Positions 1 to 64,000 of a stretch of DNA of 64,000 nucleotides are shown here, one piece after another. Under the pieces are notes generated by a model. It was not told the origin of the DNA. It saw only the letters and a program-made list of their open reading frames with translations, and ran no database searches. Made by a program: the position numbers and the translations under genes. The DNA lies in assembly GCF_004799345.1 (NCBI RefSeq), contig NZ_SSMC01000002.1:558001-622000 (forward strand), given 5' to 3'. Within the stretch, counting starts at the first letter, position 1. Every line of letters begins with the position of its first letter. This DNA comes from Robertkochia marina. Lineage in GTDB: Bacteria; Bacteroidota; Bacteroidia; Flavobacteriales; Flavobacteriaceae.

Positions 1-126
1 ACCGCCATGGAGTTCCGCGCCAGCGCAGAAGATATTTCAAGAATGAGTCACGCTCACCCAACCTATGCTGAAGCTGTTAAAGAAGCAGCATTGGCCGCGA
101 CGGATGATCGTGCACTTCACATATAG
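1..126 (+). CDS. lpd: Dihydrolipoamide dehydrogenase, C-terminal end only (partial)
   Basis: The reading frame is open from the window edge and ends with TAG at 124-126, giving 41 residues. The piece contains HAHPT followed by an acidic residue, the C-terminal active-site His-Glu region of the E3 subunit of 2-oxo acid dehydrogenase complexes, and ends with a DDRALHI tail. E3 is a flavoprotein that reoxidises the lipoyl groups of the pyruvate, 2-oxoglutarate or branched-chain complexes in the cytoplasm. A second, complete E3 gene with a different active-site string (HPHPT) follows at 2487, so this is one of two paralogs. Which complex each serves cannot be read here. The N-terminal part lies outside the window. 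Confidence 0.85.
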
Positions 127-160
127 TATTTCTTTTTAAGAATACGTTGTAAAATAAGAG

Positions 161-188
161 CCGCTTCCGGATTGGGGGCGGTTTTTTT
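161..188 (+). terminator. Rho-independent terminator after the first lpd
   Basis: An 8-bp stem CCGCTTCC/GGGGGCGG with a 5-nt loop is followed by seven T. Two pairs are G-U wobbles that would be A-C mismatches on the other strand, so it works only on the plus strand, as expected for the upstream lpd. Confidence 0.75.
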
Positions 189-425
189 GTTACGTGGTAC
201 GTGGTACGTGGTACGGGGTACGGGGTACGAGTTACGTGAATTGTCCCAAACCGTAAGGTAACATACTTAAATAAATGAGCCCCGGTTGGGGCTTTTTTTG
301 TTACGTGTTACGGGGGACGAGTTACGAGTATTACCCTGCACCGTAAAGGAATTTTCTTAAATAAATGAGCCCCGGTTGGGGCGGTTTTTTTGTTACAAGG
401 TACGGGGTACGGCAATTTCCCCTCA
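188..425. repeat. Short tandem repeats with two duplicated orphan terminator hairpins
   Basis: Units of the form GTACGTG / GTACGGG / GTTACG run from 188 to about 236 and recur at 299-335 and 392-412. Two identical hairpins AGCCCC-GGTT-GGGGC with T-tracts lie at 278-299 and 368-391, exactly 90 bp apart and within similar flanks, so this is a tandem duplication of about 90 bp. No gene lies between them. The last copies do not serve an obvious transcript. Confidence 0.7.
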
Positions 426-447
426 TTTCCCCACCCTAAAGGGCGGA
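423..447 (+). repeat. Left arm of a 25-bp perfect inverted repeat around the DUF559 pair
   Basis: Positions 423-447 are the exact reverse complement of 1327-1351. The arm contains the small palindrome CCCTAAAGGG. It overlaps the 3' end of the first DUF559 gene. Confidence 0.85.
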
Positions 448-846
448 GGGGAAATTGTTTTCTATTAGACTTCTTAACGCTAATTCTACTTGCTTAATAT
501 TATTTAATACCATTCGGTTGCTAAATCGTATCACCTTTAAATTATGGTATTCTAAAAATTCCGTCCGCTTATTATCAAATTCTATTTGCTTCTTTGTGTT
601 GTGATACTCCCCGTCAACCTCGATAACTAATTGAAGACGGTGGCTGTAAAAATCAACTATATAGATCCCTAATGGATGTTGATAACGAAATTTATAGGCT
701 TTAAATTGGTTTGAATTAAGGAGGGTTTTCATGACCGATTCTGATTCAGTAGTGTGCCTTCGTAATTCTCTCGCTTTAAGAAAGGTTTGCTGATTAGCTC
801 CCTTCCACATACTATGGTTGTGATACGGATGGTCTGTTTTTTTCAT
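436..846 (-). CDS. DUF559 endonuclease-like protein
   Basis: 136-residue protein with a DUF559 domain, a member of the very-short-patch-repair/restriction-endonuclease-like fold. The core runs from the KFRYQHPLGIYIVDFYS segment through LVIEVDGEYH to LKVIRFSN. The acidic residues in VDFYS and EVDGEYH are those expected at the nuclease active site. An upstream ATG at 885 is possible, but the start at 846 (MKKTDHPYHN) matches the usual beginning of the family and the length of the neighbouring paralog. The biological role of stand-alone DUF559 proteins is not established. The gene lies inside a 25-bp inverted repeat together with its paralog at 887-1297, in the same orientation. Confidence 0.85.
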   Translation of the reverse strand: MKKTDHPYHNHSMWKGANQQTFLKARELRRHTTESESVMKTLLNSNQFKAYKFRYQHPLGIYIVDFYSHRLQLVIEVDGEYHNTKKQIEFDNKRTEFLEYHNLKVIRFSNRMVLNNIKQVELALRSLIENNFPSAL

Positions 847-886
847 AAAAGTAGTATCATATATGAAAATATCCTTTCGCCCCAAT

Positions 887-1297
887 TTACAGGGGAAATG
901 AAGATCTGGGATTTAGCATTTCTTCTAGTACTGCTCTTAATCCGTTGGGAGCTGTAATAATTAATTCTTCATGAAAGCTGAGGGTCTTTATATCATTATA
1001 TTCAAAAAGCTTATTGCGTTCAATTTCGTAAGAAACATCTCTTCTCCGCTCATTATACTCAGTGTCAATTTGAATGATAAGTTTGAGCGCTTCGGAATAG
1101 AAGTCCATGATATAAGGTCCAACAGGATGCTTACATTTAAAATTGTGTTTAATAAACGGTTTACTTTCTAAGATTTCTTTTAATTTCAATTCAGTCTCCG
1201 TTAAACTAAGTTGTAAATCCATAAAGTTTATGGAGCTTTTGGAATGAATTTTCTTCCACTTCTCCAGGTCGTAATAATGATCTTTTGATGATTTCAT
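887..1297 (-). CDS. DUF559 endonuclease-like paralog, divergent active site
   Basis: 136-residue protein that aligns end to end with the downstream DUF559 protein: KCKHPVGPYIMDFYS matches YQHPLGIYIVDFYS, and LIIQIDTEYN matches LVIEVDGEYH. The Glu before IDT is replaced by Gln and the GEYH string by TEYN, so the nuclease centre looks altered and may be inactive. The start ATG is at 1295-1297. It reads toward its paralog, 41 bp upstream of that gene's chosen start. It could be a decaying duplicate or a non-catalytic partner subunit; sequence alone does not decide. Confidence 0.75.
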   Translation of the reverse strand: MKSSKDHYYDLEKWKKIHSKSSINFMDLQLSLTETELKLKEILESKPFIKHNFKCKHPVGPYIMDFYSEALKLIIQIDTEYNERRRDVSYEIERNKLFEYNDIKTLSFHEELIITAPNGLRAVLEEMLNPRSSFPL

Positions 1298-1326
1298 GTG
1301 ATGTATTGCTTAGAGCAACATCCATT

Positions 1327-1351
1327 TCCGCCCTTTAGGGTGGGGAAATGA
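1327..1351 (-). repeat. Right arm of the 25-bp perfect inverted repeat
   Basis: Exact reverse complement of 423-447. It lies 29 bp upstream of the second DUF559 start codon, so the two arms enclose both genes. Confidence 0.85.
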
Positions 1352-1531
1352 AATGGATTTTGCATAATTGGTTATTTAGTTTTTATGTAGTATTTCGTAC
1401 TCTGTGTTGTAAAGTTCGAGACACGAGCCTGCCATTTCGCCGGCTGGAGACCCTTTCTGCCGACAGGTAGGATTGCCATAAAGGTCTACAAGACCTTTTT
1501 TATACCCTCGGTCCTCCCATACACCCGTACC
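1352..1531. repeat. Interspersed-repeat remnants
   Basis: The stretch holds GGCTGGAGACC and CTGCCGACAGG motifs and a hairpin AAGGTCT-ACA-AGACCTT with T-tract (about 1480-1502). The same building blocks (GGTCT..AGACC, GGCAGACAGGGGAGCC) recur at about 19412-19480, 41225-41340 and 42715-42860. No gene is seen. Confidence 0.5.
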
Positions 1532-1915
1532 TCACGATATATCATCAAACCTCGTCTTTTCCATCATTCTTTTGGTGATAAAGATCTGTAGTCGTAAGGG
1601 TTTTATATGGTTATCGATGATACGCCGGGGAGTTTTGAGTCCCAGGTCGGAGAGGATACTGAGCTGTGCCTTTAGTGCGTAGAGGTAGGAATTGGCTTGG
1701 TCGAGATATTGAATGAATTCCTGGTCATTGCCTGCTTTTTTACTTCCTTTGGCAATATGGGCAGGGACTTGTACCACGGTTTTTTTGATCAGTGCACTTA
1801 GATGAAATTCTTCAGGAGAGGGGAGTATACTTAACAATTTGTAAACGGCTTGCACAAGTTCAAGGCTGGATTTCCAAATGGGGAGGGCTTTGTAGTCGGT
1901 GTGATAATTGGCCAT
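1532..1915 (-). CDS. Four-helix-bundle protein (S23/IVP family)
   Basis: 127 residues of mainly helical sequence with the hallmarks of the four-helix-bundle family first found as 23S rRNA intervening-sequence proteins: an N-terminal LPIWKSSLELVQAVYKLL helix, then a VPAHIAKGSKKAGNDQEFIQYLDQANSYLYALKAQLSILSDLGL core. Related proteins include the accessory protein Avd of diversity-generating retroelements, but no reverse transcriptase or variable repeat was seen here. The gene sits alone in a repeat-rich island with the DUF559 pair. Function unknown. Confidence 0.85.
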   Translation of the reverse strand: MANYHTDYKALPIWKSSLELVQAVYKLLSILPSPEEFHLSALIKKTVVQVPAHIAKGSKKAGNDQEFIQYLDQANSYLYALKAQLSILSDLGLKTPRRIIDNHIKPLRLQIFITKRMMEKTRFDDIS

Positions 1916-2049
1916 ATGGAATGGTTTTATTGTTAGGTTGGAAGATTAAATATAGTAAATTTTCTATACCGTTAAAGATTATCCTAATAATTTTTCCTTT
2001 TAATTGGTTGAAATGCAGTCTCTTGTGCTTATTGTGGATAGTTTTATAG

Positions 2050-2400
2050 TCGCTGATAAGTATCCAGTACCCGATTCAGTAGATCGCCACAACCTGCAAG
2101 CAGGTCTACCACTGACGGAATAAATTTTCTTGTAAGTTTTGCCCGTAGCGTCAGTTCGAGTACCATGCTGAAAGCGTGGTGTATCGAGAACAGTGCGGGA
2201 TCAATAGCCTCTCGATACGATCCTGCATAGCAGGATCACTCGAGGTGACCCCTGCGATTCAATCTGTCAGTATCCTCCACAAGAAATCAAATTTCAGCGG
2301 TCTCGCGAAGACGATTAAAGAATCTCATCGTTTAGTCTCTTTTTATTTTGGTTCCTCCTTAAAATCCGTACCCCGTATCCCGTACCCCGTAACTCACAAA
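2050..2400. repeat. Non-coding repeat stretch (TCGAG/GTATCGAGAAC elements)
   Basis: Contains ATCGCCACAACCTGCAAGCAGGT near 2081-2105, an imperfect inverted repeat GTTCGAGTACC...GGTGTATCGAGAAC (2153-2191), a related copy CTCGATACGATCCTGC...GCAGGATCACTCGAG (2210-2243), and GTACCCCGTA-type units near 2367-2395. Elements of this look are common between genes in flavobacterial genomes. Short open frames crossing it are repeat translations. Confidence 0.5.
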
Positions 2401-2486
2401 TAACAACTAAACTTGACCCTTAGTAACTTCCCCAAATAATCACTAAATTCGTACCCGCAAAAACAGACCAAAATAAATTCTGCGAT

Positions 2487-3878
2487 ATGAGTAAATACGA
2501 CGTAATCGTTTTAGGAAGTGGACCCGGTGGATATGTAACTGCTATCAGGGCTGCACAACTCGGATTTAAGACCGCTGTGGTAGAGAAAGAAAGCCTCGGG
2601 GGTGTATGTTTAAACTGGGGGTGTATTCCCACCAAAGCCCTGCTGAAATCGGCCCAGGTGTTTGAATACCTGAAGCACGCCGACGATTACGGACTTACCG
2701 TAAAAGAATACGATAAGGATTTTGACAAGGTGGTAAAGCGAAGCCGTGGCGTTGCTGAAGGGATGAGCAAAGGAGTTCAGTTCCTGATGAAAAAGAATAA
2801 GATCGATGTACTGGAAGGTTTTGGAAAGCTGAAGCCCGGCAAGAAGATCGATGTTAAAGGTGCTGACGGAAAGACCACCGAATATAGTGCCGATCATATA
2901 ATCATTGCTACCGGAGCACGTTCTCGTGAATTGCCAAGTCTTCCGCAGGACGGGAAAAAGGTTATTGGATATCGCGAGGCTATGACCCTGCCTAAGCAGC
3001 CTAAGAAAATGATCGTAGTAGGAAGTGGAGCCATCGGAATGGAGTTTGCTTATTTCTACAACTCCATGGGTACTGAAGTTACCGTGGTAGAATTCATGCC
3101 TAACGTGGTGCCATTAGAAGATGAAGAGGTTTCAAAGCAAATGGAGCGAAGCTTCAAAAAGTCAGGGATCAAAGTGATGACCTCTGCCGAGGTAACCAAA
3201 GTAGATACCTCTGGAAATGGCGTGAAAGCCACTGTGAAGACCCAAAAAGGAGAGCAGGTACTGGAAGCTGATGTTGTGCTTAGTGCTGTAGGTATCAAAA
3301 CGAATATTGAAGGTATCGGCCTGGAAGAGGTTGGTATTGCCACAGATCGTGACAAGATCCTCGTAAATGATTACTACCAGACCAATATTCCGGGGTACTA
3401 CGCCATCGGAGATGTAACTCCCGGACAAGCCCTGGCTCACGTAGCTTCAGCCGAAGGTATCCTTTGTGTAGAGAAGATCAAAGGAATGCATGTAGAACCT
3501 ATTGATTACAACAATATTCCCGGATGTACCTACTGTATGCCTGAGGTAGCTTCTGTAGGATATACCGAGAAAGCAGCCAAAGAAGCCGGATATGATATCA
3601 AGGTTGGTAAGTTTCCCTTCTCAGCAAGTGGTAAGGCTAAGGCCGGAGGAAATGCCGACGGATTTGTAAAAGTGATCTTTGATGCGAAATACGGAGAATG
3701 GCTTGGATGTCATATGATCGGAGCCGGAGTAACTGATATGATCGCCGAAGCGGTTGTAGCCAGAAAACTGGAAACCACCGGCCATGAGATCCTTAAGGCG
3801 GTACACCCTCACCCAACCATGAGTGAGGCGGTTATGGAAGCCGTTGCCGCTGCCTATGATGAGGTTATTCATTTATAA
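2487..3878 (+). CDS. lpdA: Dihydrolipoamide dehydrogenase (E3)
   Basis: 463-residue E3 flavoenzyme that reoxidises dihydrolipoyl groups of 2-oxo acid dehydrogenase complexes with NAD. Residues 6-16 hold the FAD-binding GxGxxG (GSGPGGY), the redox disulfide is C41/C46 in GGVCLNWGCIPTK, a second nucleotide-binding GSGAIGMEF follows near residue 180, the FAD-contact AIGDV lies near residue 310, and the C-terminal catalytic pair is in HPHPTMSEA. Length is typical. It is a full paralog of the truncated gene at the window start. A strong terminator follows at 3939. Confidence 0.97.
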   Translation: MSKYDVIVLGSGPGGYVTAIRAAQLGFKTAVVEKESLGGVCLNWGCIPTKALLKSAQVFEYLKHADDYGLTVKEYDKDFDKVVKRSRGVAEGMSKGVQFLMKKNKIDVLEGFGKLKPGKKIDVKGADGKTTEYSADHIIIATGARSRELPSLPQDGKKVIGYREAMTLPKQPKKMIVVGSGAIGMEFAYFYNSMGTEVTVVEFMPNVVPLEDEEVSKQMERSFKKSGIKVMTSAEVTKVDTSGNGVKATVKTQKGEQVLEADVVLSAVGIKTNIEGIGLEEVGIATDRDKILVNDYYQTNIPGYYAIGDVTPGQALAHVASAEGILCVEKIKGMHVEPIDYNNIPGCTYCMPEVASVGYTEKAAKEAGYDIKVGKFPFSASGKAKAGGNADGFVKVIFDAKYGEWLGCHMIGAGVTDMIAEAVVARKLETTGHEILKAVHPHPTMSEAVMEAVAAAYDEVIHL

Positions 3879-3938
3879 TCGGTAGGCGGGTAGACGGGTA
3901 GACCGGTAAAACAAGAGTTTGATAATAAATATAATAAG

Positions 3939-3971
3939 CCACCTTCTGTGACTGCAGGGGGTGGTTTTTTT
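3939..3971 (+). terminator. Terminator of lpdA
   Basis: Ten-base-pair stem CCACCTTCTG/CAGGGGGTGG with a 6-nt loop, then seven T. Two G-U pairs make it specific to the plus strand. Confidence 0.8.
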
Positions 3972-4350
3972 ATTAGGTTACGGGTTACGGGTTACGGGTT
4001 ACGTGTTACGCGGTACGGAAAATCGTCCATAGAAATGAGAGATCCTGAGCTGCGGCAACGCAGGGAAGGATCCCCGGAATTTTGTACTGCAGTTTTTGGA
4101 AACTATTTCTTTTAGTGTCCGGTTTTGAAATGGGGAGACCTGTCTGCCGTGGCATGCCAGGCAGGTTGCCACGCTACGCGCAGCGTAGCTCGCAAAGACG
4201 ATACTATAAAAAACCTTCGTACCTCCTTACTTTCGTCCCCTCTTTCCTTCTATTGGGAGATCACCGTGTAGCTTCAATCCTGGCAAAGACAAAATTTTTA
4301 AAATTTATGATATTACCCTCGTAACGCGTACCACGTCCCGCGTCCCTTGA
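3972..4350. repeat. Tandem and interspersed repeats, no gene
   Basis: GTTACGG-type heptamers (about 3975-4018) begin right after the terminator. Then come a copy of the GGTCCTTC...CTCAGGATCTC family in reverse orientation (4039-4076; others near 24053 and 28470) and a TTTGCGAGC...GTGGCAA family copy (4129-4202), with palindromic CTGCCGTGGCATGCCAGGCAG and CTACGCGCAGCGTAG cores. The open frame at 4082-4324 is a translation of these repeats and is not called. Confidence 0.6.
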
Positions 4351-4351
4351 C

Positions 4352-4380
4352 AAAAAAAAACCCGGGAACAAGTCCCGGGG
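4352..4380 (-). terminator. Terminator of the PepSY-like gene
   Basis: On the minus strand CCCGGGAC-TTG-TTCCCGGG is followed by nine T. It lies 49 bp past the stop codon of the gene at 4429-4929. Confidence 0.85.
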
Positions 4381-4428
4381 CCTTACATTAACAAGGTTGT
4401 GTTCATAAACCCTTGTTGAACAATAAAC

Positions 4429-4929
4429 TTACATAAAATTCCCGTCCTTATCAACTTTTACCTTAACAACTTGATCGCCATTGATCAAAGTGATCTTGTA
4501 ACCCTTGTGATTAATGCCTTTTTTGTCGTGGTACGTTACCTGAAATGCGTTTTCTGTCATCTCCCAATTGGGGAATCGTTCAACGACTGCAGTTCGTACA
4601 GGGTCGGGTAATTTTGTGTTTTTAAACTTCTCGATAGTTCGGATGATGTTTCCATCTTCGTCGTAGGCAGCGACGATCTTACCATCGGGAATGTAAAATG
4701 AAACCGTATAGGTGTCATAGGAGTCATCGTAGATATCTGAATGTTTCAGATCGTAATTGGCCACTTTTTGTTCCAGCAATTTTACCGGTATCGCAGCCTG
4801 TTGGTTGTCAACAGATTCGAGATATTTATAATTTGCTGGACGCACAACCACTTCCGATAATTCAATATCCTGTGCCATTAGTGGGGTGGTTATCCCCAGG
4901 ATCAGTAAACCTAAGAGTAGCTTTTTCAT
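4429..4929 (-). CDS. Secreted PepSY-like protein
   Basis: 166 residues with a clear signal peptide (MKKLLLGLLILGITTPLMA, cleavage before QDIE) and a single alpha+beta domain with two repeats of the form YxVSFYIPDGKIVAAYDEDGNIIRTIE and YKITLINGDQVVKVKVDKDGNFM. This is the architecture of Bacteroidota PepSY-like (beta-lactamase-inhibitor-like) periplasmic proteins. They have no known enzymatic role; folding or protease-inhibitory functions have been suggested for the superfamily. It is transcribed alone, with its own terminator. Confidence 0.75.
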   Translation of the reverse strand: MKKLLLGLLILGITTPLMAQDIELSEVVVRPANYKYLESVDNQQAAIPVKLLEQKVANYDLKHSDIYDDSYDTYTVSFYIPDGKIVAAYDEDGNIIRTIEKFKNTKLPDPVRTAVVERFPNWEMTENAFQVTYHDKKGINHKGYKITLINGDQVVKVKVDKDGNFM

Positions 4930-5191
4930 TGGTTTGTACTTATATGGTTAACAATGCCTTAAGTTACTCTGTCTTTTGTCAGTAATCAATGACCGCCGTC
5001 ATTAATTGATTGATTTGCAGTCATGTATGTCAGGGTAGTGATAAAAAGGTATTGGGTTGCATCATGCAGGAGTAAAACGTGACAGGAAATTGGTTTAATG
5101 CATTTTTCACCCTGTTGATTCCCGATAACTTTAGGGACATCTTATAATACATTTCCCTTGGATTTGTATTTTTACGTCTAAATTCTGAATA

Positions 5192-5614
5192 ATGATCAAC
5201 AAAGCTGAGCTGCTGGAACGCTGCAACCAAATCACCAAAAACACCCTGATGGAAACCCTGGAAATTACCTATACTGATATAGGGGATGATTTTCTGACGG
5301 CCAAAATGCCTGTGGGTCCTAAAGTGCATCAGCCCGACGGGGTTCTACATGGTGGGGCCACGGTGGCATTGGCAGAAAGTGTGGGAAGTGCTGCTTCGCT
5401 TATCTTTTTGAACGCTGATGAGGTATTTATACGAGGGATAGAGATCGCAGCCAATCATGTAAGTTCTATCAGATCAGGTGCGGTTTATGCTACCGCCCGA
5501 TTTCTTCATAAAGGCAGAACCACTCAGTTATGGGATATTAAGGTCACTGATGAGTCAGGAAAACTGATCTCTTCCTGTAAATTAACCACTATTTCCTTAC
5601 CGAAAAAGAAATGA
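5192..5614 (+). CDS. menI: Hotdog-fold thioesterase, probable DHNA-CoA thioesterase
   Basis: 140-residue PaaI/YdiI-type acyl-CoA thioesterase. The fold is recognisable from PDGVLHGGATVALAESVGSAA, where HGG and the following Glu are the usual catalytic region, and a C-terminal AxxLHKGRTTQLWDIKVTDESGKL strand pair. Its stop codon overlaps the menF start (ATGA, 5611-5614), so the two are translationally coupled. This supports a role in releasing 1,4-dihydroxy-2-naphthoate from its CoA ester in menaquinone synthesis. Substrate is inferred from context. Confidence 0.85.
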   Translation: MINKAELLERCNQITKNTLMETLEITYTDIGDDFLTAKMPVGPKVHQPDGVLHGGATVALAESVGSAASLIFLNADEVFIRGIEIAANHVSSIRSGAVYATARFLHKGRTTQLWDIKVTDESGKLISSCKLTTISLPKKK

Positions 5615-6678
5615 ATTTGCAGCCCGCAGATAAATTATGGGAGGCTGTTGCCGCAGCCCTGAAGAATGAGCTGCCGTTTGTGGTTTTTTCACCTCCGGAA
5701 TCCACCCGGGTAACAGGCTATTTCCAGAAGGATGGCAAGCTGGTAAAGGCAAATGACGATCATAGTTCCGGCTTTTTGTTTGCTCCCTTTTCAGAAGACT
5801 ACCCGGTAGTTTTGATTCCTTCAGATTCTATAGTACATGCTGAGATCGGTGATCTGACGCCACCGGAATCTACAAAAGATCAGGTTCAGGATATTATCGG
5901 TGAGGATAACACCCGTAAAAAGCATATCACCTTACTTTCAGAAGCATTGAGAAGTTTAAAGTCAGGGAAGCTGGATAAGGTGGTATTATCGAGAAAACTG
6001 CTCATACCAAGAAGTGAACGCGATATTATTTCTGTTTTCAAAGGGTTATTAAGTCGTTACCCCACCGCTTTTCGTTATCTGTGGCACCATCCTGAGGTGG
6101 GTACCTGGGTCGGGGCTACCCCTGAAACCCTTGTAAAAATAGAAGAGGGGATGCTGGAGACCATGTCGCTGGCAGGTACACAGCCCTATAGGGGGAGTAT
6201 GGATGTTTCATGGGGACCTAAGGAAAAAGAAGAGCAAGCTATGGTGACCCGCTCTATCCTGAACAGGTTGTATCCTCATTGTCTGCATGTGCAAGCCGGA
6301 GATACCCGTACGGTCAAGGCAGGGAAGTTGTTACACCTGTTAACCCCGGTAAAGGCAGTACTTACTTCCCAGGAACTACCATTAGAAGAAATTGTAGCCG
6401 CCTTGCATCCAACCCCGGCAGTCTGTGGTTTGCCCCGTAAAAAAGCCAAAAAATTTATTTTGGAACATGAAGGGTATGACAGAAAATATTATACCGGGTA
6501 TCTGGGACCTCTTTCAAAACAAGGATCTGCTGAACTGTACGTAAACCTTCGCTGCATGGAGATAACCGATGAGGCCTTTTCCATTTATGTAGGGGGGGGT
6601 ATCACCAAAGATTCTGATCCGGATGCCGAATGGGAAGAAACCGTGAATAAAAGTAAAACCATGCTGGCGGTATTATAG
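5611..6678 (+). CDS. menF: Isochorismate synthase
   Basis: 355-residue chorismate-utilising enzyme that converts chorismate to isochorismate, the entry step of menaquinone synthesis. The C-terminal chorismate-binding domain is complete: KLDKVVLSRK, LAGTQPYRG, the LHPTPAVCGLPRKKA segment, then YYTGYLGP and YVNLRCMEI, ending in YVGGGITKDSDPDAEWEET, which carries metal-binding Glu. The N-terminal 100 residues are variable, as usual. It overlaps menI by 4 bp and precedes menD. Confidence 0.95.
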   Translation: MNLQPADKLWEAVAAALKNELPFVVFSPPESTRVTGYFQKDGKLVKANDDHSSGFLFAPFSEDYPVVLIPSDSIVHAEIGDLTPPESTKDQVQDIIGEDNTRKKHITLLSEALRSLKSGKLDKVVLSRKLLIPRSERDIISVFKGLLSRYPTAFRYLWHHPEVGTWVGATPETLVKIEEGMLETMSLAGTQPYRGSMDVSWGPKEKEEQAMVTRSILNRLYPHCLHVQAGDTRTVKAGKLLHLLTPVKAVLTSQELPLEEIVAALHPTPAVCGLPRKKAKKFILEHEGYDRKYYTGYLGPLSKQGSAELYVNLRCMEITDEAFSIYVGGGITKDSDPDAEWEETVNKSKTMLAVL

Positions 6679-6719
6679 GTTTTTATCCGCCGCATTGGGA
6701 ATAGGTTGCTGATTGCTTA

Positions 6720-6868
6720 TTTTTGTTTTATAAGGTGACAAGTGACAAGTAACAGGTGATAAGTGACAAGTTAGAAAAAAGAGGATAGTTTACTTAATTG
6801 ATAATTCATCATCTATAATCTATCATCCATAATTCATAATTCTCCATTCATAATTCATAAACCATAAT
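6720..6868. repeat. Tandem short repeats between menF and menD
   Basis: GTGACAAGT/AACAGGTGATAA units (about 6734-6772) are followed by ATAATTCAT/CATCTATAATC units (about 6800-6860). No hairpin terminator and no gene are seen, so menD may still be read through from menF. Confidence 0.6.
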
Positions 6869-6874
6869 CAAAAT

Positions 6875-8668
6875 ATGACATACCCCGATATTCCCCTGGC
6901 GCAAACCATTGTACATCTCTGCAAGGCCAAGGGTATTCAGCATATTGTGATATCTCCGGGAAGCCGGAATGCTCCTCTCACGATCGGATTCACATCCGAT
7001 CCGTATTTTTCTACCTATAGTATTGTAGATGAAAGGAGTGCTGCCTTTTTTGCCATGGGAATGGCAATGCAGCAAAAGCAGCCCGTAGTGGTGGTATGTA
7101 CCTCGGGTTCAGCCTTACTTAATTACTACCCTGCCGTGTCTGAAGCCTTTTACAGTGATGTCCCCCTGGTGGTGATCTCCGCTGACCGTCCGCCGTACCG
7201 CATTGACATTGGTGACGGACAAACCATAAGACAGGACAATATTTTTGAAAGACATATTTTATATACCGCTAACCTTAAGCAGGACCTGAGAGAAGATCAT
7301 AATCCGTTGCATCGCGATCAGGATAGTATTCCTCCTGCCATGGAACTGGCTAAGAATGATGCCACTCTTCAAAAAGGGGTACAGCAGTATAATGAAACGG
7401 AGATCAATAATGCGTTAAATACGGCCATAGAAGACAGCGGACCTGTGCACCTTAATGCTCCCTTTGAAGAGCCGCTTTATAACAGGACCGAGGCCATGTC
7501 GGTAAGTCCAAAGAATATAGCTATTTCTCCAGTAACTCAAATAATCTCTGAAGAAGAAATCACTACATTGCAAAAGTTGTGGAATGGTGCTGCACGTAAG
7601 ATCGTTATGGTAGGCGTCCTTCAACCAAATACACTCGAACAAAAATTATTGGATCGCCTGGTGACGGATGATTCGGTGGTCTTACTAACAGAAACCACTT
7701 CCAACTTACATCAGAACAGGGCTTTTCCGTTTATCGACAAGTTAATAGCCCCCCTGGAAAAAATGGAGGATGCTACTCTGTTATGGCAAAAACTTCAACC
7801 GGAGATCCTGCTTACTTTTGGAGGTATGGTAGTTTCTAAAAAAGTCAAAGCCTTTCTCAGGAAATATCAGCCTAAACACCATTGGCATGTAGACCCTAAG
7901 AAGGCTTACGACACCTATTTCTGCCTGGAACGACATATTAAAACCGACATCAATACTTTTCTGAAACGTTTTGTTAACGGAACAATTCCTGTGGCAAACG
8001 GATATTTCCCCTATTGGGAAGGTATCCGAAAAAACAGAACCCTTGGCCATCTGGAGTACATGAAGCAGATCCCGTTTTGTGATTTTAAGGTCTATGAACA
8101 TGTGTTAAAGAAGATCCCTGACGGAACTAATTTGCAACTCAGTAACAGCTCAACCATCAGGTACGCCCAACTGTTTCAATTGAATTCTTCCCTTAAGGTA
8201 TTCTGTAATCGCGGTACCAGCGGGATTGATGGCAGTACCAGCACTGCCGTAGGAGCTGCCTTTCACGATGAGAATGCTACTGTTATGGTAACCGGCGATT
8301 TGAGTTTTTTCTATGATTCAAATGCCTTGTGGAATAATTATCTTAGAAAAGATTTTCGCATTATTGTGATCAATAATGGGGGAGGAGGTATATTCAGAAT
8401 CCTTCCCGGGGATAAGAACTCTGAAGCATTCAATACCTATTTTGAAACCACCCACGAGCTAAATGCCCGCGGACTCTGTGATACCTTCGGCCTGCGTTAT
8501 ATATTTGCCGAAAATGAGGAAGAATTGATACATGCTTTAGATAGCTTTTATGAAGATACAGAATCCCCTGGCTTATTAGAGGTATTTACTCCCCGTACCG
8601 TTAATGATGAGGTGCTTTTGAAGTATTTTAGGTTTTTGGCTGAATGGAATGGGGGAGGTTCTTTATAA
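6875..8668 (+). CDS. menD: SEPHCHC synthase (2-oxoglutarate decarboxylase)
   Basis: 597-residue thiamine-diphosphate enzyme that joins 2-oxoglutarate-derived succinic semialdehyde to isochorismate. Seen are the N-terminal HIVISPGSRNAPL, the VDERSAAFFAMGMA Glu region that activates the cofactor, VCTSGSALLNYYPAVSEA, and the C-terminal cofactor site NRGTSGIDGSTSTAVGAA...VTGDLSFFYDSNALWN...NNGGGGIF. Slightly longer than the E. coli enzyme, as is normal in flavobacteria. Follows menF by 196 bp of repeats. menH, which often follows menD, is not here. Confidence 0.96.
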   Translation: MTYPDIPLAQTIVHLCKAKGIQHIVISPGSRNAPLTIGFTSDPYFSTYSIVDERSAAFFAMGMAMQQKQPVVVVCTSGSALLNYYPAVSEAFYSDVPLVVISADRPPYRIDIGDGQTIRQDNIFERHILYTANLKQDLREDHNPLHRDQDSIPPAMELAKNDATLQKGVQQYNETEINNALNTAIEDSGPVHLNAPFEEPLYNRTEAMSVSPKNIAISPVTQIISEEEITTLQKLWNGAARKIVMVGVLQPNTLEQKLLDRLVTDDSVVLLTETTSNLHQNRAFPFIDKLIAPLEKMEDATLLWQKLQPEILLTFGGMVVSKKVKAFLRKYQPKHHWHVDPKKAYDTYFCLERHIKTDINTFLKRFVNGTIPVANGYFPYWEGIRKNRTLGHLEYMKQIPFCDFKVYEHVLKKIPDGTNLQLSNSSTIRYAQLFQLNSSLKVFCNRGTSGIDGSTSTAVGAAFHDENATVMVTGDLSFFYDSNALWNNYLRKDFRIIVINNGGGGIFRILPGDKNSEAFNTYFETTHELNARGLCDTFGLRYIFAENEEELIHALDSFYEDTESPGLLEVFTPRTVNDEVLLKYFRFLAEWNGGGSL

Positions 8669-8703
8669 CACCTTCTATAATGATAAATTCATAAATAAAT
8701 ATA

Positions 8704-8842
8704 GGCTCCTTCCCCTGGACAGGGGAAGGTGGTCACACTGTAAGTGTGAGCGGAAGGGGTTGATACTGATCTAGGTTTACAACCCACCCCGTCTCGAGGC
8801 TTTGCCTCAATCCACCCCTCCCTGACCAGGGAGGGGAACCTA
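8704..8842. repeat. REP-like composite element
   Basis: Left palindromic arm CCTTCCCCTGGACAGGGGAAGG, then a CACACTGTAAGTGTG hairpin, a middle ACCCACCCCGTCTCGAGGC...GCCTCAATCCACCCC segment, and a right palindromic arm CCCTCCCTGACCAGGGAGGGG. The same plan is stretched over 19350-19601. It lies between the menD end and the convergent tricorn gene end and could fold in RNA from either side. Confidence 0.7.
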
Positions 8843-8850
8843 ATTTTACT

Positions 8851-11800
8851 TTAGTTATTGTTAAATGATTTATCCGGGTATTCCGGCGCGGGAGGTACCT
8901 CTCTGGGGTCTTCTTCTATTTTTTTGAGAAGATGGTCAATGGCTGCCTGCAATTGTGCATCTTCCCCTTTAAAGGTGGCGTGAGGTTTATTGATCACCTC
9001 GATATCGGGAACGAATCCATGGCCTTCAATGAGCCATGCTCCCTCTTCGCCATAAACCCCATTCATGGGTGCCCTGGCGATCCCGTTATCACTGAGACGG
9101 TTTACTGAACTTAACCAGATCTCGCCTCCCCAGGTTCTGGCCCCTATACTGGTACCCAGTTCTAAACGTTTGAACCCTTCTGCAAAGGCTTCCCCATCAG
9201 AGGCCGTCAATTCGTCTACCAGGATCACCATATGCCCTCTAAAAGCGTATTGCATATTCCAATAGGGTTTTCCGGAGCGTGATTTCCAGTACATCCAGGC
9301 CTTACGCATGAGTTTTTCCAGGATAAAACTTTCAATATTACCCCCCCGGTTGTGGCGTACATCGATAATGATACCTTTTCTGTTGAATACAGGGTAGAAT
9401 TCCCGGTACCATTGATTCAGGTCTGAAGCACCCATGGCTCTAAGGTGTACGTAGCCTACTTGGTTGGCTGTTTTCTTCTCCACAATACGTCGGCGTGAAT
9501 ATTCCCAATCCCTGTATCTCAGACTGAAGTCATTATCCATGGGGCTAACGATCTTTTCGGTTTTTCCGTTCCCGGAGCGAATGGTTAAACGGACCTGTTT
9601 CCCGGCCTGGTTGCGCAGTAAGGCGCCAATATGAGGAACATCAAGTACAGGGGTGCCATTTACGGCCTCTATAATATCTCCTTCCTTGATGTTGAGGTAG
9701 GGGTCATCCAGGGGGGAGCGTTCGTCAGGATAGTCAGGGTCGGCTTTGTAAATATATTCGATACGGTAGCCACCTTTCTCCGAATCTCTCTTGAGTCGGG
9801 CTCCAAGACTGGCAACAGTGATATCGTTATCGTCGGTTCTGGTGTCACCACCTCTTACGCTTGTATGCAGGGCGGCCAGTTCACCTACGTAACGGCCAAT
9901 AAGGTCAGAAAGCTCTTCACGGGTGGTAATGCGGTCAAGCAGCGGATAATACCGGTTGTACATACCCTTCCAGTCTACTCCATGCATATTGGGATCATAG
10001 AAATAATCGCGTTCCATACGCCATGCATCTGTAAAGATTTGCTTCCAGTCTTCTTTGGGAGATATTGGGAACTTCCAGGAAGACATATCAATTTTGTTTT
10101 CATTGAGATTTCCTGCTTTTCCTGCTTTTGCCGGAATGGCGTAAAAGTTACCTTGCTTCATAAAAACCAGGTGTTCTTTATTGCCGCTCATTACAAAGCG
10201 GTCAACTTCTTCGGCCACGGTTTCTACCTTAGGGTCGTCGTTACTTATTTTAACAGATACCAGGTGGCTTTTTGCATTGACCCCTGTTTCTGAAGAGATA
10301 AAGAACAAGGCTTCTTGATTCACTTTCAGGTTTCTGTAATTACCAGGCGCTACAGGGATCTCGGTAAGACGCTCTTTAATGCCATCAAGGTCGATCGCCA
10401 CCTTTATTCCGGTATCTTCTTCCTGTTTTTTCTTCTTGCTCTTTGATGGAGTGTCTTCCCTTTCTTTTTCAGGAGTGTACAGTTCATCAACAGGGCGAAA
10501 AGGTGAGCGCAGGCCTTTAGTCAGAGGCAGGAGATAAAGTTTTTCGCTGGCATCGAAGTAGGGCTCAGGTTGACGGGTGCCCCAGGGAGCCCCTATCAGG
10601 CTTTGAAAATTCCGGTCGGAGATCAGGTAGATAAATTTCCCATCCTCACTCCATTGCGGACTGCGGGAATTTGCTCTGTCAGTAGTCAGGGCTGTAGTTT
10701 CTCCCGAGGAAAGACTGTAAAGAAGGATCTGGCTCATGGTGTTCTCTGCGGCCTGCTCGAACACGATCCATTTCGAATCCGGCGACCAGGAATGATCGCC
10801 TGTGCCTTCTTCATTGGTTGATATGACCGTTACCTTTCCTGATGCTACTTCAAGCAGGTTCATGTGGTTGTTCAGATCATTAAAGGCAATGAACTTTCCG
10901 TCCGGAGAAGGTGTGCCCCCAAAACGAAGTATATTACCGTTATTACTGATCTGCTTTTCATCGTCAATACCTAAGGCATCCAGTCGCCAATATTCAAATT
11001 CGCCGGATTGATCAGAAAGGGTGTAAATATATTTCCCATCTTCAGAGAAAAAGGCATCGCGATATCGAATGTCTTTTTTAGGAGCAAACTGGACAAATCG
11101 GCCCGTTTTTACCGGTGCAATAAAGATGCGGCCTCTTGCCGTTATTACAATGCGTTCTCCTTTAGGATCTGTGTTAACAGAGGTAATGTATTGGGTAGGG
11201 TTTTCCACCCATTTTTCTCTCAGCTGATCCAGGTCAGATGGGAGGGTGATCTCCAGCTTTTTAGCTTCACCGTTGGTAATGTCGAGAATCCAAAGATCAG
11301 CCCCGTGATGGTACACTATTTGGTTTTCATAGATATCGGCAGATCTTACATCAAAAACCTTATGAGTAGTATGTTGTTTCAGATCGCCTCCTTCTGCAGT
11401 CATAGACCAAATATTCATAATTCCATCCCGATCGGTTAAAAAATAAACCCGGCCCTTGTGGTACATCGGATTAAAACTTTCTCCCGCGTAATCGGTTGTG
11501 AGTTTCACTGCTTCCTCTTGCCCCTCGGTATATTTCCAGATCTGTCGGGCGGTACCTCCTTTATATCGTTTGGTTACATTCCTGTGATCTCTTGGGCTCA
11601 CAAAATACACGGTATTCGTAGCAAGGTCCATATCGGCCTCACTGCCCTGGGCCAAAGGTAGAAGATCGTTGGTATGGGCCACCGGGTTATGACTAACCAC
11701 CTGCAGGTCGGGTAGGGTGGCGTAGGCTGCTGTGTGATAGAGAATCTTTTCAGGACTCACCCAACTTGTGGCGGTGGCCTCTGAATTTTCGTAAGTGATC

Positions 11801-12129
11801 CTTATCGGGATACCTCCTTCTACGGGCATGGTATAGAGTTCAGAGGGTCCTTCATAGCTGGCAGTGAATACGATCTGCCTTCCATCAGGTGAAAAGACCG
11901 GATGGGTTTCAGACTCATGGTGGGTCGTGAGGCGAACGGCCTGCCCTCCCTCTGCAGAAACCTTCCAGAGATCTCCCTCAGCAGAAAAAATGACGGTATT
12001 GCCATGTATGGCAGGGAACCGATAATAACCTTGAATATTTTGCCCAAACAACTCAGGAATCAGGCCCCAAAAAAGTACGATCGTCAACAGTGGTAGTGTA
12101 CTGCCGGAAACAAAAAAGCTTCTTTTCAT
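8851..12129 (-). CDS. Tricorn-like protease (S41 family)
   Basis: 1092-residue exported peptidase. A signal peptide (about residues 1-29, ending ELFGQ) is followed by WD40/TolB-like beta-propeller repeats with SPDGRQIVFTASYEG-type motifs (about 35-640), a C1 domain with the LHTSVRGGD His region (about 765), a PDZ-like domain (EGDIIEAVNGTPVLDV, about 835) and the C2 catalytic domain with IDVRHNRGGN and the nucleophile Ser near 977 in LTASDGEAFAEGF. This is the Tricorn order. Tricorn degrades short peptides; a secreted bacterial form probably trims extracellular or periplasmic peptides. Basic KSKKKK insert near 570 is low complexity. Confidence 0.93.
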   Translation of the reverse strand: MKRSFFVSGSTLPLLTIVLFWGLIPELFGQNIQGYYRFPAIHGNTVIFSAEGDLWKVSAEGGQAVRLTTHHESETHPVFSPDGRQIVFTASYEGPSELYTMPVEGGIPIRITYENSEATATSWVSPEKILYHTAAYATLPDLQVVSHNPVAHTNDLLPLAQGSEADMDLATNTVYFVSPRDHRNVTKRYKGGTARQIWKYTEGQEEAVKLTTDYAGESFNPMYHKGRVYFLTDRDGIMNIWSMTAEGGDLKQHTTHKVFDVRSADIYENQIVYHHGADLWILDITNGEAKKLEITLPSDLDQLREKWVENPTQYITSVNTDPKGERIVITARGRIFIAPVKTGRFVQFAPKKDIRYRDAFFSEDGKYIYTLSDQSGEFEYWRLDALGIDDEKQISNNGNILRFGGTPSPDGKFIAFNDLNNHMNLLEVASGKVTVISTNEEGTGDHSWSPDSKWIVFEQAAENTMSQILLYSLSSGETTALTTDRANSRSPQWSEDGKFIYLISDRNFQSLIGAPWGTRQPEPYFDASEKLYLLPLTKGLRSPFRPVDELYTPEKEREDTPSKSKKKKQEEDTGIKVAIDLDGIKERLTEIPVAPGNYRNLKVNQEALFFISSETGVNAKSHLVSVKISNDDPKVETVAEEVDRFVMSGNKEHLVFMKQGNFYAIPAKAGKAGNLNENKIDMSSWKFPISPKEDWKQIFTDAWRMERDYFYDPNMHGVDWKGMYNRYYPLLDRITTREELSDLIGRYVGELAALHTSVRGGDTRTDDNDITVASLGARLKRDSEKGGYRIEYIYKADPDYPDERSPLDDPYLNIKEGDIIEAVNGTPVLDVPHIGALLRNQAGKQVRLTIRSGNGKTEKIVSPMDNDFSLRYRDWEYSRRRIVEKKTANQVGYVHLRAMGASDLNQWYREFYPVFNRKGIIIDVRHNRGGNIESFILEKLMRKAWMYWKSRSGKPYWNMQYAFRGHMVILVDELTASDGEAFAEGFKRLELGTSIGARTWGGEIWLSSVNRLSDNGIARAPMNGVYGEEGAWLIEGHGFVPDIEVINKPHATFKGEDAQLQAAIDHLLKKIEEDPREVPPAPEYPDKSFNNN

Positions 12130-12213
12130 TATAATACATTGTAGGATTCTTATTATAAAATTATAGGAATCTCTTCAAGGTATGGAAAGCCCTCTGAATT
12201 ATTTATCAACGAG

Positions 12214-14622
12214 TTATTCAGCAGGCTCGCGGAGGGAAGCAGAAAAGGTTACTTTTTTTCGTTCGGTTTCCAGGATCCACTGAGAGTCATTTTCACTCAG
12301 CGAGATCTTATCTTTCTCAAAGGTGGGCTGGAGATATCTTGTTTTAGGAAGAATAATTTTCAAATTCCAGGTTTTCAGATCGTGCTCAGCGGTATAAGAC
12401 ATCATTCCGTTCTCCTTTTTATAGCTCATGGTTATGGTTCCGTCTGCTACCGGTACATTTTCTAATCGGGCTTCCGGCCAGGAAGATGGCATTTGTGGCT
12501 TCAGCAGCAGGGTGTTGGTTGCTGCCTCCGGGCTAAGGCCGAAGAATTGTGATATGATCGGAACGGCGTAGCTGTAAATAGTCCAAGCCTGGGTCATCAT
12601 ACCATAGTCAGGAGATACCTCGTAGATACTTCCTGGAAATGCATAGCTGAAGCTGCGTGTCATTCGTTTGAGGTAATCCAGGGCCTCATCCGGACGTCCA
12701 TAATTGTTTTCAGCAATGGCTTGTACTCCTGTGGGCAGGGTCATTACGGCTCCCGTATACGAAAACACCTTACTTCCTTTAAAAGAAGAGCTGTCGCTGC
12801 CGGCCGACTCATCCCTGTCAATCCCTGTTACAAACACCCCGAAAGGGTTTACGAACCTTTTGGCTGTATTGAGTGCTTTAATAGCTTTTTCCTCAGGGGC
12901 GATTCCGGTTTCCATAGGAGTGTTTACCACCCAGTTGTGATGCATTACAAAGGGCCTGGAATGATCGGAAGGGTTATTTTGTATCATTTTCCTGGTCTGC
13001 TCCAATTCTTCTATGGCCCAGGGTTTATTCAGGGTGTCTGCTCTCACTATCGCATCTTCTATAAGACGTAACGCCTGCTCGTCAGTACCAATAAAATCTG
13101 CGTAAGACTCGAAATCTTCTGACCAAAAACGTTCATTGATAGACTCTTTCAGAAGTCCTGCCTTTCGGTTGTATTCTTCTGCCAGATCATCTTCCCCTAA
13201 TACCTTAGCCAGGTAGGCTGCGTCGGTATAGGCCTGTTGGGTATACACAGCTACATCGATCATTTCACTGTCAAGTCCGTGAATTTCCATCATCCCAAAT
13301 CCGTCAGGAAAACCATTCCCATCCTTGTCGGTTGCTGTTTCCAGCCATTGAAGCCCTTTTTTAATGGTAGGGAAATAGGATCTTGCAAACGCCTCATCAG
13401 CACTCCAATCGTAAATACGCCTTATCAGGGTAACAAACTGAGGAGTTTCGTTAATGTTACCTTCATTGAAGACAGCCCCATTGGTAGATACTTCATGAAC
13501 AATTCTACCATTGCCGTTAACGGCCTCTGAGATACTGTCTAATAGTTGAATGGTCTTGTATACGGTTTCCCGCTGCCCGATCATCATATAGCCTTGCAAG
13601 GCGTATTCGCTGTCTACGCCAAACCACCAGGGATAGTCCGGAATACCGGCTCCGATACCGGTACCTATTCCGGGAACCTTGCGTACCAGCCAATCGCAGT
13701 TGTATTTTAACCAACGGAAGGCCTGCTCTAATTTTTTATCAGGTATGGTAAGTTTTGAGATATCCTCCAAAGCATCATAGCGCATTTTTTTCTGATTCAA
13801 CAATGCCGGCCAGTTTTTGCTAAGAGAAATAAGTGTGTTCTCAGCCTCAATAGGAGAGCGCAGGGAGCCTGCAATAAAGAATCGAATGGGCAATTGTTCT
13901 TCACCCTCCAGCTCCAACTCGAAAACAGAACTTACAGAAGTACCTATGCCTGGATGTGTACTCTCTGAAATAACCTGTTTTACAGGTGCGAGGGAAGAGG
14001 TGATAGCGACGCTGGAGGAAGCAGTGGTATCGTTAATGATAATTATATTTTTTGCTTTGTCGATCTTCGCGATATCCTCTCCGTCCTTTAAACCGGTACG
14101 CTCTCCCAGCCAGGTTGGCCGGATGTCGCTGTTTGCTGAGAACTCTAATTGGAATTTCACCGGTTTTGAGTCGGTGTTGGTGATTGTGTATTCCAGAACA
14201 AGTCCTTCAGTATCATCAGGAATAAACTGCCGCCTTACAATTTTTAAATGCTGAGCCGTCAGTTCAAAGGTATGAGCGTTAGCAAAGGGGTAGTTGGTAA
14301 ATGCAGTTGCTTTAGTGAGCCGGGTATTGGTATTGTTGGCGCTGATACGAACATCAAAACCATCCAACATTTTCATAGGGTGGTTCCAAAGTCCTCCCAT
14401 TTCTCCAGGGATATGCCATCCTAACTCCGGAAAACTGCCATCCTGATGGCCCACCAGGTAAAAACGGTTACCTGCCGTTACATAAGGCGTCTGCAGATAA
14501 TCAGGGTCTCCCGAAATTTTCTCGGTGCCAGAGATCACCGATGACATAGTAGGCGAAAAACTGTCACTGCTGCAGGCAGTGAACAATAGCAGAAATACGA
14601 TAGATGTAATACAGGTTTTCAT
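12214..14622 (-). CDS. Lipoprotein with (alpha/alpha)6 glycosidase-like domain
   Basis: 802 residues. A lipoprotein signal ends at C17 (FTAC), followed by SSDS. An N-terminal beta-sandwich (about 40-270) leads to a helical toroid domain (about 285-640) with PDYPWWFGVDSEYALQGYMMIGQ, DKDGNGFPDGFGMMEIHGLDSEMIDVAVYTQQAY and DRDESAGSDSSSF, then a C-terminal sandwich. This resembles glycogen-debranching/GH63-, GH15-like families; acidic residues in these segments are candidates for catalysis. The linkage and sugar cannot be told. It sits upstream of the tricorn gene on the same strand, 84 bp apart, so both may be co-transcribed. Confidence 0.7.
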   Translation of the reverse strand: MKTCITSIVFLLLFTACSSDSFSPTMSSVISGTEKISGDPDYLQTPYVTAGNRFYLVGHQDGSFPELGWHIPGEMGGLWNHPMKMLDGFDVRISANNTNTRLTKATAFTNYPFANAHTFELTAQHLKIVRRQFIPDDTEGLVLEYTITNTDSKPVKFQLEFSANSDIRPTWLGERTGLKDGEDIAKIDKAKNIIIINDTTASSSVAITSSLAPVKQVISESTHPGIGTSVSSVFELELEGEEQLPIRFFIAGSLRSPIEAENTLISLSKNWPALLNQKKMRYDALEDISKLTIPDKKLEQAFRWLKYNCDWLVRKVPGIGTGIGAGIPDYPWWFGVDSEYALQGYMMIGQRETVYKTIQLLDSISEAVNGNGRIVHEVSTNGAVFNEGNINETPQFVTLIRRIYDWSADEAFARSYFPTIKKGLQWLETATDKDGNGFPDGFGMMEIHGLDSEMIDVAVYTQQAYTDAAYLAKVLGEDDLAEEYNRKAGLLKESINERFWSEDFESYADFIGTDEQALRLIEDAIVRADTLNKPWAIEELEQTRKMIQNNPSDHSRPFVMHHNWVVNTPMETGIAPEEKAIKALNTAKRFVNPFGVFVTGIDRDESAGSDSSSFKGSKVFSYTGAVMTLPTGVQAIAENNYGRPDEALDYLKRMTRSFSYAFPGSIYEVSPDYGMMTQAWTIYSYAVPIISQFFGLSPEAATNTLLLKPQMPSSWPEARLENVPVADGTITMSYKKENGMMSYTAEHDLKTWNLKIILPKTRYLQPTFEKDKISLSENDSQWILETERKKVTFSASLREPAE

Positions 14623-14751
14623 AATTATTGGCTATTACCATAAAGTTAATCATAATGTATGAGATGATTTTTTAAAGCCGTGATTTTGAAAAATATGGTG
14701 GCAGACATCAGGATTCGGTATTCCTGGGTTAAGAATGGAGATGTTTTTAAT

Positions 14752-14759
14752 TACTTTTG
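14752..14759 (+). promoter_or_regulatory. -7 box directly before the cvfB-like start
   Basis: TACTTTTG fits the Bacteroidota TAnnTTTG box and ends 4 bp before the ATG at 14764. If it is used, the transcript would begin at or very near the start codon. Confidence 0.4.
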
Positions 14760-14763
14760 CTAT

Positions 14764-15594
14764 ATGATAAAAATTGGAGTTTTTAATACCCTGAATATCC
14801 TTAGACATACCTCGGTTGGCTTGTTTTTGGGTGATGATGATGGCAATGAGATACTATTGCCAAATAAATACGTGCCCGAGAATTACCATATAGGTGATAC
14901 CATTAACGTTTTTTGCTACCTGGATCATGAAGAGAGGCCGGTTGCTGTAACGCTTACACCAAAGATCACCCTGAATTCATTTGCCTTGCTTAAGGTCGCT
15001 GATGTAACTGATTTAGGTGCTTTTATGGACTGGGGAATGGAGAAACATCTTTTCGTACCATTTAAAGAACAGGCCAGAAAGATGGAGCTTGGTAAATGGT
15101 ACCTGGTCTATATGTATGAAGATGAAAAGACCGGTCGTTTGGTGGGAAGCAGCAAAACAGATCGGTTTTTAAGTAATGAGAACGTAGACCTGAATCGTTT
15201 TGATGCTGTTGACCTTATTGTATATCGTTACACTGATCTTGGGGTGGAGGTTATTGTTAACGGCAAGTATAAAGGCCTGGTTTATAAAGATGAGATCTAT
15301 AAAAAACTTCACCTGGGAGAGCGTCTTACCGGGGTGGTGAAAAAAGTGAGAGACGACAATAAAATAGACATTTCCTTAGAGCAGTTAGGTTTTAAGAACC
15401 TTGAACCCAGTGCTGAGAAAATACTTAGTGTCTTGGAAGAAAACAGCGGGTTTCTGGGACTGCATGACAAAAGCGATCCTGAAAGGATAAAAGAAGTCCT
15501 GGGCATGAGCAAGAAGAGCTTTAAGAAGGCGATAGGAGTGCTGTATAAAAAGAAGAATATTCGGATCGAAGACGATGGGATCTATCGTATATGA
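14764..15594 (+). CDS. CvfB-like S1-domain RNA-binding protein
   Basis: 276-residue protein with tandem S1-type OB domains (about 1-65, 66-130, 145-215) and a C-terminal winged-helix-like segment that includes DPERIKEVLGMSKKSFKKAIGVLYKKKNI. This is the architecture of CvfB/YitL proteins, which bind RNA and influence virulence or stress genes in Firmicutes. The ATG at 14764 (MIKIGVFNTLNILR) matches the usual family beginning; an upstream in-frame ATG at 14680 adds 28 atypical residues and would lie upstream of the likely promoter. It is followed by menB after 58 bp. Confidence 0.85.
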   Translation: MIKIGVFNTLNILRHTSVGLFLGDDDGNEILLPNKYVPENYHIGDTINVFCYLDHEERPVAVTLTPKITLNSFALLKVADVTDLGAFMDWGMEKHLFVPFKEQARKMELGKWYLVYMYEDEKTGRLVGSSKTDRFLSNENVDLNRFDAVDLIVYRYTDLGVEVIVNGKYKGLVYKDEIYKKLHLGERLTGVVKKVRDDNKIDISLEQLGFKNLEPSAEKILSVLEENSGFLGLHDKSDPERIKEVLGMSKKSFKKAIGVLYKKKNIRIEDDGIYRI

Positions 15595-15652
15595 CGTAAA
15601 ATCGTACACAATTAGAAGAAATTTCATAAATTCATAACCAAATAGATTAATA

Positions 15653-16504
15653 ATGAGCGTGATACCAAATCCGAAATGGAAAACCGTTAAGGAGTATGAA
15701 GATATAACGTATAAGAAGTGTGATGGAGTAGCCAGGATAGCCTTTAACAGGCCGAATGTAAGGAATGCTTTTCGTCCCAAAACGGTGGGAGAACTTTTCG
15801 AAGCTTTTTTAGATGCCAGGGAAGACACCTCTATTGGGGTGGTTTTACTTTCAGCAGAAGGACCTTCATCTAAAGACGGGGTATATTCTTTTTGCAGCGG
15901 GGGCGACCAGAATGCCCGCGGACACCAGGGGTATGTTGATGATGATGGGATGCCTCGATTAAACATTCTTGAAGTACAGCGTCTGATCAGATTCATGCCT
16001 AAGGTTGTTATCGCTGTGGTACCTGGTTGGGCCGTTGGTGGGGGGCATAGTTTGCACGTAACCTGCGATCTTACCCTTGCCAGTAAAGAACATGCAATTT
16101 TTAAGCAAACGGATGCCGATGTAACCAGTTTTGACGGAGGATATGGTTCGGCCTATCTCGCCAAAATGGTAGGGCAGAAGCGTGCCAGAGAGATATTTTT
16201 CCTTGGAAGAAATTACTCTGCGCAGGAGGCCTTTGACATGGGGATGGTAAATGCCGTTGTTTCTCATGCAGACCTCGAGCAAACCGCCTGGGAATGGGCA
16301 CGTGAGATCCTTGCCAAGTCGCCTACCTCGATTAAAATGCTCAAATTTGCCTTTAATCTTACTGATGATGGCATGGTAGGCCAACAGGTATTTGCCGGAG
16401 AGGCCACCCGACTGGCTTATATGACTGATGAGGCTAAAGAAGGTAGAAATGCCTTTTTAGAGAAGCGAAAGCCCGATTTTAAAGATATTAAATGGATACC
16501 TTAA
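15653..16504 (+). CDS. menB: 1,4-dihydroxy-2-naphthoyl-CoA synthase
   Basis: 283-residue crotonase-family enzyme that closes the naphthoquinone ring from o-succinylbenzoyl-CoA. Diagnostic strings are ARIAFNRPNVRNAFRPKTV, YSFCSGGDQNARG (oxyanion-hole region), AVVPGWAVGGGHSLHVTCDLTLAS and the SFDGGYGSAYLAKMVGQKRAREIFFLGRNY segment typical of MenB rather than general enoyl-CoA hydratases. Its length is standard. Forms a plus-strand run with the SPOR protein and menA. Confidence 0.97.
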   Translation: MSVIPNPKWKTVKEYEDITYKKCDGVARIAFNRPNVRNAFRPKTVGELFEAFLDAREDTSIGVVLLSAEGPSSKDGVYSFCSGGDQNARGHQGYVDDDGMPRLNILEVQRLIRFMPKVVIAVVPGWAVGGGHSLHVTCDLTLASKEHAIFKQTDADVTSFDGGYGSAYLAKMVGQKRAREIFFLGRNYSAQEAFDMGMVNAVVSHADLEQTAWEWAREILAKSPTSIKMLKFAFNLTDDGMVGQQVFAGEATRLAYMTDEAKEGRNAFLEKRKPDFKDIKWIP

Positions 16505-16538
16505 CATAATTTGTAACACCCCATAAAATCTATGTACC

Positions 16539-17153
16539 ATGCCCTTTGTTGAAGAGAAACACCTGGTTGATTTTCACCGGCATTTGGAGGAGAAGGAGAT
16601 TTCAGAAGAACGACTGGCCCGTGAACTAAGAAAACAACGAATGTTGAGCAGAAAATACCGAAACACCAATAAACGCCTCTTATGGTCGTTGGTTGGATGT
16701 ATGGTGTTGCTTCTTGCCGGTTACCTTTTATACCTGAAAGACCCTTCACTATTCATCGATGAAAGCCGGTTGAATGATCCTGACAGGGTCATACTTAATA
16801 AAGGGCAGTGGTTAGAGATCCAGCAAAACCTCGATGGCAAGGCCAAAGAGGTAGATGAGCTGAAGAATATTCTGAATAGTCTTGACTATCGTGGTCTGAA
16901 CCAGGAGACCATCTATACGGTGCAGGTGGCTGCGCTGACCAATGAAAATGTTTCTTTGGTGTCTAATGATCTCGTGAATATGGCGGTTTATAAGGATGTT
17001 GAATACAATAAATTTGCATTAGGCAATTACACCACACTTGAGGAGGCATTACAATTAAGAGATGTGTTGATCTCTTTAGGGTTTGAAGATGCCTTTGTAG
17101 CTTCTTATAAGAATGGTAAGCGCCTTAAAATTGAAGATTCTGCAATTAAATGA
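16539..17153 (+). CDS. Single-pass membrane protein with C-terminal SPOR-like domain
   Basis: 204 residues. A basic, helical N-terminus (about 1-48) precedes one transmembrane helix (LLWSLVGCMVLLLAGYLLYL, about 48-67). After a short coiled segment, residues about 125-200 look like a SPOR fold: IYTVQVAALTNENV...YNKFALGNYTTLEEALQLRDVLISLGFEDAFVASYKNGKRL. SPOR domains bind denuded peptidoglycan at division sites. It lies 34 bp after menB and overlaps menA by 4 bp (ATGA), so it is translated with the menaquinone genes although no role in that pathway is known. The SPOR call is by eye and moderately sure. Confidence 0.7.
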   Translation: MPFVEEKHLVDFHRHLEEKEISEERLARELRKQRMLSRKYRNTNKRLLWSLVGCMVLLLAGYLLYLKDPSLFIDESRLNDPDRVILNKGQWLEIQQNLDGKAKEVDELKNILNSLDYRGLNQETIYTVQVAALTNENVSLVSNDLVNMAVYKDVEYNKFALGNYTTLEEALQLRDVLISLGFEDAFVASYKNGKRLKIEDSAIK

Positions 17154-18058
17154 GTAACATAAAGGCATTTGTTTCTGCCGCAAGACTACGAACTTTACCT
17201 CTTTCATTATCCGGTATTGTAGCCGGAACCGGAATGGCCGCTTCAGAAGGATTGTTTGATCCGGCTGTTTTTACGCTTGCACTGATCACCACCATAGGAT
17301 TGCAGGTGCTTTCCAATTTTGCCAATGATTATGGAGATGGCGTGAAGGGGACTGATAACGATGAACGTGTTGGGCCTCAAAGAGCCTTGCAGTCCGGTCT
17401 GATTACTCCAGCGGCCATGAAGAAAGCAGTGATTATGACTGCTTTGATTACCCTTTTCACGGCCGTCGCGCTGATCTTTGCGGCCTTTGGAAGCGATAGG
17501 TTCTATTATTCACTATTGTTTTTTTTACTGGGAGTGGCGGCCATCGCTGCTGCCATCAAGTACACCGTGGGAGATTCAGCCTATGGATACAGGGGGCTGG
17601 GTGATGTTTTTGTTTTTATTTTTTTCGGACTTGTAAGTGTGGTGGGGAGTTATTTTCTTTATACGAAGGAATTGTCGGTCACGGCCTGGTTGCCGGGAAT
17701 AAGCATTGGTTTTCTAAGCGTAGGGGTTCTTAACCTCAATAACCTCAGAGACCGAAAAAGCGATCAAAAATCAGGAAAAAACACCCTGGTGGTCATCCTA
17801 GGATCGAGAAAGGCACGAATCTATCATAACAGCCTGATCATTTTAGCTATGGTTTTTTCGCTCATATATCTAGGAGTTAATTACCAAAGTCCTGTAAATC
17901 TGTTATGGCTGCTATCTTTCCTTCCTTTGGCGTTTCACCTTAAAAGATTCAACCAAACAAAGGAGGATGAAGCGGTTGATCCTGAACTTAAGAAACTGGC
18001 AATCAGCACCTTTGTGTTCTCGGTGTTGTTTTTTATAAGTTTTAATATTTTTTTGTAG
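17150..18058 (+). CDS. menA: 1,4-dihydroxy-2-naphthoate polyprenyltransferase
   Basis: 302-residue UbiA-family membrane enzyme that attaches the isoprenoid tail to 1,4-dihydroxy-2-naphthoate. The first Asp-rich motif is in LQVLSNFANDYGDGVKGTDND and the second in LNLNNLRDRKSDQKSGKNTL, with eight to nine hydrophobic helices. N-terminal AARLRTLPLSLSGIVAG is typical of MenA. Start overlaps the stop of the preceding SPOR gene. Confidence 0.96.
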   Translation: MSNIKAFVSAARLRTLPLSLSGIVAGTGMAASEGLFDPAVFTLALITTIGLQVLSNFANDYGDGVKGTDNDERVGPQRALQSGLITPAAMKKAVIMTALITLFTAVALIFAAFGSDRFYYSLLFFLLGVAAIAAAIKYTVGDSAYGYRGLGDVFVFIFFGLVSVVGSYFLYTKELSVTAWLPGISIGFLSVGVLNLNNLRDRKSDQKSGKNTLVVILGSRKARIYHNSLIILAMVFSLIYLGVNYQSPVNLLWLLSFLPLAFHLKRFNQTKEDEAVDPELKKLAISTFVFSVLFFISFNIFL

Positions 18059-18090
18059 CTTTATTAGCACAAACTAACACAACTTTTGCC

Positions 18091-18834
18091 TTGGACCAAC
18101 TTATCAAAATTCTCATTGTAGAAGACAATGTGATCATCGCAGATGATATGCAATCGATGCTTGAAGAGATCGGTTATAACATTGTCGCCAACGTTGTGGA
18201 TTATGAAAGTGCTATCGAAGTTCTTGAAAATGAGCATGTAGATCTGGCACTGCTCGATGTGATCCTTGCCACTGAAAAGACGGGAATCGATATCGGGAAA
18301 TACATCCGCGAAAAGAAGAACATCCCATTTATTTTTGTCACCTCCAACTCAGACAAAGCAACTGTTGAAAATGCTAAGTCTGTCAAGCCGAATGGGTACC
18401 TGGTAAAGCCTTTTGAACAGCAGGATCTCTTTACTTCCATTGAGATCGCGCTGTCTAACTTTAACGAGCAGGCGGCGGCAAGCTCCACCAATGATCGGGA
18501 AGTAAGCGGCAGTAACTCAATACTTCGCAACTCTATCTTTGTCAAAAAGAACCAACACTACCATCGCATACCTTTTGATGACATCAAATATGTGAAGGCA
18601 GACAATGTTTATTTGGAGGTGCATACCAAAGACAAGAGTTACCTGGTGCGCTCTGCCATGAAAGACTATATTGAGAAGCTTCCTTCTCAACAGTTCTACC
18701 GGGCGCATAAGTCGTATATTGTAAATCTTGATCATATTGAAGCCATTAATACGAGAGATATCGTCATCAATGGGGAGATCATTCCGATCTCTAAGGATTT
18801 CAGGGAATTCATTCTCGCCAATATGAACTCGTAA
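18091..18834 (+). CDS. LytTR-family response regulator
   Basis: 247 residues: a receiver domain (about 1-122; acidic E11/D12, phospho-acceptor D56, Thr in FVTSN, Lys in YLVKPF), a linker, then a LytTR DNA-binding domain (about 145-245; IFVKKNQHYHRIPFDDIKYVKADNVYLEVHT...FYRAHKSYIVNLDHIEAI). LytTR proteins typically bind direct repeats spaced by about two helical turns near the -35 region. The predicted start is TTG; no in-frame ATG exists upstream of the beta1 strand. Likely partner is the HisKA_2 kinase at 20148. The first of five direct-repeat promoters starts only 29 bp after its stop codon. Confidence 0.94.
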   Translation: MDQLIKILIVEDNVIIADDMQSMLEEIGYNIVANVVDYESAIEVLENEHVDLALLDVILATEKTGIDIGKYIREKKNIPFIFVTSNSDKATVENAKSVKPNGYLVKPFEQQDLFTSIEIALSNFNEQAAASSTNDREVSGSNSILRNSIFVKKNQHYHRIPFDDIKYVKADNVYLEVHTKDKSYLVRSAMKDYIEKLPSQQFYRAHKSYIVNLDHIEAINTRDIVINGEIIPISKDFREFILANMNS

Positions 18835-18862
18835 CTGCAAGACCAATAGAACGTTTGCATTT

Positions 18863-18925
18863 ACAACAAGAAAGGCAAGTCTTACAACATATATTTTAAT
18901 GGGGGATATTCCTGGTCTATATTAG
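18863..18925 (+). promoter_or_regulatory. Direct-repeat promoter of candidate sRNA A1
   Basis: ACAACA half-sites at 18863-18868 and 18884-18889 (21 bp apart) and a TATATTAG -7 box at 18918-18925, starting 34 bp after the start of the second half-site. A weak TTTT lies where the -33 element is expected. Spacing is identical in four other loci of the window. Confidence 0.7.
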
Positions 18926-18931
18926 CAGGGT

Positions 18932-19056
18932 TGTTAGTTTGATACTGATACATCGCCCTAAATGTTATCAGTTTAATATTCCTCGAATCGATCCAATAAC
19001 CAACCTACAAAATTGGATAATGAAAAAAGCTCCGGAGAAATTCGGGGCTTTTTTTA
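18932..19056 (+). ncRNA. Candidate small RNA A1
   Basis: About 125 nt from the predicted start to the T-tract; no credible open frame. It contains a 7-bp hairpin ACTGATA...TATCAGT whose loop carries GCCCTAAAT, a second hairpin ATCCAAT...ATTGGAT with AACCTAC in the loop, and the terminator AGCTCCG...CGGGGCT. The same order (GTTGTTA start, C-rich loop, AACCTAC, AGCTCCGG-type terminator) is seen in A5 and, more loosely, in A4. The 5' end is inferred from the -7 box. Expression is untested. Confidence 0.65.
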
Positions 19057-19057
19057 T
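19026..19057 (+). terminator. Terminator of candidate sRNA A1
   Basis: Stem AAAGCTCCG/CGGGGCTTT with an 8-nt loop and a T-tract; one T-G wobble favours the plus strand. Confidence 0.75.
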
Positions 19058-19059
19058 TA

Positions 19060-19640
19060 GTTAGCAGTTTGCAGTTTACAGTTAACTAATGATTTCGTCT
19101 TCGCGAGTTTACCTGTCAGTAGACGGGACCTATGAAATTGTATTTCTTGTGGAGGATGATGACGGTAAATGCAAAGGTGCAAAGTAGCTAAGAAGCTAAG
19201 AAGCAAAGGGTCCATAATTATCCCAACCGTAAATTATATATGGTTCGTCTTCGCGAAACCTGTAGCGCAGGTTGTGGCGATCTCCCGGTTATACCTCTAT
19301 GCCTATTTTTGATCTTTCATCACCAAAGCCAATTTTGAAAACGTTTTTACCCTCCCCTTTTTTAAGGGGAGGTGGTTTTGTATAGCAAAACCGGAGGGGT
19401 CTAAGGACGACCGAGCGTTAAAAAAAGGTCTGGAAGACCATTTTAGCTATGGGGCCAGGGGGCGGGCTGGGAGTAAGGACGGGGTGGTTAAAAGGTACAA
19501 AACCGGAAGGAGTTGTAAGTGAGCTTAACTTCAATCAACCCGCCCCGTCTCAGGGTTTTATCCTGATCCACCCCGACCTGTCCAGGGTGGGGAGCCTCCT
19601 ATAATTTTTACTTGATTAAAATTCGTTAACGTTAGGGCCC
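19060..19640. repeat. Repeat-filled spacer with a REP-like composite element
   Basis: Holds GCAGTTTGCAGTTTACAG units just after the A1 terminator, a TCTTCGCGA...CAGGTTGTGGCGATCT element (about 19247-19285), and a composite element (19350-19601) with left arm CCTCCCCTTTTTTAAGGGGAGG, a TTTTGTATAGCAAAAC hairpin, a GGTCTGGAAGACC block, and a right part ACCCGCCCCGTCTCAGG...CCACCC. The overall plan matches 8704-8842. No gene is seen. Confidence 0.6.
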
Positions 19641-19663
19641 CCATATCCCCATATCCCAACTTC

Positions 19664-19726
19664 ACAACAACTTCGGCCACCTTCACAACAAACAATTTGT
19701 AATAAGGGTATTCCTACATACTTTAG
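19664..19726 (+). promoter_or_regulatory. Direct-repeat promoter of candidate sRNA A2
   Basis: TTCACAACA occurs twice, with ACAACA at 19664-19669 and 19685-19690 (21 bp), and TACTTTAG at 19719-19726, again 34 bp from the second half-site start. TTTG at 19696-19699 sits 19 bp before the -7 box and is the best -33 match of the five. Confidence 0.7.
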
Positions 19727-19732
19727 AGGTGT

Positions 19733-19830
19733 TGATACGAAAGAGTTGATTAATAGCATAACAACTTGTTTCATAAAAATTTTGCCCTGAAAACGAGTTT
19801 TAAGTCGCCCCTTAGAACTCGTTTTTTTTT
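19733..19830 (+). ncRNA. Candidate small RNA A2
   Basis: About 98 nt ending in a very strong terminator. It begins near GTGTTGATACG and carries GCCCTGAAAA just before the terminator stem, with a further GCCCC in the terminator loop. There is no open frame and no neighbouring gene that this terminator could serve: the nearest upstream coding region ends about 900 bp earlier and its transcript would meet the A1 terminator first. Confidence 0.65.
19791..19830 (+). terminator. Terminator of candidate sRNA A2
   Basis: Fourteen-pair stem AAACGAGTTTTAAG/CTTAGAACTCGTTT with one wobble, 6-nt loop and nine T. Confidence 0.85.
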
Positions 19831-19951
19831 CTTTTGATCATCAACGCAATACGTTTTTTGTCATAGAGAGATGCTTAATTAAATGTTGTTTATTCTTACT
19901 TTTTTTCTTTTATTCTCGTACATTTAATTTTGCTATAAGGAACTGAGATTC

Positions 19952-20014
19952 ACAACAGCTTTCTGTGGTTATACAACAAAAGTTTAGGGGTTGTTGTGAA
20001 TTGAGTTAAGTTTA
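19952..20014 (+). promoter_or_regulatory. Direct-repeat promoter of candidate sRNA A3
   Basis: ACAACA at 19952-19957 and 19973-19978 (21 bp) and TAAGTTTA at 20007-20014. An inverted copy TGTTGTGAAT (19992-20001) pairs perfectly with 19948-19957, so this locus has a third, opposed half-site between the direct repeat and the -7 box. Confidence 0.65.
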
Positions 20015-20020
20015 TCCTGC

Positions 20021-20107
20021 TGTTAAAATGTTATAAAGTATTAAGGTGAGTGCGATCTTGCCTAAACAATGGTAAAAAAAGCCTAAATGCGCATTTAGGC
20101 TTTTTTT
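20021..20107 (+). ncRNA. Candidate small RNA A3
   Basis: About 87 nt from the predicted start to a perfect 20-bp palindromic terminator. It contains GCCTAAAC and, in the terminator, GCCTAAAT, which resemble the GCCC(C/T)AAA motifs of the other four. No open frame longer than a few codons. It ends 41 bp before the kinase start codon. An alternative -7 box TAATTTTG at 19925-19932 could give a longer RNA of about 165 nt. Confidence 0.6.
20074..20107. terminator. Palindromic terminator of candidate sRNA A3
   Basis: AAAAAAGCCTAAATGC/GCATTTAGGCTTTTTT is fully self-complementary and can act on both strands. Confidence 0.85.
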
Positions 20108-20147
20108 AAATTAAAAGCAGCAGGTTTACCCCTAACAAGAAAGTGTA

Positions 20148-22103
20148 TTGAGAAAAAAATTACTTCATACAAAATTTATCGGTTTTCTTCTTTGCCTGCT
20201 TCTGTCCTGGCCACTATTGGCACAGTCTGAGCCCAGAGATGCCTACTCTGCCTTTATGCAGTCTGAAGATGTTGAAGCACGATTCGATGTCTTTTTTGAC
20301 ATGGATCAGAGGTATGTGGGTATTACGGCCTACCGCTGGAAGGAGAAAATTGAGGATATCATAAAACGAATCAATACTGCTGAAGATCCTTATTCCAAGC
20401 CCTATTATGAAACCATGCTTTGCAGGTTGTATTATGACATGGGCGATTTTGAAAAAGGGGCCTACCTCGCCGATAAGCTGCTGGAAGACGGTGCTAATCT
20501 TGATGTAAAGGTAAAGCGTACCCTGCTTAGGGTGGCCGATCGTATTTATGCAGAAATGCTGCTGTATGATAAGCAGTTAAAAGTTCGCAAGGAACAGGAA
20601 AAACTGGCAGAGAAGGTTGAATTGTATTCGGTATATGCCAACCTGGGGCTATATCGTCAGGCCTTGTTTGATTACGAGATCCGTAACCCTTATGATTCTA
20701 TCGCTAAGAAAGGAAATTTCGCACTGGCCAAATACTATAAGGACCGGGCAGACTTTAAAAGACTTGATGGAGGACTGCCGCTTTCTGCTATCAAAGAATA
20801 TGAAAGTGCCCTTTCACTCATCGAAGATTATATCAATATTCAAGGTATCAGTTCGGAAGCCGAGTTCAGGGAGGCTCTTTTTCTCGGAGGACAGATCCAT
20901 GGAGGGATTGGAAAGTGTAAATTGGCACTTGGTGAATACCGTAAAGCCATATCCTACCTGGAAGAAGGCGTGTCTTCAGGAAAGTTCTACGAACAGGGCA
21001 AATTTCCTTATCATACCTCTGAATACTGGACGGATCTCGCTGAATGCTATTTGAAGGATTCCAACTATGAGATCGCCAAGCTATACCTTGATAGTATAGA
21101 AAGTGTTGGCAAATTGGCTCCTTCCAATAAAATGCGGTTCTACCATCTTAAGGCCGATTATTTTTTGGGTACAGAGCGACCGGTAATGGCGGCATCATAT
21201 TTAAACCGCTACTCTAAAGGAAGGGATTCTATAGAAAAGAGCGTTATGGGCAAGCAATTGCTCGGACAGTTCGTGGCTTTTGATATTGACCAGCAAACCA
21301 AGTTGAAGCTCGAAAAACAAAAGCAGGATCTGGAGAGAAATAAGAATGAGATCCTTGAACGCGAAAAGATCATTTACCTGAGTATTGTAGCCTTGCTTTT
21401 TAGTTTGCTTTGTGTGGTAGCCCTGATCGTTGCCTATTTAAAGAGTGTCAAGAACAAAAAACTCATTGAAAATCAGAAACAGATCATTGAGGATTCTCTT
21501 ATTGAGAAAGATTCGCTCCTAAAGGAGATTCACCACAGGGTAAAGAACAACCTGCAAATGGTATCGAGTTTATTAAGCCTGCAATCCAAAAATACTCGTA
21601 GTCGAGCCGCGATCAATGCGCTGGAGGAAGGACAGAGTCGTGTTAAAGCCATGGCCCTGATCCATCAGAAATTGTATCAGAACGACGATCTTTCTGTCAT
21701 CGAGATGCAGGAATATATTGAATCTTTGGTGGCTTCTATACATTCAGTATTTAAAAAGGAGGGATATCAAACCAATATTCACATCGATGCCGAACAAACC
21801 AGGCTTGATGTTGATAGGGCCATTCCTATCGGACTTATTCTGAATGAACTGGTCTCAAACTCCTTTAAATATGCCTTTGCAGAGAATAAGGAAGGAAATA
21901 TTTATATCAGACTTCAGAGCGATGGTGAAGAATATTCCTTTGAGTACAAGGACGACGGGAAAGGACTTCCGGACGATTTTGAGCAGACCTCTGTAGGTTC
22001 AATGGGGTTACGATTGATCAGACGTCTGGCCAATCAGCTGAGATCCAATCTTCAGATAGATACCCAGGCTGCAGGAGCACGCTTCTGGTTTAATTTCGGG
22101 TAA
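20148..22103 (+). CDS. TPR-containing HisKA_2 sensor histidine kinase
   Basis: 651 residues. Signal peptide (about 1-27, ending LLAQ), a helical TPR-like sensor region (about 30-390), one transmembrane helix (IIYLSIVALLFSLLCVVALIVAYL, about 405-428), a short coiled coil, then HisKA_2 with EIHHRVKNNLQMVSSLLSLQS (phospho-acceptor among H462/H463) and a HATPase_c domain (NELVSNSFKYAF, DDGKGLP, GSMGLRLIRRLANQL). The start is TTG, like the LytTR gene. Such kinases commonly partner LytTR regulators in flavobacteria; the two genes here are separated only by three candidate sRNA genes and repeats. The signal sensed is unknown. Confidence 0.93.
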   Translation: MRKKLLHTKFIGFLLCLLLSWPLLAQSEPRDAYSAFMQSEDVEARFDVFFDMDQRYVGITAYRWKEKIEDIIKRINTAEDPYSKPYYETMLCRLYYDMGDFEKGAYLADKLLEDGANLDVKVKRTLLRVADRIYAEMLLYDKQLKVRKEQEKLAEKVELYSVYANLGLYRQALFDYEIRNPYDSIAKKGNFALAKYYKDRADFKRLDGGLPLSAIKEYESALSLIEDYINIQGISSEAEFREALFLGGQIHGGIGKCKLALGEYRKAISYLEEGVSSGKFYEQGKFPYHTSEYWTDLAECYLKDSNYEIAKLYLDSIESVGKLAPSNKMRFYHLKADYFLGTERPVMAASYLNRYSKGRDSIEKSVMGKQLLGQFVAFDIDQQTKLKLEKQKQDLERNKNEILEREKIIYLSIVALLFSLLCVVALIVAYLKSVKNKKLIENQKQIIEDSLIEKDSLLKEIHHRVKNNLQMVSSLLSLQSKNTRSRAAINALEEGQSRVKAMALIHQKLYQNDDLSVIEMQEYIESLVASIHSVFKKEGYQTNIHIDAEQTRLDVDRAIPIGLILNELVSNSFKYAFAENKEGNIYIRLQSDGEEYSFEYKDDGKGLPDDFEQTSVGSMGLRLIRRLANQLRSNLQIDTQAAGARFWFNFG

Positions 22104-22143
22104 ATTTTACTACATTTAAAGGTGTCAATCTAAAGTATTTTAT

Positions 22144-22821
22144 ATGAAAATCACCTTTTATGGCCACGCTGCTTTCGGAATCGAGGTAAGTGGAAGCCAT
22201 CTTGTTGTAGATCCTTTTATTTCCGGTAATGAAAAGGCATCAGCCATTGATGTTGATGCAATCAAGGCAGATGTTATTCTGGTGACCCATGCACACCAGG
22301 ATCATATCCTGGATGTTGAACGCATCGCAGGGAATACCGGGGCCACCATTGTGTCTAATTATGAGATCGCTTCGTACTTCGGAAATAAAGGTTTTGAGAT
22401 GCATCCGCTGAATCATGGAGGGGCACAGCATTTTGATTTTGGAAAGGTAAAATATGTCAATGCTATTCATACATCTTCATTCCCTGACGGCTCTTATGGC
22501 GGACAACCGGGAGGTTTTGTAATCGAAGGGGAACATAAAAATATCTATATAGCCGGGGATACTGCTCTTACGATGGATATGAAGCTAATCCCTTTGCAGA
22601 CTTCACTTGACCTGGCGATACTGCCTATTGGAGATAATTTCACCATGGGGGTTGACGATGCTATTATAGCCTCTGATTTCCTGGAATGCGATAAGATCCT
22701 TGGCTGCCATTATGATACCTTTGGATATATTGAGATTGATCATGAAGAAGCTAAGAGAAAATTCTTCGATCATAAGAAAGATCTGATGCTCCTTGAGATC
22801 GGAGAAAGTATTGAATTGTAA
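22144..22821 (+). CDS. UPF0173-type metal-dependent hydrolase
   Basis: 225-residue metallo-beta-lactamase-fold protein. MKITFYGHAAFGIEV at the start, the metal site THAHQDHILD near residue 49, GGFVIEGEHKNIYIAGDTAL and the C-terminal HYDTFGYIEIDHEEA are typical of the UPF0173/YtkL group. Substrate unknown. It ends exactly where menC begins, with no spacing, so it is probably translated with menC. Confidence 0.9.
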   Translation: MKITFYGHAAFGIEVSGSHLVVDPFISGNEKASAIDVDAIKADVILVTHAHQDHILDVERIAGNTGATIVSNYEIASYFGNKGFEMHPLNHGGAQHFDFGKVKYVNAIHTSSFPDGSYGGQPGGFVIEGEHKNIYIAGDTALTMDMKLIPLQTSLDLAILPIGDNFTMGVDDAIIASDFLECDKILGCHYDTFGYIEIDHEEAKRKFFDHKKDLMLLEIGESIEL

Positions 22822-23874
22822 ATGAGAGGAAGATATTTCAGGCACATCCTGAACTTTAAACGACCCAGTGGGACCTCCAGGGGGGTATTAACCACCAAAG
22901 AAACCTGGTACTTAATTCTTGAGGAAAAAGGGAGAACGGGGATAGGAGAATGTGGTATTCTCAGAACCCTGAGCATTGATGACCGGCCCGATTATGAGGA
23001 TAAATTGATCTGGTTATGTGATCATTTGCATCTGGAGCCCCATGAGATCTATGAGGCCTTAAAAGAATTCCCGTCTATTGTTTTTGGCTGGGAGCAAGCA
23101 CTGTTGTCATTAAGATCGGAATCTCCTTTCATACTATTTCCTTCTGATTTTACAGCCGGCAAGCAGGGGATACCTATTAATGGATTGATATGGATGGGAG
23201 ATCCGGAATTTATGCAGGAACAGATCTCTGATAAACTAAAGGAGGGCTTTTCTTGTATAAAAATGAAGATCGGAGCCATCGACTTCGACACTGAGGTCAG
23301 GCTTTTAAAAGAAATTCGCAAGAAGTTTGGTCGGGAAGATGTTGAATTGCGGGTAGACGCCAACGGGGCCTTTTCTGAAAAAGAAGCCCTTAAAAAGCTC
23401 GAGATCCTGAGCCGGCTTGATCTGCATTCCATAGAACAACCTATAAAAGCCGGAAACCCGGAAGCCATGGAGAAGCTGTGCCGAAATACGCCCCTTCCCA
23501 TTGCGCTCGACGAAGAACTTATCGGGGTGTTTGATTATGAAGACCGCAAGTCATTACTTACGACTGTCAAACCTCAGTACATCATTCTTAAACCCAGTCT
23601 TGTAGGTGGGTTTAAAAGTAGTGATCAATGGATAGATCTTGCTGGAGAAGTCAATGCCGGATGGTGGCTCACCAGTGCCCTGGAAAGCAATATAGGTCTT
23701 AATGCTATTGCTCAATACACGTACGAACAAAAGAATCCCATGCCACAGGGCCTTGGTACCGGAAGCCTTTTTACCAATAATATTGAGGCGCCCTTAAGAG
23801 TTGATAATGGGTTACTTAGCTATAACGCGGAAAAAAAATGGGATTTACCTGCTGAATGGGGTGTAACATTTTAA
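22822..23874 (+). CDS. menC: o-Succinylbenzoate synthase
   Basis: 350-residue enolase-superfamily enzyme that dehydrates SHCHC to o-succinylbenzoate. The catalytic Lys pair is in SCIKMKIGA, metal ligands are in LRVDANGAFSE, SIEQPI and ALDEELIG, and the second Lys in YIILKPSLVGGF. The start ATG follows directly on the preceding stop codon. N-terminal capping domain is complete. Confidence 0.95.
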   Translation: MRGRYFRHILNFKRPSGTSRGVLTTKETWYLILEEKGRTGIGECGILRTLSIDDRPDYEDKLIWLCDHLHLEPHEIYEALKEFPSIVFGWEQALLSLRSESPFILFPSDFTAGKQGIPINGLIWMGDPEFMQEQISDKLKEGFSCIKMKIGAIDFDTEVRLLKEIRKKFGREDVELRVDANGAFSEKEALKKLEILSRLDLHSIEQPIKAGNPEAMEKLCRNTPLPIALDEELIGVFDYEDRKSLLTTVKPQYIILKPSLVGGFKSSDQWIDLAGEVNAGWWLTSALESNIGLNAIAQYTYEQKNPMPQGLGTGSLFTNNIEAPLRVDNGLLSYNAEKKWDLPAEWGVTF

Positions 23875-24171
23875 AAAGTCAGACTACTTATGTGGATGAT
23901 GTATTGAAGGAATCGAGAGTCGTGAGCCGAGAGTGGGGGCGTAGATGATGAATGATGAATTATGAATGATGAATGATGCTTTACGGAGTTAACTGTGGCA
24001 ATATCCCTGTTTGAATACTGGGTATTTAATGTACTAGAATGAAGAAAATTAAGGTCCTTCGCATCGCCTGCCGCTGCTCAGGATCTCTGTTGGTTTTAAT
24101 GCCAACGGTATAGTAACCAATAACAAATCTGCAAACTACTAACTGCAACCTGCAAACTGAAAACTGAACAT
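23875..24171. repeat. Non-coding spacer with short repeats
   Basis: Contains GATGAATTATGAATGATGAATG units (about 23946-23980), a copy of the GGTCCTTCGC...GCTGCTCAGGATCTC family (about 24052-24088) and CTGCAAACT/AACTGCAAC units (about 24128-24166). No terminator hairpin of note and no gene. Confidence 0.55.
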
Positions 24172-25095
24172 ATGTATATCGAACAAGCTTATAAAGGAAA
24201 ACCGGAGCTTTGGAAATACTTGATCATTCCCGGACTGTTTCTCGGCTATATGGCCTTGAATTTTGTGGTGATGGCCTTTCTACCCCAAGGCGATATTGAA
24301 GAATTAATGGCGCAGATGATCGCCGAGATGGGAGAGATCAACTTTCTGATCCAGATGCTGCTCCCATTTGCCGTAGCGCTGGGCCTATTGTTCTTATGGG
24401 TGAAATATATTCATAAGCAATCTATTACTTCTCTGACCACCTCCCGTGATCGGATAGACTGGGGCAGGATCTTCTTTGCCTTTTTTCTTTGGGGAATACT
24501 CACCACCATATTTGTGTTTGTTGATTACAAATTAGAGCCCGAAAACTACGAATGGAATTTTGATATGTCTCTGTTCTTACAACTTGCTGCAGTGGCCATC
24601 CTGCTCATACCTTTACAAACGAGCTTTGAAGAATATTTCTTCAGAGGATACCTGATACAAGGACTGGGTATTTATGCAGGAAACCGCTGGATTCCCCTGG
24701 TGATCACTTCTCTTTTCTTTGGATTACTTCACCTCGGCAATCCTGAGGTAGGTAAATTAGGATATGGCATTATGATCTATTATATAGGTACCGGATTTTT
24801 CCTGGGAGTTATAACCCTGATGGATGAAGGTTTAGAACTGGCTTTAGGTTTTCATGCTGCTAACAACCTCTTTACGGCCTTATTGGTTACTGCTAATTGG
24901 ACTGCTTTTCAAACGCCGTCGGTATTAAGAGAAGTATCGCAGCCGTCCCTGGGGTATGATGTTCTCGTACCCGTTTTTGTGGTATTCCCTTTACTGATCC
25001 TGATATTCAGCAAACGTTATCGCTGGACGAACTGGAAGGAACGGCTTGCAGGAAAGGTAGCCGGTAATGAAGTGGCAGGTGCAGTTAGTAGCTAA
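24172..25095 (+). CDS. CPBP-family intramembrane metalloprotease
   Basis: 307-residue polytopic membrane protein with about eight hydrophobic helices. The three family motifs are present: FEEYFFRG (EExxxR) near residue 155, FFGLLHLGN near 185, and ALGFHAANNLF near 225. CPBP (ABI/Rce1-type) proteases act inside the membrane; targets in Bacteroidota are not known. It lies between menC and menE. Confidence 0.92.
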   Translation: MYIEQAYKGKPELWKYLIIPGLFLGYMALNFVVMAFLPQGDIEELMAQMIAEMGEINFLIQMLLPFAVALGLLFLWVKYIHKQSITSLTTSRDRIDWGRIFFAFFLWGILTTIFVFVDYKLEPENYEWNFDMSLFLQLAAVAILLIPLQTSFEEYFFRGYLIQGLGIYAGNRWIPLVITSLFFGLLHLGNPEVGKLGYGIMIYYIGTGFFLGVITLMDEGLELALGFHAANNLFTALLVTANWTAFQTPSVLREVSQPSLGYDVLVPVFVVFPLLILIFSKRYRWTNWKERLAGKVAGNEVAGAVSS

Positions 25096-25149
25096 TGGAA
25101 TTCGGCTTCCCGGCTTTGTTCCCAACCGAAATAGAAGTAATTTTACAGT

Positions 25150-26241
25150 ATGAAACTCACTTACGATAAGATCCATTTAAAGTTCCGTCTTAACGGACAT
25201 TATTTTGACAGAGAACATCTTCAGGAAGTTGCTTATAGCTTTGTTAAGGAAGGTAAACCATTTGAAAAGTCAGTTGGAGACTTTCTGATGGATTGGTTAG
25301 ATCATAATGATCACATTACAGTAACCACCTCCGGTTCTACCGGATCTCCCAAGACCGTACGGTTGAAGAAGCAGCACATGGTTAATTCTGCCCTTACCTC
25401 AGGAGATTTCTTTAAGATCACAGTGGGTGATTCGGCTTTACACTGTTTGCCGGCAGATTATATTGCCGGAAAAATGATGTTGGTTAGGGCTATGGTGCTG
25501 GGATTAGAGATCGACCTGATAGAGCCAACCACAAATCCGATGCACGGGATCGAGAAAAGGTATGATTTTGCAGCTATGACCCCAATGCAGGTGCAGAATT
25601 CTTTATCTCAACTGAATCAGATCAAAAAACTTATTGTGGGCGGTGCCCCGGTGAGTCGTGAGCTGGTGGAAAGCCTCCAGAACAAAAGAACCCTGGTCTT
25701 TGAAACCTATGGCATGACAGAAACGGTAACACATATCGCAGCCCGTCAATTAAACCATTTTCGTAATGCTGAGGAAGTAGAGTCTTCTTATTTTAAAGTG
25801 CTTCCCAAGGTGAGCATTAAAAAAGATGAAAGGGGATGCCTGGTGATCGATGCTCCGCAAATTAGTAAAGAAACCATTGTAACCAATGACCTTATCAATA
25901 TCAAAGAAGATGATCAGTTTGAATGGCTTGGCCGCTATGATAATATTATTAATTCAGGAGGGATAAAGCTTATTCCTGAACTTATTGAAGAGAAGTTCTC
26001 ACAGGCATTGGAAAAGCGATTTTTTGTCTGCGGGGTGCCTGATAGTGAACTGGGTGATAAGCTGGTTATGGTGATCGAAGATAAAAACAGTCGGGAAAAC
26101 GAGTATTGGGAGCTTCTAAGAAAGGTAGAAGGCCTGGATAAATATGAAATGCCCAAGACCCTGCTGTTTACAGAATGTTTTGAGGAGACCGAAAACGGCA
26201 AGGTCATTCGTAAATCTACCCTGGAAAAGATCATCGGTTAA
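25150..26241 (+). CDS. menE: o-Succinylbenzoate-CoA ligase
   Basis: 363-residue acyl-adenylate-forming enzyme that makes o-succinylbenzoyl-CoA. The ATP-binding TTSGSTGSPKTVRLKK, the FETYGMTETVTHIA motif, WLGRYDNIINSGGIKLIPELIEE and the C-terminal catalytic Lys in ENGKVIRK are all present. It is about 100 residues shorter than the E. coli enzyme at the N-terminus, which is the usual form in flavobacteria. Last men gene of the region. Confidence 0.93.
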   Translation: MKLTYDKIHLKFRLNGHYFDREHLQEVAYSFVKEGKPFEKSVGDFLMDWLDHNDHITVTTSGSTGSPKTVRLKKQHMVNSALTSGDFFKITVGDSALHCLPADYIAGKMMLVRAMVLGLEIDLIEPTTNPMHGIEKRYDFAAMTPMQVQNSLSQLNQIKKLIVGGAPVSRELVESLQNKRTLVFETYGMTETVTHIAARQLNHFRNAEEVESSYFKVLPKVSIKKDERGCLVIDAPQISKETIVTNDLINIKEDDQFEWLGRYDNIINSGGIKLIPELIEEKFSQALEKRFFVCGVPDSELGDKLVMVIEDKNSRENEYWELLRKVEGLDKYEMPKTLLFTECFEETENGKVIRKSTLEKIIG

Positions 26242-26451
26242 TTTTTAGCAACAGCACAAAGAAGAGGAGTAAGGAAATTTTATAGATTCCTGCCTACTTA
26301 TTCTTGACTGTCTGCTGACAGCGTTTATGATATAATTGTTACCCGAAGAAGAAAAGAATATCGGTTCTACTATCCCATAATTTTCCCTTCCCCATTCCCA
26401 AAAGGGTGGGTGAACATTTGCAAAATGTAGCTACTCCCGACTCTCTACTCT
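26242..26451. other. Convergent spacer, short palindromic sequence only
   Basis: The gap between menE (plus) and the DoxX gene (minus) holds CCCTTCCCCATTCCCAAAAGGGTGGG near 26384-26410, a short REP-like hairpin, and ACTCTCTACTCTCTACTG. No gene. Confidence 0.4.
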
Positions 26452-26874
26452 CTACTGCTGCATTTTAAAATAATAATCTGCAGAGTGTTTTCCACTACCA
26501 TAGAAGAAAAAGAAAACACAGAGTCCTAATGCAACCAATGAGAGGATCAGGTTGGCAGTGTTCATTTCTCCTACAAAATTAATAGCCACGGCTCCGATTA
26601 AAATAGGAAGCTGAGCGGCTGCAGACCATCGGGTAAGCAAACCAAAGGCAATGAGCAGTCCGCCTACCATATGTGCCGGAGCTACATAATGTATAAGCAT
26701 CATAGAGCCCATCCAGCCTCTAAGGGGTTCAATGATCTCAGAGAGATATTGGCTGTTTACAATGAATTTGGTTCCTTTAAGGAATAGAAATACACCCAGG
26801 GCGATTCGGATCAGGTCGAGCGGGTAATAAGTGTGCGCATTTGCCCACTTATTGAGGTTTTTAACAGTTTCCAT
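26452..26874 (-). CDS. DoxX-family membrane protein
   Basis: 140 residues with four hydrophobic helices in the DoxX arrangement: YYPLDLIRIALGVFLFLKGTKF, MVGGLLIAFGLLTRWSAAAQLP, ILIGAVAINF and LILSLVALGLCVFFFFYGSG. DoxX-like proteins are linked to redox balance and sulfur metabolism in other bacteria; the specific role here is unknown. Single gene, convergent with menE. Confidence 0.85.
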   Translation of the reverse strand: METVKNLNKWANAHTYYPLDLIRIALGVFLFLKGTKFIVNSQYLSEIIEPLRGWMGSMMLIHYVAPAHMVGGLLIAFGLLTRWSAAAQLPILIGAVAINFVGEMNTANLILSLVALGLCVFFFFYGSGKHSADYYFKMQQ

Positions 26875-26947
26875 AATTAGTTTGTTTACCTATAATTTAC
26901 TAAAAATCAGCGACATATAAACATATGAATGTTTTTGGTTTTAATAT

Positions 26948-28324
26948 GTGATGTATATGAAGTATTTTTCTGATAAAATTTTAAAGATGTTGAGAATATT
27001 ATGTTTCCTGCTATTTGGGTTACACCTTGCAGGTGCCCAGGATATTTTGTCCGAAAGAGAACGGGCAGAGGTAGTAAATGAGATCCTTGAAGAGCGAATA
27101 AATGAATTGCTCCCTGAGCTTATGGATAAGGCCGGGATCGACATGTGGGTATTGATCTCCAGGGAATACAACGAAGATCCGGTATTAAAAACCATGTTGC
27201 CTGCTACCTGGCTTAATGCCAGAAGGCGCACAATAATCTTATTCTACCGGGATAAAGAAAAGAACAGTATTGAGAAGCTGGCGGTTGCCCGATATGATTT
27301 CGGAGAGCAAATCAAGGGAGCCTGGGATAAAGAAAAACAACCGGATCAATGGGCGCGACTTGTTGAATTGATCGAAGAGCGGGATCCTGATAAGATCGCC
27401 TTAAATTATTCAGAACACTTTAATATCGCCGATGGGCTGGTCCATACTGATTTTGAGGAGTTCAGTGAGTACTTGCCCTCTAAATATCAAAAAAGAATGG
27501 TCTCTGCAGAACCTCTGGCAGTAGGGTGGATAGAAACGCGTACTCCCAGGGAAATGGTAATCTATGAACAACTGGTTGAGATCACTCATAATATTATTGC
27601 AGAAGCATTTTCCGAAGAGGTGATCACCCCCGGAGTAACCACTACCTCAGACGTGGTATGGTGGATGCGTGATAAGGTGACCGAGCTTGGACTTGAAACC
27701 TGGTTTCACCCTACAGTTGATGTACAAAGAACGGCAGAGGAGTCTGCTGGGAGGCTGTATGCCTTTTCAGAGCGCCCTGAGAATGAGGTGATCATGCCGG
27801 GTGATCTGTTGCATTGCGATTTTGGAATTACCTACCTGAGATTAAATACCGATTGCCAGGAACTTGCCTATGTTTTGAAACCCGGAGAAAAGCAAGCCCC
27901 TGAATACCTGCGAAAAGCTTTAAAAGACGGGAACAGGGTTCAGGACATTCTTACCGAAAATTTTGAGACAGGAAAAAGCGGTAACGATATCCTTCTAAGG
28001 TCTTTGCAACAAGGTAAGGATGAAGGGTTGCGTCCTGCTATTTATACACATCCGCTTGGAAGTTACGGGCATTCTGCCGGTCCGACCATCGGAATGTGGG
28101 ACAGCCAGGGGGGTGTTCCCGGTGATGGAGAATATACCTTAAATACCAATACGGTCTATGCCATTGAATTAAATACAACGGTAACGCTTCCTGAATGGAA
28201 CCGGGATATCCGGATCATGCTGGAAGAAGCCGGATTCTGGGGAGAAAACGGCTTTCGCTATGTGAAGGGGCGTCAAACAGACCTGCTTTTAATTCCGCGT
28301 GTAAAAGATCATCTTGGAGAGTAG
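26948..28324 (+). CDS. Secreted M24 metallopeptidase (Xaa-Pro aminopeptidase-like)
   Basis: 458 residues with a signal peptide ending LAGAQ. The C-terminal pita-bread domain has the five metal ligands of M24: the two Asp in LHCDFGITYLRLNTDCQE, His in HPLGSYGHSAGPTIG, Glu in YAIELNTTV and Glu in IMLEEAGF. The N-terminal creatinase-like domain (about 50-190) is present. Start is uncertain: ATGs at 26948, 26957 and 26987 are all in frame and the last still leaves a good signal peptide. It probably releases amino acids ahead of proline in the periplasm. Confidence 0.9.
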   Translation: MMYMKYFSDKILKMLRILCFLLFGLHLAGAQDILSERERAEVVNEILEERINELLPELMDKAGIDMWVLISREYNEDPVLKTMLPATWLNARRRTIILFYRDKEKNSIEKLAVARYDFGEQIKGAWDKEKQPDQWARLVELIEERDPDKIALNYSEHFNIADGLVHTDFEEFSEYLPSKYQKRMVSAEPLAVGWIETRTPREMVIYEQLVEITHNIIAEAFSEEVITPGVTTTSDVVWWMRDKVTELGLETWFHPTVDVQRTAEESAGRLYAFSERPENEVIMPGDLLHCDFGITYLRLNTDCQELAYVLKPGEKQAPEYLRKALKDGNRVQDILTENFETGKSGNDILLRSLQQGKDEGLRPAIYTHPLGSYGHSAGPTIGMWDSQGGVPGDGEYTLNTNTVYAIELNTTVTLPEWNRDIRIMLEEAGFWGENGFRYVKGRQTDLLLIPRVKDHLGE

Positions 28325-28569
28325 TTTTATGGATGATGAATGATGGATGATGAATGATGAATGGTGAATGGTGTCTTTGCGAGCCCTGGAACAGGGCGTG
28401 GCAATCTGCCCGTTACAGTGCCGGGCATCATAAGAACACTTTTATATAGACTGCATTTTAAAAATTATGGGGTCCTTCGCAGCGTTTAAGCTGCTCAGGA
28501 TCTCTTATTCCGATGGACGATATTCCGTACGCTGTACCCCGTAACCCTTAACCAGTAACCCGTACCACC
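28325..28569. repeat. Non-coding spacer with interspersed repeats
   Basis: GGATGATGAATGATG units (28330-28366), a TTTGCGAGC...GCGTGGCAATCTGCCC copy (about 28376-28413), a GGTCCTTCGCAGC...GCTGCTCAGGATCTC copy (about 28471-28505) and CGTAACCC/GTACC units before the next start codon. Confidence 0.6.
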
Positions 28570-29091
28570 ATGAACATAAAACGGCGACCCTATAACCTCT
28601 CTGATGTATCCAGGCTGGCTGAATACGCCAATAATTGGAACATATCAAAATACCTGTCAGATCAGTTTCCATTTCCCTACACAGAAAAAGATGCGGAGGA
28701 ATTTATCAACAGAACCCTGGAGTATGATCCCCTTCACAGTTTTGCAATCGTGGTAAATGATGAGCTCGTTGGGGGAATAGGAATTCATCCGAAGGATGAC
28801 ATCCACCGGAAGAATGCAGAATTAGGGTACTGGGTAGCAGAACCCTTTTGGGGGAAGGGTATTATGAGCAGAATGATAAGAGAAATGGTGGAGTACGGTT
28901 TTAAAACCTTTGATATTGAGCGGATCTATGCGGCTACCTTTGGAGATAACCTGGCCTCTCAAGCCGTACTGCTAAAGAACGGATTCAAAAAAGAGGCCCA
29001 TTTTACCAGGACCCTATATAAAGGCAATGCGCTGCACGATGAGATCATTTTCGGGATAAGAAGGGAGTGGATTATGGATGGTGAATTATGA
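28570..29091 (+). CDS. GNAT N-acetyltransferase (RimJ/RimL-like)
   Basis: 173 residues of GNAT fold: NIKRRPYNLSDVSRLAEYANN at the start, the acetyl-CoA region AELGYWVAEPFWGKGIMSRMIREMVEYGF (about 90-118) and IERIYAATFGDNLASQAVLLKNGFKKEAHF. This is the RimJ/RimL subgroup, which acetylates N-termini or small molecules; the substrate is not known. Single gene bounded by repeats. Confidence 0.88.
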   Translation: MNIKRRPYNLSDVSRLAEYANNWNISKYLSDQFPFPYTEKDAEEFINRTLEYDPLHSFAIVVNDELVGGIGIHPKDDIHRKNAELGYWVAEPFWGKGIMSRMIREMVEYGFKTFDIERIYAATFGDNLASQAVLLKNGFKKEAHFTRTLYKGNALHDEIIFGIRREWIMDGEL

Positions 29092-29209
29092 ATGGTGAAT
29101 TATGGATTATATTTCGTAACCCGTAACCCGTAACCCGTAACCCGTACCCCGTACCCCGTAACCCGTACCCCGTAACTATTACTGCTAACCGCAAACTGCT
29201 AACTACTAA
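29092..29209. repeat. GTAACCC/GTACCCC tandem array
   Basis: About nine units of GTAACCC or GTACCCC run from 29117 to 29176, followed by AACTGCTAACTAC units. On the minus strand the array begins a few bases after the stop codon of the carboxylase gene. Confidence 0.75.
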
Positions 29210-30838
29210 CTACGTTTGTATCACCCCTAAATTAAATGGTTTTTCAAGAGGTGCATGGTCTGCAGCCTCAATACCCATGCTGATCCATTTTCGGGTTTCC
29301 AGAGGATCGATAACGGCATCGGTCCATAACCTGGCGGCTGCATAGTATGGAGAAACCTGTTCGTCATATCGCGATTTGATCTTATTGAACAGGGCATCTT
29401 CTTTTTCCTTAGTAATGGTTTCTCCTTTTTTCTTCAAAGCAGCGGTTTCTATTTGCAACAATACTTTCGCAGCCTGTGTACCTCCCATAACGGCAAGTTC
29501 GGCGCTGGGCCAGGCAAAAATAAGACGCGGATCATAGGCTTTACCGCACATTGCATAGTTTCCGGCTCCGTAAGAATTGCCGATGACTACGGTGAACTTA
29601 GGTACTACAGAATTACTAACCGCATTTACCATTTTAGCTCCGTCTTTTATGATGCCCCCGTGTTCTGATTTACTGCCAACCATAAACCCGGTCACGTCTT
29701 GAAGAAATACCAAAGGGATCTTTTTCTGGTTGCAATTAGCGATGAAGCGGGTGGCCTTGTCTGCAGAATCAGAATAGATGACCCCACCAAACTGCATTTC
29801 CCCTTTTTTGGTTCTTACCACCTTTCGCTGATTGGCCACTATACCTACAGCCCATCCGTTAATACGCGCATAACCGGTTATAATGGTTTGTCCGTAGCCT
29901 TCCTTATAGGCTTCAAATTCAGAATTGTCAACCAGTCGCTTAATGATCTCCATCATATCGTACTGATCACTTCGCGATTTGGGTAACAACCCATAGATTT
30001 CCTTCTGATCTGCAGCAGGGGGTGCAGGTTTCTTGCGATTAAAGCCTGCTTTTTCAAAATCCCCGATCTTATCCATGATATTTCTGATCTTTTTCAGCGC
30101 ATCCTTGTCGTCTGCCGCCTTATAGTCGGTAACACCACTAATCTCACTGTGGGTAGTTGCGCCTCCCAGGGTTTCATTATCAATATCTTCTCCGATCGCA
30201 GCCTTTACGAGGTAGCTTCCTGCCAAAAAGATACTCCCTGTTTTATCAACGATCAGGGCCTCATCGCTCATAATGGGTAAATAGGCTCCTCCCGCCACAC
30301 AGCTTCCCATCACAGCAGCGATCTGGGTAATACCCATACTACTCATCACCGCATTATTTCTGAAGATACGTCCGAAATGCTCCTTGTCAGGAAATATTTC
30401 ATCCTGCATGGGGAGGTATACCCCGGCACTGTCAACCAGGTAAATAATGGGTAATCGGTTTTCGATGGCGATCTCCTGGGCGCGTAAATTCTTTTTGCCG
30501 GTAATAGGAAACCAAGCCCCGGCCTTCACCGTAGCATCATTGGCCACCACAACACATTGCTTCCCGCTTACATAACCGATGCAGACCACAACGCCTCCTG
30601 AAGGGCACCCGCCGTGTTCTTCATACATATTATCTCCTGCAAAAGCTCCAACCTCAATGCGTTCACTGTCTTTATCTAAAAGCAGGTCAATACGTTCCCG
30701 GGCAGTCAGTTTACCCTGATCGTGAAGTTTAGCGATCCGCTTTTCGCCTCCACCTTTATGAACCCTGGCTAACCGATGTTTAAGATCGGAAACAAGAAGT
30801 TTATTGTGATCTTCGTTCTTATTGAATTTGATATCCAT
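29210..30838 (-). CDS. Acyl-CoA carboxylase, carboxyltransferase beta subunit (methylcrotonyl-CoA type)
   Basis: 542 residues with both carboxyltransferase halves: KLTARERIDLLLD at the N-terminus, VVVANDATVKAGAWFPITGKKNLRAQEIA, GSCVAGGAYLPIMSDEALIV (oxyanion region) and, in the C-half, LQDVTGFMVGSKSEHGGIIKDGAKMVNAV and IGNSYGAGNYAMCGKAYDPRLIFAWPSAE. The long insertion-poor form with GCPSGGVV is closest to methylcrotonyl-CoA carboxylase of leucine breakdown; no biotin subunit lies beside it, so the acyl substrate is inferred. The ATG at 30838 (MDIKFNKNEDHN) is preferred over 30889, since the extra 17 residues are unlike the family. Confidence 0.88.
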   Translation of the reverse strand: MDIKFNKNEDHNKLLVSDLKHRLARVHKGGGEKRIAKLHDQGKLTARERIDLLLDKDSERIEVGAFAGDNMYEEHGGCPSGGVVVCIGYVSGKQCVVVANDATVKAGAWFPITGKKNLRAQEIAIENRLPIIYLVDSAGVYLPMQDEIFPDKEHFGRIFRNNAVMSSMGITQIAAVMGSCVAGGAYLPIMSDEALIVDKTGSIFLAGSYLVKAAIGEDIDNETLGGATTHSEISGVTDYKAADDKDALKKIRNIMDKIGDFEKAGFNRKKPAPPAADQKEIYGLLPKSRSDQYDMMEIIKRLVDNSEFEAYKEGYGQTIITGYARINGWAVGIVANQRKVVRTKKGEMQFGGVIYSDSADKATRFIANCNQKKIPLVFLQDVTGFMVGSKSEHGGIIKDGAKMVNAVSNSVVPKFTVVIGNSYGAGNYAMCGKAYDPRLIFAWPSAELAVMGGTQAAKVLLQIETAALKKKGETITKEKEDALFNKIKSRYDEQVSPYYAAARLWTDAVIDPLETRKWISMGIEAADHAPLEKPFNLGVIQT

Positions 30839-31048
30839 TACCGTGTGTTTGTTGTTGGTCTGTATTTTAGGGAGGGAAGTCACGATCATCAGCCTATACG
30901 GCCTTGCAGAGCTATCCGGACTCCCCGAAAAGCATGGCTAAAATACAAAATGAATAGGGAATAGATTCCGCATTATTTTCGTTAATTTTAACGATATTTG
31001 CCCGCTTTACGAACTAAAACTAACGATAAATAAATAGATATTAAGAAA

Positions 31049-31231
31049 ATGGGTATGAATAAGAATACAGTACTGGCCTGGGCCACCTGGATCATGATTT
31101 TTGTAGGACTGGGTCTCATAGCCATGGGCGCCTTTAAATACGAAGAAGTAGCCGGCTGGGGTTTTGCCGCCGTAGGTGTTGGTTTCTTCTCGATTGCCTG
31201 GGTGTTTAATGCACTAAAGGGGAGGGTTTAA
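31049..31231 (+). CDS. Small two-helix membrane protein (CAL67264 family)
   Basis: 60 residues: two hydrophobic helices (TVLAWATWIMIFVGLGLIAMGAF and WGFAAVGVGFFSIAWVFNAL) joined by a KYEEVAG turn. It resembles a short conserved membrane protein of flavobacteria named after CAL67264. Function unknown. It lies 29 bp upstream of ettA on the same strand and is probably co-transcribed. Start could be the second Met (31055). Confidence 0.75.
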   Translation: MGMNKNTVLAWATWIMIFVGLGLIAMGAFKYEEVAGWGFAAVGVGFFSIAWVFNALKGRV

Positions 31232-31260
31232 GCCGGTATTGTTCAATAAATTAATTTGAT

Positions 31261-32955
31261 ATGTCTGACGATAAAAAAGTAATATTTTCCATGTCCGGGG
31301 TCTCCAAGACCTACCCCGGAGCCAACAAGCAGGTTCTTAAAAATATTTACCTGAGTTTCTTCTACGGGGCCAAGATCGGGATCCTCGGTTTGAACGGTTC
31401 CGGTAAATCCACCCTTTTAAAGATCATAGCCGGTATTGATAAAAATTACCAGGGTGATGTGGTATTTGCACCCGGATATTCTGTGGGTTACCTGGAACAG
31501 GAACCCCAGTTGGATGAAGAGAAAACAGTATTGGAGATCGTCAAGGAGGGGGTTGCAGAGACTGTTGCCATTCTTGATGAGTATAACAAGATCAACGATA
31601 TGTTCGGGTTGCCTGAGGTATACGAGGATGCTGATAAGATGCAAAAGCTGATGGATAAGCAGGCCGAGCTTCAGGATAAAATTGATGCCAGCAACGCCTG
31701 GGAGTTGGATAATAAACTGGAGGTGGCAATGGATGCCCTTAGAACTCCGGAACCTGATACCCCTATAAAAGTGCTTTCAGGAGGAGAGCGCAGAAGGGTA
31801 GCCCTTTGCCGACTGCTGTTAAAACAACCTGATGTACTCTTGCTTGATGAGCCTACCAACCACCTTGATGCAGAATCTGTACTTTGGTTAGAACAGCATT
31901 TACAACAGTATAAGGGAACGGTGATCGCCGTTACTCACGACCGTTATTTCCTGGATAATGTGGCAGGATGGATACTTGAATTAGACAGGGGCGAGGGTAT
32001 TCCATGGAAAGGAAACTACTCTTCATGGTTGGATCAAAAGGCCAAGCGCCTGGCACAGGAGCAAAAACAGGCTTCGAAACGTCAGAAAACTCTGGAGCGT
32101 GAGCTGGAATGGGTGCGAATGGCACCAAAAGGAAGGCAGGCCAAACAGAAAGCACGTTTAAATAATTACGATAAGCTGCTGAATGAAGATCAGAAGCAAT
32201 TAGACGAAAAACTGGAGATCTATATTCCAAACGGACCGCGTTTGGGTACCAATGTGATCGAAGCCAAGGGCGTTGCCAAGGCCTTTGGCGATAAATTATT
32301 GTATGAAAATCTGAACTTTACCCTTCCTCAAGCCGGGATCGTTGGTATTATTGGACCCAATGGAGCCGGTAAAACCACTATTTTCAGAATGATCATGGGA
32401 GAGGAGCAACCCGATAAAGGAGAATTTACGGTGGGTGACACGGCTAAGATCGCCTATGTAGATCAATCTCATAAAGATATTGACCCGGAGAAAACTATCT
32501 GGGAGAATTTCTCGGAAGGTCAGGAATTGATCATGATGGGAGGAAGACAGGTAAATTCACGAGCTTATCTGAGTCGTTTTAATTTTTCCGGAAGTGAGCA
32601 GAACAAGAAGGTGTCGGCCCTTTCAGGAGGAGAGCGTAACCGCCTTCACCTGGCTATGACCCTGAAAGAAGAAGGAAACGTCCTGCTCCTTGATGAGCCT
32701 ACGAACGACCTTGACGTGAATACCCTGAGAGCCCTTGAAGAAGGACTTGAGAACTTTGCAGGATGTGCCGTGGTTATTTCTCACGACCGTTGGTTCCTCG
32801 ACAGGATCTGTACTCATATATTGGCTTTTGAAGGAAATTCTGAGGTGTATTTCTTTGAAGGCAGCTTCTCTGACTATGAAGAGAATAAACGTAAGCGCCT
32901 TGGAGAAGATGTTACTCCTAAGCGTATTAAGTATAAAAAGCTTATTCGGGACTAG
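31261..32955 (+). CDS. ettA: Energy-dependent translational throttle protein EttA (ABC-F)
   Basis: 564-residue ABC-F ATPase with two nucleotide-binding domains: Walker A GLNGSGKST and GPNGAGKTT, signature VLSGGERRR and ALSGGERNR, Walker B LLLDEPTNHLD and LLLDEPTNDLD. The linker between them has the basic coiled region RMAPKGRQAKQKARLNNY, and an arm insert (YNKINDMFGL...) is present in the first domain, typical of EttA. It binds the ribosomal E site and gates the first peptide bond according to ATP/ADP. No transmembrane part. Confidence 0.95.
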   Translation: MSDDKKVIFSMSGVSKTYPGANKQVLKNIYLSFFYGAKIGILGLNGSGKSTLLKIIAGIDKNYQGDVVFAPGYSVGYLEQEPQLDEEKTVLEIVKEGVAETVAILDEYNKINDMFGLPEVYEDADKMQKLMDKQAELQDKIDASNAWELDNKLEVAMDALRTPEPDTPIKVLSGGERRRVALCRLLLKQPDVLLLDEPTNHLDAESVLWLEQHLQQYKGTVIAVTHDRYFLDNVAGWILELDRGEGIPWKGNYSSWLDQKAKRLAQEQKQASKRQKTLERELEWVRMAPKGRQAKQKARLNNYDKLLNEDQKQLDEKLEIYIPNGPRLGTNVIEAKGVAKAFGDKLLYENLNFTLPQAGIVGIIGPNGAGKTTIFRMIMGEEQPDKGEFTVGDTAKIAYVDQSHKDIDPEKTIWENFSEGQELIMMGGRQVNSRAYLSRFNFSGSEQNKKVSALSGGERNRLHLAMTLKEEGNVLLLDEPTNDLDVNTLRALEEGLENFAGCAVVISHDRWFLDRICTHILAFEGNSEVYFFEGSFSDYEENKRKRLGEDVTPKRIKYKKLIRD

Positions 32956-33016
32956 AGATCTTGCCTTGCAAGATCAATTATGGATGATGGATTATAAATT
33001 ATTGTTAGTTATATAG

Positions 33017-33043
33017 AAAAGCGGATCAGAATGATCCGCTTTT
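33017..33043. terminator. Bidirectional terminator after ettA
   Basis: Twelve-bp stem AAAAGCGGATCA/TGATCCGCTTTT with a 3-nt loop. It can serve ettA on plus and the hydrolase gene on minus. Confidence 0.75.
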
Positions 33044-33054
33044 CTGTTTATTTC

Positions 33055-33092
33055 ATAACCGTATAACCGTATAACCGTATAACCGTATAACT
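33055..33092. repeat. ATAACCGT tandem repeat
   Basis: Four to five ATAACCGT units immediately follow the ettA terminator and abut the stop codon of the minus-strand hydrolase gene. Confidence 0.75.
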
Positions 33093-33094
33093 GT

Positions 33095-33844
33095 TTACTC
33101 TTGATACCAATTCCGAAGTCGTACCTCGGTCACATCGTTCTTCTCTTCCACCAGTGCTTTGAATTTTTCAGTATCGCTCATCTCAGGTCGGCCGCGGTAG
33201 TGATACGGATATACAATACCGGGTTTAAATTCATTAACAGCACTTGCGGCCTGGTCTACCGTCATGGTGTAAGGCATGTTCATGCATACAAAGGCGATAT
33301 CAATATCTTTCAGGGCACGCATTTCTGGAATATCTTCTGTATCACCACTGATGTAAACCTTTTGTTCTCCAAGGGTAAGTATATAACCATTTCCACGGCC
33401 TTTTGGGTGACGGGACTCTTCTGTTTCCGGGAGATTATACATCGGAATGGCTTTGATCTCTATTCCCTGGATTGTTTTATTTTCATCATTAGCAATAACA
33501 ATGGCCTTTTCTTGAAGTTGTTCTGAAAGTTGTTCAGCTACCGCCGCAGGTACTACAAGGGTGGCATTCTCCAGTGGAAGCCCTGAGAGGGTTTCCGGAT
33601 TGTAGTGGTCGCCGTGTATATCGGTAATGAGAACAATATCCGGAGCATTGATCTCTTTGAATTTATCGGCTCCCCCGTAAGGGTCAACATAAATGGTTTT
33701 GTCTTGGTATTCAAGGGCCAGTGTGCCATGAACAATGGGTTGCACCCCGATCTCTCCAATAGATTCGGTCTCAGGAGATTGTCCAGATAGGGTTACAGTG
33801 CTCCATAATAGGAGGAGGAAGGGTAGTTGTTTTGGTATTCTCAT
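33095..33844 (-). CDS. Secreted metallo-beta-lactamase-fold hydrolase (UlaG-like)
   Basis: 249 residues with a signal peptide (MRIPKQLPFLLLLWSTVTLSG). HGTLALEYQDKTIYVDPYGGA precedes the metal motif ITDIHGDHYNPETL, then YILTLGEQKVYISGDTED and the C-terminal PYHYRGRPE. The order is that of UlaG/ComEC-like lactonase relatives. The usual HxHxDH motif is DIHGDH here, so the first His is replaced by Asp. Substrate unknown. The ATG at 33844 is chosen because the extra residues from 33883 precede the signal peptide. Confidence 0.85.
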   Translation of the reverse strand: MRIPKQLPFLLLLWSTVTLSGQSPETESIGEIGVQPIVHGTLALEYQDKTIYVDPYGGADKFKEINAPDIVLITDIHGDHYNPETLSGLPLENATLVVPAAVAEQLSEQLQEKAIVIANDENKTIQGIEIKAIPMYNLPETEESRHPKGRGNGYILTLGEQKVYISGDTEDIPEMRALKDIDIAFVCMNMPYTMTVDQAASAVNEFKPGIVYPYHYRGRPEMSDTEKFKALVEEKNDVTEVRLRNWYQE

Positions 33845-33899
33845 AACTTGTTTTATGCTAAAGTTACGAAAATACATCGTCACGCTCCTACCGCTGACA

Positions 33900-34480
33900 T
33901 ATTATAGATTTGACTTCTCATGAATGATTAGCCCTTACTTTTTTGCATTGCCCAACCCCGTAAGGGCTCACAAACACCTCTAAAACAATAAAAAGGAAGT
34001 GAGTAAAAAAGTAACAAAAAAGTCTAGTCCTGGTTCTTCGGCCATCCGCTAACGATTCGTTGCCTAAGCCAGCTGAACTCACCACGCCTTCAGCGTGCCT
34101 CAAACAGCACCTGGCTTTTAACGGCAACTTCATCAAGCGGGTCCTGGCCTGCCAGAACCTGAGGACGGCCTTTAATTATTAAAAAGAATAAAACTTAGTT
34201 AATCCATTTTGGGATGCTAGTTTGGAAGGAACGAATATTTGCAGCAATAGTCTGTAAACCAAGCGGAAGTGCGTAGCATGCAGCGCAGGGTTAGCAGCGG
34301 TTCTGCGAAGCAGAAATTGCCTCAAATATTCTTGATTTTTTGGTTCGTTTTGCATCAAGGCAAAATGAACATAAACGAATGCATGAAAAGATTTTTAATT
34401 GAAGCAGCTTATAGTCATCATACTCCACAAGAATTCAAATTTCAGGAAATTCGTAAAGAAAGATCGAGATTTGCTATAAA
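33900..34480. repeat. 580-bp non-coding stretch with two interspersed repeat elements
   Basis: One element (about 33935-34175) contains AAAAAAGTAACAAAAAAGTC, CTAAGCCAGCTGAACTCACC and GGTTCTTCGGCC; the other (about 34255-34370) contains GCGGAAGTGCGTAGCATGCAGCGC and CAAATATTCTTGATTTTTTGG...TTTTGCATCAAGGCAAAATG, with an internal TTTTGCATCAAGGCAAAA near-palindrome. Sequences of this character recur between flavobacterial genes. Open frames at 33918-34136 (minus) and 34269-34493 (plus) run through them and look fortuitous. Confidence 0.45.
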
Positions 34481-34493
34481 TCAGTTTGATTGA

Positions 34494-34652
34494 TCAGGAA
34501 TCAGATCCGGATGATCTCAGGCGATTATTCTCGGCCTTTAATTTAAGATTTCTGTACAGGGCAACCACCAATAAACAAAGACAGATTAAAAATCCTGAGG
34601 TTACCACAGAGGTAAGACGTTCTACATTTACTTCTGCAAGGAAAGTAGTCAT
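34494..34652 (-). CDS. 52-aa single-pass membrane protein
   Basis: Reading the minus strand from ATG at 34652 gives 52 residues: MTTFLAEVNVERLTS, one hydrophobic helix VVTSGFLICLCLLVVALYR, and a polar tail with NLKLKAENNRLRSS that could form a short coil. Codon use resembles the neighbours. It lies 108 bp downstream of the acetyltransferase gene (34761) on the same strand. Not recognised as a named family. Confidence rests on the clean start, helix and stop. Confidence 0.55.
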   Translation of the reverse strand: MTTFLAEVNVERLTSVVTSGFLICLCLLVVALYRNLKLKAENNRLRSSGSDS

Positions 34653-34760
34653 AACTTATAGGTTTAAGGTTAAAATTTGGGTTTTAACGGGGGCAATATA
34701 CTAAAAATTAGACAAATCCAACTTAGAATGGACTTGATCGCAGATGATGACGTGGGTATA

Positions 34761-35243
34761 TTATAACTTTTCATTAAAAATAAACTCCATCTTGATGCTG
34801 CTTCTTATGTATGGAGAGTTCTTTTCCAGTGGAATCTCACGAAAGCCGTATTTACGATATATATGGAGTGCATTACCTAGTTTAAGACTTGAATACAATA
34901 CAAGTTTATTCCATCCTTCAGCTTTTCCGAAATCGATACAATGTTGCATAAGTTCCTGCCCGATCTTCAATCCTCTGTACTTACTTTCTACAGCCATTTT
35001 ACCCAGTTCATATGTATTATGATCCATACGAAGCAGGGCATAACAACCTACGATCTCTTTCTTGTATTTAGCAAAAAAGATATAGCCTCCTTTCTGAATA
35101 ATATATTCTTCGCACTTTTCAAGGATCTCCCTGTCATGTTCTTCCACCTCAAAGAGCTGCTCCAGCCATTCCATATTCATATTGATGAAATAAGGTCTGT
35201 ACTTCCTCTGATAGGGGATGATAGAAACATCTTCCGGATTCAT
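34761..35243 (-). CDS. GNAT N-acetyltransferase
   Basis: 160-residue GNAT protein. A DVSIIPYQRKYRPYFINMNMEWLEQLF start is followed by the acetyl-CoA motif LGKMAVESKYRGLKIGQELMQHCIDFGKAEGWNKLVLYSS and the IYRKYGFREI end. Its start codon overlaps the stop of the formimidoylglutamase gene by 4 bp, so the pair is translationally coupled; this type often follows arginase-family genes in flavobacteria. Substrate unknown. Confidence 0.88.
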   Translation of the reverse strand: MNPEDVSIIPYQRKYRPYFINMNMEWLEQLFEVEEHDREILEKCEEYIIQKGGYIFFAKYKKEIVGCYALLRMDHNTYELGKMAVESKYRGLKIGQELMQHCIDFGKAEGWNKLVLYSSLKLGNALHIYRKYGFREIPLEKNSPYIRSSIKMEFIFNEKL

Positions 35244-36256
35244 TTTCTAATAAAATCTGAAATGAGATAGGCAATGGCCTTGCCCGTTAACTTCAATTCT
35301 GCGGCATTCCCGGGGTCGGGGGCTGCTTCGCAAAGATGAAGGTATGCTGTATTTTTCTTCCTGGAAGCCTGGTACACCATTTGCCGTACCTGGTCTAGTT
35401 TCAGGCCCGAAGGACTTTGGGCACTACTGGGCATAAAGGCAATAGCATCCATGTCAACCTCGATACCAAAGGGCTCTGATTTTACAAAATCAAGTCCTTC
35501 TTTAAATGCTGAATCGGGATCTTTCAGTTGTCTGATAAACAGATCTTCAAATGTGGTGAAACGAATACGCTCTTTATCTTCCAGGGCTTCAAAGATCTTT
35601 TTTGAAGTATAATTTTCATGAATACCATACATGAAATACCGGTTTAGAAACCCTTCATAATAAGCCCACGAAAATCCATTACCACTATGTCTGGAATTTC
35701 TTTGACGAAAATCGGTATGCGCATCGATATTGAGAGCGTTTACAGGTACACCTTTTGCAAGAGAACAACCTTTGATATTGCCATATGAATTATTATGACC
35801 TCCCCCTATGATAATAGGGACCTTACCAGCGGTGACTATTTTTCTCACAAGGTCTGTAACTTCTTTGTCGAGACTTTCGGCGCACTTCCTGCTTTGTTTT
35901 ATAAGGTCATTTCCTGAAAGTCCTTCAAGTGTATTCATCAATTCACTTGTATCAAGGTGCCCTAAGACCAATACCTTTGATCCCTTTACTATTTTATTAG
36001 ACTGTATATTGAGCAAGGCTGTTAATCCTGTGTGCCATGCATGTTTTGCACCGGCCACCCCGTGGTTACCAATGACTCCAACATCTTCGGGAATACCAAA
36101 AAGAACATAAGCGGCCTTTGTGGCCGCCAATTGCTCTAAAAGATCCCCCTCAGGTTCTATCCATCTTACTTTCTCCCCAAACTTGGTTTCCCCGGCACGG
36201 GTTTTTGTAAGAGAAGCAATTTTTTTACGGTCGTAAACAACTAATTTTGAAGACAT
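35240..36256 (-). CDS. hutG: Formimidoylglutamase (arginase family)
   Basis: 338 residues of the arginase/agmatinase fold. Manganese-binding motifs are GGGHNNSYG (about 144), NIDAHTDFR (about 172) and GIEVDMDAIAFMPSSAQSPSGL (about 265). The wording VDMDAIAFM is characteristic of the flavobacterial formimidoylglutamase group, which hydrolyses N-formimidoyl-glutamate in histidine degradation. The hutI gene is at 56978, about 21 kb away, which supports but does not prove the assignment over another ureohydrolase. Confidence 0.85.
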   Translation of the reverse strand: MSSKLVVYDRKKIASLTKTRAGETKFGEKVRWIEPEGDLLEQLAATKAAYVLFGIPEDVGVIGNHGVAGAKHAWHTGLTALLNIQSNKIVKGSKVLVLGHLDTSELMNTLEGLSGNDLIKQSRKCAESLDKEVTDLVRKIVTAGKVPIIIGGGHNNSYGNIKGCSLAKGVPVNALNIDAHTDFRQRNSRHSGNGFSWAYYEGFLNRYFMYGIHENYTSKKIFEALEDKERIRFTTFEDLFIRQLKDPDSAFKEGLDFVKSEPFGIEVDMDAIAFMPSSAQSPSGLKLDQVRQMVYQASRKKNTAYLHLCEAAPDPGNAAELKLTGKAIAYLISDFIRK

Positions 36257-36384
36257 TAGCTAAAATTTATTCTTATTTCAGTGCGAAAATAATCTAAAAT
36301 AAAAGTTTGTTCGTATATATATCGTTGGGTAATTTAAAAAAAGAAAAACTATATTAACGCCCCAATAAATTTAAAACTAATCTT

Positions 36385-37293
36385 ATGACTGACACAAAAA
36401 GTAATAACGGATTAAAAGTGATAGCCGGTCTGCTGGTTGTTGCTTTGGCGGTTACCATTTTCTATACAGTGAGCCTGTATACTGAAAAGAAAGAGACTAC
36501 GGCCAAACTGGTTGAAGAGAAAAACCTGGTTATGGAAGACCTTAACAACCTAAAGTCTGATTATGACCGTGCTATTTCTGAAAGCGAATCTGCAAATGCC
36601 CAACTAGTGGATGCCAGAAATAAAATTGCTTCATACATTGATTCTGTTAAGACCATGAAAGCAGATATCAGTGCGCTTTCAAGATACAGACGTCAGGTAC
36701 GTCAGCTTACCAAAGAGCGTGAGTTCCTGTTAGCTCAGAACGACTCTTTAAGATCGTCTAATGCGTTATTGGCTATGGAGGTTGATAGTACCAAGGTAGC
36801 CCTGGAAGAGCAATCTATGTTTACTGACTCTCTTCTTGTACAGAACACCCAACTTGCTAAGGTTGTAGAAACCGGTTCTGCACTTGCCCTAAGCAAATTC
36901 TCTGTGGAGGCTGTAAAAGAGCGTAACAGCGGAAAACTGGTTACGGTAACCAATAACAGACGTGCAGACAAGATCAGAATTTGCTACACAGTATTGTCTA
37001 ACAGAATTGCCAAGCCGGGAGCAAAACAATTCTATATCCAGGTAACTGATCCTAGCGGACAGATCATCGGTGAGCGTGCAGTAGCTGCTACCCAACCTGA
37101 GGAAGAAGGACAAGAAGGTGTAAGCGTTACTTACAGTAAAGCGTCTAGCTTCTACTATGAGAACACCGATCTTGATGTATGTGATTTCATCAGCAAAGGA
37201 GGAGAAGAAGATTTCCCTGAAGGAACTTATAATGTTGTTGTATTTGATGAGAAATTAGGCGAATTGGGATCAGCTCAGTTTGAACTAAAGTAA
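36385..37293 (+). CDS. Membrane-anchored coiled-coil protein of unknown function
   Basis: 302 residues. A short cytoplasmic start, one transmembrane helix (LKVIAGLLVVALAVTIFYTVSLY, about 10-32), a long coiled coil (about 33-165, heptads through LVEEKNLVMEDLNNLKSDYDRAISES) and a C-terminal beta-rich domain (about 170-302) with VTVTNNRRADKIRICYTVLSN and GTYNVVVFDEKLGELGSAQFELK. This layout is common in Bacteroidota but I do not recognise a named family. Single gene with its own terminator. Confidence 0.8.
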   Translation: MTDTKSNNGLKVIAGLLVVALAVTIFYTVSLYTEKKETTAKLVEEKNLVMEDLNNLKSDYDRAISESESANAQLVDARNKIASYIDSVKTMKADISALSRYRRQVRQLTKEREFLLAQNDSLRSSNALLAMEVDSTKVALEEQSMFTDSLLVQNTQLAKVVETGSALALSKFSVEAVKERNSGKLVTVTNNRRADKIRICYTVLSNRIAKPGAKQFYIQVTDPSGQIIGERAVAATQPEEEGQEGVSVTYSKASSFYYENTDLDVCDFISKGGEEDFPEGTYNVVVFDEKLGELGSAQFELK

Positions 37294-37334
37294 CATAAGA
37301 ACCTATCAAATACCCAACTATTTGATCATAAGAG

Positions 37335-37366
37335 CACCAGTTCGTTTTCGGACTGGTGTTTTTTTT
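37335..37366 (+). terminator. Terminator of the coiled-coil membrane protein gene
   Basis: Ten-bp stem CACCAGTTCG/CGGACTGGTG, 4-nt loop, eight T. Confidence 0.85.
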
Positions 37367-37379
37367 ATTAGGGATGTGG

Positions 37380-37507
37380 GTAAGTAGGTAAGTAGGTAAG
37401 TAGGTAAGTAGGTAAGTAGGTAAGTAGGTAAGTAGGTAAGTAGGTAAGCAGGTAAGCAGGTAAGCAGGTATGCAGGTATGCAGGTATGCAGGTAGACGGG
37501 TAGGTGG
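37380..37507. repeat. 8-bp tandem array with stepwise unit change
   Basis: Sixteen contiguous octamers: eight GTAAGTAG (37380-37443), three GTAAGCAG, three GTATGCAG, then GTAGACGG and GTAGGTGG. It starts 14 bp after the terminator T-tract. Each step differs from the one before by one or a few bases, as expected from slippage plus mutation. The Leu-Pro-Thr-Tyr frames on the minus strand are translations of it. Confidence 0.95.
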
Positions 37508-37595
37508 TAAGAAGAAATTCCAATATTCAAATTCCAAAATTTTAATTTCGTGTAACCTCACAACTGTAAACTGCAAACCGAAAACTGCTAACTGC

Positions 37596-37629
37596 AAAAA
37601 AAAGAGCTCCGGGGGGCACCGAAACTCTT
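37596..37629 (-). terminator. Terminator of candidate sRNA A4
   Basis: On minus, AAGAGTTTCGG/CCGGAGCTCTT with wobble pairs and eight T. On plus the wobbles become A-C mismatches, which fixes the direction. Confidence 0.8.
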
Positions 37630-37726
37630 GTTTTTTTTACCTAAGTAGTAGGTTAAATCTTGGGCTTTGATTTGTTGTTCTTGCAGACATCAATTTGGGG
37701 CTCTGACATCAACAAGTAATTTAACA
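37596..37726 (-). ncRNA. Candidate small RNA A4
   Basis: About 131 nt on the minus strand between the predicted start and the terminator. It opens with GTGTTGTTAAATTA, contains GAGCCCCAAAT and AAGCCCAAG, then AACCTAC within an ACCT...AGGT hairpin. It lies downstream of the gluconate permease gene, same strand, but has its own promoter signals. Similarity to A1 and A5 covers the promoter, the start, the C-rich motifs and the terminator. Confidence 0.65.
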
Positions 37727-37732
37727 ACACTT

Positions 37733-37795
37733 CTAATATACTACTGATAACCAGGAGTTAGAAATTTATGTTGTGAGGGTAGGGGTAGTTGTTGT
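37733..37795 (-). promoter_or_regulatory. Direct-repeat promoter of candidate sRNA A4
   Basis: On minus, ACAACA at 37795-37790 and 37774-37769 (21 bp) and TATATTAG at 37740-37733, 34 bp from the second half-site start. TTTC is at the -33 position. Confidence 0.7.
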
Positions 37796-37879
37796 GTAGG
37801 GTTGATTTATAGGGGGGCTGAGCGTTAAAAGGGCCGAAGTATAACCGCATAACCGTATAACCGCATAACTGATTAAGGT

Positions 37880-39229
37880 TTAAATCATAGCAGAAATGAA
37901 CATTACTGACAATAAGCCTGTAAATGCCAAAATAGTCGTCATCATGGTCCACGATCTGAATGTTTGAGTTTCATTCATGCCCAGGTATTGGCTAACCAGC
38001 CAAAAGCCGCTGTCGTTCAGATGGGAGAAGATGGAGGCCCCTGAGGCAATGGCAATAACGATACAGGCCATTTCTGCCGATGGGCTCTGCTCAGGAATTA
38101 ATGGGGCTACCAGCCCGGCAGCGGTGATCATAGCAACAGTAGCCGAGCCTTGAATAATTCTTACCAGTGCGGCCATAACAAACCCGAATAGGAGCAGGGG
38201 GAAGCCAATGTCAGAAAGTGACGCAGCCATCATATTTCCTGCTCCCGTATCGATCAGTACCTGTTTGAAGACCCCACCGGCACCGGTGATCAAAATAATG
38301 ACTCCGGCCGGAGCCAGTGATCTGGCACTAATCTCCTGTAATTGTTTTCTGGATACTCCTTTCTTAATACCAAGAAAATACAGGCTTAACAGGTTGGCAA
38401 TTATAAGGGCAGTGAAAGGGTGTCCGATAAGCTCAAAGAGCTCTGCGATCCGGGTACCCTGCATCCCACTAATGGAGTTATTCAAAACGGTATTGAAGAG
38501 GATCAGTAATATCGGTACCCCTATAAGCCATAGCACCATACTGAAGGATACTCTCTTATTAATTTGTTCGTTTTTATCAGCGTGGGCATCAGGTGGAGTG
38601 ATGAAAAATTTTTTTCCAATATATTTTCCAAATAGTAATCCGCTGACCATAGTAGTAGGTATACCGGCCATGAACCCTATCAGGATCACATTACCCAGGT
38701 CTGCCCCAACGATGTCGGCTACTGCTACAGGGCCCGGGGTAGGTGGTATAAAGGCATGCGTAACGGCCAGTCCGGCAAGCAGCGGAATTGCGTAATAGAG
38801 CAAAGACTTGCCTGTACGCCTGTGAAGAGCATATAGGATGGGCACCATGAGGATGAATCCAACTTCAAAAAATACGGGGATGGCAATAATGAAACCTGTA
38901 ATGGTGAGTGCTAATGGCGCTTTGTTGAGTCCGAATCTGTTTAAAAGATTCTCAGCAATTACCAGGGCACCACCGCTATGCTCAAGAATAGCTCCGAAAA
39001 TTGCCCCAAGGCCTACTACTGTTGCTACATAACCCAGGGTACCTCCCATTCCGTTCTGCACCGTTGTGATGATCTGTGCGGGTGCCATTCCGGCAAGTAC
39101 TCCAACCGTTATACTGGCTATCAACAAGGAGAGAAAGGCATGTATTTTGAATTTCAGAATAAGTAACAAAAGCAGGATGATCCCTGCTGCCACAGAAAAG
39201 AGGGCTTGATTTTCCAGTATAAAGCTCAT
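37880..39229 (-). CDS. gntP: Gluconate permease, GntP family
   Basis: 449 residues with about twelve hydrophobic helices of the GntP/citrate-type symporter family: LSLLIASITVGVLAGM, GMGGTLGYVATVVGLGAIFGAILEHSGGALVIAENLL, HAFIPPTPGPVAVADIVGADLG and the C-terminal IIQGSATVAMITAAGLVAPL, GASIFSHLNDSGFWLVSQYLGM. The start codon overlaps the stop of the kinase/dehydrogenase gene by 4 bp, so the operon imports gluconate, phosphorylates it and oxidises it. Confidence 0.95.
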   Translation of the reverse strand: MSFILENQALFSVAAGIILLLLLILKFKIHAFLSLLIASITVGVLAGMAPAQIITTVQNGMGGTLGYVATVVGLGAIFGAILEHSGGALVIAENLLNRFGLNKAPLALTITGFIIAIPVFFEVGFILMVPILYALHRRTGKSLLYYAIPLLAGLAVTHAFIPPTPGPVAVADIVGADLGNVILIGFMAGIPTTMVSGLLFGKYIGKKFFITPPDAHADKNEQINKRVSFSMVLWLIGVPILLILFNTVLNNSISGMQGTRIAELFELIGHPFTALIIANLLSLYFLGIKKGVSRKQLQEISARSLAPAGVIILITGAGGVFKQVLIDTGAGNMMAASLSDIGFPLLLFGFVMAALVRIIQGSATVAMITAAGLVAPLIPEQSPSAEMACIVIAIASGASIFSHLNDSGFWLVSQYLGMNETQTFRSWTMMTTILAFTGLLSVMFISAMI

Positions 39230-41127
39230 GATTCCCAGTTGGTATGATAGTATTTTTCGGTACGGTCGTTTTCTTTTTGGTATTTATGCGCCCCGAAAAA
39301 ATCTCGTTGCGCCTGTATCAGGTTGGCCGGACCCTTCTTCTCTGTAATGCCATTCAGGTAATTCAGGGCAGCGGTAAATGAAGGCACAGCAATACCCGCA
39401 TGTATAGCTTCTATAATAAGTGATTCGAGTGCGGGTTTCCAGGCTTGTACCTGTTCTTTTATTTGCGTGATCAACAGAAGGTCAGAAGAAGTTTTTAGTT
39501 GTTCAACCAAACTGTTCATCAGTTCAGAACGAATGATACAACCATTGGTCCACAACCTGGCTACCTCAGACAGTTCACAGCCATGATCAACATTTTTCAA
39601 ATAAGATTGTAGTATCTCGAACCCCTGAATATGATTAATGATCCTTGCCAGGGCATAGGCATTTTTAATTGAGTTAGGCTCCAAATTAACGGTTGGTTTT
39701 GGGAACTTATATTCCCGATCATAGGCTGTACGTTTATCTTTAAAATAGGAAAGATAACGTGCAAATAGTGCGCTTGCTATCATGGTTGCCGGAAGGCCTA
39801 GTTCGGCAGCCGAAATTGTTGCCCAACTCCCTGTACCCTTATTGCCGGCCTTATCCAGAATAGTTTCTAATAAAAGTCCCTCGTTATCCTGATAACTGAG
39901 GATGCTGCAGGTTATGGTTAAGAGGTAGCTGTTCAGCTCACCTGAATTATAAGATGAAAAGGCTTTAGAAATTTCTTTGGCCGACTGACCTGATCGTTTG
40001 TGCAAATGATAAAGCTCTGCCAGTAATTGCATTTCAGCATATTCGATACCATTATGGATCATTTTAATGAAGTGCCCCGAGCCCATGCCCCCTGTAAAGC
40101 TGCAACAGGGGTGGTTGTTTTTATCGCGGGCAGCCAAGACCATAAGAAATGGTCGTGAGATCACCCAGCCCTCACTGCTTCCACCGGGCATGAGAGACGG
40201 ACCTTCAAGAGCCCCTTTTTCGCCTCCGGAAATGCCACATCCAAGAAAAAATATTCCCTTTTTTCTGAGTTCATTAAGTCTTCTGCTGCTCTCCTTGTAA
40301 TGAGAGTTTCCTCCATCTATGATCACATCGCCTTTAGATAATAGAGGAAGCAGATCGTTAATGAGCTGATCAACAGCATCACCCGAAGGCACCATAAGTA
40401 ATATCTTTCTGGGGGATTGTAATGAAGCTACAAAGTCACTCAGATTATTAAATGCCATCGCCTCTGTGAGTTCACCGTAAGCCTGTTTCAGCTGTTCAGC
40501 AACCTGTTCTTCTTTGCCTTTCACTTCGCGATTATACAGAGCCATCCTGAAGTCTTTAGAAGCCAGGTTCCTGCTGATGCTGCTCCCCATAACACCCATA
40601 CCGGCAACTCCGAATTCAGTCTTTTGAGACAGATCATGGATAATAGTATTAGCAATGTGTTCAGGTGTATCTACAGTATCATATCGTGAAGCCTCTACAG
40701 GGTATTCAAGGGTTTCAAATTGAGATGTAAGCAGTTCTAAAGGCATAAAATGACTTTGGCGATCAGCCATCCTTTTTACGATCATTTCAGGGGTGCCATG
40801 TAAGTAAATAAATTTTACCTGTGCGTTGTGATCAGTCTCTAAAATTCTGCGGTAGTCAGCCTTAAGAGCTGAGCAGCTCAGGATACAGGAAGATCCCTTT
40901 TCAAGATGATCGTGGATCACCCTTGCTAATTGCCGCAGCCATGGAATCCTGTCCTCATCGGTCAGGGCAACTCCCTTTGTCATTTTTTGGATGTTTTCTT
41001 CGGGGTGGTAGTGGTCACCTTCTATGAAAGGAATATCAGTTTTGGAAGAGAGCAGTTTTCCTATGGTCGATTTCCCGGAGCCGGAAACTCCCATGACAAC
41101 AAGGGCCAGCGGACGTAGCGTATTCAT
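39226..41127 (-). CDS. Gluconokinase / 6-phosphogluconate dehydrogenase fusion
   Basis: 633 residues encoding two enzymes. Residues 1-165 are a GntK-type gluconokinase: P-loop VMGVSGSGKSTIGKLL, FIEGDHYHPEENIQKM, LSCSALKADYRRIL. From about 166 a 6-phosphogluconate dehydrogenase follows with FGVAGMGVMGSSISRNLA (NADP site), IIDGGNSHYKESSRR, catalytic GSGHFIKMIHNGIEYAEMQ and LIQAQRDFFGAHKY. The linker is short (SQKTE). The product of the first half is the substrate of the second, so channelling is possible. The open frame extends upstream to 41442, but those 105 residues translate a tandem repeat, and MNTLRPLALVV at 41127 is the real start. Confidence 0.93.
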   Translation of the reverse strand: MNTLRPLALVVMGVSGSGKSTIGKLLSSKTDIPFIEGDHYHPEENIQKMTKGVALTDEDRIPWLRQLARVIHDHLEKGSSCILSCSALKADYRRILETDHNAQVKFIYLHGTPEMIVKRMADRQSHFMPLELLTSQFETLEYPVEASRYDTVDTPEHIANTIIHDLSQKTEFGVAGMGVMGSSISRNLASKDFRMALYNREVKGKEEQVAEQLKQAYGELTEAMAFNNLSDFVASLQSPRKILLMVPSGDAVDQLINDLLPLLSKGDVIIDGGNSHYKESSRRLNELRKKGIFFLGCGISGGEKGALEGPSLMPGGSSEGWVISRPFLMVLAARDKNNHPCCSFTGGMGSGHFIKMIHNGIEYAEMQLLAELYHLHKRSGQSAKEISKAFSSYNSGELNSYLLTITCSILSYQDNEGLLLETILDKAGNKGTGSWATISAAELGLPATMIASALFARYLSYFKDKRTAYDREYKFPKPTVNLEPNSIKNAYALARIINHIQGFEILQSYLKNVDHGCELSEVARLWTNGCIIRSELMNSLVEQLKTSSDLLLITQIKEQVQAWKPALESLIIEAIHAGIAVPSFTAALNYLNGITEKKGPANLIQAQRDFFGAHKYQKENDRTEKYYHTNWES

Positions 41128-41199
41128 TTGATAGTAGTTGGTTTTTAAAGATAGGAAAAAATGATGTAGGGCTATAAGGATGGAGGGATAGAGGGATTG

Positions 41200-41464
41200 G
41201 GGGATGTGGGTGAACAGGTAGACCGGTAGACGAAGGGCCGAGCGTAAAAAAGGTCTTGCAGACCTATTTAGCGATCCTGCCTGTCGGCAGACAGGGGAGC
41301 CAGCTGACGGGAGGGCAATGCGGGTAGTCAGGTAAGCGGGTAAGTAGGTAGGCAGAAAACCTAAATTTTCAACTCCTAAAATTCCAGAATTTAATTTCGC
41401 ATAACCGCATAACCGCATAACCGCATAACCGCATAACCGCATAACCGCATAACCGCATAACCGC
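41200..41464. repeat. Repeats upstream of the gluconate operon
   Basis: An interspersed block (about 41225-41340) with AAGGTCTTGCAGACCT and GGCAGACAGGGGAGCCAGC, then GGTAAGCGGGTAAGTAGG units, and eight to nine octamers CATAACCG (about 41398-41463). The octamer array lies just past the A5 terminator in the minus direction. Confidence 0.8.
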
Positions 41465-41484
41465 TAACTGAATGCTGTACAAAT

Positions 41485-41517
41485 CAAAAAAGCTCCGGAT
41501 CTGTTCCGGAGCTTTTT
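41485..41517. terminator. Terminator of candidate sRNA A5
   Basis: Perfect 9-bp stem AGCTCCGGA/TCCGGAGCT with 5-nt loop and A/T tracts on both sides. Confidence 0.85.
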
Positions 41518-41613
41518 TTGTAATCCAACGGGTAGGTTGGTTCGTAGGTTTCATTTAGGGTATGATGTACTGATTACTTTTTTTGGGGCTTGGTGATCAG
41601 TACTGAACTAACA
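41485..41613 (-). ncRNA. Candidate small RNA A5
   Basis: About 129 nt on the minus strand. It opens with GTGTTGTTAG, has an 8-bp hairpin GTACTGAT...ATCAGTAC with GCCCCAAAA in the loop, then ACCCTAAAT, two CCTAC motifs (AACCTACG and CAACCTACC, the latter inside a CCAAC...GTTGG hairpin), and the AGCTCCGGA terminator. Closest relative is A1. It lies between pirin and the gluconate operon and ends 358 bp before the gluconokinase start. Confidence 0.68.
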
Positions 41614-41619
41614 ACACTG

Positions 41620-41682
41620 CTAATATAGAACAGGATTACTCCTGATAGAAATTTATGTTGTAAGAATTAACTGAAGCGTTGT
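41620..41682 (-). promoter_or_regulatory. Direct-repeat promoter of candidate sRNA A5
   Basis: On minus, ACAACG at 41682-41677 and ACAACA at 41661-41656 (21 bp) and TATATTAG at 41627-41620. Geometry is the same as in A1-A4; only one base of one half-site differs. Confidence 0.7.
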
Positions 41683-41773
41683 GAACTATGGTCTTTTGGT
41701 TATTTGATGACTTTAGGAGCTTAAATTTCAACCATTTAAACCGCATAACTGTAAACCGCAAACTGTTAACTGC

Positions 41774-42622
41774 CTATCCCCATCTCCCCATCTTTCCTTC
41801 CCGGAAATCCTGGTAGGCCTGGGCGATCTCTTCTTCAGTGTTCATGACAAAGGGACCGTGGGCTACCATGGGTTCATTCAGAGGCTGTGCATGCCCGAAA
41901 ATAAGGATGGATTCTTTCAGGGCCTTGATGGATATTTTTTCATCATCGTTATTGAATTCAACAAGATGGAATTCAGATATCTTATGACCGTTTACTTCCA
42001 GCTTTCCTTTGATCACATAGAAAAAGATATTCCTGTCGGTAGAAACATCCAGCATAATAGTGGTACCCTTGTCAAAGGTCATCGTACTTAAAAAAACATC
42101 TGTGAGGGTAGAAACACTGCCTTCTTCTCCATTCCATTGACCTGCTATCAGGTCCATTTCAATACCATCTGCCGGCCGGCTCTTTACCATTTCCCGTGCC
42201 GGTACTCCTTTGTAAAAGGGTTGGGTCATCTTATGTTTTGCCGGAAGGTTGATCCACAATTGAAGGATCTCTAATTCGCCTCCTTCCTGAAGAAACCCAT
42301 CCGATGACAACTCAGCATGGATGAGTCCGCTGCCCGCTGTCATCCATTGTATACCCCCGGCATCAATAACACTCTCGGCACCCGAGGTGTCCCGGTGGGC
42401 AATATCGCCCGATATTATAAATGTTACTGTTTCAATACCCCTGTGAGGGTGGGGCCCGAAAGGCAACCCGTTGTTATTTGGCGGATAGATCTGCGGACCG
42501 TGGTGATTGAGAAATATAAAAGGATCGATTTGCTGCAGGGTACGGCTAGGCAGGGGAGAGTGGGTTTTCAGATCTCCTATGGGCCGGGACTCTGCATTAT
42601 GAATTTTCTTAATGCTTCGCAT
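41774..42622 (-). CDS. Pirin-family protein
   Basis: 282-residue bicupin. The N-terminal cupin holds the iron-binding set in FGPHPHRGIETVTFIISGDIAHRDTSG and the following GLIHAELSSDG; the second cupin is more degenerate. Bacterial pirins act as quercetinases or metabolic regulators; which applies is unknown. It is preceded by repeats and lies about 90 bp upstream of the A5 promoter on the same strand. Confidence 0.92.
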   Translation of the reverse strand: MRSIKKIHNAESRPIGDLKTHSPLPSRTLQQIDPFIFLNHHGPQIYPPNNNGLPFGPHPHRGIETVTFIISGDIAHRDTSGAESVIDAGGIQWMTAGSGLIHAELSSDGFLQEGGELEILQLWINLPAKHKMTQPFYKGVPAREMVKSRPADGIEMDLIAGQWNGEEGSVSTLTDVFLSTMTFDKGTTIMLDVSTDRNIFFYVIKGKLEVNGHKISEFHLVEFNNDDEKISIKALKESILIFGHAQPLNEPMVAHGPFVMNTEEEIAQAYQDFREGKMGRWG

Positions 42623-42639
42623 GCTTTTTTATTTCAAAG

Positions 42640-42978
42640 TTAATGATTTGGGGTAAACGGGTAAACGGGTAAACGGGTAAACAGTTAAACGGGTATACGG
42701 GTAAGTAGGTAAGCAGAGGGCCGAACGGCATTGGAAGGTTCTGTGAACCTTTCATCGTGAGGAGCCAGAAGGTGCGTTGGCAAGTAGACCTTTTTAGCGA
42801 TCTTGCCTGTTGGCAGACAGGGGAGCCAGCCCGTGGAAGGGCGATGCAGGTAGGTTGTAATCTCTAGGCGACGTAATCTATCATTTACCATTTATAATTC
42901 ATCATCCATCACGCCTTCGTCGTGATTAATTCCTGTAGCCTGTTCTGTTTCCCTTTGGTCACATTCCAGACGCAGTAA
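42640..42978. repeat. Repeat-filled spacer between miaA and pirin
   Basis: GGTAAAC octamer-like units (about 42652-42712), then an interspersed block (about 42717-42860) with AAGGTTCTGTGAACCTT and GGCAGACAGGGGAGCCAGC as near 41240. No gene is seen. Confidence 0.65.
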
Positions 42979-43890
42979 TTAATAATCCATCATCCCCTCA
43001 ACCGCCATACAGACCTCTTGGGGGTCAGTATCATATTCAAACCAGTTAATATCAGGGTCCTTTCTTAGCCAGGTAAGCTGTCTTTTGGCAAATCGTCGTG
43101 TATTCTTTTTGATCTCGCTAACGGCTTCCTCCAGGGTGGCCTTCCCATCCATGTATTCAAACAGCTCTTTGTATCCTACGGTTTGAAGGGCATTCAGTTC
43201 GCGGTAAGGGAAAAGCCTTTCTGCTTCTTCAAGCAAGCCGGCTTCCATCATCATATCGACTCTGAGATTAATGCGGTCATATATGATCTTTCGGTCGGCA
43301 GTAATGCCAACCTTAATAGTGTTAAACGGACGCTTTTCCCGAGGTTGATTTAAAAAGGAGGAAAAGGGTTTTTCGGTACCCAGGCAAACTTCTAAAGCAC
43401 GAATAAGACGATGGGGATTGTTTGTGTCAACTTTCTTGTAGTAATCAGGGTCTTTTTCCTTAAGTAATTGCTGCAGCGCTTCCAGCCCTTGTGCAGTAAA
43501 GAGCTCATTAAGCTTCTCTCTGATCTCAGGATCTATATCAGGAAAATGATCCATGCCCTTTATGACAGCATCAGAGTAGAGTCCGCTGCCCCCGGCCATG
43601 ATCACGCAGGTGTGATCTTTATACAAGGCGTCGAGGCGTTTTAGGGTATCTCGCTCGAAATCTCCGACACTGTAATTCTCGTGTATGCTTATGTGCTGAA
43701 TAAAATGATGCCGGGCAGCTTTCAGTTCATCGGGGTCAGGTACAGCGGTTCCAACAGACATTTCTTTAAAGAACTGCCTGGAATCACTCGAAATGATCTC
43801 TGTGTTAAAGTGCTTGGCCAGGTGAATAGCCATTGCGGTTTTACCAATAGCGGTGGGACCCGCCACCGAAATGAGATAGTTATGGCTCAT
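42979..43890 (-). CDS. miaA: tRNA dimethylallyltransferase
   Basis: 303-residue enzyme that adds a dimethylallyl group to A37 of tRNAs reading UNN codons. P-loop VAGPTAIGKTAMAIHLA, ISSDSRQFFKEMSVGTAVP, the GGSGLY motif and the C-terminal NTRRFAKRQLTWLRKDPDINWF are all present. The start codon lies inside the end of the upstream ion-channel gene (11-bp overlap). Confidence 0.97.
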   Translation of the reverse strand: MSHNYLISVAGPTAIGKTAMAIHLAKHFNTEIISSDSRQFFKEMSVGTAVPDPDELKAARHHFIQHISIHENYSVGDFERDTLKRLDALYKDHTCVIMAGGSGLYSDAVIKGMDHFPDIDPEIREKLNELFTAQGLEALQQLLKEKDPDYYKKVDTNNPHRLIRALEVCLGTEKPFSSFLNQPREKRPFNTIKVGITADRKIIYDRINLRVDMMMEAGLLEEAERLFPYRELNALQTVGYKELFEYMDGKATLEEAVSEIKKNTRRFAKRQLTWLRKDPDINWFEYDTDPQEVCMAVEGMMDY

Positions 43891-44722
43891 TCAGCAAAGA
43901 TCCACATTTATGACAAAAATGAGCATCACTGGTGTGAAATTCTTCCAGACAATGCGGACAAGCCTGGGTATTGTCGTGTATGTCATGTTCAAGCTTTGAT
44001 TGTCTTGCAAATTCAGAGGTGACAATCCCGGTAGGCACAGCTATGATGCCATAACCCAGGATCATGATCATGGCAGCGATCACCTGCCCGAGGTCGGATT
44101 GTGGGGCAATATCCCCATAACCTACTGTGGTAAGTGTCACAATGGTCCAATAAATACTTCTGGGAATACTGGTAAAACCGGCATCTTCCCCTTCAATAAG
44201 ATACATGACTGTTCCGAGGATTACAGATAGTATAAGTACCGTATAAATAAACACAGCTATTTTAATTCTACTGGCTTTCAGGGCACGACCCAGTTGTGAT
44301 GCTTCTCCTAAAAACCTGATCAGTTTTAAGATCCTGAAAACCCTCAATAATCTGAGGGCACGAACAGCCAGTAATACCTGTGTTCCGGCAAAGAAGTAGG
44401 AAATATAGAGAGGGATGGTTGACAGGAAGTCAATGATACCGTAAAAACTAAAAATGTATTTTGAAGGTTTTTTGATACAAATAATGCGGGCGATATATTC
44501 CAGGGTAAAAAGTATGGTGACTACCCACTCGGCCGCAAGTAAGGTGTCGTGGTATTTCGCATCAAAAGGCTTAACACTTTCAAGCATCACCAAAACCACA
44601 CTGAACAGAATAATTATAAAAAGAGCTATATCAAAGGCTTTCCCCATGGGGGTGTCTGCCTCGTAGATGATCTCATGGAGCTTAAACTTCCAGTTGTTTT
44701 TTGGCTCTATAGTTTCCGGCAT
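43880..44722 (-). CDS. Voltage-gated-type potassium channel with C-terminal zinc ribbon
   Basis: 280 residues with six helices in the Kv plan: S4 is RALRLLRVFRILKLIRFL, with regularly spaced Arg, and the pore has the selectivity filter TLTTVGYGD. After S6 a short tail ends in a CPHC...CHKC zinc ribbon (about 252-275), a small addition that could bind metal or partners. No cyclic-nucleotide domain. Overlaps miaA by 11 bp. Confidence 0.93.
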   Translation of the reverse strand: MPETIEPKNNWKFKLHEIIYEADTPMGKAFDIALFIIILFSVVLVMLESVKPFDAKYHDTLLAAEWVVTILFTLEYIARIICIKKPSKYIFSFYGIIDFLSTIPLYISYFFAGTQVLLAVRALRLLRVFRILKLIRFLGEASQLGRALKASRIKIAVFIYTVLILSVILGTVMYLIEGEDAGFTSIPRSIYWTIVTLTTVGYGDIAPQSDLGQVIAAMIMILGYGIIAVPTGIVTSEFARQSKLEHDIHDNTQACPHCLEEFHTSDAHFCHKCGSLLNEP

Positions 44723-44953
44723 TTTTAGGAATTTACAGCTAACGGTATTTTAAAGTTATAGGATTCCTGATATATATCCTTACAATATGTATTAAAAATT
44801 CCTTCGGAAGAAAACCCTTGCTGTAAGATACCGTTGCAGAAAAGGCCTTATAAGCCCCGTTCTATGGCTTATTTGGATGTGACTGTATCAAACATATCTC
44901 TCGGAGTCTGCAGCACCAGTCGGTTATTTTCTCCGGTATAAAGAAGAGCAGTT
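44723..44953. other. Spacer between the exonuclease and channel genes
   Basis: No hairpin terminator or repeat array. On the minus strand a frame from about 44953 to 44869 reads RTALLYTGENNRLVLQTPRDMFDTVTSK and stop, which looks like a protein end without a start; it may be a gene remnant or chance. Confidence 0.3.
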
Positions 44954-46315
44954 CTAAAAATTCAGGATCTTAAGATGTTTTTGTTTTCTCATGTATTTTT
45001 CAACGATATGACGGGTAAAGTGATCATGTGCAATGGGGCTCAGCATGGTTTGTATGATCTCTTTGACCTGTAGTTGATGATTGAGATTCACGTAGGCATA
45101 ACCCTTAATAGTTCCGTTTTCTATCAGTAAAGCACTTTTCTCATCGATCTCCCGACCCTTTCCCGTGATGATCATATTTTTGTTGCTCATTGTAAGGGAC
45201 GCCACGGCATTATTCACTCTTTCGTTATATATCGAGGGCTGTTCTTTCTGAATGCAGGCGCCATGACATTTCTGTTCATTATAGGCCGAACATTGAGCTC
45301 TGGCTTCACTCAAACCGTTTACTTTTAAACACAAATTGAAATCGGAGGTTAAACGGCGCAGCAGGTTCAATGCCTCCGGATAGGTATTGAAGCTTGTTAT
45401 ATAAGAGTGTTGTTTTTTATAGGGCTCTATAACAAGGGCCTCGTAGTTGTCTTTATTCTTTTCCTTCTTTAAAATAAATTTAAAAGGCTTCACTCTTCCG
45501 CGACGGTTATACTTTGGCTTGTTGATCTTTAATTCTTCATATTCTTTAAGAGAAGCGATAAGCTCTGTCCCGGTTTCCTCATAGGTTACTGCACGCATTT
45601 CCTTTTGCAGACTTCTAAACTTTTTACTTACCGAGGTAAATTTCTTATTGACACTTTTTTTCAGGTTACTGCTTTTCTCAATAAAGATCACTTCCCCCTT
45701 GTCATTATGCATATAGTAAAGTCCCATGGAAGAAGGCATGGCATCTACAATATCAAGCAGGCGTTGACTTAATACACCGGTAGTTGCGGTTCTGACCGTA
45801 TTACTCATGATCTCCTTGCTCTTATCTTTATTCAGTAAGATCTTGAATAGCTTTAGGGTGGCCTGGGCATCACCGTTGGCTCGATGCCTGTCGCTAACGG
45901 GTATACCTAACGATCGCACCAGTTTTCCCAGGCTGTAGGAAGGTTGATCGGGCATCAGTTTTTGAGAGAGCTCAACGGTACATAATGATTCTCTTTGAAA
46001 GTCGTACCCCAATCGTCTGAACTCGGTTTGAAGTATTCTGTAGTCAAACTGGGCATTATGAGCCACAAGAATACACCCTTCGGTGATCTCTACGATCCGC
46101 TTGGCAACTTCGTAAAACTTTGGGGCACTTCTAAGCATTTTGTTGTTAATGCCGGTAAGCTTCACCACAAAGGGTTGAATTTCTTTTTCAGGGTTGACCA
46201 GGCTGATAAATTGATCAGTGATCTCATGACCATCAAACCGGTAGATAGCGATCTCAGTGATGCCTTCTTCGTTGTATTTTCCCCCCGTGGTCTCTATATC
46301 CAGAATTACGTACAA
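44954..46315 (-). CDS. DEDDh exonuclease with GIY-YIG-like domain
   Basis: 453 residues. The N-terminal exonuclease (about 1-165) shows LDIETTGG, VAHNAQFDYRIL and HRANGDAQAT, the DEDDh residues of DnaQ-type 3'-5' exonucleases. A UvrC-type GIY-YIG-like domain follows (about 190-275): MPSSMGLYYMHNDKGEVIFIEKSSNLKKSVNKKF. The GIY is GLY and the YIG is FIE, so the usual nuclease tyrosine and glycine are changed. A UvrC-like Cys segment (CSAYNEQKCHGAC) is near 350. This DnaQ-UvrC fusion is known in Bacteroidota as a possible repair protein. Confidence 0.88.
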   Translation of the reverse strand: MYVILDIETTGGKYNEEGITEIAIYRFDGHEITDQFISLVNPEKEIQPFVVKLTGINNKMLRSAPKFYEVAKRIVEITEGCILVAHNAQFDYRILQTEFRRLGYDFQRESLCTVELSQKLMPDQPSYSLGKLVRSLGIPVSDRHRANGDAQATLKLFKILLNKDKSKEIMSNTVRTATTGVLSQRLLDIVDAMPSSMGLYYMHNDKGEVIFIEKSSNLKKSVNKKFTSVSKKFRSLQKEMRAVTYEETGTELIASLKEYEELKINKPKYNRRGRVKPFKFILKKEKNKDNYEALVIEPYKKQHSYITSFNTYPEALNLLRRLTSDFNLCLKVNGLSEARAQCSAYNEQKCHGACIQKEQPSIYNERVNNAVASLTMSNKNMIITGKGREIDEKSALLIENGTIKGYAYVNLNHQLQVKEIIQTMLSPIAHDHFTRHIVEKYMRKQKHLKILNF

Positions 46316-46327
46316 TACCTTGGTATT

Positions 46328-46999
46328 TTATTGATAATTACGCTCTCCGAAAATACTGCTTCCAATTCTGACCATGGTACTTCCACATTCTACGGCCAGT
46401 TCATAATCGCCACTCATACCCATGGAAAGTACCTCCATACTGAGGTGAGGCCATGATTCCTGATCTTTTTTCAGGCTTTCGAAGAGTTGCTTAAGATAGG
46501 AAAATTCACTTTGAACGACCTCCTGCTTATCGGTAAATGTAGCCATACCCATAAGTCCTTTAATATGCACATATTTCATCTGGCTAAAAGCCTCAGAAGC
46601 GAGTAATTCCTTTAGCTCTTCTTCGTCGAGTCCGAATTTCGATTCTTCCCTGGCAATATGAATTTGCAGCAGGCAATTTATTACCCGATCCTGCTTTTTG
46701 GCCTGCTTCTCGATCTCTTTTAGAAGTTTCAAACTGTCTACCCCATGAATCATGTGTACAAAAGGAGCCATATATTTTACCTTATTACGCTGTACGTGAC
46801 CTATCATATGCCATCTGATATCCTTAGGAAGGTTCTCGTATTTCGCCGTCATTTCCTGAACCTTATTCTCGCCAAAGTCACGATGACCGGCACGGTAAGC
46901 TTCCATGATATCCTCTTCGGGTTTGGTCTTGGATACAGCTATAAGCGTAACATTTTGCGGTAAATTTGATTTGATCGTATTTAGTTTCTCTGCTATCAT
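46328..46999 (-). CDS. YggS-family pyridoxal-phosphate homeostasis protein
   Basis: 223 residues of the single-domain alanine-racemase fold. The PLP lysine is in LIAVSKTKPEEDI; FGENKVQEM, WHMIGHVQRNKVKYM, LLQIHIAREESKFGLDEEEL and the C-terminal LSMGMSGDYELAVECGSTMVRIGSSIFGER follow. The protein buffers PLP in the cytoplasm and has no known catalytic role. The ATG at 46999 is used because the frame from 47053 would overlap the upstream gene and add unlike residues. Confidence 0.95.
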   Translation of the reverse strand: MIAEKLNTIKSNLPQNVTLIAVSKTKPEEDIMEAYRAGHRDFGENKVQEMTAKYENLPKDIRWHMIGHVQRNKVKYMAPFVHMIHGVDSLKLLKEIEKQAKKQDRVINCLLQIHIAREESKFGLDEEELKELLASEAFSQMKYVHIKGLMGMATFTDKQEVVQSEFSYLKQLFESLKKDQESWPHLSMEVLSMGMSGDYELAVECGSTMVRIGSSIFGERNYQ

Positions 47000-47027
47000 C
47001 AGGTCTTTCTGCTTTTGGGTCAATATA

Positions 47028-48245
47028 TTAAAATTCAAATACAGTAAGAGCACTTTTTAGTTTAGGCTCGATATAGGTTGACTTTGGCGGCATTCGTAGT
47101 CCCTTATCAGCAACGGCTTTAAGTTGCTCAAAACTAACCGGGAAATGGGTAAACCCTACCTCATATAACCCCTCATCAATAAGATTCTTCATCTTAAGTT
47201 CTCCGTTAAGGCTGTGTATATAAGTAATGCGCTTACTGCGTCGCATACTCTTGATGTTGAGAATAGGTTTTAGTACCGTACGCTGTAGAATGTTTGGAGG
47301 AAGATCTTTTAATGGATGATCTTTCAGGAATTGATCTCTCAGGGTAAGGCTGTAAAACCCACCATCCAGATACATGGTGAATTCCAAAGGGTTGGTTGGT
47401 TCCAGGTGCTGCGATACTTTTTCTTCAACAATAAAAAAACGATCGAGAGCTATTAGAAAATCGGCCTTACTGAGTCCGTTCAGGTCGTGTACTAACCTGG
47501 TAAATCCACTGATTCGAACCTGAGAGGCTGCGGCAAACAAACTCATAACATAGGCTGAATCCTGATGCCCGTCTTGAGTGCTCTCTTTGTACATTTTTGC
47601 AGAAGAAGAGATACGATGATGCCCGTCTGCAATGTAAATAGTATTCATTTTCTCCAGATAATTGCTGATACGTTCAATGGCGGTCTGGTCAGTGATACGC
47701 CAGAGGCGGTGTTTCTGTTTATCCGGAGTGGTGAAATTAAGACAGGGTTCGTTTGCCCTCAGTTTTTCCAGGTATTCCTGTAATGTACTATCGTCATCAT
47801 GTACCAATAAGACTGGGTCTGTTTGAATTCTGGTAGTTCTCAGGTAATCCTGGAAGATCTCTACCCTTGCCTTCAGCGTTTTTTCATGAGGCTTTACCCT
47901 TGATTTTTCGTAATGAGACAGATGAAGATTGCCCAAAAGTCCCATGCAGCTTAAGGTATCATGATCTAATTGGTAGAGAAAAAGGGCTTGCTGATCGTCT
48001 TTGACGAGCACTTTTTCCTGAACGAATTCCAGGTACCTGTTTCTAACCAGGATATTCCTGTCTTCTCCGGTAACCTCTTTATTATAACGGTGCCCGGGGT
48101 TGATGACCTGAAGAAAAGAATAAGGATTGTATTTAAGTATCGCTTGAAGTTCCTCCGGAGAATAGCTCCTAAGGTCCCTTGTCACCACATGGGCAACTTT
48201 GTCCGGAACCGGTATGACGGCTCTGAATGGATTTATCAGGAACAT
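47028..48245 (-). CDS. DUF1015 family protein
   Basis: 405-residue protein of the DUF1015 family, with IPVPDKVAHVVTRDLRSYSPEELQAILKYNPYSFLQVINPG at the start and the conserved TIYIADGHHRISSSAKM in the centre. Function is not established, though similarity to ParB/Srx-like folds has been suggested for this family. It lies 28 bp upstream of yggS on the same strand, so the two are likely co-transcribed. Confidence 0.9.
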   Translation of the reverse strand: MFLINPFRAVIPVPDKVAHVVTRDLRSYSPEELQAILKYNPYSFLQVINPGHRYNKEVTGEDRNILVRNRYLEFVQEKVLVKDDQQALFLYQLDHDTLSCMGLLGNLHLSHYEKSRVKPHEKTLKARVEIFQDYLRTTRIQTDPVLLVHDDDSTLQEYLEKLRANEPCLNFTTPDKQKHRLWRITDQTAIERISNYLEKMNTIYIADGHHRISSSAKMYKESTQDGHQDSAYVMSLFAAASQVRISGFTRLVHDLNGLSKADFLIALDRFFIVEEKVSQHLEPTNPLEFTMYLDGGFYSLTLRDQFLKDHPLKDLPPNILQRTVLKPILNIKSMRRSKRITYIHSLNGELKMKNLIDEGLYEVGFTHFPVSFEQLKAVADKGLRMPPKSTYIEPKLKSALTVFEF

Positions 48246-48281
48246 AGGTATTACTTTTCTCCGAAGGTACTTAATTTATAT

Positions 48282-49169
48282 TCAGCTGAATTGGGCTGAT
48301 GGGGTTTCTGCTTTTCGCGAGGCAGAATAATCGTAGAAACCTTCCCCGGATTTTACACCCAGCTTCCCGGCCATAACCATATTCACCAATAGAGGGCATG
48401 GGGCGTATTTTGGATTTTTAAAGCCGTCGTAAAGAACGTTTAGAATAGATAAGCAAACATCAAGACCAATAAAATCGGCAAGCTGTAATGGCCCCATGGG
48501 ATGTGCCATCCCCAGTTTCATAACCGTATCGATCTCTTTTACCCCGGCAACACCGTTGTAAAGCGTTTCAATAGCTTCGTTGATCATCGGCATCAGGATT
48601 CTGTTGGCTACAAAACCCGGATAATCATTAGCCGCTACCGGAACCTTATTCAGTTTTTCTGATAAGGACATCACGGTGCTGGTCACCTCATCAGAAGTAT
48701 TGTATCCTCTTATCACTTCCACGAGTTTCATGATCGGCACCGGGTTCATAAAGTGCATCCCTATTACCTTATCGGCACGTTTGGTAGCGGTGGCAATTTT
48801 AGTGATGGAGATTGAACTGGTATTGGTAGCCAGAATAGCCTCGCTCTTACAAATTTCGTCAAGTTGTTCAAAGATCTTGAGCTTAAGGTTCTCGTTCTCT
48901 GTTGCGGCCTCCACAACAAGGTCGGTATCTTTTGCACCTTCTTCAAGGCTTGTATAAGTAGTTATGGCGTTAAGGGTTGCTTCTTTTTTAGCTTCGTCAA
49001 TACTTCCCTTGCTAACCATTCTGTCAAGGTTTTTGGTGATGGTGCTCATTCCTTTTTCGAGAGAAGCTTCAGAAATATCAATAAGATTTACATCATAATC
49101 GAATTGAGCGAAGGTATGAGCAATTCCATTACCCATGGTACCTGCACCAATTACTGCGATCTTTTTCAT
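48282..49169 (-). CDS. 3-Hydroxybutyryl-CoA dehydrogenase
   Basis: 295-residue NAD-dependent dehydrogenase. IGAGTMGNGIAHTFAQF is the NAD site, ATNTSSISITKIA and GMHFMNPVPIMKLVEVIRG carry the catalytic Ser and His, and the C-terminal helical domain with DYPGFVANRILMPMINEA and GPLQLADFIGLD is complete. It oxidises 3-hydroxyacyl-CoA in fatty acid or butyrate metabolism. Lies in a minus-strand run with an oxidoreductase upstream (32 bp). Confidence 0.93.
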   Translation of the reverse strand: MKKIAVIGAGTMGNGIAHTFAQFDYDVNLIDISEASLEKGMSTITKNLDRMVSKGSIDEAKKEATLNAITTYTSLEEGAKDTDLVVEAATENENLKLKIFEQLDEICKSEAILATNTSSISITKIATATKRADKVIGMHFMNPVPIMKLVEVIRGYNTSDEVTSTVMSLSEKLNKVPVAANDYPGFVANRILMPMINEAIETLYNGVAGVKEIDTVMKLGMAHPMGPLQLADFIGLDVCLSILNVLYDGFKNPKYAPCPLLVNMVMAGKLGVKSGEGFYDYSASRKAETPSAQFS

Positions 49170-49201
49170 GTATTCGTAAAATTTATAGTGTTTGTTTCAG
49201 C

Positions 49202-50173
49202 TTAATTTTTTTGTTCAACGAGTCGAACGATCTCCATGGCAACCCTCAGAGCCTCGGTTCCTTGTTCAAGGGTTACCGGAGGAGTGGTATTGTTGTTAAT
49301 GGCATGAGCAAAGGCCTCCAGTTCATCTAAAATAGCATTGTTCTGGGTAACCTTCGGGTTCTCGAAGTAGATCTGTTTTTTAATGCCCTCGGCATTCTGC
49401 AACACCAGGGCGTATTCGTCCGGGTTTTCAGGGGCATCCTTCATTTTGACTACCTCTACCTTTTTCTCCAGAAAGTCAACCGAGATATAGGCGTCTCTCT
49501 GAAAAAATCGGGACTTTCTCATGTTTTTCAGTGATATTCTGCTGGCAGTAAGATTTGCCACACAACCGTTCTCAAATTCAATTCGGGCATTCGCAATATC
49601 GGGAGAGTTCGAGATCACATCAACACCACTGGCTACAATATTAGAAACCTTTGATCTGACTACGCTCAGAATAATATCAATGTCGTGTATCATGAGATCG
49701 AGTACCACAGGAACATCAGTCCCTCTCGGGTTGAATTCTGCCAGGCGGTGGGTCTCTATGAACATAGGATTCTCCAGTTTGCCCATAACCGACATAAATG
49801 CAGGATTAAATCGTTCAACATGTCCAACCTGCCCTTTGACGCCCTTTGCAGTTGCAAGTTCTATGATCGATCTGGCTTCCTCCACTGTTTTAGTGATGGG
49901 CTTTTCCAGGAAAATATGTTTGCCTTTTTCAATAGCTTTCACCGCACAATCATAATGCGAGAGGGTTGGAGTAACAATGTCTACCATGTCTACCTCTTCT
50001 AATAGGGCATCGATAGTGGAGAAGTACTTATATCCAAATTCTGCCGCAACCTTTTTTGCGTTGGTTTCATCGGGATCAAAAAAACCTACCAGGTCATATT
50101 GATCAGATAGTTGTAATAATTTTAGGTGAATTTTGCCCAGGTGACCGGCACCAAGAACCCCTGCTTTAAGCAT
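49202..50173 (-). CDS. Gfo/Idh/MocA-family oxidoreductase
   Basis: 323 residues. Rossmann start MLKAGVLGAGHLGKIHLKLL, the EKP motif in HIFLEKPITKTVEEA, and a C-terminal beta-sheet domain with VLDLMIHDIDIILS. It uses NAD(P) on an unknown sugar or related substrate. The open frame reaches 50530, but ATG at 50173 opens the standard fold and the extra region lies over the divergent pcm gene. Confidence 0.92.
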   Translation of the reverse strand: MLKAGVLGAGHLGKIHLKLLQLSDQYDLVGFFDPDETNAKKVAAEFGYKYFSTIDALLEEVDMVDIVTPTLSHYDCAVKAIEKGKHIFLEKPITKTVEEARSIIELATAKGVKGQVGHVERFNPAFMSVMGKLENPMFIETHRLAEFNPRGTDVPVVLDLMIHDIDIILSVVRSKVSNIVASGVDVISNSPDIANARIEFENGCVANLTASRISLKNMRKSRFFQRDAYISVDFLEKKVEVVKMKDAPENPDEYALVLQNAEGIKKQIYFENPKVTQNNAILDELEAFAHAINNNTTPPVTLEQGTEALRVAMEIVRLVEQKN

Positions 50174-50314
50174 AGAACGATGTTTTTCACAAAAATAAAC
50201 TTCTAATGGCATTCTTTCAACCTGAAGCCCTATTAATTTTAAGAACAGGGCCCGACTTTGGGCAGAATAAATGAGATAATTGTTAATTTTACCCCCTCTA
50301 AAATCCAACCGATC

Positions 50315-50956
50315 TTGAAAGATAGTCTGAAACATCAGGGCATGAGAAATAAACTCGTGCAAACCCTTGAATCCAAAGGTATCAAAGATAAACGTGTATT
50401 GGCGGCTATTGCGAATATTCCACGGCACCTGTTTATGGATAGTAGTTTTGAAGACCATGCCTACCAGGATAAAGCCTTTCCCATAGCTGCAGATCAAACC
50501 ATTTCTCAGCCATACACGGTGGCGTTTCAAACCGAATTATTGGAAGTTGCCCCCGGTGATAAGATCCTGGAAATAGGAACCGGAAGCGGATATCAGAGTG
50601 CGGTTCTTCTTGAAATAGGAGCCCTGGTATATACCATAGAGAGACAGCACGAACTGTTTAAAAAAACCAGCCGATTTCTACCTAAACTGGGGTATAAGCC
50701 AAAGCGCATGATCTTTGGCGATGGTTATAAAGGCCTTGAAGAGGAAGCCCCTTTTCACGGGATCATTGTTACCGCAGGAGCTCCATTTGTTCCAAAACCT
50801 TTGCTCTCACAATTGAAAATAGGAGGTAAATTGGTTATACCGGTGGGCGATGAAGTTCAGGTAATGACGCGGTTTGTTCGTAAATCAGCAACAGAATTCG
50901 AGAAGACAGAATACGGTGATTTTCGTTTCGTACCTATGTTGGAAGATAAAAACTAG
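50315..50956 (+). CDS. pcm: Protein-L-isoaspartate O-methyltransferase
   Basis: 213 residues. The SAM-binding [43 protein letters not shown] and the C-terminal GGKLVIPVG are typical. It methylates isoaspartyl residues to repair aged proteins. The likely start is TTG at 50315 ([13 protein letters not shown], the usual family beginning); ATG at 50342 is an alternative, and ATG at 50258 adds an unlike stretch. A possible -7 sequence TAATTTTA lies at about 50284-50291. Its stop overlaps the convergent smpB stop by 4 bp. Confidence 0.9.
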
Positions 50957-51411
50957 TTATAGGCCTTCTTAATACGGTCAAGCTGTCTTTTACTGTCTCT
51001 GTCCTTAATGGACTCTCTTTTGTCATAGAGCTTTTTACCCTTGGCAAGGGCAACTTGCATTTTGGCCAAGCCACGGTCGTTAATGAACACCCGGAGGGGT
51101 ATAATAGTGAGCCCGGAGGTTTTTACCTGCTTGTGCCACTTACGCAGTTCCTGCTTGTTTAAGAGTAATTTACGTTCGCTCTTAGGCTGGTGGTTAAAAT
51201 GCGTGGCATGATCATATTCCTGAATGGTCATATTGATCACAAATAATTCTCCCTTGTCATTGAATTCACAAAAACTTTCGGCAATAGAGGCCTTGCCCTG
51301 ACGAATTGATTTGATCTCTGAACCTGCCAGAACAATACCGGCTGTATAGGTGTCCAGGATCTCATATTCGAAGCGCGCTCGTTTATTCTTGATGTTAACC
51401 GTGTTCTTCAT
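50953..51411 (-). CDS. smpB: SsrA-binding protein SmpB
   Basis: 152-residue OB-fold protein that brings tmRNA to stalled ribosomes. [58 protein letters not shown] and the basic tail [22 protein letters not shown] are diagnostic. A TAAATTTG -7 box lies upstream at 51427-51420. No tmRNA gene was seen nearby. Confidence 0.97.
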
Positions 51412-51419
51412 AGTTGGTT

Positions 51420-51427
51420 CAAATTTA
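51420..51427 (-). promoter_or_regulatory. -7 box of smpB
   Basis: TAAATTTG on the minus strand, exact TAnnTTTG match, 9 bp upstream of the start codon. Confidence 0.45.
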
Positions 51428-51485
51428 AGAACAATATGTGAATTCCCTCTATTTCCGAAGAAATGAAGTTTTGTTATCTAAACTG

Positions 51486-51493
51486 TATATTTG
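51486..51493 (+). promoter_or_regulatory. -7 box of the DUF6503-like lipoprotein gene
   Basis: TATATTTG, an exact TAnnTTTG match, 36 bp upstream of the start codon at 51530. With the smpB box it forms a divergent promoter region. Confidence 0.45.
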
Positions 51494-51529
51494 CGACCTA
51501 ATTAAAAGCATTGATAAAAATAGCATAGC

Positions 51530-52270
51530 ATGAAATACCTACCTGTGATCCTGGTGTTGGCCCTGAGTATACTATCCTGTTCTCCGGATGCTACTGAAAT
51601 CGTGAACAGATCCCTTGAAAGCTCGGGGAGTGCCAATTTAGAAGGTAAGGAAATCCGTTTTGAGTTCAGAGATAAGAAGTACCGCTCTGCCAGAGAAAAC
51701 GGCAAATTCTTGTTGGAACGAACTTTTGTACAGGATTCTTTTCAGGTAAGAGACGTGATAACCAATGATGGCTTTCAACGTTTTCTCAATAACAACCCGG
51801 CTGAGGTGGCAGATAGCATGGCGGTGAAATATGCCAATTCAGTGAATTCAGTACACTACTTCGCTTATCTGCCTTACGGCCTTAATGACAAGGCGGTTAA
51901 CAAAGAAATATTGGAGGCGGTTGAGATCAATGGAACCCCTTATTATAAGATCAAAGTTTGGTTTGATCAGGAAGGTGGGGGTACTGACTTTGAAGATGTA
52001 TTTCTGTATTGGATAAATCAGAATACCTTTAAGGTAGACTTTCTGGCTTATGAATATCATACCAATGGCGGTGGTATGAGATTCAGAGAAGCTTTTAACA
52101 GACGAAGCATTGAAGGAATTGACTTTTCTGATTATCGCAATTTTAAACCCCGGTCAAAAGAGGCTTCCCTGTATCAACTGGACAGCCTCTTTCAGGAGGA
52201 TGATTTAGAGTTGCTCTCGGTAATAGAACTTAAGGAAGTTCTTGTGGCACCATGTGATTCCTGTTTATAG
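51530..52270 (+). CDS. Lipoprotein, DUF6503-like
   Basis: 246 residues. Lipoprotein signal MKYLPVILVLALSILSC with C17 as the acylated residue. The mature part is beta-rich with repeated aromatic strands (GKEIRFEFRDKKYRSAREN, YYKIKVWFDQEGGGTDFEDVFLYWINQNTFKVDFLAYEYHTNGGGMRFREAF) similar to flavobacterial DUF6503 proteins, which have an LolA/LppX-like look. It ends in CDSC. Function unknown. Ends overlap the convergent phosphatase gene by 41 bp. Confidence 0.75.
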   Translation: MKYLPVILVLALSILSCSPDATEIVNRSLESSGSANLEGKEIRFEFRDKKYRSARENGKFLLERTFVQDSFQVRDVITNDGFQRFLNNNPAEVADSMAVKYANSVNSVHYFAYLPYGLNDKAVNKEILEAVEINGTPYYKIKVWFDQEGGGTDFEDVFLYWINQNTFKVDFLAYEYHTNGGGMRFREAFNRRSIEGIDFSDYRNFKPRSKEASLYQLDSLFQEDDLELLSVIELKEVLVAPCDSCL

Positions 52271-52802
52271 GCTCGGGTTGCAGAAGTATGCTTTCGGCAT
52301 TCTGACCTTTAACATGCACGATATAGAGATTTGCATTGTTCGTATCTTCAATTTGAGAATACTTTTCCTCACCTAAAAGAGCGTTGGCAATGCCGGGAAT
52401 CGTATTACTGTGTCCAACCACAAGTACGTGCCCTCCCTTATGTTGAGCTATCCATTCTTTAACAAGGGCAGCACCATTTTCGTAGATCATTGTGTTTAAC
52501 TGTTTTGATGCTGCCGTTGGCTCAGCAGTCTGCCTGGTTCTTGCATAATCTGTACTGTAAACAGCTGAAAAAGGCACCTCCCTGAACAGATCACTCCAAT
52601 AGTTGGCCCTTAATTGCCCTTCCGGGGTGAGAGCCGGGTCTTTTTCTTCCGGGTCACTTCGGTCTTTCTCTGCATGTCTTATTAAATAAAATACGGTGGA
52701 TGATTCCTCTTCGATCTGTTGACCATTCTTTTTGGAAGAGGAATTGCAGGCTGTGAGGGCGAACAATAAACACAGGATTGGTAATAGTCTGAATAGTTGC
52801 AT
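52230..52802 (-). CDS. Histidine-phosphatase-family lipoprotein
   Basis: 190 residues. Lipoprotein signal (MQLFRLLPILCLLFALTAC, C19), then a phosphoglycerate-mutase-like fold with the catalytic FYLIRHAEKDRSD, YSTDYARTRQTAEP and VLVVGHSNTIPGIANAL. The RHAE form is close to SixA-type phosphatases; the substrate is unknown and the protein acts outside the cytoplasm. The ATG at 52802 opens the signal peptide; the frame extends to 52928 without homology. Confidence 0.88.
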   Translation of the reverse strand: MQLFRLLPILCLLFALTACNSSSKKNGQQIEEESSTVFYLIRHAEKDRSDPEEKDPALTPEGQLRANYWSDLFREVPFSAVYSTDYARTRQTAEPTAASKQLNTMIYENGAALVKEWIAQHKGGHVLVVGHSNTIPGIANALLGEEKYSQIEDTNNANLYIVHVKGQNAESILLQPEPINRNHMVPQELP

Positions 52803-53024
52803 GGATTTTGTTTTTTTCTGAAAGATAACAGAATTCGCGGTTATAGGTGTATGTATACTACTCTGACTTAATTTTTGAACGACGTATCGATGTATTAAAA
52901 AAGTGTATTTCATCGATATTTTTGTCATTTAATCGGGTTTTGTGATTTTTTGTACTACATTCATTAGTGTAATTGTAGGAAAAATCAAGTTAAGAACACT
53001 TGGTAGCTACAGAAAACTTAACCT

Positions 53025-55172
53025 ATGAAAAAACATTACTTTGCCCTAATAGTCTTGTTTTTAGCCGCGGTTAATGGTTACTCCCAAACCTTGAACCAAC
53101 CTGTGCTGAATTTTAGCCATGCCTGTATTAGTGATTCCTTCAGAAACTTTGAAGTGGCATTCTCTTTTTCTGAAAAATCTTTTTCTTCCGGGAATACTTT
53201 TTATATAGAGCTTTCTGACGAGCAGGGAGATTTTTCACAGGCAGAGGTGCTTGCTACCCTTTCAGACAAAAATACCTCATTCGAGTTTACACATTCTCTT
53301 GAGTTTGCCACGACCATGGCAGGTTCGGGATACCGTATCAGAATACGTTCTACCGTTCCGGCATTAACCAGTGAACCTTCTAAGCCTTTTGATGCCTATT
53401 ATGTACCATCAGAATACCTGGTGCTTAATAATTACGAGACTTCGAGTTTTTGCGGTTCAGAACCCGTATTACTGGAACTTGACAAAGATGTTGCCAACAG
53501 GTATATATGGTTTAAAGACGGCGCATATTATACAGAAACAGAACTTCCTTACCTGGAAGTGAATACAGCCGGAAACTATTATGCTGAACCCTTTTACGGA
53601 GCCTGTTCCGGATCTGTTGTTTCTAATATTGTATCTGTTGAGGCCCTCGATGCCATGCAGGTAGTTCTTGCCATACCCAGCGAGATCGTTGCCTGTTCCG
53701 GACAGGAAATTATGTTAAAGGCCGAGAATGATCAACCGGGGTACACCTATCAATGGTTTCGAAACGGACAACCGGTATCGGCCATACAAACTTCTGCTTC
53801 TGATTATTCTTTCAGCGCTTCCGGCAGTACTTTAGGAACCTATTTTTTAGAGGTAACCAATGAGTTCGGATGTACCATTACTTCTGATCCGGTTATGATC
53901 TCAGGGAATGAGATCCAAGTAAGTACGATCGCTCCGCTTAAGTCGGTGCTCATTGGAGAAGCCATTGCAGAATTAAAGATCACGACGAATCGTAATGACC
54001 TTGAGATATCATGGTTTAAAAATGGTGCTGAAGTAGCAAAAGATATCAATCTTACCCAATTTGCTGCCATTGATGAAGGTCAGTACCATGCAGTACTTAA
54101 AGATGTTAATGGTTGTGCCATGGAGGTTTATTCTCCAACTTTTCAGGTATTTGAGCCGGTAAACTTTAGTGCCGAAATAGATTTTGATGGTTCTTATATG
54201 GCCTGTGACAATACAGCTGCAATTCTTTCTTTAAACCAGCTTACTGGTTCGCTCTCTAATGGAGATGAAATTAGTATAGGTGAAGATCTTTATGCGAATT
54301 TTGATTTCTCCTGGTTAAAAGAAGGGGTTGCTACAGGAATAACAGGACCCGTCATTCAATTAGACCATTACACGGCAGGGGGAGTGTATACCCTGGAGGT
54401 AAATTACAAGGGCGAATCCTATTTCTCAGTTGCAAAAGAAGCGTATATAGGCTTGGAGAAACCCAATCTTTACCTGGAGGAAGTCCTGACTTGTTCTGCT
54501 CCTGCAATGCTGAGGGTTGATGAATATCAGGATGTTATTTACAATTGGTATCGTGATAATGAATTGGTGCACTCAGGTATGGATGCGGTTTATTCAGCCC
54601 AGGCAGAAGGAGTGTATCGTGTAGAAATGGAATATATGGGTTGCCTGTCTGTTTCTGAGCCTGTAGAAGTAGTTCCAGAGGCACTTAATACTATTGAGAT
54701 CTACCCGGGAGAGCGTATTTTCCTGGTACCTGATAAAGAACTTGAAGTGGTTGCCAGTGGGGCAGATAGTTATACCTGGTTGAACGCTGAGGGCGATATT
54801 CTCTCTCAGGAGGCAGCCTTACATATTTCAGAGGATGGGATATACCACCTCAGAGCCGAATCGGGCGGGTGTGTCATAGAAAAAACCGTAGAAGTCAATT
54901 ACGATTACGTAAGCGCTATTCCTAATGTGGTTACACCTAATAATGATGCTATAAATGATCGATGGGTATTGCCGGGTAAATTTCTCGAGGACCCCGATCT
55001 GGAGGTGATTATATGTGATTCTTACGGACAGCCGGTACTGCGAACCAAAAGTTATGACAACAGCTGGCCTCAGTCAATGGATCAAATACCTGCACAGGAT
55101 TCCAATTACTACTACATCCTGAACAAAGGGGGTAAGAGCGTTCAGAAGGGGGTAATTACCCTGCTTCGATAA
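53025..55172 (+). CDS. Secreted Ig/PKD-repeat protein with T9SS type B sorting domain
   Basis: 715 residues. Signal peptide ends at NGYSQ. Residues about 30-620 form several Ig-like beta domains with paired Cys and repeated WFKDG / YQWFRNGQPV / ISWFKNGAEV / YNWYRDNELV strands. The C-terminus (about 632-715) is the gliding-motility-associated CHU_C domain: IPNVVTPNNDAINDRWVLPG...YYYILNKGGKSVQKGVITLLR, a signal for type IX secretion and surface attachment. The next gene encodes its likely PorP/SprF partner 19 bp on. Probably an adhesin. Confidence 0.93.
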   Translation: MKKHYFALIVLFLAAVNGYSQTLNQPVLNFSHACISDSFRNFEVAFSFSEKSFSSGNTFYIELSDEQGDFSQAEVLATLSDKNTSFEFTHSLEFATTMAGSGYRIRIRSTVPALTSEPSKPFDAYYVPSEYLVLNNYETSSFCGSEPVLLELDKDVANRYIWFKDGAYYTETELPYLEVNTAGNYYAEPFYGACSGSVVSNIVSVEALDAMQVVLAIPSEIVACSGQEIMLKAENDQPGYTYQWFRNGQPVSAIQTSASDYSFSASGSTLGTYFLEVTNEFGCTITSDPVMISGNEIQVSTIAPLKSVLIGEAIAELKITTNRNDLEISWFKNGAEVAKDINLTQFAAIDEGQYHAVLKDVNGCAMEVYSPTFQVFEPVNFSAEIDFDGSYMACDNTAAILSLNQLTGSLSNGDEISIGEDLYANFDFSWLKEGVATGITGPVIQLDHYTAGGVYTLEVNYKGESYFSVAKEAYIGLEKPNLYLEEVLTCSAPAMLRVDEYQDVIYNWYRDNELVHSGMDAVYSAQAEGVYRVEMEYMGCLSVSEPVEVVPEALNTIEIYPGERIFLVPDKELEVVASGADSYTWLNAEGDILSQEAALHISEDGIYHLRAESGGCVIEKTVEVNYDYVSAIPNVVTPNNDAINDRWVLPGKFLEDPDLEVIICDSYGQPVLRTKSYDNSWPQSMDQIPAQDSNYYYILNKGGKSVQKGVITLLR

Positions 55173-55191
55173 ATCATTAAGTATTTCTGAT

Positions 55192-56922
55192 ATGAAATTT
55201 ACAGATAAAGGCATTTGCCTGTTACTGTTGCTGTTAACCGTGCAGGCATTCTCTCAGGTAACCAATAATTCTGTTACCCTCGATTGGCGACAGCACAACC
55301 TGAACAAATACAACCGTATGCTGTTCAACCCGGCCTACAGTATATCCCGTGAACAGGGAAGGGCGTTGAGTTTCTGGAGCCGTATACAATGGGCTGGGGT
55401 AAACAATGCGCCTCAGACCTTCCTGCTCAATTACTCCGGGAAGATAGGTGAAAATGCCGGGGCAGGATTAGGACTTTATCAACAAAACCTGGGACTCTTA
55501 ACTGATTCCGGGCTATTGATGAATTATGCTTATCAGGTTCAGTTTTCCGAAAAGGTGCATTTGACTCTGGGGTTAAACTCCACTTTGTTTCGAAGAGGAC
55601 TTAATCAAACGGCTTTGAGTGCTGCTGACCCGGATCCGGCCATCCTTGAAAATCAAAATGATTTTCTTTGGCTGTTCATGCCTGGAATGACCCTGAGCGC
55701 GGGTAAGTTCGATCTGGGATTCTATGCCGAAAATCTTTTTGATTACAACTTGAATGAGTCCCGTTCTGTAACCGGGTTCAATGGTAAGATCTACTCAGGT
55801 CACCTGGCTTTCAACCAGCGGTTTGTGAATGCCTTTGGCATTATGAGAGATGCAGTTTGGCGGGGCGTTGTATACGCTAAGACACAACCTAATGAAGTAG
55901 CCCAATACGGAGGGAATACCATGATAGACCTTCCTAAATATGGATGGTTTCAAATGGGTTATAACAATACCTACGGAGTTAACGGGGTGTTGGGTGTCAA
56001 GATAGGAGGCGGTATGAGCATAGCTCTGACCTACGAATCCGGCTGGAAAAACGGTATCAATAATTTCGGGCCTACTTATGAGGCAATGGCAACGATTGAA
56101 TTGGGCAATTCTTCACCTAAGCCCAGGACAGCTGCCGTAGTTCAGGACACTCAGAATGCAAGTGCTGTGAAAGAGCATGATAATGAAATGTCGGATGTCA
56201 CTATGGAAGAACAGGTATCTGAAATGGAAGCCATTGCCCAAACATTAAACACCGGTTATGCTGTAATAGGAGGAGCGATATCAGATAAGGATGAGCAATC
56301 GAACGATACTACAACCTCTGTAGCAACTGCAGCCATTCCTGATCCTGATATGAATAGGGCATTGACGCAAAATGAAGAAGAAATGAAGCAAGCACTGTTA
56401 GATAAGGTCCTGACAGATATTGATAATGAAGATGTTCTGGTTGAATCTTCAGATTCGCATGAAACCACTACAGATCACAATGAAGATCTTAAGAATAAAC
56501 ATCAAGAGCATCGCGATATGGCGCAATACCTGGGTTTATTAGCTTCGTTGGAGGATGTGCCTGAAGATTATGAGAAGCAAACCTATCTTGAAGGGGAGGA
56601 GGAAGCTATTTCACCGGAAGGAGAAAAGAATGAAAACGAAAATGAAAAAAGTTCCAGCTATCGAGTACTTAACGCAGGAGAAGGTGTAAAGAAAGGGTTT
56701 TATCTGGTGGTAAATGTTTTTGCTGAAGACAGGTATTTTAAAGAGTTCACAGAGGACCTGAGATCTCGCGGATTAGAACCATTACATTTTTTGAACCCTG
56801 ATAATAATTACCAATATGTGTATTTGGCCTACGCCGATAATTATTATAGGGCCAAGCAATTACAGCGATCTCATTTTAATGGGAAGTACCGTGAAGAAAA
56901 ATGGGTTTTATGGGTTAAATAA
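55192..56922 (+). CDS. PorP/SprF-family T9SS outer-membrane protein with C-terminal SPOR-like extension
   Basis: 576 residues, about 250 longer than usual. A signal peptide (ending QAFSQ) and a PorP/SprF beta-barrel (about 25-305) with YNRMLFNPAYSISREQGRALSFWSRIQWAGVNNAPQTF are standard. Then a long acidic, low-complexity linker (about 310-490, many Glu/Asp) leads to a terminal domain GVKKGFYLVVNVFAEDRYFKEFTEDLRSRGLEPLHFLNPDNNYQYVYLAYADNYYRAKQLQRSHF with a SPOR-like look. PorP/SprF proteins help type B substrates reach the surface; the terminal domain could anchor it to peptidoglycan. Follows its substrate gene by 19 bp. Confidence 0.85.
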   Translation: MKFTDKGICLLLLLLTVQAFSQVTNNSVTLDWRQHNLNKYNRMLFNPAYSISREQGRALSFWSRIQWAGVNNAPQTFLLNYSGKIGENAGAGLGLYQQNLGLLTDSGLLMNYAYQVQFSEKVHLTLGLNSTLFRRGLNQTALSAADPDPAILENQNDFLWLFMPGMTLSAGKFDLGFYAENLFDYNLNESRSVTGFNGKIYSGHLAFNQRFVNAFGIMRDAVWRGVVYAKTQPNEVAQYGGNTMIDLPKYGWFQMGYNNTYGVNGVLGVKIGGGMSIALTYESGWKNGINNFGPTYEAMATIELGNSSPKPRTAAVVQDTQNASAVKEHDNEMSDVTMEEQVSEMEAIAQTLNTGYAVIGGAISDKDEQSNDTTTSVATAAIPDPDMNRALTQNEEEMKQALLDKVLTDIDNEDVLVESSDSHETTTDHNEDLKNKHQEHRDMAQYLGLLASLEDVPEDYEKQTYLEGEEEAISPEGEKNENENEKSSSYRVLNAGEGVKKGFYLVVNVFAEDRYFKEFTEDLRSRGLEPLHFLNPDNNYQYVYLAYADNYYRAKQLQRSHFNGKYREEKWVLWVK

Positions 56923-56977
56923 TGTGCTAAAGTCCTGCTGAATTAGCAGTAATGGCACAAATATGACTTCCATGGGT

Positions 56978-58213
56978 CTATATTTCCTTTCCTTCAAGGA
57001 TCACCTGATGAATGTTGGTATTACCAAAATCATAGGGCAGATACCCGTAGGAAGGTATACTTTTAGTAATGATCAGGTTTGCCTTTTTTCCTTTGGTAAT
57101 ACTGCCGTGTGTAGCTTCAAGTCCCATAGCATAGGCGGCATTAACAGTGGCGGCATTAATCGCCTCCTCCGGGGTCATGTTCATTTTAATACAAGCGGTG
57201 GCAATGACAAGGTTCATATTACCGCTGGGAGATGTTCCCGGATTATAATCTGAGGCCAGGGCAAGAGGCAGTCCTGCATCGATCATTCTGCGGGCGGGTG
57301 TATAGGGAATAGAGATAAAAAAGGAGCATAAAGGAAGGGCTACAGGCATGGTGTCACTGTTTTTGAGTGCTGCAATATCCTCCTCGTTGATGATCTCCAG
57401 GTGATCTACACTTAAGGCATTGTGTTTTACGGCAGCCGGTACGCCGCCTGTAATATTAAATTGATTAACATGAACCTTTGCTTTCAGATCGAATTTTTTT
57501 GAAGCCCGGAGCAAACGTTCCATATCCTCTACCGAGAAATACCCTTTTTCACAAAATATATCAACGAAATCAGCAAGCTTTTCTTCTGCCACAGCCGGCA
57601 GCATTTCATTGATTACCACATTCATGTATTCATCTCGATTACCTTTATGTGCAGCCGGAACGGCGTGTGCCCCCAGGAATGTTGCCTTTATGGTTGCCGG
57701 AAAATCTGCCTGCAACCTTTTGATTACCCTAAGCATCTTAAGTTCGGCCTCGGGAGTTAGTCCATAACCACTTTTGATCTCTATGGCCCCGGTTCCCTGG
57801 GCCATAACCTGTTCTAATCTCAATTTTGATTGCTCGTACAGGTCATCTTCCGGAGTTTCCTGCAGTCGTTTTGCGGAGTTTAAAATACCTCCACCTTTGC
57901 TGGCGATCTCTTCATAGGTTAAACCGTTGATACGGTCAACGAATTCCTGTTCCCGGTTACCGGCGTAAACAAGGTGTGTGTGACTGTCAATCCACGCAGG
58001 AAGCATAAATTTTCCCTGAAGATCTATGATGCGATCTGCCGAAACGGCGTCGGCATAACGCATTTCTCCAAAATCGGCTATGGTATCATTCTCCACCAAC
58101 AAAAAGGCATCCTGAAGCCTGGGAAGAATGTTCATTTCATTGCCACTGAGATAGGTAGTGCTATGATCTCTGATCTGCAGTAATTCTCCGATGTTTATGT
58201 AGAGGGTTCTCAT
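56978..58213 (-). CDS. hutI: Imidazolonepropionase
   Basis: 411-residue amidohydrolase of histidine degradation, producing N-formimidoyl-glutamate. Metal site WIDSHTHLVYAGNREQEFVDRINGLTYEEIASKGGGI, then IEIKSGYGL, HVNQFNITGG, SVDHLE and LALASDYNPGTSPSGNMN are typical of HutI. The formimidoylglutamase at 35240 would act on its product. hutH and hutU are not in the window. Confidence 0.95.
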   Translation of the reverse strand: MRTLYINIGELLQIRDHSTTYLSGNEMNILPRLQDAFLLVENDTIADFGEMRYADAVSADRIIDLQGKFMLPAWIDSHTHLVYAGNREQEFVDRINGLTYEEIASKGGGILNSAKRLQETPEDDLYEQSKLRLEQVMAQGTGAIEIKSGYGLTPEAELKMLRVIKRLQADFPATIKATFLGAHAVPAAHKGNRDEYMNVVINEMLPAVAEEKLADFVDIFCEKGYFSVEDMERLLRASKKFDLKAKVHVNQFNITGGVPAAVKHNALSVDHLEIINEEDIAALKNSDTMPVALPLCSFFISIPYTPARRMIDAGLPLALASDYNPGTSPSGNMNLVIATACIKMNMTPEEAINAATVNAAYAMGLEATHGSITKGKKANLIITKSIPSYGYLPYDFGNTNIHQVILEGKEI

Positions 58214-58271
58214 ATGCTGTTTTAGTCACTCAAAGGTATTAAAACATTTAGGAAACCTCTTTTCAATACTG

Positions 58272-58279
58272 TAAATTTG
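58272..58279 (+). promoter_or_regulatory. -7 box of pta
   Basis: TAAATTTG, exact TAnnTTTG match, 19 bp upstream of the pta start codon. Confidence 0.45.
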
Positions 58280-58298
58280 AAAGAGAAAGCAAATTGTT

Positions 58299-60392
58299 AT
58301 GAATAAAGGATTATATATCGCCACCCTGGAGGCTAACAGTGGAAAATCTCTAATTACCCTGGGCCTTATGAGAACCTTATTGGGTAAGGTTACTAAAGTT
58401 GCCTATTACAGGCCCATCATTGAAGATCTTCCTGAAGGGGTCAAAGATAATCACATTGATACCGTATTAACTTATTACGATCTGCCTCTAACCTATAAGG
58501 AGGCTTATTCGTTTACCCGGTCAGAAGTGATCCAAATGCGCAACAAAGGACAGTCAGGCGATATCATTAATGCCATTATAGATCGGTATAAACAGTTGGA
58601 GGCTGCTTATGACATGGTCCTTATAGAAGGTTCAGACTATTCAGGTGAGGGCAGTGTTTTCGAGTTTGATGTCAATGTACTTATCGCTAAAAACCTGGGG
58701 GTGCCAACCATCATTGTGGCCAGTGGAGTAAATAAGACCCGGGATGAATTGCTGGGAAGTATGGAAATGGCCTATAAAACCTTTGTTGATAAGGATGTAG
58801 ATGTAGTGGCCTTGATCGCTAATAAGATACAGCCCGAAAACCTTGAGGTGGCCTCTACCGGAATGCAGGAATTTCTGCCGGAGAATGTGGCTGCCTTTGC
58901 CATTCCCATGGTAGAGACACTGGCGCATCCAACGGTAAAAGAGATCATGCATGCCCTGGAAGGCAAGGTGGTGATCGGGGAGGAGTATCTCGATAATCAG
59001 GTAGGAAGTTACGGAGTGGGTGCCATGCAATTGCGTAATTATTTACAACACCTCAATAATGACAGCCTTGTTATCACTCCCGGAGATCGGGCTGATGTGA
59101 TTCTCGGAGCCCTGCAAGCCAATATTTCTACCAACTATCCACGAATTTCCGGTATTGTACTCACCGGAGGCTTGCTGCCCGAGCCCTCGATCATTAAGCT
59201 AATAGATGGTTTGTCGCAGGTAGTACCTATAATATCAGTTCAGTTAGGTACTTTTAATGCCACCAACCAAATTGGTAATATTCAGGCCAATATATACGCC
59301 AGTAGTACCCAGAAAATAGAAACCTCTATTGATACCTTTATGAAGTTTGTCGATTTTGATTCTGTTCTGGAACACCTGATCAACCTGCAGCCAAAAGGCA
59401 TAACCCCTCGCATGTTTCAGTATGATCTGATGAAGAGGGCACAAAAGGAGAAAAAACATATTGTGCTTCCTGAGGGTACAGATGATCGCATCCTTATTTC
59501 AACCTCCCGTCTGGTAGCTATGGATATTGTGGATATTACGCTCTTAGGGGATCCGGTCAAGATCGAGGAGAAAATTGTTCAACTGGGAATTAATTTCCCC
59601 AACCGAAAACCCCAGATCATTAACCCGGTAGACTCCGAGCATTTTGAAGATTATGTGAACACCTTTTACGAACTGCGAAAACACAAGAATATCAACCTTG
59701 ATATTGCCAAGGATATGATGAGTGATGTATCCTATTTCGGAACCATGATGATCTATAAAGGGCACGCCGACGGAATGGTGTCTGGTGCGGTTCATACCAC
59801 CCAGCATACGATCAGGCCGGCTCTTCAATTTATAAAAACCAAACCCGGGGTAAGCGTGGTGTCTTCTATTTTCTTTATGTGTCTCCCTGACAGGGTATCT
59901 GTTTTTGGAGATTGTGCCATTAACCCGAACCCTACCGCTGAACAATTGGCTGAAATAGCAATTTCTTCTGCAGACAGTACAAAAGCCTTCGGGATTGAGC
60001 CTAAGGTGGCAATGTTGTCGTATTCTTCCGGTACATCGGGAAAAGGGGAGGATGTAGATCGGGTGCGTGAAGCCACGGAGATCGTAAAATCGCAACGTCC
60101 AGATCTGAAGGTAGAAGGGCCCATACAATATGACGCAGCTGTTGACCGGACTGTGGGGCGCAGTAAATTGCCTGACTCTGAAGTAGCAGGGCAGGCCAAT
60201 GTACTTATATTTCCCGATCTCAACACCGGAAACAACACCTATAAGGCAGTACAGCGCGAAACAGGTGCCCTTGCTATTGGTCCGATGCTCCAGGGACTTA
60301 ATAAACCGGTAAACGACCTTAGCCGTGGATGTACAACAGACGATGTTTTTAATACCGTGATCCTGACCGCTATACAGGCTCAAGGTATTTAA
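58299..60392 (+). CDS. pta: Phosphate acetyltransferase, long form
   Basis: 697 residues. N-terminal P-loop domain of dethiobiotin-synthetase type (ATLEANSGKSLITLGL, about 1-225), a DRTGG domain (about 230-345) and the catalytic PTA domain (about 365-695) with HIVLPEGTDDRILISTSRL, DGMVSGAVHTTQHTIRPALQFI and MLSYSSGTSGKGEDVDRVREA...EGPIQYDAAVDR. It exchanges acetyl-CoA and acetyl phosphate. ackA follows 22 bp on, forming the acetate pathway operon. Confidence 0.97.
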   Translation: MNKGLYIATLEANSGKSLITLGLMRTLLGKVTKVAYYRPIIEDLPEGVKDNHIDTVLTYYDLPLTYKEAYSFTRSEVIQMRNKGQSGDIINAIIDRYKQLEAAYDMVLIEGSDYSGEGSVFEFDVNVLIAKNLGVPTIIVASGVNKTRDELLGSMEMAYKTFVDKDVDVVALIANKIQPENLEVASTGMQEFLPENVAAFAIPMVETLAHPTVKEIMHALEGKVVIGEEYLDNQVGSYGVGAMQLRNYLQHLNNDSLVITPGDRADVILGALQANISTNYPRISGIVLTGGLLPEPSIIKLIDGLSQVVPIISVQLGTFNATNQIGNIQANIYASSTQKIETSIDTFMKFVDFDSVLEHLINLQPKGITPRMFQYDLMKRAQKEKKHIVLPEGTDDRILISTSRLVAMDIVDITLLGDPVKIEEKIVQLGINFPNRKPQIINPVDSEHFEDYVNTFYELRKHKNINLDIAKDMMSDVSYFGTMMIYKGHADGMVSGAVHTTQHTIRPALQFIKTKPGVSVVSSIFFMCLPDRVSVFGDCAINPNPTAEQLAEIAISSADSTKAFGIEPKVAMLSYSSGTSGKGEDVDRVREATEIVKSQRPDLKVEGPIQYDAAVDRTVGRSKLPDSEVAGQANVLIFPDLNTGNNTYKAVQRETGALAIGPMLQGLNKPVNDLSRGCTTDDVFNTVILTAIQAQGI

Positions 60393-60414
60393 TTCTTAAA
60401 AAGATTTTTACAAG

Positions 60415-61599
60415 ATGAATGCAATTCTAGTGATTAATTCCGGCAGCTCCTCCATAAAACTTCAAGTGATAAAAATGCCCAGTGAAACAGTGGTTGCTTC
60501 CGGACTTATTGAGCGAATAGGGCTTGAAAATTCAGCACTTCACCTAACGATAAAAGGGACCAAAAAATCAAAAGAACTTGAAATCCCCGATCATGAAACA
60601 GGACTTAAAGAGATCACCAGAATGCTTCTTGACAAGGAGAATGGGGTCATAAAGAATACTGCAGAGATCAAAGCTGTAGGGCATAGGGTGGTGCATGGTG
60701 GTGCCGCCTTTTCTGATACCATAGAAGTGAATGATGCCGTTAAAGAAAGTATTAAGGAACTTTTTTCGCTGGCCCCCTTACACAATCCGCCCAATTATAA
60801 AGGAATAGAGGTGGCAGAAAAAATATTTCCAGAGGCCAAACAGGTGGCCGTATTTGATACCGCCTTTCATCAAAGTATCCCGTTAAAAGCCAAGAAATAT
60901 GCTATTCCTAACGAGTTCCAGGACAAACACGGACTACAGGTATACGGTTTTCACGGTATAAGTCATAAATATGTCTCTGAAAAGGCAGGTGAATTTCTTA
61001 AAAAGAAACAAGGAAAGTATATAACCATTCACCTGGGTAATGGATGCAGTATCACTGCTACGAAAAATGGAAAGAGTATTGATCATTCTCTGGGATTTGG
61101 TCCGGTAAACGGATTGATCATGGGTACCAGAAGCGGTGATATCGATCAGTCGGTTATCTTTTATATGATAGAGAAATTAGGGTACACGGCAGAAGAAGTG
61201 AGTGAAATACTTCACAAGAAGAGTGGGATGCTGGGGCTTACGGGAATGAGCGATCTCAGGGATATCGAGGAAGCAGCAGAGAAGGGCGATGAAGCATGTC
61301 AACTGGCTTTGGAGATGAACGCCTATCGCATTAAAAAGTATATCGGGGCCTATATGGCTGCCATGAACGGGGTAGATGCCATTGTATTTACAGCCGGGAT
61401 AGGGGAGAACAGTGATATCTTAAGGGAACTGGTATGCAGAGATATGGAGTATCTGGGCATTGAACTGGAACCGTATAAGAATAACATACGCTCCAAAGAA
61501 CCCCGGGTGATCAGCAAGGAAAACTCCAGAGTTGCAGTCTTAGTAGTGCCTACCAACGAAGAATTGGAAATCGCGAAGCAAACGTATGAATTATTGTAG
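60415..61599 (+). CDS. ackA: Acetate kinase
   Basis: 394 residues. LVINSGSSSIKLQVI and AVGHRVVHGGAAFSD are the two signatures; AVFDTAFHQSIPLKAKKYAIP, FHGISHKYVSEKA, ITIHLGNGCSITATKNGKSIDHSLGF and FTAGIGENSDILRELVC follow. It converts acetyl phosphate and ADP to acetate and ATP, or the reverse. Shares its terminator region with convergent fumC. Confidence 0.97.
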   Translation: MNAILVINSGSSSIKLQVIKMPSETVVASGLIERIGLENSALHLTIKGTKKSKELEIPDHETGLKEITRMLLDKENGVIKNTAEIKAVGHRVVHGGAAFSDTIEVNDAVKESIKELFSLAPLHNPPNYKGIEVAEKIFPEAKQVAVFDTAFHQSIPLKAKKYAIPNEFQDKHGLQVYGFHGISHKYVSEKAGEFLKKKQGKYITIHLGNGCSITATKNGKSIDHSLGFGPVNGLIMGTRSGDIDQSVIFYMIEKLGYTAEEVSEILHKKSGMLGLTGMSDLRDIEEAAEKGDEACQLALEMNAYRIKKYIGAYMAAMNGVDAIVFTAGIGENSDILRELVCRDMEYLGIELEPYKNNIRSKEPRVISKENSRVAVLVVPTNEELEIAKQTYELL

Positions 61600-61748
61600 G
61601 TTACAGTAAGCAGTTTGCAGTTTTCGGTTCTCAGTTCTCAGTGAATAAGTTCGTGACAATGAATTGGCACCTGAATATAACAGGCCTGTATGAGAAAATT
61701 TAACCTTAAGTCATAAAACTGCAGACTGTAATCTGCAAACTGTTTACT
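61600..61748. repeat. GCAGTTTGCAG-type short repeats
   Basis: CAGTTTGCAGTTTTCGGTTCTCAG units follow ackA (61608-61640), and AACTGCAGACTGTAATCTGCAAACTG units (about 61716-61748) flank the terminator on its minus-strand exit side. Confidence 0.6.
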
Positions 61749-61750
61749 GC

Positions 61751-61783
61751 AAAAAAAAAAGGAGCCCTATAGCTCCTTTTTTT
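61751..61783. terminator. Bidirectional terminator between ackA and fumC
   Basis: GGAGC-CCTATA-GCTCC with ten A on one side and seven T on the other; works for both convergent genes. Confidence 0.85.
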
Positions 61784-61788
61784 GTGAT

Positions 61789-63186
61789 CTATTTCAAAGA
61801 TCCAACCATATCTTCCGGTTTTACCCACTCATCAAATTCTTCTGAGGTGAGATGTCCGAGAGCTAAGGCAGCTTCTTTGAGGGTAGTACCTTCTTCATGC
61901 GCTTTATTAGCGATCTCTGCCGCCTTGTAATACCCTATTTTGGTGTTAAGGGCTGTAACAAGCATCAAAGAATTGTTTACCAATTCATCGATTCTCTTTT
62001 GGTTCGGCTCAATGCCTGCCACACAGTTCTTCTCAAAACTAATGCAGGCATCTCCTATAAGTCGGGCAGACTGCAACAGGTTGGCTGCCATCATAGGTTT
62101 GAAAACATTAAGTTCATAATGCCCCTGGGTACCTCCAACAGTAATGGCAACATCATTACCCATTACCTGGGCGCACACCATGGTAATGGCTTCACTTTGG
62201 GTCGGATTAACCTTTCCGGGCATGATAGAACTTCCCGGTTCGTTGGCCGGTATAATGATCTCGCCAATACCTGAACGTGGACCAGAGGCCATCATACGAA
62301 TATCGTTGGCGATCTTATTTAAGGAAACGGCGAGCTGTTTTAAAGCACCGTGAGTTTCAACAATGGCATCATGGGCAGCCAGGGCTTCAAATTTGTTCTC
62401 GGCGGTTTTAAACGGCAACTCGGTAAATTGCGCAATGTATTTGGCAACCAGCTCGGCATACCCCTCAGGAGTATTGATCCCTGTACCTACTGCGGTTCCT
62501 CCCAGAGCCAGTTCTGAAAGGTGCTCCAGGGTGTTATTCAAGGCTGTAAGACCATGATCCAACTGAGAAACATATCCCGAAAATTCCTGTCCAAGGGTCA
62601 GCGGGGTAGCATCCATCAGGTGGGTACGCCCGATCTTAACCACATTCTTAAACTCTTCGGCCTTTTTTTGAAGGGTGTTACGAAGCTGTGTAACTCCTGG
62701 AATGGTGGTTTCTACGATCATTTTGTAGCTGGCAATATGCATCCCGGTAGGGAAGGTATCATTAGACGATTGTGATTTGTTCACATCATCGTTGGGTTGC
62801 AGGGTCTTTTCGCCCTCACCAATGGTTTTTCCTGCCAGTTGATGTGCTCTGTTGGCTACCACCTCATTCACATTCATATTACTCTGGGTGCCCGAACCTG
62901 TTTGCCAGATCACCAGTGGAAACTGATCATCGTGCTTTCCGGCCAGGATCTCATCACAAACTGCTCCGATCAGGTCGCGCTTTTCTTCAGGAAGCACGCC
63001 CAGTTCGCAGTTGGTATAAGCAGCTGCTTTTTTCAGGTAGGCAAACCCGTAAACCACCTCTAAAGGCATACTTGCCGGGGCTCCGATCTTAAAATTATTT
63101 CGGGATCTTTCGGTTTGTGCCCCCCACAATTTGTCGGCGGGAACCTTAACCTCTCCCATGGTATCTTTTTCTATTCTGTATTCCAT
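61789..63186 (-). CDS. fumC: Fumarate hydratase class II
   Basis: 465 residues. [48 protein letters not shown] and the signature [16 protein letters not shown] identify class II fumarase, an oxygen-stable TCA enzyme. The catalytic loop Ser is in the signature. A TAAATTTG -7 box lies upstream at 63219-63212. Confidence 0.97.
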
Positions 63187-63211
63187 AAGAAGTATTGATT
63201 TTTGATCAGCA

Positions 63212-63219
63212 CAAATTTA
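63212..63219 (-). promoter_or_regulatory. -7 box of fumC
   Basis: TAAATTTG on minus, exact match, 26 bp before the start codon. Confidence 0.5.
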
Positions 63220-63418
63220 CATTTTTTCAGGGGGTAAGCCTTGGAGTATTCCGTGTTTTTCATAAGGCATTTCTTTAAAGGTAATCACGGCCTTAACCAT
63301 TGATTGTTAATCTATTCGATGGGCGCAATACCCGGTGTTACCGGTATGGTGGCATTTTCAGCGAAAATTGTACCTCAAATTATTCAGGAAATTGCAGGGT
63401 TAACTAAAGAATTGTGGT

Positions 63419-63426
63419 TATCTTTG
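63419..63426 (+). promoter_or_regulatory. -7 box of the 57-aa membrane protein gene
   Basis: TATCTTTG, exact TAnnTTTG match, 28 bp before the ATG at 63455. Confidence 0.5.
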
Positions 63427-63454
63427 ACGCGAATTCAGAAAATTTCCGGAAACT

Positions 63455-63628
63455 ATGTTCGAATTTGATCAGTATCTTGGCTTTTTAGCCTTCTTAACCA
63501 TCCTAACTATCGGGTTCTGGTTGATGATCTTTCTTTTAACCTTCGTGATCCCTTATTGGGTAGGAGGTTCTATCATTGAAATGATCAAGGAGAAAAGAGC
63601 TGCTAAAAAAGCTGAACGAGAAGAATAA
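63455..63628 (+). CDS. 57-aa single-pass membrane protein
   Basis: 57 residues: MFEFDQYLG, a long hydrophobic helix (FLAFLTILTIGFWLMIFLLTFVIPYWVGG) and a charged tail rich in Lys/Glu/Ala (KEKRAAKKAEREE). It has its own -7 box and terminator, so it is very likely a real gene. Not recognised as a named family. Confidence 0.75.
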   Translation: MFEFDQYLGFLAFLTILTIGFWLMIFLLTFVIPYWVGGSIIEMIKEKRAAKKAEREE

Positions 63629-63657
63629 AAAAAGGAAGCGCAACGCTTCCTTTTTTT
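63627..63657. terminator. Terminator of the 57-aa membrane protein gene
   Basis: AAAAAAAGGAAGCG-CAA-CGCTTCCTTTTTTT, perfect stem, directly at the stop codon. Confidence 0.85.
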
Positions 63658-63760
63658 GTATCATAAACCTTTTGCAATTCCCTTCGCAACTCCGCTTCTT
63701 CATTGAGCTCAAATTCCAACTCAAACTCGTTACTGAAACTCATTCCTCAACCTCAAGACC

Positions 63761-63786
63761 AAAAAAAGGGAAGCTATGCTTCCCCT
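63761..63786 (-). terminator. Terminator on the minus strand after the outer-membrane barrel gene
   Basis: GGGAAGC-TAT-GCTTCCC with seven A on its plus-strand left side, so T-tract on minus. It fits the gene ending at 63884. Confidence 0.75.
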
Positions 63787-63813
63787 TAATGATCTGGTTT
63801 CATACTTTTCTAA

Positions 63814-63863
63814 ACTGCAAACTGCAAACTGCAAACTGCAAACTGCAAACTGCAAACTGCAAC
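63814..63863. repeat. CAAACTG heptamer array
   Basis: About seven contiguous units between the barrel gene stop codon and its terminator, so it would be transcribed as part of that 3' UTR. Confidence 0.85.
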
Positions 63864-63883
63864 TCGTTCCTCAAACTCAAACT

Positions 63884-64000
63884 CTAGAACCCTCCTTCAT
63901 CATCATCGCCATAATCATTTCCTCGGCCCCTTTGCTGCTGACGTTTCGTTTGGTTAAAGCGGTATACAAATCCAACCTGGAATTGTCTTACACGCCATTG
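63884..64000 (-). CDS. Outer-membrane beta-barrel protein, C-terminal end (partial)
   Basis: 38 codons plus stop, open at the window edge: RQFQVGFVYRFNQTKRQQQRGRGNDYGDDDEGGF. The alternating aromatic last strand followed by a polar tail is typical of TonB-dependent receptor-like outer-membrane proteins of Bacteroidota. The rest is outside the window. Confidence 0.7.
   Translation of the reverse strand, partial: QWRVRQFQVGFVYRFNQTKRQQQRGRGNDYGDDDEGGF

What the first reader, a model, noticed from the sequence alone, without database searches (positions are those of the whole stretch)
18932..20107. Three tandem candidate sRNA genes between a LytTR regulator and its likely kinase
The 1.3-kb gap between the regulator and kinase genes has no coding capacity but holds three promoter/terminator units. 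Terminators at 19791-19830 and 20074-20107 have no gene they could serve. This suggests the two-component system directly controls a set of neighbouring small RNAs, comparable in logic to Qrr or CsrB families but in Bacteroidota and through a LytTR regulator.
Basis: partly seen in the sequence, partly recalled or inferred. Interest (0 to 1): 0.9.

Follow-up and report, generated by a model that had tools for sequence, protein, structure and literature searches.

The report
LytTR-controlled small RNA gene family
Between the two genes of a bacterial sensor-regulator pair lie short RNA genes, each behind what looks like the regulator's own landing site; related marine bacteria keep the same layout, which suggests an unrecognised RNA-based control circuit in a phylum where few are known.

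Summary
The window is from a Robertkochia species or close kin (Flavobacteriaceae). Each of the three units in the regulator-kinase gap has a direct repeat ACAACA-N15-ACAACA (21-bp period, as at LytTR sites) exactly 34 nt before a TAnnTTTG-like -7 element, then a terminator. The repeat lies in the gap in 66 of 73 related loci with a kinase. The 34-nt offset holds in 123 of 151 boxes. The box occurs in 11 of 11 genomes with the regulator, 9 of 49 without.

Units 1 and 2 are conserved noncoding RNAs. Unit 1 has three more copies in this genome, two in the window (37.6, 41.5 kb). Unit 3 is better read as the kinase's own promoter and leader with a conserved terminator; it may also yield an sRNA.

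The box also precedes a 33-46 aa protein gene in 10 of 10 regulator genomes and 0 of 15 others. Its leader shares CCCAAAT-like motifs with many of the sRNAs (not with unit 2), so I suggest leader-mimicking decoys, unproven. No Hfq or CsrA match in this genome. No Rfam match. No transcript data.

The parts
18091..18834 (+). LytTR response regulator gene (receiver + LytTR DNA-binding domain)
   Evidence: Pfam Response_reg 1.4e-21, LytTR 4.8e-21; relatives at 68-89% identity in the 80 loci returned
18860..18889 (+). Box 1: LytTR-type direct repeat TTTACAACA-N12-CTTACAACA
18918..18925 (+). -7 element TATATTAG of unit 1, 34 nt from second half-site
18930..19056 (+). Unit 1: sRNA of family B (hairpin, GCCCTAAA, ACCTAC segment, terminator 19023-19056)
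   Evidence: own-genome CM E=5.6e-19 (a training member)
19661..19690 (+). Box 2: TTCACAACA-N12-TTCACAACA
   Evidence: only match without mismatch in the genome
19719..19726 (+). -7 element TACTTTAG of unit 2
19731..19832 (+). Unit 2: sRNA of family C, terminator 19789-19830 with C-rich loop
   Evidence: aligned with 6 Robertkochia/Galbibacter units, two of them cut short
19949..19978 (+). Box 3: TTCACAACA-N12-TATACAACA, at the kinase promoter
   Evidence: kinase-proximal boxes in other genera
20007..20014 (+). -7 element TAAGTTTA of the kinase promoter
20019..20108 (+). Unit 3: kinase leader RNA with terminator 20073-20107 (attenuator and/or sRNA)
   Evidence: AAAGCCTAAA and TTTAGGCTTTTT invariant in 6 of 6 aligned loci; R. 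sediminum, not in that alignment, lacks this form
20148..22103 (+). Sensor histidine kinase gene (HisKA_2 + HATPase_c)
37769..37798 (-). Box of dispersed family B copy
37596..37728 (-). Dispersed family B sRNA copy
   Evidence: E=2.9e-15 (in training set); box in register
41656..41685 (-). Box of second dispersed family B copy (first half-site ACAACG)
41484..41615 (-). Second dispersed family B sRNA copy
   Evidence: E=3.9e-16 (in training set); box in register

Best explanation
The LytTR regulator (presumably phosphorylated by the kinase) binds pairs of ACAACA half-sites 21 bp apart, centred near -54, and activates promoters with a TAnnTTTG-type -7 element. Its main outputs are short noncoding RNAs ended by intrinsic terminators: units 1 and 2 in the gap plus dispersed paralogues. 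It also drives the kinase gene (feedback, damped by the terminator in the leader) and a gene for a 33-46 aa protein. Supported by comparative sequence evidence: the units, boxes, fixed promoter geometry, conservation, and co-occurrence with the regulator. Inferred: start sites, that the regulator itself binds the boxes, that it activates, and that the RNAs act in trans. Possible action (weakly supported): many of the sRNAs repeat C-rich motifs (CCCAAAT, ACCTAC) also found in the leader of the small-protein mRNA, so they may compete with that leader for a common, unidentified RNA-binding partner.
For: Exact ACAAC-N16-ACAAC on the sense strand of the gap in 66 of 73 loci with a kinase, against 6 in 1.73 Mb of other strand-bases. 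PWM: 186 hits in 63.5 kb of gap, 15 in 2.07 Mb outside, 91 loci (L088 duplicates L011). -7 element exactly 34 nt from the second half-site in 123 of 151 boxes; 132 of 151 in a 30-42 window, 50 shuffles average 12, maximum 21 (122 and 131 of 150 without the duplicate). Terminators after 63 of 87 non-last boxes; five shuffles gave 0, 2, 1, 7, 3. Box pattern in 11 of 11 genomes with the regulator, 9 of 49 without; the backwards pattern in 2 of 11 and 7 of 49 (Fisher 5e-7). Transcript-only model found 6 family B copies not used to build it; the best box is in register in 5 of 6, scoring 18 or more in four. Where regulator and kinase are about 21 kb apart (G050), a box (37.2) stands at the kinase and none in the 1.5 kb after the regulator. 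Small-protein gene has a box (15.1 to 36.5) in 10 of 10 regulator genomes and 0 of 15 others; three of the ten (20.4, 20.9, 15.1) were found without using the box. Family B pairs: two-sided changes at 9 of 23, shuffle mean 4.8 (6 of the 9 in the terminator). No frame stays open across copies.
Against: No RNA or binding data. The genomes are related, so p-values overstate. Nineteen of 151 boxes lack the -7 element at the expected place; 24 of 87 non-last units lack a detected terminator and 22 of 87 last boxes have one; 4 of 91 loci (three Arenibacter, G050) have no box after the regulator at the threshold used. The PWM was trained on gap boxes. Exact boxes in the own genome equal their backwards control (6 and 6). 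Of the 11 training copies of family B the best-scoring box is in register in 7 and one 21-bp period upstream in 4, with scores down to 4.2. Against the decoy part: unit 2 carries none of the counted motifs and unit 3 only CCTAAA; the core of RNA 'A' shows none; only 4 of 10 regulator-genome leaders hold CCCWAAAT, and CTT[AG]A[CA] is in none of them; G057 has the regulator but no small-protein match.
Confidence: 0.8

Rival explanations
1. The units are not free sRNAs but mRNA ends: unit 1 is the 3' end of the regulator mRNA, unit 3 an attenuated kinase leader, unit 2 a leftover terminator.
For: In the window I see no terminator between the regulator stop and box 1, and no other -7 element between unit 3's terminator and the kinase start (by eye).
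Against: In L017, L022, L073 and L079 the regulator has its own terminator before the first box (by eye). Family B copies stand elsewhere with box and terminator. No gene starts or ends beside unit 2.
Confidence: 0.12
2. The boxes are bound by a different regulator (another LytTR paralogue), and the adjacency is incidental.
For: LytTR paralogues at 33-38% identity exist in sister genomes; no binding data.
Against: Box presence follows this orthologue, 11 of 11 against 9 of 49; boxes sit beside it in 87 of 91 loci; the small-protein promoter has no box where the orthologue is absent, 0 of 15.
Confidence: 0.1
3. The sRNAs act by base-pairing with trans mRNAs through C-rich loops, as Qrr or RNAIII do, not as decoys (concerns the downstream step only).
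For: C-rich conserved segments; multicopy base-pairing sRNAs are known in the phylum (FopS, PMC11697453 passages).
Against: The shared motif, not its complement, occurs in the co-regulated leaders. No target search was run.
Confidence: 0.4
4. The units encode tiny peptides.
For: Among Robertkochia/Galbibacter copies open frames reach 29 aa, and some dispersed copies of other genera have frames of 58-92 aa.
Against: Longest ATG frame is 4, 0 and 5 aa in units 1-3; in no frame are more than 3 of 14 copies open for 30 codons after the anchor, in either set (14 of 17 and 14 of 16 had the anchor).
Confidence: 0.02
5. Dispersed repeat elements (REP/MITE-like) carrying hairpins.
For: The middle of the gap (19057-19660) holds short repeats shared with other places in the window.
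Against: Units keep promoter geometry, loops and slot position across genera.
Confidence: 0.03

Closest known systems
agr system of Staphylococcus aureus (AgrA, RNAIII)
   Same: LytTR regulator binds direct repeats (centre near -60) and activates a regulatory RNA gene beside the two-component genes (PMC4227749, passages).
   Different: One RNA that also encodes delta-hemolysin; here several short noncoding paralogues, a HisKA_2 kinase, and the RNA genes lie between regulator and kinase.
VirSR of Clostridium perfringens with VR-RNA, VirT, VirU
   Same: Regulator with paired direct repeats driving three regulatory RNAs plus protein genes (PMC2838878, passages; that VirR is LytTR-type is recalled).
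   Different: Other phylum; repeat spacing and RNAs differ; not tandem between regulator and kinase (recalled).
Qrr sRNAs of Vibrio
   Same: Response regulator drives several paralogous sRNAs (recalled).
   Different: Qrr uses an NtrC-type regulator, sigma-54 and Hfq (recalled); here LytTR, TAnnTTTG-type promoters, no Hfq match in this genome.
CsrB/RsmY/RsmZ
   Same: Two-component-driven RNAs with repeated short motifs (recalled).
   Different: No CsrA match in this genome; the repeated motifs seen are C-rich, not GGA (GGA recalled).
FopS sRNA family of Bacteroides thetaiotaomicron
   Same: Multicopy paralogous sRNAs in Bacteroidota (PMC11697453, passages).
   Different: FopS associates with RbpB (an RRM protein, recalled); no RRM match in 60 Flavobacteriaceae genomes; FopS is said to be driven by sigma-A-type promoters, possibly with an unknown regulator.

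Membership tests
LytTR two-component system | REC + LytTR regulator with a nearby histidine kinase | tested here: met
   a kinase relative follows in 73 of 80 fetched loci, at least two of the other seven being cut by contig ends
LytTR two-component system | Paired direct repeats about two helical turns apart upstream of target promoters | tested here: met
   21-bp period, fixed 34-nt offset
LytTR two-component system | Regulator binds the repeats | not testable with these tools
   only co-occurrence
Qrr sRNAs | Hfq in the host | tested here: not met
   PF17209: no match in own genome; control rings in 5 of 14 genomes
Qrr sRNAs | sigma-54 promoter under an NtrC-type regulator | tested here: not met
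   TAnnTTTG-type -7 element at a fixed place; regulator is LytTR; no direct scan for sigma-54 sites was made
CsrB/RsmZ | CsrA in the host | tested here: not met
   PF02599: no match in own genome; control rings in 3 of 14
CsrB/RsmZ | Repeated motif in RNA shared with target leaders | tested here: inconclusive
   CCCWAAAT shared with part of the leaders, others not, relatedness inflates counts
agr/RNAIII | AgrB/AgrD peptide signal genes beside the kinase | not tested
   no dedicated search
FopS | RRM protein partner in the host | tested here: not met
   PF00076 at 1e-5: 0 of 60 family genomes, own included; control rings in Bacteroides ihuae
Any Rfam 15 family | Match at gathering score | tested here: not met
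   window and 12 loci, no match

The most novel reading that the evidence does not exclude
A LytTR system whose chief output is a multi-copy family of sRNAs that mimic the leader of a conserved 33-46 aa protein's mRNA and titrate an unknown RNA-binding factor: a Csr-like titration circuit built from different parts, in a genome with no Hfq or CsrA match and a family sample with no RRM match.
Probability: 0.25. Interest if true: 0.92.

Novelty: new variant of a known kind. Interest (0 to 1): 0.78.

Why it matters
Few sRNAs of Flavobacteriaceae have a known regulator (my knowledge; the papers searched gave none under a LytTR regulator). Here one regulator, one DNA box and several RNA families absent from Rfam can be read off genomes of about 17 genera by record title, so both the upstream signal and the downstream RNA mechanism become testable at once. 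If the leader-mimic idea holds, it points to an undiscovered RNA-binding partner in bacteria in which the classic ones were not found.

Tried and rejected
Generic sigma-70 promoter scan: at chance level. Rfam: nothing. Core of the other genera's RNA 'A' (TTTTCATATAGTGTTCTC) sought in the own genome with up to 3 mismatches: 5 hits, 5 in the control, none exact, so I take it as absent. Boxes at G000:C1:1453195 before a lipoprotein-like gene (score 22.4) and C1:17534 before a small ORF (21.0): left open. Idea that unit 1's loop pairs with unit 3's terminator arm: shared CCTAAATG holds in the window and one other Robertkochia but not in the Galbibacter loci I compared by eye; dropped. NCBIfam and Pfam on the small proteins: nothing. 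Literature: searches listed no paper that I could see to deal with LytTR-driven sRNAs in Flavobacteriaceae; only open-licence PMC is held. Papers were seen as passages (PMC9723704, PMC11697453, PMC5395568, PMC7366714, PMC4227749, PMC2838878); all others as search listings only. First alignment A1 had window coordinates off by a few bases and was replaced by A2, which leaves out the Galbibacter rows; one weak R. sediminum unit was in neither.

Full report
Observation. The gap 18835-20147 lies between a REC-LytTR regulator and a HisKA_2 kinase. No ORF of 60 aa or more lies within it; one antisense ORF of the regulator reaches 12 nt in. Three direct repeats ACAACA-N15-ACAACA begin at 18863, 19664 and 19952 (full half-sites 18860-18889, 19661-19690, 19949-19978). 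Each is 34 nt ahead of a TAnnTTTG-like element (TATATTAG, TACTTTAG, TAAGTTTA) and is followed by a terminator-like hairpin; the scan lists the second on plus, the third on minus only (it is symmetric), and not the first, which rests on reading and folding. TAnnTTTG is the sigma-A -7 consensus at -12 to -5 in Flavobacterium psychrophilum (PMC9723704, passages). Predicted RNAs: about 18930-19056, 19731-19832 and 20019-20108. Exact repeats are no more frequent in the own genome than their backwards control (6 and 6); a looser form gives 17 against 5. What counts is where they lie.

More than chance. The search for related loci kept the best 80 of 275 loci; titles name Robertkochia, Galbibacter, Flagellimonas, Allomuricauda, Maribacter, Zobellia, Robiginitalea, Eudoraea, Cellulophaga, Croceivirga, Arenibacter and others, and some are MAGs. 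A kinase relative follows in 73 of 80; of the other seven at least two (L009, L028) end near the regulator. In 66 of these 73 the exact sense-strand repeat ACAAC-N16-ACAAC lies in the gap, in none on the antisense strand; elsewhere it occurs 6 times in 1.73 Mb of strand-bases, four of them in one microsatellite. A weight matrix from 100 gap boxes finds 186 hits in 63.5 kb of gap and 15 in 2.07 Mb outside, over 91 loci including the window (one duplicated, L088 = L011); 87 of 91 have a box. The matrix was trained on the gap, so one search is the cleaner test. After merging, 178 units remain, 151 with a box of 18 or more. The offset from second half-site to the -7 element is 34 nt in 123 of these 151; 132 of 151 carry it within 30-42 nt, against a mean of 12 and maximum of 21 in 50 shuffles (122 and 131 of 150 without the duplicate). 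Terminators follow 63 of 87 non-last boxes and 22 of 87 last boxes; five shuffles of the non-last set gave 0, 2, 1, 7 and 3.

Link to this regulator. Of 60 family genomes, 11 (own included) carry the orthologue at E below 1e-100. All 11 have the pattern TTNACAACA-N15-ACAACAA; 9 of the other 49 do. The backwards pattern occurs in 2 of the 11 and 7 of the 49, so 9 of 49 is near background (Fisher 5e-7, uncorrected for kinship). In G050 the regulator and kinase lie about 21 kb apart; a strong box (37.2) stands at the kinase and none in the 1.5 kb after the regulator. In an order-wide sample 5 of 196 genomes (three already known, own included) had the orthologue at 1e-75, all five in the same family (at most 14 candidates per genome were scored).

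What the units are. Unit 1 belongs to a family (B) with a hairpin, a GCCC(C/T)AAA segment, mostly an ACCTAC-like segment and a variable terminator. A covariance model of the transcript alone (R1, 11 sequences) hits the own genome four times strongly (E 5.6e-19 to 3.3e-12, all training members): the gap, window 41.5 kb, window 37.6 kb and C1:703785; the next hit is 0.014. Copies at 1e-5 in five Robertkochia genomes are 4, 1, 5, 6 and 1. Six of these 17 were not in the training set; for 5 of the 6 the best box is in register, scoring 28.9, 23.3, 19.6, 18.1 and 4.6, and one (L245, 15.6) is out of register. Of the 11 training copies 7 are in register and 4 have their best box one 21-bp period upstream, with scores from 24.4 down to 4.2; the background 95th percentile is 3.8. 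Over 57 sources the model also finds slot 1 of Galbibacter pacificus at 6.7e-10. On alignment A2, 9 of 23 pairs show two-sided changes (shuffle mean 4.8; 3 in the hairpin, 6 in the terminator) and 91.7% of cells pair. Unit 2 (family C) aligns with six Robertkochia/Galbibacter units, two cut short. Unit 3 aligns in six loci, window included, with AAAGCCTAAA and TTTAGGCTTTTT unchanged in all six; R. sediminum, not in that alignment, lacks the form. Since box 3 is the kinase promoter box, I read unit 3 as a leader with an attenuating terminator that may also give an sRNA.

Other genera. In 48 of 87 loci with boxes a different RNA (A) occupies the gap, with the exact core TTTTCATATAGTGTTCTC; I take it as absent from the own genome (5 inexact hits, 5 in control). 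Thirty-one stretches around dispersed boxes of regulator-bearing genomes were fetched. Twenty-six of the 31 show 33 boxes at score 22 or more; by my reading 17 precede sRNA-like units, 15 precede ORFs and one is unclear. Thirteen of the 17 end in a T-run after 151-187 nt; for four no near T-run was found. Some of the 17 contain open frames of 58-92 aa from any start, but in no frame are more than 3 of the 14 copies with the anchor open for 30 codons.

Small protein. Box-driven ORFs include a 33-35 aa protein ending in TKKLFML-like residues; a 46-aa relative lies behind a box of score 21.0 in the own genome (C1:839792). A profile of seven finds it in 10 of the 11 regulator genomes (not G057) and weaker relatives (E 2.6e-5 to 0.044) in 18 others. 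A box (15.1 to 36.5) stands upstream in 10 of 10. Of the 18 others 15 gave a readable ORF and 0 of 15 has a box (all scores negative); 3 were dropped as unreadable. Three of the ten (L210, L211, L214; scores 20.4, 20.9, 15.1) had not been found through a box.

Shared RNA motifs. In 24 sRNA sequences outside the own genome CCCWAAAT occurs 28 times (shuffles 1.8), ACCTAC 23 (1.9) and CTT[AG]ACC 21 (1.1); in nine own sequences (eight units and one leader) 4 (0.5), 6 (0.2) and 1 (0.2). Unit 2 has none and unit 3 only CCTAAA. Small-protein leaders have CCCWAAAT 6 times in 4 of 10 (0.5) with the regulator and 17 times in 13 of 15 (1.6) without; ACCTA is 8 (2.4) and 7 (2.7, maximum 6); the looser CTT[AG]A[CA] is 0 (2.6) and 8 (3.7). 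Kinship inflates all of these. Where they share anything, the sRNAs resemble the leader, not its complement, which favours a shared binding partner over pairing with that leader. No Hfq or CsrA match in the own genome and no RRM match in 60 family genomes, so any partner is unknown.

Known relatives. A LytTR regulator driving regulatory RNA is known from agr (PMC4227749, passages), and VirR drives three regulatory RNAs (PMC2838878, passages). Multicopy sRNAs in the phylum are known as FopS (PMC11697453, passages). The eight searches listed no paper on this locus that I could see, and no Rfam family matches. Hence: a new variant of a known kind, with RNA families not in Rfam.

Noticed in passing
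L216-L232 upstream regions: In genomes without this regulator the small-protein gene has another conserved promoter element, about ATGTTAAA-N..-GCATTTCATCGATTT-N..-TTTAA, in most of 15 sequences, before a CATATTAGCA-like -7 element: apparently a different regulator for the same leader.
   Followed up: partly
L176, L177, L178: A 123-124 aa protein gene (MENS...) behind a box in three genera, followed by a 233-234 aa protein with a signal-peptide-like start; two of the three leaders hold a GCATTTC[AG]TCGATT-like element.
   Followed up: partly
G000:C2:719989 and 721063 (L199, L191): Two further boxes (19.2 and 30.9) 1 kb apart in the own genome with sRNA-like sequence downstream (CCCTAAA, CCTAC, CTTAACC motifs), not among the strong hits of model R1.
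   Followed up: partly
37379-37494 and 41398-41468: Eight-base tandem repeats (GGTAAGTA, CGCATAAC) about 100 and 16 nt beyond the terminators of the two dispersed sRNA copies.
   Followed up: no
19057-19660: The stretch between units 1 and 2 holds short repeats shared with places near 1.5, 2.3, 34.4, 41.2, 41.8 and 63.8 kb of the window.
   Followed up: partly
L007-L086 gaps: RNA 'A': exact 18-nt core TTTTCATATAGTGTTCTC (selected on) in 48 of 87 loci with boxes, with flanking TTTTTCA and AAAG conserved at 90% or more; not found in the own genome.
   Followed up: partly
L008 6744-9568: Robertkochia sediminum has a 2.8 kb gap with five family B units in tandem (one weak, 3.4e-5), three of them with the best box one 21-bp period upstream, as if three half-sites were in a row.
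   Followed up: partly
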